Of a stretch of 24,014 nucleotides of DNA, positions 1-24,014 are shown piece by piece; within the stretch, counting starts at the first letter, position 1, and every line of letters starts with the position of its first letter. The DNA lies in IMG/VR virus record IMGVR_UViG_3300034355_000063, positions 1 through 24,014 of that record; one strand, written 5' to 3'. Under the pieces are notes generated by a model. That model had not been told where the DNA came from. It made no database searches and saw only the letters and a program-made list of their open reading frames with translations. This DNA comes from a virus. The position numbers and the translations under genes were made by a program.

Positions 1-181
1 ACTCTGGGCGAATAATCTTGCTGCCTAAGTCTTGGCTAATCCAGATCTTCTCAATATCCCATTCTACGTCTTCCGCTGGGTCCCAGTAGGTAGCAGCCGC
101 ACCATGTGATGTGATTTTATATTCGATCGTGACAACCCAATCGGTATCCATCATGTAGAGGTAGGATGTTGCAGTAGCCAT
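1..181 (-). CDS. Small hypothetical phage protein, C-terminus cut by window edge
   Basis: A leftward reading frame stays open to the left edge and begins MATATSYLYMMDTDWVVT. The ATG at 181 was chosen because a GGAG lies six bases upstream of it; an in-frame ATG at 193 has no such site. About 60 residues are visible, rich in Trp, Tyr and acidic residues, with no signal peptide or membrane segment. I do not recognise the family and assign no function. It lies downstream of the leftward gene at 230-355, separated by a small UUCG-type hairpin, and is probably in the same transcript. Confidence 0.6.
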   Translation of the reverse strand, partial: MATATSYLYMMDTDWVVTIEYKITSHGAAATYWDPAEDVEWDIEKIWISQDLGSKIIRPE

Positions 182-210
182 ATCAATCTCCATAAAGTTA
201 AGGGGTGGTA

Positions 211-224
211 GGGGCCGAAGCCCC
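211..224 (-). other. UUCG tetraloop hairpin between two leftward genes
   Basis: Read on the minus strand this is GGGGC-TTCG-GCCCC, a perfect 5-bp GC stem closed by the very stable C(UUCG)G tetraloop. It starts five bases after the stop codon of the gene at 230-355 and lies before the next gene at 181. No U-tract follows, so it is more likely an mRNA stabiliser or processing boundary than a full terminator. Confidence 0.6.
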
Positions 225-229
225 AGCCA

Positions 230-355
230 TTAATCTAAGTTGATAAGAAGTTTCCACATTCCCGTATCTAACTGAACAAGTGACGCTCCACATGGAACAT
301 CATGACGAATAAGGAAGTGACGGGCTGCTTTATCTGAGTAGAAGAAGTATTCCAT
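230..355 (-). CDS. 41-aa leftward hypothetical protein
   Basis: The protein begins MEYFFYSDKAARHFLIRH and ends WKLLINLD. The start is supported by a GGAG seven bases upstream, by a predicted promoter about 30 bases further upstream (392-420), and by a stable hairpin just after the stop. A longer alternative in another frame (489 to 268) lacks a ribosome binding site and overlaps the promoter, so I prefer this one. It is the first gene of a short leftward unit diverging from the packaging region. No family recognised; leftward genes next to a packaging module are often regulatory or early genes, but nothing in the sequence proves that here. Confidence 0.5.
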   Translation of the reverse strand: MEYFFYSDKAARHFLIRHDVPCGASLVQLDTGMWKLLINLD

Positions 356-391
356 TTTGTCTCTCCATCAATCTCAATTTCAATGTTCATA

Positions 392-420
392 CCTATAGCG
401 GAAGAAACTTCCGATGTAAA
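392..420 (-). promoter_or_regulatory. Predicted leftward sigma70-type promoter with palindrome in the spacer
   Basis: On the minus strand there is a -35 TTTACA (415-420), a 17-base spacer and a -10 TATAGG (392-397). The spacer contains the perfect inverted repeat CGGAAG-TTT-CTTCCG (399-413). The predicted transcript start near 385 gives a leader of about 30 bases carrying the GGAG of the 41-aa gene. The palindrome between the two boxes is a natural repressor site. Prediction from motifs only. Confidence 0.5.
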
Positions 421-488
421 CCCCCTCCCACTCATTATTTGCTGTTTTTTGAAAAATAATTCATTTTCTAAAAAAAGGACGCCTTGCA

Positions 489-671
489 ATGAAAAACGAA
501 TTAAGAGATATTGTCGCTACTGCGATTTGTAAATTTAACATTGAGATTGATGAAAATAATAACTTCGCAGGCGCAATCTCAGACGATCGATGCGAGCAAA
601 CATGCGACTATTGCCGCTTGTTTGCTGAATATATATGCAAACAGATAAATGGAGATATTGATGACAAATAA
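489..671 (+). CDS. 60-aa hypothetical protein with Cys cluster
   Basis: A short rightward gene preceded by an AAAAGGAC Shine-Dalgarno-like stretch. The protein ([16 protein letters not shown]...) is acidic in its second half and has a C-x3-C-x2-C cluster (CEQTCDYC, about residues 35-42) that could contribute to metal binding, although a fourth ligand is not obvious. The stop overlaps the start of the GapR-like gene, suggesting coupled translation. The stretch just upstream (about 435-479) is very A/T rich and must hold the rightward promoter if there is one, but I could not pick out convincing boxes. Function unknown. Confidence 0.6.
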
Positions 672-969
672 CCAAATTAAGGCCCTTGTTGAGCGAATTG
701 AGAAGCTCGAAGAGGAAAAGGCGGCAATCGCGGAAGACATCAAAGAGGTTTATGCAGAGGCCAAAAGTAATGGGTTTGATCCAAAGATTATCAAAAAGGT
801 TGTCGCCCTCAGAAAGCAAGACGCCCAGAAGCGCGCAGAGGAGCAAGCTATTCTCGCGACTTATATGGATGCTCTGGGGATGCTGGCGACGACCCCCTTG
901 GGAGCAGCCGCGATAAGATCTGCCACAAATAAAGCGGCGGTAGTCGTTGAAGAGGACGATTTTATTTAA
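661..969 (+). CDS. gapR: GapR-like (DUF2312) DNA-binding protein
   Basis: The 102-aa protein carries the family signature almost in full: [19 protein letters not shown], then [13 protein letters not shown], then [16 protein letters not shown]. GapR proteins of Alphaproteobacteria are dimeric, coiled-coil nucleoid-associated proteins that clamp around overtwisted DNA ahead of replication or transcription. Residues 4-71 cover the family domain; the tail after about residue 75 (Ala-rich, ending EEDDFI) is extra. The ATG at 661 was chosen over 649 because GGAG at 651-654 sits six bases before it. It overlaps the preceding gene by 11 bases. A phage copy may manage topology of the phage genome or interfere with host GapR; the role is inferred. 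It is the best clue to an alphaproteobacterial host. Confidence 0.9.
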
Positions 970-971
970 AG

Positions 972-1008
972 TAAACAATTGAGGCGGCTTGTGATATAGT
1001 CGCCTCAA
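972..1008 (+). promoter_or_regulatory. Predicted packaging-operon promoter with overlapping dyad operator
   Basis: A -35-like TAAACA (972-977), a 17-base spacer and an extended -10 TGaTATAGT (992-1000) point to transcription starting near 1007. A perfect 8-bp dyad, TTGAGGCG (979-986) and CGCCTCAA (1001-1008), brackets the -10 box with half-site centres 22 bases apart, about two helical turns. This suits a dimeric repressor or activator. The same dyad could form an RNA hairpin with a 14-base loop at the end of the gapR transcript, but no U-tract follows. Confidence 0.5.
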
Positions 1009-1022
1009 CTTAGGGTTTGGAC

Positions 1023-1478
1023 ATGAGTGAAACGGCCAAAGTAAAGCGGCCTGTCGGAAGGCCATCGAAATATAAACCTGAGTATTGCGAGCAAATAATT
1101 GAGCTTGGCAAGCTAGGTAAAAGTATTGCGCAGATGGCTTCACACTTCGATGTTGATAAGGCGTCGATCTTTGATTGGGCGGCCGCTCACGAAGATTTCT
1201 CCACCGCACTCGCGCGCGCCAAGGCGCATTCGCAGACTTGGTGGGAGAATGCGGCCCAGCAAAACATGGATAACCGGAACTTCAACGCGCAGCTTTGGCT
1301 CAAAAGCGTGGCGTCCAGGTTCCGCGATGATTATACCGAAAAGCAGGTGACTGAGCTCACCGGCGCCAATGGCGGCGCGGTCCAGGTGCAGACCAAAGTT
1401 GACACTGACGCACTGTCGGCGGAGCAGCGCAACGCCTTGCGCGATCTTATCATGGCGGCCAAGGCTGCATCGAAATGA
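1023..1478 (+). CDS. terS: Terminase small subunit
   Basis: This 151-aa protein begins MSETAKVKRPVGRPSKYKPE. It has an AT-hook-like basic RPVGRPSK (residues 9-16), then a helix-turn-helix (about 20-56: EQIIELGKLGKS...ASHFDVDKASIFDWA) followed by the FSTALARAKAHSQTWWE helix typical of phage small terminases. The family recognises the packaging site on the phage concatemer and regulates the large subunit. The C-terminal segment rich in Ala and Gln probably mediates oligomerisation or TerL contact. The ATG at 1023 has AGGG seven bases upstream; the in-frame TTG at 1017 is less likely. It is the first gene after a predicted regulated promoter and lies upstream of TerL, as usual. Confidence 0.85.
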   Translation: MSETAKVKRPVGRPSKYKPEYCEQIIELGKLGKSIAQMASHFDVDKASIFDWAAAHEDFSTALARAKAHSQTWWENAAQQNMDNRNFNAQLWLKSVASRFRDDYTEKQVTELTGANGGAVQVQTKVDTDALSAEQRNALRDLIMAAKAASK

Positions 1479-1485
1479 GCAGCTA

Positions 1486-1770
1486 ATGTTTAACATCAGC
1501 GATCCTCACAACGATCTGGCGCCTGATGCCAGGGAGCGCATTGAGGATCTTGCGAATAAGATGCTTGGCTCCGTTGACGAAGTTGCCAACGATCCAATGG
1601 AGGCTTTGCAAGCTTTAGCTGCTGTTCTTGCTTTTGTGATTTCAGAAGGCTTTCTGAGCCGCAAGAGCGCAGATCAGGCGCTCGCCGTCGTCATGATGGT
1701 TGTCGTCTCCAGTATGGAGCAGGCAGAGCAAGACGGTAACACATGCTGGTCGCAGAAGACGACGCATTGA
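1486..1770 (+). CDS. 94-aa hypothetical protein between terminase genes
   Basis: Starts MFNISDPHNDLAPDARER, eight bases after the TerS stop and ten before the TerL start. The predicted protein is mostly helical, with an Ala/Val-rich stretch (about residues 46-76: ALAAVLAFVI ... ALAVVMMVVV) and an acidic N-terminal half. The hydrophobic stretches could be membrane-associated but are more likely amphipathic helices with frequent Ala. A longer in-frame extension back to 1369 overlaps TerS in another frame and is rejected. I do not recognise the family. Its place between the two terminase genes suggests a packaging accessory role, which is inference. Confidence 0.7.
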   Translation: MFNISDPHNDLAPDARERIEDLANKMLGSVDEVANDPMEALQALAAVLAFVISEGFLSRKSADQALAVVMMVVVSSMEQAEQDGNTCWSQKTTH

Positions 1771-1780
1771 GGGGAATGCG

Positions 1781-3430
1781 ATGAATAAGCATGTCTCGCC
1801 CAATGACATATTCATGGGCGAAGATCCTGATGATCTTTTAGAGCGCCTCAGTATCTCCGACGATCGAGAAGCTTGCGACGGCAATCTCGTTGAGTTCATT
1901 AGGCGCGCCTGGCATGTCATCGAACCTGGCGCCGAATATGTCCATGGCTGGCACATCGATTACATTGCCGAATCATTGATGGCCGTTACGTTTGAAGAAG
2001 AGTTTGAGGATGGCTCCCCGTATAACCGGCTAATGATTGCCGTGCCTCCGGGCGCTATGAAATCGCTTATGGTTAACGTCTTCTGGCCGGCTTTCGAGTG
2101 GGGGCCATGTAAGCTTCCGCACATGCGGTATATTTGCGTATCGCATAGCCAAGAGCTTGCAATTCGCGACGGTCTCAAAATGCGCCGGCTGATCGAATCA
2201 GATTGGTATCAAAAGCGATGGCCGGTGCCTCTCGCGAAAGATCAGAATCAGAAGCAGAAATTTGAGAATCTATTTACTGGCTTTCGCCAATGCTGCGCCA
2301 TCAACTCAATAACCGGCGCCCGTGCAGATCGGGTTATTGCTGATGATCTCTTGTCGGTCTCTGACGCCGCTTCTCAACAAATCAAAGATACTACGAATCA
2401 ACAGTTCTTCGAGGCAATCCCGACGCGGCTCGTTAATCCAAAGCAGTCAGCCATCGTGGTTATCCAGCAAAGGCTGGCTGAAGACGACATCATCGGCAGT
2501 ATCTTGGACCGGGATTTGCCATACGATTACCTGATGCTGCCCATGCGCTATGACCCTTCCAGGGCGCAGCCATCGCTTCTTGGCCTTGAAGATCCACGCA
2601 AGCAGGAGGGAGAGCTCCTTTTCCCCGATCGCTTTCCAGAAGAGGTTGTTGCGCGCGATGAGCTCATCATGGGGCCGTGGGCGGCAGCTGCTCAATTCCA
2701 GCAATTGCCAAGTCCTAGAACTGGCGGCGTTATCAAGCGCGAATGGATACCGGAATGGAAGCGCGCTTCTTATCCTCCTTTTGATTTCATCATTGCTGCC
2801 GTCGATGGCGCCTATACGACCAAGGCTGAGAACGATCCATCCGCCATGACCGTTTGGGGCGTTTGGTCTGGAGGCGATCAGACCGCGCAAATAACTCGAT
2901 CGATCACATCTGACGGCGAGATGATGGCCGCTGTTGAGCGAACCTACACGCAAGAGCACCCCAAGGTCATGCTCATGTATGCGTGGGCAGAGCGCCTAGA
3001 GTTCCACGATCTTGTTCAGAAAGTTCAAGAGACGATGTATGATTACGGCGTCCACAAGCTGCTGATCGAGAACAAAGCTTCTGGTATCAGCATCGCCCAG
3101 GAGATGCGCCGGCTATACGGCCATGAAGACTTCGGCGTTCAGCTGATCGATCCCAAGGGACAAGACAAGCTTGCGCGCCTCTATTCGATCCAGCATCTCT
3201 TTGCTGAAGGACTGATCTGCGCGCCAAAGCGATCGTGGTCTGAAATGGTCATCAATCAGCTGGCGGTCTTCCCGAAGGGCAAGCACGATGACTTAGTAGA
3301 CACCACAAGCATGGCGCTAAAGCATTTGCGCGATCTTGGCCTTCTCGTGCGCAATGCTGAATGGACGGCGGACCTTGATCAAAGTAGATTACATCAAGGC
3401 GCTCCGCCGGAGCCGCTCTATCCCGTTTAA
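1781..3430 (+). CDS. terL: Terminase large subunit (ATPase-nuclease)
   Basis: The 549-aa protein is the packaging motor that translocates DNA into the prohead through the portal and cuts the concatemer. The N-terminal ATPase has a variant Walker A, VPPGAMKS (88-95, Lys94), a Walker B VIADD (185-189) and a coupling motif VVIQQR (226-231). The C-terminal RNase H-like nuclease shows the expected acidic residues: Asp342 in AAVDGAYT, Glu430 in LLIENKASG, and Asp503/504 and Asp507 in KHDDLVDT. Length is normal. The ATG at 1781 has GAGGGG six bases upstream; the frame also opens earlier (1700) but that part overlaps the preceding gene. The Walker A has Met where Gly is canonical, as I recall for a large group of related phage terminases. 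Confidence 0.95.
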   Translation: MNKHVSPNDIFMGEDPDDLLERLSISDDREACDGNLVEFIRRAWHVIEPGAEYVHGWHIDYIAESLMAVTFEEEFEDGSPYNRLMIAVPPGAMKSLMVNVFWPAFEWGPCKLPHMRYICVSHSQELAIRDGLKMRRLIESDWYQKRWPVPLAKDQNQKQKFENLFTGFRQCCAINSITGARADRVIADDLLSVSDAASQQIKDTTNQQFFEAIPTRLVNPKQSAIVVIQQRLAEDDIIGSILDRDLPYDYLMLPMRYDPSRAQPSLLGLEDPRKQEGELLFPDRFPEEVVARDELIMGPWAAAAQFQQLPSPRTGGVIKREWIPEWKRASYPPFDFIIAAVDGAYTTKAENDPSAMTVWGVWSGGDQTAQITRSITSDGEMMAAVERTYTQEHPKVMLMYAWAERLEFHDLVQKVQETMYDYGVHKLLIENKASGISIAQEMRRLYGHEDFGVQLIDPKGQDKLARLYSIQHLFAEGLICAPKRSWSEMVINQLAVFPKGKHDDLVDTTSMALKHLRDLGLLVRNAEWTADLDQSRLHQGAPPEPLYPV

Positions 3431-3441
3431 TAGGAAAGACA

Positions 3442-3669
3442 ATGCGCATTTTATGCAATGCGACGGTCGATATTATCGACGCGCCGCCAGCCCACGGCAA
3501 AGGCTTGGGAAAGTTCAAAGTAGAAGTCTGGGGCAAGGAACCGCACGATTATGTGCGTATCTATGAAATAACTGCGCGAGATGATAATATGGCCGCGCGC
3601 GAAGGTCTCGACCGTTTCGTTGAAGAAATTGGCAAGCTGATTGCAGACAAAAATGAGGAAAGCGAATGA
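3442..3669 (+). CDS. 75-aa hypothetical protein coupled to Tad2-like gene
   Basis: Begins MRILCNATVDIIDAPPAHGK with AGGAAAG just upstream. The visible pattern is a beta-rich first half (KFKVEVWG, DYVRIYEI) followed by a C-terminal amphipathic helix (GLDRFVEEIGKLIADK), an alpha/beta small protein with no cysteine pair or membrane segment. Its last codons overlap the next start as ATGA at 3666-3669, so translation is coupled to the Tad2-like gene. I do not recognise the family. Because it shares a coupled cassette with an anti-defence candidate it could be a second accessory or counter-defence gene, but this is only context. Confidence 0.75.
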   Translation: MRILCNATVDIIDAPPAHGKGLGKFKVEVWGKEPHDYVRIYEITARDDNMAAREGLDRFVEEIGKLIADKNEESE

Positions 3670-3884
3670 ATTTTTCGCAGGCTCTTGACCTGATCAAGTG
3701 GGGTCAGCCAATGACGCGCGAGGCTTGGGGTAATCCAGCCGTTTACGTCGTCAGAGATCCTCCCGTCCCAGGTGATGATTATAACATCAATAAACGATTG
3801 GCTGATGGCGCGATGGTTCCTTGGGAGCCAACGGTTGATGACATTATGGCTAATGATTGGGCCACCACAGTAAGGATTGATTGA
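3666..3884 (+). CDS. Tad2-like / DUF2829 protein (possible anti-Thoeris)
   Basis: The 72-aa protein shows the DUF2829 layout: start MNFSQALDLIKWGQPMTREA, then W21 and a strand (AVYVV), and the C-terminal signature VPWEPTVDDIMANDW (51-65). This family was renamed after Tad2, a phage protein that sequesters the cyclic ADP-ribose-type signal made by Thoeris defence TIR proteins, so the effector is not triggered. Members are short and oligomeric, and this length is typical. Ligand-binding residues cannot be confirmed by eye, and many family members are untested, so the family is fairly sure but the activity is inferred. It sits between TerL and portal, overlapping the preceding gene by four bases (ATGA). 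Confidence 0.75.
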   Translation: MNFSQALDLIKWGQPMTREAWGNPAVYVVRDPPVPGDDYNINKRLADGAMVPWEPTVDDIMANDWATTVRID

Positions 3885-3886
3885 TC

Positions 3887-6235
3887 ATGCCGATGACGCC
3901 GGGCTTGCCCTACAATATTCGTCAAGAGCAGCAAGCACCGGCAGGGCTTGGCGCCGCTGAAGATCTGATGGTTGAGATTGAAGAGGGGCCGGACAAGCCA
4001 AAGACTGATGAGAGCGGCAAGATCTTAACGATTGAGCATGATGACGGCTCCATCACGGTATCGCTTGATGGCCGTTCGCTTGATGGCGATTCAGATGCCG
4101 CTCGCGCAGAAGAGTGGTTTGGCAATCTCGTTGAAGACATAGACCAAGCAACGCTTGGCCGCATTGCAGAAGATCTGCTTCGCGGCGTTCGCGATGACTT
4201 AGATAGCAGGCAGGATTGGATTGAAGACCGCGCCCAAGGCATGAAGCTTTTGGGCTTGAAGGTTGAGATACCAGGTTTGCAGGGCGCCGTTGACGGTGCG
4301 CCTGTTGAAGGCATGAGCCGCGTTCGCCATCCATTGCTACTTGAAGCGGTGCTCCGCTTCCAAGCCAATGCGCGCAGCGAGTTGCTTCCAACTGACGGTC
4401 CTGTGAAGGTTCGCGATGATGCGGATAAAGATTCGCCAGAGCAGCAACAGCTTGCTGATGCGTTGGAGAACGATCTTAATCAGTATCTGACGGCGGTAGC
4501 CAAAGAATATTATCCTGATACTGACCGCATGCTTTTCATGCTTGGCTTTGGCGGCACGGCCTTCAAAAAAGTTTACTTCTGCCCATTGCGCGGCAGACCT
4601 GTAAGCGAGACGGTCGATGCTGATGACTTGATCGTTAACAATGCGGCGACGACGCTAGACGACGCAAAGCGCATAACGCATCGCGTCTTCATGCGCCCGT
4701 CAACTGTGCGCAGATTGCAGATCCTTGGCGTTTATCGCGACATTGATCTGACAACGCCAAATCAATATCAGGCCGATGAGGTGCAACGCCAGAAGGCAGA
4801 CGTTCAAGGTATCTCGATTGATTCGATGAACCCGGACGATCGCGACCGGGAGATCTATGAGATTTATTGTGAGCTCGACATACCGGGCTTCGAGCACAAA
4901 TATAAGGGGAAAGAAACTGGCCTCGAAATTCCGTATCGCGTAACGATCGATGTGAGCTCGCGAGAGATCCTCTCAATAGTGAGGAACTACGATGAGCCAA
5001 CGGGAGAAGAAGGCGACGAACTGCCTGAGTCCAGAAACAATTTTATCAAATATACTTTTGTTCCTGGTATGGGTTTTTACGATATCGGTTTACTTCATAT
5101 TTTGGGTAATACCACAAACGCGGTTACTGCCGCTTGGCGCGAGATGCTCGATGCCGGCATGTATGCTAACTTCCCCGGCTTCCTTATGGCGGATACTGGC
5201 GCGCGTCAGAATACGAATATATTCCGCGTTCCGCCGGGCGGTGGGGCGTTAGTTAAGACGGGCGGCATGCCAATCAATCAGGCCATTATGCCATTGCCTT
5301 ACAAAGAGGCTGGAGCAGGCTTGATGAACCTTGTCACTAATATTGTTGAGACGGGACAACGCGTTGGCGGCACGGCTGAAGTTGCTGTTGGCGAAGGGCG
5401 CAACGATGCGCCTGTCGGAACAACGATTGCGTTGATTGATCAGGCGACGAAGGTTCTCAACTCAGTTCACAAGCGCATGCATGCTTCGCAGGCAGAAGAG
5501 TTCCAGTTGCTTGTGCGCTGCTTCCGCGAACATCCAGAAAGCTTCTGGAAGAAATGCCGCAAGCCATCAATTCAATGGAGCGAAGCTATCTTCATGCAAG
5601 CAGTCAATGACTGCGAGCTTGTTCCGCAAGCAGATCCAAACACGGCAAGTCATACGCAGCGCGTCATGAAGATCATGGCGTTGAAGCAATTGCAGCAACA
5701 AAATCCAGCTATGTATGATCCAAAGGCGATCGACATGGCGGCGTTGAAGGCGATGGGCTGGAGCAACCCAGAACAGTTTATGGTTCCGGCTGAGACGCAG
5801 CAACAAGTCCCGCCGGAAGTTCAGAAGGCGATGGCAGAGCTTCAGATCTTGAAGCAGGAGGCAGACGCCAAAACGGCGGTAGCCCAGGCTTCGGTCCAGG
5901 AGTCGCAAGTCGATGGCCAAGCGCGTCTGATGGATGCAGAGACCAAGCGCATCCTTGCGCAAGCCAAGTTGCAAGAGACGCAAGCTAAAAGCGGCGTAGA
6001 AGCGCCACGCGGCGAAGATCCTTGGCGCCAGGTAGACGCAGAAGCAAAGATGATGGACGCAGAGACGCGCCGCATACTTGCAGAGCTAAAGGCTGCCGAT
6101 CTTGGTCTTAACGTAGATAAGATGCAGATGGAATCAGATCACCGCGAAGCTGATCGCATTCTTGATTCGCATCATCGCGCTGCTGATCGTGCAACGCAGT
6201 TGGCTAAAAACATTAATCCTGTTGAGGGTGAATAA
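3887..6235 (+). CDS. Portal protein, P22-like
   Basis: A 782-aa protein that forms the dodecameric channel at the head vertex through which DNA is packaged and ejected. Family landmarks include SRVRHPLLLEAVLRFQANA near residue 145, GFGGTAFKKVYF near 230, and the conserved GTAEVAVGEGRNDAPVGTT and HKRMHASQAEEF block near 505-550. The last 150 residues are rich in Gln, Ala and charged residues with a repeated DAET[KR]RILA unit (two copies), consistent with the long helical barrel of P22-type portals; P22 gp1 is about 725 aa, so this one is slightly longer. ATG 3887 lies ten bases after AAGGA; the upstream TTG at 3881 is possible. Its stop overlaps the next start (TAATG). Confidence 0.9.
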   Translation: MPMTPGLPYNIRQEQQAPAGLGAAEDLMVEIEEGPDKPKTDESGKILTIEHDDGSITVSLDGRSLDGDSDAARAEEWFGNLVEDIDQATLGRIAEDLLRGVRDDLDSRQDWIEDRAQGMKLLGLKVEIPGLQGAVDGAPVEGMSRVRHPLLLEAVLRFQANARSELLPTDGPVKVRDDADKDSPEQQQLADALENDLNQYLTAVAKEYYPDTDRMLFMLGFGGTAFKKVYFCPLRGRPVSETVDADDLIVNNAATTLDDAKRITHRVFMRPSTVRRLQILGVYRDIDLTTPNQYQADEVQRQKADVQGISIDSMNPDDRDREIYEIYCELDIPGFEHKYKGKETGLEIPYRVTIDVSSREILSIVRNYDEPTGEEGDELPESRNNFIKYTFVPGMGFYDIGLLHILGNTTNAVTAAWREMLDAGMYANFPGFLMADTGARQNTNIFRVPPGGGALVKTGGMPINQAIMPLPYKEAGAGLMNLVTNIVETGQRVGGTAEVAVGEGRNDAPVGTTIALIDQATKVLNSVHKRMHASQAEEFQLLVRCFREHPESFWKKCRKPSIQWSEAIFMQAVNDCELVPQADPNTASHTQRVMKIMALKQLQQQNPAMYDPKAIDMAALKAMGWSNPEQFMVPAETQQQVPPEVQKAMAELQILKQEADAKTAVAQASVQESQVDGQARLMDAETKRILAQAKLQETQAKSGVEAPRGEDPWRQVDAEAKMMDAETRRILAELKAADLGLNVDKMQMESDHREADRILDSHHRAADRATQLAKNINPVEGE

Positions 6236-8679
6236 TGTCCCGCATCATTGAGCGCGCTCTATCAATCATTAATGATAATCTGAAGGATCAGACCACAAGC
6301 TTTGCTGATCCTGTCAGCATCAAGCCAATGGCGCGTGGCGGCGATGTTAAAGGCCGTATTTTGCAGGACGAATATCCTACGCATTATCTTCCGCATATCG
6401 GTCGCCAAGTGATGGCTGATGGCGGTGCACCTGTTAAGGGCTTTGAGGGACGCGTATTTAGCCCACCTCCTGTTGAGGAGCCTGTCTCCGCTGAAGGCGT
6501 AGAAGCTTATCACGGTTCTCCGCATGAGTTTGAAAATTTTGATATAAGCAAGATTGGCACGGGCGAAGGCGCGCAAGTTTATGGGCATGGACTATATTTT
6601 GCTGGGAATGAAAATGTAGCAAAGTATTATAGAGACTCTCTTACTGATCCCGACAATGTTCCTTTGCATTTTAAGGGAAAGCCTGTTGATACAGTTTGGA
6701 ATGATGAAATATCTGATCGATGGAAAGATATTGTAAAAAAATTACCAAAAGATCATGAGGATGATTTTCAAACAGTTATGGGTAATCTTTCTCAAATTAA
6801 CAATATGTCTGACCTAAAGCATATTCGCGCTAATTTAGATCGCAAACAAAATAATATTCTTGATAAAATTGTTTTACCGGAACTTTCTAAACCAGAGATA
6901 GGTTCCGGTCATATGTATGAAGTTCGTATTGATGCGCATCCAGAAGAACATTTGCTTGATTGGGATAAGCCACTAAAGGATCAGCATCCTAATGTTCTAG
7001 CTGCATTTAACAAATCTGTTATTCCTATTAAAGATGACGAAGATAAGATGATACATGAGATGTATGGCAATAAGGCCGCTCATGAATATCTTGGGTTATT
7101 TGATAGAAGCAAGGGCTCTCAGGCATATAAGACGTTTGCTGAACATCTTGGTGGACCTGAGAAAGCAAGCGCCGCCTTGGCAGAAGCTGGCATTCGCGGC
7201 ATCCGTTATCTTGATGCTGGCTCACGCGGTCAAGATGAGCAAAGCGGCTCGCATAACTACGTCATATTTGATCCGAAGCACATTAAGATCAAGCGCCGTT
7301 ATGCAGAAGGCGGAGAGATTCCAGAAAAGGATGATGAGGGAATAGCAGCTTATGCTTTTGGTAATTCTATCCCGCATCTTGATCAAAGAATAAAAAATGA
7401 ATATCAAGGTTCGCATCAATCTCCAGGGCCAGAAAATGGCGCGCCTTTATGGAGAATGCATGATTTATATCCAGATGATTTATATTCCTCAAATGGATTT
7501 AGATATTACGCAGATTATGGCCTCCCTTACGATAGAGAAGGGTATAACAGGGCGATATCCTATGTAAATCGGCCAAATAGCTTCGTAACAATTTATAGGG
7601 CGGTTCCTAAAGATACTTCTATTAAAAATATAAATCCAAGTGATTGGGTTACTTTAACAAGAAGCTACGCAAAAGATCATGGAGAATCCACTCTTGGGGG
7701 CGAATATAAGATATTAAAAAAAATGGTTAGAGCCAGAGATCTTTTTACTCATGCAGATTCTATCCATGAATTTGGATACAATCCACAGCCTCGCGTATCT
7801 GATGACGAAATAGTTTCAAGAATGTCCGATGAAGAGGCTAAAAATAAATTAGAAAGATTGTCTCCACAGGCAAGGACCACCTTAAAGCGAGCTCTTGAAA
7901 ATAGATTAGCGCCAAAGAAAGCATACGGCGGAGATGTTGAAGATAACGATATTCAACTTTCTCCTGATGCTGAGGCCATAGATGAAATGCCTGATCAGGC
8001 GTTCAATTCTGCCAAGACATCACGCAATCAGATCCCTGCATTGTTTAATAGCCCAGCGTTTGAACGCAATAAAGGAAGCCGCAATCTAGATTACGGCGGT
8101 GGCGCTTTCGACAAGGGATCAGAATATCTTGCGCAAGAGCATGGCGTTGATAGCCAAGTTTACGATCCTTTCAATCGATCAAAAGAGCATAATGATTTTG
8201 TATTGAAGGGCTTTAAGAAAGAACCCGCAGATACAGCAACAGTTGCAAATGTGCTTAATGTGATTGCGGAGCCAGAAGCTCGTATGCATGTCATTAAACA
8301 AGTCCATCAACATATTAAGCCAGACGGCAAAGCTTACTTCACAGTTTATGAAGGCGACGGGAAAGATAAGAACAGCGGCAACTCGCGCATGACGCGCGAT
8401 GGCTGGCAAGAGAATCGCCCAACGCATTCTTATGTCGAAGAGATCAAGCAAGTGTTCCCTGATGTGCGTCTTTCCGGCAAGACGATCATCGCCAGTAAAA
8501 AGCCAGCGAAAGCTTACGGTGGCTCTATCCCTGGACCAAAGCTTACGGAAGAAAACGCCGATGACTTTGCGCGTCGTTTGATCGCTTGGACGTTCGCCAC
8601 GGCGCCACTGTTCCAGCGCGCTGCTGGCGGCTCTGTTATTGATGATCCACTTGATGTATTATCCAAACTTCGCCGTTGA
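6235..8679 (+). CDS. Mosaic polyvalent-type protein: ADP-ribosyltransferase-like, second ART-like, and methyltransferase-like domains
   Basis: An 814-aa multi-domain protein. Residues 90-352 resemble the ART domain of phage polyvalent proteins: YHGSPHEFENFD (92-103), GHGLYFAGN (117-125), GIRYLDAGSR (322-331), NYVIFDP (341-347). Residues 370-520 look like another ART-type module: IYRAVP (453-458), DWVTLTRSYA (470-479), SIHEFGY (509-515). Residues 590-757 show class I SAM-methyltransferase features: LDYGGGAF (618-625), VYDP (642-645), ANVLNVIAEP (671-680). Six Gly-Gly motifs (35-36, 63-64, 359-360, 565-566, 762-763, 798-799) fall at or near module boundaries. The ART regions are more A/T rich than the flanks. 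Lying between portal and head genes, it is probably a virion or internal protein acting on host targets, which is inference. The first domain is fairly sure, the third probable, the second tentative. Confidence 0.7.
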   Translation: MSRIIERALSIINDNLKDQTTSFADPVSIKPMARGGDVKGRILQDEYPTHYLPHIGRQVMADGGAPVKGFEGRVFSPPPVEEPVSAEGVEAYHGSPHEFENFDISKIGTGEGAQVYGHGLYFAGNENVAKYYRDSLTDPDNVPLHFKGKPVDTVWNDEISDRWKDIVKKLPKDHEDDFQTVMGNLSQINNMSDLKHIRANLDRKQNNILDKIVLPELSKPEIGSGHMYEVRIDAHPEEHLLDWDKPLKDQHPNVLAAFNKSVIPIKDDEDKMIHEMYGNKAAHEYLGLFDRSKGSQAYKTFAEHLGGPEKASAALAEAGIRGIRYLDAGSRGQDEQSGSHNYVIFDPKHIKIKRRYAEGGEIPEKDDEGIAAYAFGNSIPHLDQRIKNEYQGSHQSPGPENGAPLWRMHDLYPDDLYSSNGFRYYADYGLPYDREGYNRAISYVNRPNSFVTIYRAVPKDTSIKNINPSDWVTLTRSYAKDHGESTLGGEYKILKKMVRARDLFTHADSIHEFGYNPQPRVSDDEIVSRMSDEEAKNKLERLSPQARTTLKRALENRLAPKKAYGGDVEDNDIQLSPDAEAIDEMPDQAFNSAKTSRNQIPALFNSPAFERNKGSRNLDYGGGAFDKGSEYLAQEHGVDSQVYDPFNRSKEHNDFVLKGFKKEPADTATVANVLNVIAEPEARMHVIKQVHQHIKPDGKAYFTVYEGDGKDKNSGNSRMTRDGWQENRPTHSYVEEIKQVFPDVRLSGKTIIASKKPAKAYGGSIPGPKLTEENADDFARRLIAWTFATAPLFQRAAGGSVIDDPLDVLSKLRR

Positions 8680-8680
8680 T

Positions 8681-8701
8681 GGGCGAGACGGGGACGCCCG
8701 T
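8681..8701 (+). other. Short intergenic hairpin
   Basis: The 45-base gap after the mosaic gene can fold as GGGCG/CGCCC (8681-8685 with 8695-8699) or alternatively ACGGG-GACG-CCCGT (8688-8701). The A-run that follows gives no U-tract, so it is not a standard terminator on this strand. It may mark an mRNA boundary before the Shine-Dalgarno GGAG at 8714-8717. Confidence 0.3.
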
Positions 8702-8724
8702 AAAAATCCGGCCGGAGAACAAGA

Positions 8725-10002
8725 ATGTATGAATTAGCTAAAAGCTCACGCGATAAGATGAAGGCGAAAGCCCGTCGTCTCGCTAACCCAGGTGACTATT
8801 ACAAAGACCAAGAGGTCTCCAGCGCGGATTGGTCTCCAGCGCCTCCTCTCAAAACTGAGATGAAGACCGGCGCGCGTCCAATTATGAAGCCATCGTCCAA
8901 AGGCACAGGCGAATCATACGCCGCTCGCGATACGAAAAAGGCTATTGGCGCAGACATGAAGCGCGGCGCTTTTAAAGCCGGCGGCGCTGTAAAAGGCAGC
9001 AAGATTCCTTCCGCAGAAGAGACGCTATCCACAAAAGCGATCGTTGGTTCTAACCCTATTAAGCCAACGCGCGGCGCAGCTGGCCACTATAAAAAAGGCG
9101 GCGCGGTTAAAAAGGCTGATGGCGGCGATGTTGATGCTTCAAAAGCTCCGCAAAGAACCACAGCTTCGCAAAATGTTTATTCGCCTAAATATAATGAAGA
9201 TGCTGTAAACAAAGCGATTGCTTCATCAAATAGATCTGGCCAACGCATTAGCGGCAAAGAATCATCGGCTATTAAAGCTTTGTTGAAGGGCCGCACTGGC
9301 CGCGCTGGCGGTGGATCGGCTCTTGAAAAAATGGTCGGCAAACCAAAAACCGGCAGCGACATGAGCCAAGTCGGAAAGATGGGAACTGCTAACTATACGC
9401 AAGAAGAGAAGGGCGCTCTTAATCGCGTATTAAACAAAGAAGATTCGTTGCCAGAACCAGCTGAAGCAGCAGAGCGTTCCGGAAAATATCAAAACTACAA
9501 GAAGGGTGGCCGTGCAGAACGCAAAGCAGGCGGCCGCACTCGCGCCAAGGGCAAGACGAATATTAACATCGTTATCGCCGCTGGCCGCAAAGCTGGCCCA
9601 GAAGCTCCAGCGTTGGATATGGCCGCTGGCATGCCTTCGGCTCCTGCAAACATTCCTGTGCCTATGCCAGGCGCTGGCGCTCCGCCTCCAGCTGCAATGC
9701 CTATGGGCGGCCCTCCAGGCGCTCCTACGCCAGGCATTCCAGGTCTGCCTCCAGGCCGGAAGGCTGGCGGCCGCATCACCAAGATTGCAAGCTCATACAA
9801 GGATATGCAGGCTGGCTCTGGCAGCGGCGAAGGCCGTTTGCAGAAAACTGATATCGCCAAGAAGCATCATGACGCGCCTGCGCGTAAGGCTGGCGGCAAG
9901 GTCTACAGTTCCTATAAGGACATGGATGCGGGTGCTGGTTCCGGTCCCGGTCGTCTAGAAAAGACTGAGATCGAAAGGAAACAGAGAGCTCGCGGCAAGT
10001 AA
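8725..10002 (+). CDS. Basic low-complexity phage protein with repeated Gly-Gly motifs
   Basis: A 425-aa, Lys/Arg/Ala/Gly-rich protein, mostly disordered. It has eight copies of a [KR]-x-G-G-x motif (for example KAGGAV 84-89, KKGGAV 123-128, KKGGRAE 259-265, KAGGRI 346-351, KAGGKV 388-393), a short hydrophobic strand in GKTNINIVIAAG (276-287), a Pro/Gly/Ala-rich linker (about 300-344) and a near-duplicate C-terminal unit SSYKDM..G.GSG.GRL.KT.I at 356-378 and 395-416. GGAG at 8714-8717 supports the start. Proteins of this style occur next to portal or coat genes in related phages, without known function. The positive charge fits binding to packaged DNA or scaffold; this is inference. Confidence 0.75.
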   Translation: MYELAKSSRDKMKAKARRLANPGDYYKDQEVSSADWSPAPPLKTEMKTGARPIMKPSSKGTGESYAARDTKKAIGADMKRGAFKAGGAVKGSKIPSAEETLSTKAIVGSNPIKPTRGAAGHYKKGGAVKKADGGDVDASKAPQRTTASQNVYSPKYNEDAVNKAIASSNRSGQRISGKESSAIKALLKGRTGRAGGGSALEKMVGKPKTGSDMSQVGKMGTANYTQEEKGALNRVLNKEDSLPEPAEAAERSGKYQNYKKGGRAERKAGGRTRAKGKTNINIVIAAGRKAGPEAPALDMAAGMPSAPANIPVPMPGAGAPPPAAMPMGGPPGAPTPGIPGLPPGRKAGGRITKIASSYKDMQAGSGSGEGRLQKTDIAKKHHDAPARKAGGKVYSSYKDMDAGAGSGPGRLEKTEIERKQRARGK

Positions 10003-10013
10003 TTGCAGCGATC

Positions 10014-10051
10014 GGGGTCGGTCGTCATCCCCCTTTATGACGGCCGGCCTC
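10014..10051 (+). other. Strong 13- to 15-bp intergenic hairpin
   Basis: Positions 10016-10028 pair with 10037-10049 over 13 consecutive base pairs (two G-U), with an 8-base CCCCCTTT loop; two more pairs (one G-U) extend it to 10014-10051. The sequence after it is ATTAAATTTA, not a clean U-run, so it may be an imperfect terminator, a stabilising hairpin, or a processing site separating the mosaic/GG cassette from the head-assembly genes. Confidence 0.55.
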
Positions 10052-10086
10052 ATTAAATTTAAAGGGACCAGTGAAAGGGGCTGGTT

Positions 10087-10299
10087 GTGGCGACGTATAC
10101 AAGAACCCATATGTTTGAGCATGAGCTCAAAAAACTTATTGAGATCGAAATCGAAAGACTGAAAGAGAATATGTCTCTTGGTTTAATCTCAGATCATGAA
10201 GAATACCGGCAGATTGCTGGGAAGATCGCGGGTTTGCGCCTCGCGATTGAATATATGGCTGAAGCAGACGCCATATGTAACGGTAAAGCGCGAGACTAA
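10087..10299 (+). CDS. 70-aa hypothetical helical protein
   Basis: Starts with GTG at 10087, supported by GAAAGGGG six bases upstream; an internal ATG at 10111 has no such site. The protein (MATYTRTHMFEHELKK...) is almost entirely helical, with two heptad-like segments (FEHELKKLIEIEIERLKENM and YRQIAGKIAGLRLAIEYM). Similar short helical proteins occur just before scaffold or coat genes in podovirus-like phages, but I know no assigned role. It lies 17 bases before the GroES-like gene and is probably in the same transcript. No cysteine cluster or membrane segment was seen. Confidence 0.75.
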   Translation: MATYTRTHMFEHELKKLIEIEIERLKENMSLGLISDHEEYRQIAGKIAGLRLAIEYMAEADAICNGKARD

Positions 10300-10316
10300 C
10301 GAAAGGGGAACCCATA

Positions 10317-10709
10317 ATGTCAGCCATGTTGATGGATCATGAGATTGATCCAAAAGAAAAGATTTTAAAAGAGCTTGGAGATCTGTCCAATATAGAAATA
10401 TTCAACAATCAGATTCTTGTCGCCGTCTATGTGCGCCCAGAAAAAACTAAGAGCGGCTTGTATCTTTCTGATTCGATGCGCTCAGAAGACCAATTTCAAG
10501 GCAAAACTGGCTTGTTAGTTGGCATGGGGCCGGCTGCTTTTAATGATGAAAGCGGTCAGTGGTTCAATAACGCCAGTTTTAATCTGCATGATTGGCTTGT
10601 GTTCCGGCCTTCTGATGGCTGGAGCATAAAAGTTAACGGCGTTTTGTGTCGAATGATGGCTGATACGCAAGTAAAGGCAAGAATTTCCGGCCCAGATCAG
10701 GTTTGGTGA
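10317..10709 (+). CDS. Phage GroES-like co-chaperonin
   Basis: The 130-aa protein matches the GroES layout: first strand IFNNQILVAVYV (28-39), a mobile-loop region EKTKSGLYLSDSMRSED (42-58) with the hydrophobic LYL that in GroES contacts GroEL, GKTGLLVGMGP (62-72) like the GroES VLAVG turn, a HDWLVF strand (91-96) in place of the VGDIVIF strand, and a final VLCRMMADTQVKARI. Phage co-chaperonins such as T4 gp31 replace or supplement host GroES so that GroEL can fold the large coat protein. An N-terminal extension of about 25 residues and a C-terminal SGPDQVW are extra. Its position just before scaffold and coat fits that role. Start ATG has AGGGGA seven bases upstream. Confidence 0.75.
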   Translation: MSAMLMDHEIDPKEKILKELGDLSNIEIFNNQILVAVYVRPEKTKSGLYLSDSMRSEDQFQGKTGLLVGMGPAAFNDESGQWFNNASFNLHDWLVFRPSDGWSIKVNGVLCRMMADTQVKARISGPDQVW

Positions 10710-10719
10710 GGAGAATTAT

Positions 10720-11640
10720 ATGTCTGATGAACAAGAACATATTGAAGTAGAGCTAGAAGAGCCAAAAAAGGACGATGAGCTTAAAGTTGAGGTCAAAGAT
10801 GACCCAGAACCAGAGAAAAAAGCGAAGAAAGCTGAGAAAACTGAAGAAGTAGCGCCAGAAGACGGCATTCAAGAGCTTAAAAAGCGCCTTGAACAAGAAA
10901 AGCAGGCTCGCATTGAGGCTGAACGCCGCGCGCATCAGGCAAATAACCAGATCAACAAGGCTTACCAAGAGGTAAAAGATACAAATTACCAGTTGGTGAC
11001 GAATGCGATTGAGACGGTAAAGAGCCGCGCTGAAATGTTGAAGAACGCCTACCGCGAATCAATGTCGGTTAGCGATTTTGACAAGGCTGCTGATATCCAA
11101 CAGGCGATGATTGAGAATGATCGTCAGTTGTCTGATCTGAAAAGAGGCGAAAAAGCCCTCAAAGAGCAAATGGAGGAATCCAATGCTCAACCAGTGCGGC
11201 CAGTATCGCCTCCAGCCGCAGATCCTATTGAGCAAATGGCGCAAGCCGTTTCTCCAGCGTCTGCTGCTTGGCTGCGAGATAACCGCGACAACTTAAAAGA
11301 TGAGCGCAGCATCAGAAAAATGTTCCGCGCGCATGAAGACGCTCTTGATGAAGGTATCTTGGCGGATACGCCAGAATATTTTGGCTTCATTGAGCAACGC
11401 CTTGGCGTTCGCAGATATGAAGAAGAGGCTCCAGAGCCATTGTCTGCCGCTTCGGCGCCAGCACCTCGCAAGTCAGTATCGCCTCCAGCTGCTCCTGTCT
11501 CTCGCGGTAACGGAACGCGCCCTGGCGTTGTCCGTTTGACAAGGGAACAGGCTGATACGGCTAAAATGATGGGCATGACTGAAAAGGAATATGCCACGGC
11601 CATGCTGGCGCTTCGCGAAGAAGGCAAGCTTACACATTAA
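10720..11640 (+). CDS. Scaffolding protein
   Basis: A 306-aa highly charged protein of the type that directs coat assembly and then leaves the prohead. Residues 1-50 are Glu/Lys/Asp-rich and disordered; about 50-150 form a long coiled coil (IQELKKRLEQEKQARIEAER, then QLSDLKRGEKALKEQME); a Pro-rich linker follows; a second helical domain (about 175-235) and another Pro/Ala linker (240-265) precede the conserved C-terminus VVRLTREQADTAKMMGMTEK. The C-terminal helix-turn-helix-like end is where P22-type scaffolds bind coat. AGGAG lies just before ATG 10720, ten bases after the GroES-like stop. Confidence 0.85.
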   Translation: MSDEQEHIEVELEEPKKDDELKVEVKDDPEPEKKAKKAEKTEEVAPEDGIQELKKRLEQEKQARIEAERRAHQANNQINKAYQEVKDTNYQLVTNAIETVKSRAEMLKNAYRESMSVSDFDKAADIQQAMIENDRQLSDLKRGEKALKEQMEESNAQPVRPVSPPAADPIEQMAQAVSPASAAWLRDNRDNLKDERSIRKMFRAHEDALDEGILADTPEYFGFIEQRLGVRRYEEEAPEPLSAASAPAPRKSVSPPAAPVSRGNGTRPGVVRLTREQADTAKMMGMTEKEYATAMLALREEGKLTH

Positions 11641-11651
11641 TGGAGATATAG

Positions 11652-12236
11652 ATGGAAACTGTAATTAAGCGTAACCCACGCCCTCGCGGCCTTCTCAATC
11701 TGAAGGCTGATGAGCCAGCTGTGGCTACAGAAGCGCCACAAGATACGTTGAGAGGCCCTATGCGCGAAGAAGATTCTTTATCAAGAGCCGCCCAGCGCGC
11801 CGCAGAATTGCGTGGGCATTTGAAGGATGAAGTCAGCGATTCTGAAGACAAGTTCTTCATTGACATTGATATCATCCCAGACGGCTGGACGTATGAATGG
11901 AAGCGCCACACCATTTATGGAGAAGAAGATCCTGCCTATCAGGTTCAACTAGCCCGCGCAGGCTGGACGGCTGTCCCTGTTCATCGCCATCCTAACATGA
12001 TGCCGCACAATACTGACCATAAGGTCATTACGCGTGACGGCATGATTCTGATGGAATGCCCGACGGAAATCATTGATGAGCGCCGTCGCAATGAATTGGT
12101 CAAAGCGCGCAATCAAGTTCGCCATAAAGAGGCGCAGCTTGCTGGAACGCCTGATGGAACGCTTACGCGCGATCATGCCCAGGTTAAGCCAAACATCAAG
12201 AAATCGTTTGAGGCTATGCCTGTTCCTGAGAAGTAA
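11652..12236 (+). CDS. Conserved hypothetical protein between scaffold and coat
   Basis: The 194-aa protein has a disordered N-terminus (about residues 1-65) and a compact core with distinctive blocks IPDGWTYEWKRHTIYG (74-89) and DPAYQVQLARAGWTAVP (92-108), then ITRDGMILMECP (124-135) and a basic helical tail. I recognise this pattern as common in podovirus-like phages of Alphaproteobacteria, always next to scaffold or coat, but no function is known to me. GGAG (11642-11645) sits six bases before the ATG. A terminator follows the gene. It may be a minor head protein or assembly factor; the evidence is only position. Confidence 0.75.
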   Translation: METVIKRNPRPRGLLNLKADEPAVATEAPQDTLRGPMREEDSLSRAAQRAAELRGHLKDEVSDSEDKFFIDIDIIPDGWTYEWKRHTIYGEEDPAYQVQLARAGWTAVPVHRHPNMMPHNTDHKVITRDGMILMECPTEIIDERRRNELVKARNQVRHKEAQLAGTPDGTLTRDHAQVKPNIKKSFEAMPVPEK

Positions 12237-12272
12237 AAAGATAATAAAACGCTTTTCTTATTACCCAAAAAT

Positions 12273-12310
12273 AGAGCCGTCGGAAGAAATTTCGGGGGCT
12301 CTTTACTTTT
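12273..12310 (+). terminator. Probable Rho-independent terminator after the scaffold operon
   Basis: AGAGCC (12273-12278) pairs with GGCTCT (12297-12302), and TTTACTTTT follows directly. The loop is 18 bases and can form a few inner pairs. It ends the transcript of the scaffold and 194-aa genes before a new promoter for the head proteins. Confidence 0.65.
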
Positions 12311-12320
12311 AAGTCTATGT

Positions 12321-12350
12321 TTGCAATAATTACTACAGGCTATCTATAAG
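12321..12350 (+). promoter_or_regulatory. Predicted promoter for the coat genes, followed by a structured leader
   Basis: TTGCAA (12321-12326), an 18-base spacer and TATAAG (12345-12350) follow directly after the terminator, giving a transcript start near 12357. The remaining leader to 12470 is G/C rich with repeated CCCGG blocks and contains no convincing ORF. High coat demand fits a dedicated promoter. Motif-based prediction. Confidence 0.5.
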
Positions 12351-12447
12351 CGCGCTCCCGGTGCAGTTGCGCTTGCCCCGTCTCCCCCGGTGCGGAGATA
12401 TTAACCAATCCCCGGTTCTATACTCGCCCCGGCGCGCGATGATGAGC

Positions 12448-12462
12448 CTCCTATATAAGGAG
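12448..12462 (+). promoter_or_regulatory. Hairpin that covers the ribosome binding site
   Basis: CTCCT (12448-12452) and AGGAG (12458-12462) form a 5-bp stem with an ATATA loop. AGGAG is the Shine-Dalgarno of the next gene (eight bases to the ATG at 12471), so translation could be damped until the hairpin opens or is unfolded by other leader structure. Confidence 0.4.
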
Positions 12463-12470
12463 AACCCGTC

Positions 12471-13055
12471 ATGGCGAATACGTTCGCGCCTTTCGGTTTT
12501 CGTCAGTATAGCGGGAACGGCTCTGCCCCGACTTATGAACAAGTCGAGATGCAGATTGCTTCCAACTATACGACTGCTATTTTCTTTGGTGACGCTGTCC
12601 TTCAAGACACTAACGGCACGATCACGCGCGCTGGCGATGCGCCAACGACGCAGCTTGCTGGCGTGTTCCAAGGCTGTAAATATCTTTCAACGTCTCAGAA
12701 GCGCACTGTTTGGTCAAACTACTGGCCGGGCTCAGACAACAATGGCGTTGTCTATGCTTACGTCGTAAACGATCCAAACGCTCGTTTCCTTGTGCAAGCT
12801 GGCAGCACCACGAATGTGACGCAGGCTGGCGTTGGCGCCTCAATTTCGCTTGCTGGCGGCTCCGCTGGTAACACGGCGAACGGCATCTCTGGCATGTATG
12901 TTGAAACGCTTGGAACGTCTTCGACGGCTCCTTTCCGCGTCATCAGTCTTGTCACTGACCCGCCAGGTTCAAACGGCACCGATACGGCCTCGAATGCTAA
13001 CTACGTTATTGTTGGCTTCTTGAACGTCTCGACCAAGACGCTTGTCACAATCTAA
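12471..13055 (+). CDS. Probable head decoration / minor capsid protein
   Basis: A 194-aa beta-rich protein beginning MANTFAPFGFRQY and containing the conserved block GVFQGCKYLSTSQKRTVW (64-81) and NDPNARFLVQA (100-110). I recall this family as directly preceding the coat gene in many podovirus-like phages, where head decoration or a structural role is assumed. It is 13 bases before the coat gene and is driven by the same predicted promoter. It has Ser/Thr/Gly-rich loops and no charged coiled coil. The structural assignment is probable; decoration specifically is inferred from position and size. Confidence 0.7.
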   Translation: MANTFAPFGFRQYSGNGSAPTYEQVEMQIASNYTTAIFFGDAVLQDTNGTITRAGDAPTTQLAGVFQGCKYLSTSQKRTVWSNYWPGSDNNGVVYAYVVNDPNARFLVQAGSTTNVTQAGVGASISLAGGSAGNTANGISGMYVETLGTSSTAPFRVISLVTDPPGSNGTDTASNANYVIVGFLNVSTKTLVTI

Positions 13056-13068
13056 GGAGTAAGGACCA

Positions 13069-13980
13069 ATGGCTGTTAATCTTTCTGCCATTAAAGACCT
13101 TCTCCTCCCCGGTCTCCGTGGGGTTGAAGGCAAATACGAGCAGATCCCGTCGCAATACGACAAGATCTTCACGAAGCATGATTCAAAAATGGCTTTGGAA
13201 CGCACCGCTGAAATGCGCTTCCTTGGTCTTGCACAGCTGAAAACCGAAGGCGCTCAGACCGCTTTCGATAACGGCGCTGGCGAACGCTACGTCTATAACC
13301 AAGAGCATACTGAAATTGCTCTAGGCTATGCGATTACGCGTAAGGCAATCGATGATAACCTGTATAAGACACAGTTTATGCCATCGAACCTTGGCCTTAT
13401 TGAATCGTTCCAGCAGACGAAGGAAATTTACGGCGCCAACGTGTTAAACACGGCGACGACGTATAATGCTTCGATCGGCGGTGACGGTAAGGCCCTTATC
13501 GCTACAGACCATCCTATCGATGGCGGCACGGTTGCTAACCGTCCTGCGGTTGATGTTGATCTGAACGAAGCGACGTTGTTGAACGGCATGATTTCGATCA
13601 GAACAAACTTTAAAGACCAAGCTGGTCTTAAAGTATTTGCTCGCGGTCGTCGTCTTGTTGTTCCGCCTGCTCTGGAACCAGTTGCAATTCGTCTTACTAA
13701 GACTGAACTGCGCCCAGGAACGGCAGATAATGACGTCAATGCGATCATGATGACTGCTGGCGGATTGCCAGAAGGCTACATGGTCAACGACTATCTGACG
13801 TCTGCTCGTGCATGGTTCTTGCTCACGAACATTGATGGGCTCTCATATATGGAGCGCGTAAAGTTCGAGTCCGACATGCAAGTCGATTTTGTGACTGACA
13901 ACTTACTCGTAAAGGGTTATGAACGTTACAGTTTCGGCTATTACAACTGGCGTTCGATCTTCGGATCTTTCCCAACGTAA
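13069..13980 (+). CDS. Major capsid (coat) protein, gpT-like HK97 fold
   Basis: The 303-aa protein starts MAVNLSAIKDLLLPGLRGV. The typical coat features of the Mu gpT-like family are visible: an early YEQIPSQYDKIF segment (23-34), the insertion-loop and spine region with TRKAIDDN (90-97), the hallmark ATDHPIDGGT (145-154), and the C-terminal LLTNIDGLSYMER...DNLLVKGYERY. These fold as HK97-type subunits that form the icosahedral shell. No N-terminal delta domain is needed because a separate scaffold gene exists upstream. AAGGA sits just before ATG 13069. A perfect 10-bp hairpin lies ten bases after the stop. Confidence 0.9.
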   Translation: MAVNLSAIKDLLLPGLRGVEGKYEQIPSQYDKIFTKHDSKMALERTAEMRFLGLAQLKTEGAQTAFDNGAGERYVYNQEHTEIALGYAITRKAIDDNLYKTQFMPSNLGLIESFQQTKEIYGANVLNTATTYNASIGGDGKALIATDHPIDGGTVANRPAVDVDLNEATLLNGMISIRTNFKDQAGLKVFARGRRLVVPPALEPVAIRLTKTELRPGTADNDVNAIMMTAGGLPEGYMVNDYLTSARAWFLLTNIDGLSYMERVKFESDMQVDFVTDNLLVKGYERYSFGYYNWRSIFGSFPT

Positions 13981-13989
13981 ATCAAATAA

Positions 13990-14015
13990 AAGTGGGCTCT
14001 TTAATGAGCCCACTT
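13990..14015. terminator. 10-bp hairpin after the coat gene
   Basis: AAGTGGGCTC (13990-13999) pairs perfectly with GAGCCCACTT (14006-14015) around a TTTAAT loop. Downstream on the plus strand is CCATCTTGG, a poor U-tract; on the minus strand the tail TTTATTTGAT is better. It may partly terminate rightward transcription so that coat is made in excess over downstream genes, or protect the coat mRNA 3' end. Confidence 0.6.
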
Positions 14016-14030
14016 CCATCTTGGAACATC

Positions 14031-14089
14031 AGTTACGTTGACCGTCCAAGCGGACTCTGCACAGACAACGTAATTAAACCTTGTGCAGA
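14031..14089 (+). promoter_or_regulatory. Possible H-type RNA pseudoknot before a ribosome binding site
   Basis: Two perfect 8-bp complementary pairs interleave: TTACGTTG (14033-14040) with CAACGTAA (14066-14073), and TCTGCACA (14056-14063) with TGTGCAGA (14082-14089). The first extends to 10 bp with one G-U. The order stem 1, stem 2, stem 1, stem 2 is an H-type pseudoknot with loops of about 15, 2 and 8 bases, ending next to AAGGAG (14089-14094) of the 152-aa gene. The folding is a by-eye prediction. Confidence 0.45.
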
Positions 14090-14102
14090 AGGAGTAAATT
14101 AA

Positions 14103-14561
14103 ATGGGAACGACTACGTTCACCGGCCCTATAAAGGCTGGCAATGTTCTTGATACAACTGGAACGACAGTTGGCTCAATCAAGAATGTTGGTTTTTGCCT
14201 TATGGCTCAATCGGCTGACATTGTTCAGTCAACGACATCAGCGCAGACTGCAATTACAATTCCTGCAAACAGCACGATCGTTAGCATTGACGTTCTTGTT
14301 GATGTTGCATGGTCGAGCGCGACGACGACTTACACATTAAGCGTTGGAACGTCATCAACTGCTACTGAGTTAGTTGCTGCGACGAATGCGAATGCTGTTG
14401 GCTTGCTTTCTCTTAATCCAGGCACTGATGCTACGCGCACTGGCGTTTGGCAGGATGTTGGCACATCTGATGTTGCTATCTGGATTGATAGCGGCGCCCC
14501 AAGTGCTACGCCTGGCGCAGGCAAGCTGATCGTTACATACATTCAAGCAAACAACGCTTAA
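14103..14561 (+). CDS. 152-aa beta-rich structural protein
   Basis: Begins MGTTTFTGPIKAGNVLDTTG and is rich in Thr, Ser, Ala and Val with alternating hydrophobic strands (AITIPANSTIVSIDVLVDV, TYTLSVGTS, AIWIDSG, KLIVTYIQA). I recall similar proteins just after the coat gene in phages of aquatic Alphaproteobacteria; they are virion-associated but of unknown role, perhaps head fibres or decoration. GGAG at 14091-14094 lies eight bases before the ATG, at the 3' edge of a possible pseudoknot. No signal peptide or membrane segment. Structural role probable, exact role unknown. Confidence 0.7.
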   Translation: MGTTTFTGPIKAGNVLDTTGTTVGSIKNVGFCLMAQSADIVQSTTSAQTAITIPANSTIVSIDVLVDVAWSSATTTYTLSVGTSSTATELVAATNANAVGLLSLNPGTDATRTGVWQDVGTSDVAIWIDSGAPSATPGAGKLIVTYIQANNA

Positions 14562-14573
14562 TAGGAGATTACA

Positions 14574-14834
14574 ATGGGTGCTTACACAAGAACTGATTCT
14601 AAGAAGGTTCAAGGCGCTTCTGCTTCTTCAAAAAAATCAGGAACCGAAGACGATTCATTCGTTACGGCTGAACGCTTCAAAAAAGGCGGTAAGGCAGAAA
14701 AAGCTCACGGCGGCTGCATGAAAAAAGGCGGCAACGTAATGTCGAAAGCTGCGCGTCCTGCTCGTAAGAGCGGCGGCGGCGTTCTTTCGTCAGCTGCTTC
14801 TGGCTCACCTCGCGGTAAAGCTTCGCACTACTAA
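14574..14834 (+). CDS. Small basic protein with Gly-Gly motifs
   Basis: An 86-aa Lys/Ser/Ala/Gly-rich protein starting MGAYTRTDSKKVQGASASSK. It has four motifs like those of the mosaic and 425-aa proteins: KKGGKAE (36-42), AHGGCM (44-49), KKGGNV (50-55) and KSGGGV (65-70), and ends GSPRGKASHY. It appears disordered. AGGAG precedes the ATG after a 12-base gap from the previous stop, and a strong terminator follows. The shared motif across three proteins suggests a common partner or processing enzyme. Function unknown. Confidence 0.7.
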   Translation: MGAYTRTDSKKVQGASASSKKSGTEDDSFVTAERFKKGGKAEKAHGGCMKKGGNVMSKAARPARKSGGGVLSSAASGSPRGKASHY

Positions 14835-14857
14835 TTTGCTCCTTGGTATGCGATATT

Positions 14858-14888
14858 ACGGGGGCGTTCGGTAACGCTCCCGTTTTTT
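14858..14888 (+). terminator. Strong Rho-independent terminator
   Basis: An 11-bp stem (14858-14868 with 14873-14883, one G-U) with a CGGT loop is followed by a run of six T. It ends the coat-to-basic-protein transcript. No clear promoter was seen in the 13 bases left before the next gene, so downstream genes may depend on read-through or antitermination. Confidence 0.85.
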
Positions 14889-14901
14889 GTAAGAGGGCAT
14901 T

Positions 14902-15171
14902 ATGGCAAAGTCTCCTGCTTGGCAAAGATCTGAAGGAAAAAACCCAGAAGGCGGTTTAAACGCCAAGGGGCGCGCTTCCGCAAAGCGAGAAGGCCATAAT
15001 TTAAAGCCGCCTGTTTCAAGCGAACAAGCAAAGAAAAGTCCAAAGGCTGCATCACGCCGTTCTTCTTTTTGTGCTAGAATGACAGGCATGAAAAAGAAAT
15101 TGACGGGCGCCGCAGCTGCGGCAGATCCAAATAGCCGAATCAATAAATCATTGCGAAAGTGGGATTGCTGA
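14902..15171 (+). CDS. DUF6321-like small phage protein
   Basis: An 89-aa basic protein with the strongly conserved opening MAKSPAWQRSEGKNPEGGLN followed by AKGRASAKREG, then LKPPVSSEQAKKSPKAASRR, SSFCARMTGMKKKL and the end SLRKWDC. I recognise this pattern as a widespread family in phages of aquatic bacteria (I believe DUF6321), of unknown function. Positive charge and low order suggest nucleic-acid or scaffold binding. It follows a strong terminator by 13 bases, with AAGAGGG upstream. Its stop overlaps the next start as TGATG. Confidence 0.75.
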   Translation: MAKSPAWQRSEGKNPEGGLNAKGRASAKREGHNLKPPVSSEQAKKSPKAASRRSSFCARMTGMKKKLTGAAAAADPNSRINKSLRKWDC

Positions 15172-15344
15172 TGAGCAAGCCATTTTGGGAAAAAGATGCA
15201 CCAAAAGACGCAAAGAGCAAGGCTCTTAGCTCAAAAGGTGTTAAGATAGCCAAGGCTAAAGCCAGAGCCGCCGGGCGCCCTTATCCGAATTTAGTAGATA
15301 ATGTGGCTGCTGCTAGAGCCGGCCATACAAAAGGAAAACGCTGA
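15171..15344 (+). CDS. 57-aa basic phage protein
   Basis: Starts MSKPFWEKDAPKDAKSKALS and continues into a Lys/Ala-rich helix and the conserved AGRPYPNLVDNVAAARAG. I recall this family as a frequent partner of the preceding DUF6321-like gene in phage genomes. Translation is coupled through TGATG at 15169-15173, so the ATG at 15171 was chosen over a GTG at 15159. It in turn overlaps the next gene by TGATG. Function unknown; its charge and position suggest a small virion or DNA-associated protein. Confidence 0.65.
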   Translation: MSKPFWEKDAPKDAKSKALSSKGVKIAKAKARAAGRPYPNLVDNVAAARAGHTKGKR

Positions 15345-16000
15345 TGCAGCCTATTTATGTTACTGTTGGCCCTTTAGCTGCGGCAAGCGCCAATGCGATT
15401 GCTTTAAGCCAGACGACTGCTGGAGCGGCGAATCTTACTCTTAATGGCGCTCTTGTAAGCAGCGGTGTCGCCATTTTGGATGAGCCAAGGCAAGTTTTAA
15501 TTACCAATGTCGGCAATGATAGCGGCATTACATTTACAGTTTACGGAACTTGGATTGGCGGTCAAACGATTTCTGAGACGGTGCAAGGCACAAGCGGCAG
15601 CACTGTTGCAACCACGTTAGACTTCGCGACCGTAACTCGCGTGGCTGCAAGCGGCGCCACAAGCGTAAGTGGCGTGACTGTTGGCACAAATGGCGTTGCT
15701 GGTTCTAGCTGGTTGCGTTTTGATAGCTGGGCAGATGCTCAGACTGCTATTCAATGCAATGTTTCTGGAACTGTTAATTACACGATTCAAGTGACAATGG
15801 ACGATCCAAATAGTCCGACGAATCCTGTCACAATTGAGAATGTTGAGTGGCTAAACACCAATGACACGGATGCGGTGACTTCTGTCGCCAATGTTTTTTC
15901 TAACTTTCAATTTACGCCAACTTTTGCGCGCGTTTTATTAAACAGCGGCACGGGTTCCGTAACGGCTACCTTTGCTCAGTTTAACGTGGTGAACAAATGA
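15344..16000 (+). CDS. 218-aa beta-rich virion protein
   Basis: Begins MQPIYVTVGPLAAASANAIA; the sequence is Ser/Thr/Val/Gly-rich with regular beta strands (VLITNVGNDSGITFTVYGTW at 50-69, TISETVQGT, WLRFDSW, TIQVTMDDP, NFQFTPTFARVLLNSG). The layout suggests two Ig-like or jelly-roll domains, as in head fibres or tail accessory proteins. It starts in a TGATG overlap and its end overlaps the next start (ATGA). I cannot name a family with certainty; structural role is inferred from composition and neighbours. Confidence 0.65.
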   Translation: MQPIYVTVGPLAAASANAIALSQTTAGAANLTLNGALVSSGVAILDEPRQVLITNVGNDSGITFTVYGTWIGGQTISETVQGTSGSTVATTLDFATVTRVAASGATSVSGVTVGTNGVAGSSWLRFDSWADAQTAIQCNVSGTVNYTIQVTMDDPNSPTNPVTIENVEWLNTNDTDAVTSVANVFSNFQFTPTFARVLLNSGTGSVTATFAQFNVVNK

Positions 16001-16314
16001 GTGGACCTGCTTGGATACCTGGCACAGGCGGCACTGCGTCTACGACGCTTCCGTATACGGGTGTGTCGGCTACTTACATTGTCCAAAATACAGATTGCAT
16101 AGTAAATTGCACATCTGGAACATTTACCGTGACGCTGCCTACAGCGATTGGTAAAGAGGGGCAATATTTTATTATTAAGAATAGCGGAACTGGCGTTATC
16201 ACGCTTGACGCATTTGGCTCTGAAACAATTGATGGTCAAGCACAACAAGTATTGGCCGTTCGATACGAGGCGTATTTCGTAGTTTCTAATAACGCGAACT
16301 GGATTGTTGTGTAA
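15997..16314 (+). CDS. 105-aa beta-rich fibre-like protein
   Basis: The protein starts MSGPAWIPGTGGTASTTLPY and contains FTVTLPTAIGKEGQYFIIKN (43-62), a strand-turn-strand pattern common in trimeric phage fibre modules, followed by GVITLDAFGSETIDG and a closing NANWIVV strand that often ends such modules. It overlaps both neighbours by one to four bases. Probably a fibre or decoration subunit; family not certain. Confidence 0.65.
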   Translation: MSGPAWIPGTGGTASTTLPYTGVSATYIVQNTDCIVNCTSGTFTVTLPTAIGKEGQYFIIKNSGTGVITLDAFGSETIDGQAQQVLAVRYEAYFVVSNNANWIVV

Positions 16315-16802
16315 TGTCTCATCACATACCTCCCGGACCTCACGCGACATTTTCCAGCACTCAGACGCAAACAGTATTGAATGCGGCAAATTCGCAAGCG
16401 ATCACATATAATACGACGTTAAATGCTGCTGGCATTACATTAAATAGTAATACGCAAATTGTATTGCCGCAGATCGGCAATTATTGCTTTACATTTTCTG
16501 TGATTGGCCACAACTCAGGTTCGGCCAGCGCAAAATGGTTGAACATTTTCTTTAAGAAAAACGGAAATCTTGTCGATAATAGCAGCACGATTGTCGCAAC
16601 AGTAAAGGATGAGCCTATAACTGTTGTCGCTACATTTGATTTGGACTGCACGACTGTTGGCGATTATTACGAATTATTTATGGCTGGGCAGGATAATAGC
16701 ACACAGATTCTAGCAACTGGCGCCCAAGCGGCTGTTCCTGGCGTATCTCCAGCCATGCCTGCTTGCCCATCAGTTGTTATCGCAGTTTGGCAGATTAGCT
16801 AA
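16314..16802 (+). CDS. 162-aa jelly-roll-like fibre protein
   Basis: Begins MSHHIPPGPHATFSSTQTQT. The strand series (ITLNSNTQIVLPQIGNYCF, TFSVIGHNSG, WLNIFFKKNGNLV, PITVVATFDLDC, YYELFMAGQ, VVIAVWQIS) resembles the C1q/TNF-like jelly-roll domains found at the ends of phage fibres and in head fibres. The start overlaps the previous stop by one base (TAATG). Likely a virion surface protein with possible carbohydrate or host-surface binding, which is inference from fold pattern. Confidence 0.65.
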   Translation: MSHHIPPGPHATFSSTQTQTVLNAANSQAITYNTTLNAAGITLNSNTQIVLPQIGNYCFTFSVIGHNSGSASAKWLNIFFKKNGNLVDNSSTIVATVKDEPITVVATFDLDCTTVGDYYELFMAGQDNSTQILATGAQAAVPGVSPAMPACPSVVIAVWQIS

Positions 16803-16812
16803 GGATGAATAG

Positions 16813-17489
16813 ATGGCCACGAGCGGAACATATACTTTCAATCCGTCTCTTGGCGAGCTTACGGTATACGCCTATCAGCTAATTGGCGTTCGCCCCACTG
16901 CTCTTTTGCAAGAGCACATGGATGCTGCGCGAACAGCAACAAATATGATGTTTACGCGTTGGAGCAACCAAGGTGTTAATCTTTGGCAGGTTGAGCTTAC
17001 CACTGTCCCACTTGTCGCTGGCACATCATTTTATTCAGTTGACGCAAGCACGGTTGTGATTCTTGATGCCTATATCTCATATGGCACACCAGCGATTGAC
17101 CGTATTATTCTGCCAATCAGTAGAACTGAATATGCGTCTTACCCTAATAAAACGCAGCAAGGTTTCCCGACGACTATATGGTTTGATAGAACGTTAAATC
17201 CTGGTCTTTACTTGTGGCCTGTTCCTGATGGAACGCAAACATCATTAAAATATTATTCTGTTTTACGCCTCCAAGACGCCAATATGAACGGAACAGAGCA
17301 AGTTGACGTCCCTCCGATATGGCTGGAAGCGATGGTTTACGGCCTTGCAGAGCGCCTTGCGATGATTTGGGCTCCAGAAAAAGCGGCTATTATGAAGCCA
17401 ATGGCTGATGAGGCTTACAGCATCGCCGCCGCTCAAAATGTTGAAACTGCCCAGCAATATATTTCGCCTCAAATTAGCGGATATTTTAG

Positions 17490-17493
<4 letters not shown>
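16813..17493 (+). CDS. Head-tail adaptor, P22 gp4-like tail accessory factor
   Basis: A 226-aa protein with the pattern of podovirus adaptor proteins that dock under the portal after packaging: an N-terminal helix pair (LGELTVYAYQLIGVRPTALL, then EHMDAARTATNMMFTRWSNQ), the NLWQVELTTVPLVAGTSFYS strand block near 56-75, a conserved RIILPISRTEYASYPNKTQQ (96-115), YLWPVPDG, and C-terminal helices (WLEAMVYGLAERLAMIWAPE, KPMADEAYSIAA) ending ISGYFR. P22 gp4 (166 aa) serves the same place. An 11-base gap containing AAGGATGAATAG precedes the ATG. The stop overlaps the next gene by four bases. Confidence 0.75.
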
Positions 17494-19762
<2,269 letters not shown>

Positions 19763-19763
19763 T

Positions 19764-20642
19764 ATGAGCACAATTTCATTATACGGCGACACATCTGGAT
19801 ACGTTAATATAACGGTTCCGCTGACGATTGCTGTCCCTTGGACAGTGACGCTTCCATCTGCCGCTCCGACAGCGAACGGTCAATATCTTTCCTCGACAAC
19901 TGCTGGCGTTACTTCATGGTCGTCGCTTGGACCTGCGACATACGCAACTATTGTCGGCTATACGACAACGGTTACATCAGCAAGTCCCGTTACGCTGACA
20001 TCTTCAAGCACATTTTATCAATTCTTTACTGGCTCAACGGCGCAGACAGTTGTTCTTCCAGTAACAAGCACACTTGCGACGGGTTGGACTTTCAATATCG
20101 TCAATAATAGCACTGCTAATATTACGGTTAATTCGTCAGGCAGCAATCTCGTTGCAACATGCTTGCCCGGCACAACGCTTCGTCTTATTTGTATCCTGAC
20201 ATCAGGCACTACCGCCGCGTCTTGGGATTCTGAAGTTGTTGGCTTTACGACTGTAACCGGCACAGGAAATAATGTTTTAGCAACGGCACCAACAATTACT
20301 AACCCAACAATCACCGATTACATTGAAACATATTTCAACATCGGAACTGTTACTACATCAGCTTCGCCAACTCTTTCAAACGGAACTGTGCAAACATTGA
20401 CGCTAACGGCGTCAACAACATGCACAGTTACAATGCCAACGGCGACTGCTGGCAAATCATTTATACTTCTTGTTCGTCAAGCTGCATCAACAGGAAATGG
20501 CGCAGTGACGTGGTCGTCAGTTAAATGGAATAGCGGAGGAACGCCAACTGTTACCGCAACCGCTGGCAGGATGGATATTTTTACTTTTGTTGCTGATGGC
20601 ACAAATTGGTATGGATCTGCCTCACAGGGATATACGCCCTAA
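19764..20642 (+). CDS. 292-aa beta-rich tail fibre protein
   Basis: Starts MSTISLYGDTSGYVNITVPL, two bases after the collagen fibre stop, without a clear Shine-Dalgarno, so it probably relies on reinitiation. It is Thr/Ser/Val-rich with repeats of fibre-like strands: PWTVTLPSAAPTANGQYLSS (25-44), a short motif often seen before fibre tips, QTVVLPVTSTLATGWTFNIV, and a second similar module (TTCTVTMPTATAGKSFILLV) ending FTFVADGTNWYGS. It appears to be two copies of a beta-prism or beta-helix module. No catalytic motif seen. Likely a fibre subunit or adhesin tip working with its neighbours. Confidence 0.75.
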   Translation: MSTISLYGDTSGYVNITVPLTIAVPWTVTLPSAAPTANGQYLSSTTAGVTSWSSLGPATYATIVGYTTTVTSASPVTLTSSSTFYQFFTGSTAQTVVLPVTSTLATGWTFNIVNNSTANITVNSSGSNLVATCLPGTTLRLICILTSGTTAASWDSEVVGFTTVTGTGNNVLATAPTITNPTITDYIETYFNIGTVTTSASPTLSNGTVQTLTLTASTTCTVTMPTATAGKSFILLVRQAASTGNGAVTWSSVKWNSGGTPTVTATAGRMDIFTFVADGTNWYGSASQGYTP

Positions 20643-22198
20643 TGTTTTCGGCGCTTAATTTCTTTCTTGCTGGTGGTGCGGCAAGATATTCAATTGTTGA
20701 AACATTTAATGCTTCTGGAAACTGGGTTGCGCCTACAGGCGTGACGCAACTTGATAGTTATTTAATAGTTGCCGGTGGCGCATCAGGCGGCGGCGGATAT
20801 GGCGGCGGGGGTGGTGCTGGCGGCTATGTTACCGGATCAAATCTTTCCGTTACAGCTGGTTCTTCATACACAGTATCCGTAGGCGGCGGTGGCACGGCCT
20901 CTGCTGGACAAGGCAATAATGGGAGCCCTAGCTCTTTTCCGGGTGCGACAACAGCAGTCGGCGGCGGTGGTGGAGGCGCTGTAGCAGCTGGGTCAAATGG
21001 CGGTTCTGGCGGCGGTGCTGGATATGGAACTTATCCGGGCGGAAACGGAACAGCACCACAAGGCTTCAAAGGCGGCGATGCGGTAAATTCTCCCGGTGTA
21101 GGCAGCACGGGCGGCGGCGGCGGCGCTGGAGCAGCTGGGGGCAATGGGACTTATACCCCAAACCCAAACAAATCAGGTGATGGCGGAATAGGCCTTAATA
21201 CTTATTCTGGCTATAGCGGTTATCTCGCAGGCGGTGGCGGCGGCGGCATTTATGGCCCAGGTGGAGGAACGGCAGGACTAGGCGGAAATGGCGGCGGCGG
21301 CAATGGGGCCGCAAGCGGCGTAGGTTCCAATGGAGCAGCTAATACAGGTGGTGGTGGCGGCGGCGGGGGTCCCGGTTCTAACAGCGGTGCAGGCGGGTCT
21401 GGAATTGTAATTTTAACTTATAAAATTGCCGCAGCTACAGCGATTACGTTCACTTCTACAGCTACTGTAAAAATTCCGACCGGCTGCACATCAATTGATT
21501 ATCTTGTTGTTGCTGGTGGTGGCGCTGGCGGAGATAATGCAGGAGGCGGCGGAGGGGCCGGTGGTTTTGTTACGGCATCAGGCATTGCCGTTACTGCTGG
21601 CAATACATTAACCGCGACAATAGGCGCTGGCGGCAATGCTGGTAATACGGGCAGCGCGCCCGGCGGCAATGGCAGCAACTCAACATTATCTGGAACGGCT
21701 CCATTTTCTACTGTAACCGCAACAGGCGGCGGCGGTGGTGGATATTACAATGGCAATGGAGCGAATGGTGGTTCTGGCGGTGGTGGTGGAGGAGGTTTTC
21801 CTTCTAATACAGCTGGAGGAACTGGTGTATCAAGCCCTGCTCGCCAAGGGTATGATGGCGGCACTGGCGGCTATTATAGCGCCAAGCGCAATGCCGGTGG
21901 CGGTGGTGGTGCGAGCATTAATGGAAATAACGGCGCTACGGGCCAAGCAGGAAATGGCGGCAATGGCCTAACATTTGGTGGCGTTTATTATGCAGGCGGC
22001 GGAGGTGGCGGCGGTAACGACGTAACCAATGTCGGCGCAGGTGGATTAGGCGGCGGAGGCAGTGGCGGCACTTTCCCAAGCACAATACCGGTAGCAGGAT
22101 CGCCTAATACAGGCGGTGGCGGAGGCGGAGGCGGATATCCGCCAAGCTATTATGGCACCAATGGCGGTTCTGGAATCGTAATCATTAAATTTAACTAG
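20642..22198 (+). CDS. Glycine-rich adhesin with two polyglycine modules
   Basis: A 518-aa protein that starts MFSALNFFLAGGAARYS. Two homologous modules follow: about 18-261 (entry ETFNASGNWVAPTGVTQLD, exit GGSGIVILTYK) and about 262-518 (entry ATVKIPTGCTSIDYLVVAGG, exit GGSGIVIIKF). Both interiors are long Gly-rich runs (GGGGGAGG, GGGGGGG) with Asn/Ser/Tyr-bearing turns. This resembles the polyglycine II sandwich of T-even-like phage adhesins such as S16 gp38, where Gly-rich helices display variable loops for receptor binding. The relation is by composition, not proven homology. The ATG overlaps the previous stop (TAATG). Paralogous to the gene at 23136. Confidence 0.75.
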   Translation: MFSALNFFLAGGAARYSIVETFNASGNWVAPTGVTQLDSYLIVAGGASGGGGYGGGGGAGGYVTGSNLSVTAGSSYTVSVGGGGTASAGQGNNGSPSSFPGATTAVGGGGGGAVAAGSNGGSGGGAGYGTYPGGNGTAPQGFKGGDAVNSPGVGSTGGGGGAGAAGGNGTYTPNPNKSGDGGIGLNTYSGYSGYLAGGGGGGIYGPGGGTAGLGGNGGGGNGAASGVGSNGAANTGGGGGGGGPGSNSGAGGSGIVILTYKIAAATAITFTSTATVKIPTGCTSIDYLVVAGGGAGGDNAGGGGGAGGFVTASGIAVTAGNTLTATIGAGGNAGNTGSAPGGNGSNSTLSGTAPFSTVTATGGGGGGYYNGNGANGGSGGGGGGGFPSNTAGGTGVSSPARQGYDGGTGGYYSAKRNAGGGGGASINGNNGATGQAGNGGNGLTFGGVYYAGGGGGGGNDVTNVGAGGLGGGGSGGTFPSTIPVAGSPNTGGGGGGGGYPPSYYGTNGGSGIVIIKFN

Positions 22199-22254
22199 CA
22201 AGAAATAAGTGGCTCAATTGGCGCATAGCTGTTAAAATTTTCTAGAGGTTCGCA

Positions 22255-23136
22255 ATGGTTGCAACAGTAAAATGCGATACGATCACGAACGCCGCTAACA
22301 CCGGCACGGCGAACCTGTCGCTTGATTCCAGTGGCAATGTCACTTTTGGAAACAGTTTAACTATTTCTACTGCGAGCGCGCGTTTTCTTGGTGACTTTTC
22401 AAACGCAACTGTATCTACGCGGCTTGCTTTTCAAACAAGCACAACAAACGGCTCGACGGGCATTTACGCGCTGCCAAATGGCACATCAACTGCTGCAAGT
22501 TGGCAGGCGACGAATAATTCTGATCCAACAAATGCCAGCAAGATTTTGATTGCAACAAATGCAAGCACAGACGTCCAGCTTGTATCTGGAGTTAATGGGT
22601 CAGGCACATATCTTCCGCTATCTATTTGGAATAGCGGTGGCCAGACAGCGCAATTTAGCACGACAAGGGGCACATTTACGCTTGGTGTCGCGGGAACCGC
22701 AGCCGGTGTTTTGGTTCTTGCGGGTAGCACATCGGGCACTGCAACCCTTAATACCGCAGCTGTTGCTGGATCTTTCACCTACACGTTCACCAATCCCGGC
22801 GTTAACGTCAATGTTGGCTATTTAGAGGTTCCACAAAACTCACAAGGAAACGGATATACAACCGTTCTTTCTGATAGTGGAAAACATCTTTATTTTAGTG
22901 CAGGTGGCGCAACAATTACAATTGCTGCAAATGGCAGCGTTGCTTATCCACTTGGAACAGTGCTGACGTTTATTAATATGAACGCAAGCAGCTGCTCAAT
23001 CGCCATATCGTCAGACACAATGTATTTATCCGGCACCGGAACAACCGGAACGCGCGCACTTGCGCAATACGGGATGGCGACGGCGATTAAAACCGCTTCA
23101 ACAACTTGGCTGATCAGCGGTTCGGGATTGACCTAA
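22255..23136 (+). CDS. 293-aa beta-rich tail fibre protein
   Basis: Begins MVATVKCDTITNAANTGTAN with AGAGG (22244-22248) upstream, after a 56-base gap that is A/T rich but has no clear promoter. The first half resembles fibre shaft modules (LSLDSSGNVTFGNSLTISTA); the second half carries the VPQNSQGNGYTTVLSDSGKH block, followed by LYFSAGGATITIA and a closing IKTASTTWLISGSGLT, which recurs at the C-terminus of many phage fibres. It sits between two glycine-rich adhesins and may form a connecting or alternative fibre. The stop overlaps the next start (TAATG). Confidence 0.75.
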   Translation: MVATVKCDTITNAANTGTANLSLDSSGNVTFGNSLTISTASARFLGDFSNATVSTRLAFQTSTTNGSTGIYALPNGTSTAASWQATNNSDPTNASKILIATNASTDVQLVSGVNGSGTYLPLSIWNSGGQTAQFSTTRGTFTLGVAGTAAGVLVLAGSTSGTATLNTAAVAGSFTYTFTNPGVNVNVGYLEVPQNSQGNGYTTVLSDSGKHLYFSAGGATITIAANGSVAYPLGTVLTFINMNASSCSIAISSDTMYLSGTGTTGTRALAQYGMATAIKTASTTWLISGSGLT

Positions 23137-24014
23137 TGAGCGGCGTTCTTAACCTGCTTTTGGCGAGCGGCGGCAAGGGGCAGGCAACTGTTGTTCAAAC
23201 CTTTACGGCGTCAGGTAACTGGACGGCACCGACGGGCGTCACGCAAATTGACAGCTATCTAATCGTCGCAGGCGGTGGCGGTGGCGGAGGATTTGGTGGC
23301 GGCGGCGCAGGTGGTTTTAGGACAGCGACCAATGTTGCGGTTACTGCTGGAACTACTTATGCAATCCAAGTTGGTGGCGCTGGCGCTGGTAGTGGATCTG
23401 GATCGGTAAAAGGTAATCCTGGAACCGATAGTTATATAGCCATAGGTTCATCTCCTTATTCTGCATATAGGTCCGCAGGCGGCGGTGGCGGCGGGGCTTT
23501 TAGCAACGCAAATGCGCAAGGGGCTGATGGAGGCTCAGGTGGAGGCGGCGGAACTGATAGTAGCCCGCCATATACAGGACGCGCTGGTGGCTCGCCCAGC
23601 CCTGCAACAACTCCGGCACAAGGATATGCCGGAGGGTCTGGGGCCACTGGCGGCGCGGCAGGCGGCGGCGGAGGAGGAGCTAATACATCTACGGGAACCG
23701 GAGGTAATGGTTCTGGCAGTTCTGGCGGTTCTGGCGGAAATGGCGCTCCTTATTCTTTAGGGCCATTTGCTATTTATGCAGGCGGCGGTGGTGGAGCAGG
23801 TTCTGGTGCTCTTGGTCCTGGCGGGTCTGGCGGCGGCGGTAATGGAGAAAAATATAATTTAGCTCCAGCCGCGACTGCCGGTGGCACCAACCAAGGAGGA
23901 GGTGGTGGAGGTTCTTATGCAGGAACCCAAGCGGCCGCAGGAGGATCTGGGATTGTAATTATTTCTTACAAACAACCCGCCTCATCAGTCGCCATCTTCT
24001 ATTCATCCGGCACC
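23136..24014 (+). CDS. Second glycine-rich adhesin, cut by the right edge
   Basis: Open to the window end (293 codons visible). It starts MSGVLNLLLASGGKGQATVV and continues with QTFTASGNWTAPTGVTQIDS, nearly matching the adhesin at 20642, so the two are paralogs. A Gly-rich module of about 240 residues follows, with Ser/Asn/Tyr turns, and closes with GGSGIVIISYK, the same exit as in the first paralog; the next module (AIFYSSGT) is just beginning. The start overlaps the previous stop (TAATG at 23134-23138). Likely polyglycine-type receptor-binding protein; total length unknown. Confidence 0.8.
   Translation, partial: MSGVLNLLLASGGKGQATVVQTFTASGNWTAPTGVTQIDSYLIVAGGGGGGGFGGGGAGGFRTATNVAVTAGTTYAIQVGGAGAGSGSGSVKGNPGTDSYIAIGSSPYSAYRSAGGGGGGAFSNANAQGADGGSGGGGGTDSSPPYTGRAGGSPSPATTPAQGYAGGSGATGGAAGGGGGGANTSTGTGGNGSGSSGGSGGNGAPYSLGPFAIYAGGGGGAGSGALGPGGSGGGGNGEKYNLAPAATAGGTNQGGGGGGSYAGTQAAAGGSGIVIISYKQPASSVAIFYSSGT

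Follow-up and report, generated by a model that had tools for sequence, protein, structure and literature searches.

A polyvalent protein with conserved peptide tags in a variable slot behind the portal gene of an uncultured virus

Directly behind the portal gene of an uncultured virus lies a gene for an 814-aa polyvalent (multi-effector) protein, in which three enzyme-like modules are combined with short conserved peptides, and whose central part has been exchanged as an exact cassette in a close relative. We think it probable that this cargo protein occupies a plug-in slot at the portal, that the peptides, here called tags, load it into the head, and that its enzymes enter the host with the DNA. 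The window, that is, the whole stretch of DNA analysed, comprises positions 1–24,014 (24,014 nt) of the IMG/VR record IMGVR_UViG_3300034355_000063. A first-pass annotation of these letters had described a frame at 6235–8679, joining an ADP-ribosyltransferase (ART), an ART-like and a methyltransferase-like domain between portal and head genes, as an unusual protein and a possible packaged effector. The frame was recovered exactly (plus strand, ATG start), as was its place, and the motifs then quoted (YHGSPHEFENFD, GHGLYFAGN, GIRYLDAGSR, IYRAVP, DWVTLTRSYA, SIHEFGY, LDYGGGAF, VYDP and ANVLNVIAEP) are all in the translation. They go beyond chance, as the family matches given below and the hundreds of IMG/VR relatives of modules 1 and 2 attest. 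All features of the protein described here are on the plus strand.

According to ORFs, Pfam and PHROG, the genes are ordered as terminase (TerL), portal, cargo, a KxGG-repeat protein, a GroES-like protein, a probable scaffold and the major head protein (13069–13980). The portal protein (3881–6235, plus strand) is SU10-like (PF23899, E = 2e-11; PHROG 1216, portal, E = 6e-30), and its stop codon overlaps the ATG of the cargo gene by one base, position 6235. The scaffold gene was named by position alone, its sole PHROG match being a weak one to tape-measure proteins. The basic neighbour of the cargo (8725–10002, plus strand; 425 aa) contains many repeated K/R-A-GG motifs; it is present in all 33 comparable loci, with 46% identity, and no family match was found for it. 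Close to its C-terminal end it contains SSYKDMxAGxGSGxGRLxKT twice, and the same KxGG repeats recur in an 86-aa protein at 14574–14834 (FKKGGKAEKAHGGCMKKGGNVMS). The GroES-like co-chaperonin gene lies within the head operon at 10317–10709 (PHROG 3188, E = 9e-7), and GroES-like genes are likewise found 3' of the portal in Pelagibacter phage HTVC027P and Planktothrix phage Pag-Yong1. Farther downstream are a 508-aa protein with collagen-like GPTGATG repeats (18236–19762) and Gly-rich appendage-like proteins (20606–22198). The MAG contigs that hold portal relatives were binned to Opitutae, Rhizobiales, Gammaproteobacteria, Methylococcales and Verrucomicrobia. Among isolates, phages of Caulobacter, Pelagibacter and Roseobacter have portals of about 30% identity.

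Module 1 (residues 91–360; 6505–7314) was identified as an ART-PolyVal (HYD) domain, with predicted activity, by its family, its HYD residues and its structural matches. In Pfam, PF18760 (ART-PolyVal) matched residues 91–136 with an E-value of 6e-6 and 27.4 bits, under the curated cut-off of 31.2, and the same family was found in other slot proteins with E-values down to 2.7e-13. Residues H93 (6511–6513), Y121 (6595–6597), D327 (7213–7215), S330, R331 and N341 (7255–7257) are invariant in 46 viral relatives; these were collected with patterns built on the first motif, so that the invariance of H93 is partly selected, while the later residues lie outside the patterns. Iyer et al. (2017; PMC5512222) recognise polyvalent ARTs by an H in strand 1, a Y in strand 2 and a D in strand 5. 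In the AlphaFold2 model of module 1 (pLDDT 88.7), the first strand (E5-11) holds H93 and the second (E36-39) holds Y121; D327 comes just past E238-242, which by our reading of the model would be 'strand 5' of the core fold. This placement fits the HYD definition.

Structure comparison, which the first-pass annotation had proposed as a check, gave one significant match to the PDB for module 1 and none for module 2. The match of module 1 (Foldseek, E = 2.7e-5, probability 1.00, with a low TM of 0.31) was to 9k3a_B, a chain of the cyanophage A4 pre-ejectosome; among the non-significant matches below it, many were PARPs and diphtheria-class ARTs. The sequence of 9k3a_B is identical to ORF27L (1717 aa) of Anabaena phage A-4L, which contains YHGT at 1425 and GSGTYFS at 1446. 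When profiles were used to compare module 1 and the stretch of the A4 protein holding these two motifs, nothing was found, so that Foldseek and the H/Y motif are the only ties between the two proteins. Given the A4 match, a fold of the module 1 type is therefore seen inside a phage capsid. Searches of PDB sequences with modules 1 and 2 returned chance matches only.

Module 2 (residues 387–518; 7393–7788) is an R-[S/T]-E ART-like domain, for which the earlier call is plausible rather than firm. PHROG 2579 matched residues 387–520 with an E-value of 3e-30, the match covering its positions 338–465 of 472, and 485 places of this large phage family were confirmed in IMG/VR. The domain stands alone as a 438-bp gene beside regA in a Straboviridae Vibrio phage, is also found alone in mycobacteriophages, and elsewhere is fused into long proteins. 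In 57 sequences H393, Y411-P412, D414, Y416, R454 (7594–7596), D469-W470, Y477, H481-G482, S508, E511 (7765–7767) and G513 are invariant; thus R454 and E511 are kept in 57 of 57, and position 472 (7648–7650; T in the window) is T or S in all of them. The model is confident (pLDDT 91.7), and among its fold matches in the PDB, none of them significant for any solved ART (best E = 0.63, TM 0.36), the top three and many later ones were solved R-S-E ARTs. Judged by these residues and the model, module 2 is ART-like with an R-[T/S]-E site and has a somewhat better than even chance of being a real ART. The label 'ParB C-terminal domain' is inherited from PHROG 2579, of which module 2 matches only the C-terminal part, and the invariant residues of that part indicate an ART-like enzyme, not ParB. 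For an abundant phage domain that bears the name 'ParB C-terminal', an identity as an ADP-ribosyltransferase-like enzyme thus seems more likely.

Module 3 (residues 586–757; 7990–8505) is, by family and motifs, firmly a class I SAM methyltransferase of predicted activity. Residues 609–715 matched PF13489 (Methyltransf_23) in Pfam with an E-value of 1e-6 and 29.0 bits, above the cut-off of 27. The motifs D619xGGG, D644PFNR and N672VLNVI hold part of a set of residues invariant in 38 relatives (D619, G621-G623, D644-P645, R648, H652-N653, N672, L674-I677, T720 and Q725), as expected for SAM-binding motifs. These relatives are mostly embedded in long proteins. No match to the cargo protein was found in NCBIfam or PADLOC.

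A portal search of IMG/VR gave at least 598 relatives, of which 80 were retained. Wherever the sequence was long enough, almost all loci had at least one long ORF between the portal and the KxGG protein, and the sizes of these ORFs differ widely (about 350 to 1650 aa). Coverage of the window proteins was compared in the 33 loci that extend 5 kb or more beyond the portal. The portal was kept in all 33 (median coverage 0.98, 73% identity), and the GroES-like and scaffold genes were present in 26 (median coverage 1.00); the median coverage of the cargo was 0.11. Similarity to the cargo peaked solely at residues 41–60 (61% of loci) and 761–800 (56%), with 3–13% over nearly all of the enzyme parts. 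A scan of 46 slot proteins detected domains of the polyvalent type: ART-PolyVal, Methyltransf_23, GP88, PBECR5, LPD23, GNAT, a DUF6782 peptidase, DUF7178 and endolysin-type PHROGs.

A natural swap of such content was found. Contig IMGVR_UViG_3300032227_000583 (L005/L281) has 92.4% DNA identity to the window over 3887–6425, which holds the portal and the first tag, and 91.9% over 7918–9074, which holds the methyltransferase, tag 2 and the next gene; across 6426–7917 (plus strand) no DNA similarity between the two was found. The edges of this swapped cassette are the MADGG that ends tag 1 and the AYGG ahead of the methyltransferase. About 620 unrelated residues stand in place of both ART-type modules, and the methyltransferase is 98% identical. 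The same first edge was seen in L257, with 82% DNA identity to the window up to 6433 and divergence thereafter. The exact trio of domains was found in this virus alone, in contigs that are 100% identical; L002, L003 and L004, being 100% identical, are probably one virus and were not counted as independent support.

The conserved parts of the slot proteins are short. An N-terminal segment of the window protein, MSRIIERALSIINDNLKDQTTSF...MARGGDVK (6235–6351), is common to many of them and resembles the C-terminal tag. It is followed by tag 1 (residues 40–66; 6352–6432), GRILQDEYPTHYLPHIGRQVMADGGAP, whose profile matches reach E-values of about 1e-20 and whose consensus, G-[RH]-[LIV]-L-x-D-x-[YF]-P-T-H-Y-[LM]-P-x-V-G-R-Q-V-M-A-x-GG (among relatives also GRLLxDxYPTHYLPxVGRQVMADGG), was matched by 26 of the 60 downstream proteins that served as representatives. 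Tag 2 (residues 760–794; 8512–8616), AYGGSIPGPKLTEENADDFARRLIAWTFATAPLFQ, with the consensus AYGGAI..(L)..DPEDFARRLIxWSFAxAPLF, was present in 30 of the 60 and, by DNA pattern, in 40 contigs. The C-terminal tag (8626–8676), GGSVIDDPLDVLSKLRR, with GGSVIDxALDVLSKL, was found in 21 of the 60, and in some members its profile also matches GSIIDRALD at the N-terminus.

An exact DNA pattern for HYxPxVGRQVM detected tag 1 in 81 contigs among 2.9 million searched, and in 68 of the 69 with at least 1 kb upstream a portal gene lay upstream within about 3 kb. The tag starts anywhere from ORF residue 16 to 1336 and occurs once per locus in 134 of 135 loci and twice in the other, the loci being overlapping and partial and hence not 135 independent cases. 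Among slot loci tags 1 and 2 can stand in either order, and in seven (L017, L018, L023, L024, L027, L046 and L048) each lies on its own ORF of a neighbouring pair, as for separable signals and not for one folded domain. L046 and L027 have tag 1 in the first ORF and the methyltransferase with tag 2 in the second; the gene that is fused in the window is thus divided here. Tag 1 was encoded by 41 distinct DNA versions in which codon third positions are free; selection therefore acts on the peptide. A sizeable part of the slot proteins is without tag 1 (e.g., L028, L040, L047 and L050), and neither tag 1 nor tag 2 was found in the more distant slots L071, L072 and L078–L080. Used as a 27-aa query, tag 1 found no isolate phage, short queries being insensitive. 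A weak form (KYLPDIPRQVHADGG) is present 3' of the portal in phage MW202675 (L347, 10304–17804; portal 67%). This phage has three polyvalent-like proteins in a row 3' of its portal, of which the first carries that weak tag and the third ends in GHIDRALSLTSRYT, like the C-terminal tag.

From position, tags and swap, we infer that a packaged effector is the best account of the cargo protein. It would be translated together with the portal and taken into the growing head through tag 1, near its N-terminus, and through tag 2 and the GGSVIDxALDV tag, near its C-terminus, these tags binding a component of the head, scaffold or portal that is conserved. At infection the cargo would exit together with the DNA, and host targets would be modified by its two ADP-ribosyltransferase-type domains, which would use NAD+, and by the SAM methyltransferase. 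The HYD and R-S-E ARTs would act on host proteins as T4 Alt does. We propose that the constancy of the tags reflects that of their docking partner, and that variation in host defences lies behind the exchange of the enzymes, each as a unit, at AxGG junctions. A broader version, to which we give rather less than an even chance, is that the two or three short peptides serve a widespread group of phages as a general code for loading, so that any enzyme set between them would be packaged and injected. Equally tentative is the analogy by which such a code would be comparable to the trafficking domains of polymorphic toxins, reduced to wandering tags of 15–35 residues, with an interchangeable effector slot at the portal.

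The junctions themselves allow another account of the same cargo. Outside tag 1, AxGGx[VIP] was observed 103 times against 7.6 expected by shuffling, a 13-fold enrichment; the portal proteins of the same loci, a control of similar total length, had 6 per 59,439 aa. In the window protein the motif marks six domain edges (residues 35, 63, 359, 565, 762 and 798). The junctions may thus be protease sites, and the conserved peptides remnants or spacers freed when the protein is cut into separate enzymes, in the head or after entry. Metallopeptidases were proposed in PMC5512222 to process polyvalent proteins, and one slot protein carries the putative metallopeptidase DUF6782. However, no protease was identified within the window, and cleavage needs no 25-residue peptide kept at 60–78% identity, so we consider this unlikely in place of docking, with which it is compatible, as both can be true. 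An adenovirus-protease-like GG cleavage was considered and dropped because the hydrophobic residue is one position off.

That the cargo is a structural part of the ejection channel or connector, with degenerate enzyme-like domains serving as structural modules, would suit the pre-ejectosome chain matched by module 1 and a slot that abuts the portal gene. It is improbable, as relatives all keep the catalytic H/Y/D and R/[TS]/E residues and the SAM motifs unchanged, and wholesale replacement between 92%-identical phages is not expected of a structural part. We give a similarly small chance to a protein made late and acting unpackaged in the infected cell, for example in superinfection exclusion or host shut-off, with tags that bind a host or phage cytoplasmic partner. 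Relatives of module 2 do occur on their own outside the structural regions of Vibrio and mycobacterial phages, but the cargo gene has a fixed place in the head operon and a one-base overlap with the portal, tag 1 was found almost nowhere but behind the portal, and related architectures have virion precedents. The swap boundaries fall at the tags, as recombination or packaging sites in the DNA would have it, but the freely varying synonymous positions of tag 1 in its 41 versions largely refute that explanation, which we rejected as very improbable.

Packaging of the cargo protein by its tags would matter beyond this virus. Injected phage enzymes are diverse, yet cargo selection is understood for very few; with the tag constant and the centre swappable, the recognition of cargo can be tested directly. 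Tags 1 and 2 also provide a sequence handle for finding injected effectors across uncultured phages and, if docking is true, would serve as a signal for loading proteins into phage particles in the laboratory.

Several known systems can be compared. Multi-enzyme polyvalent proteins beside virion genes were already published (Iyer et al. 2017; PMC5512222), and their describers took the vicinity of virion genes as a sign of packaging. As in that class, the window protein combines functionally disparate domains in one polypeptide (ART-PolyVal, Methyltransf_23 and module 2), including an HYD-type ART, and its gene lies close to those for virion proteins in a portal-terminase phage, here TerL, portal, GroES-like, probable scaffold and head protein; it differs in having neither the zincin peptidase nor the MuF domain described there. 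The first-pass annotation's 'unusual' thus does not hold for the class, nor for the exact trio, which is one mosaic absent from a close relative; it does hold for a feature that the annotation lacked, the conserved short tags with a swappable centre. This frame around the modules looks new: a term search of PMC5512222 found no conserved tags, AxGG junction pattern or portal-adjacent swappable slot, and the tag-and-slot organisation was not found in the open-licence papers searched.

The cyanophage A4 pre-ejectosome protein shares the fold matched by module 1, but is encoded after tail-tube genes, not behind the portal, and has no detectable sequence similarity. The Dar proteins of P1 (DarA/Hdf and followers) counter restriction, are loaded into the head and co-ejected, and are linked to head assembly (PMC12810830); the proposed cargo would resemble them in head loading and co-ejection, although no Dar domains were detected in it. 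In T4, very diverse internal defence proteins share only a capsid-targeting sequence (PMC3012670). The tag described here, of about 27 residues, is not bound to one place in the chain and accompanies multi-enzyme cargo; the likeness to these proteins and to Alt would be one of logic only, a conserved short loading sequence joined to highly variable injected defence or ART proteins. Finally, in phage PTXU04 the knock-down of a putative polyvalent protein of 2,198 aa strongly reduced plating (PMC11879866).
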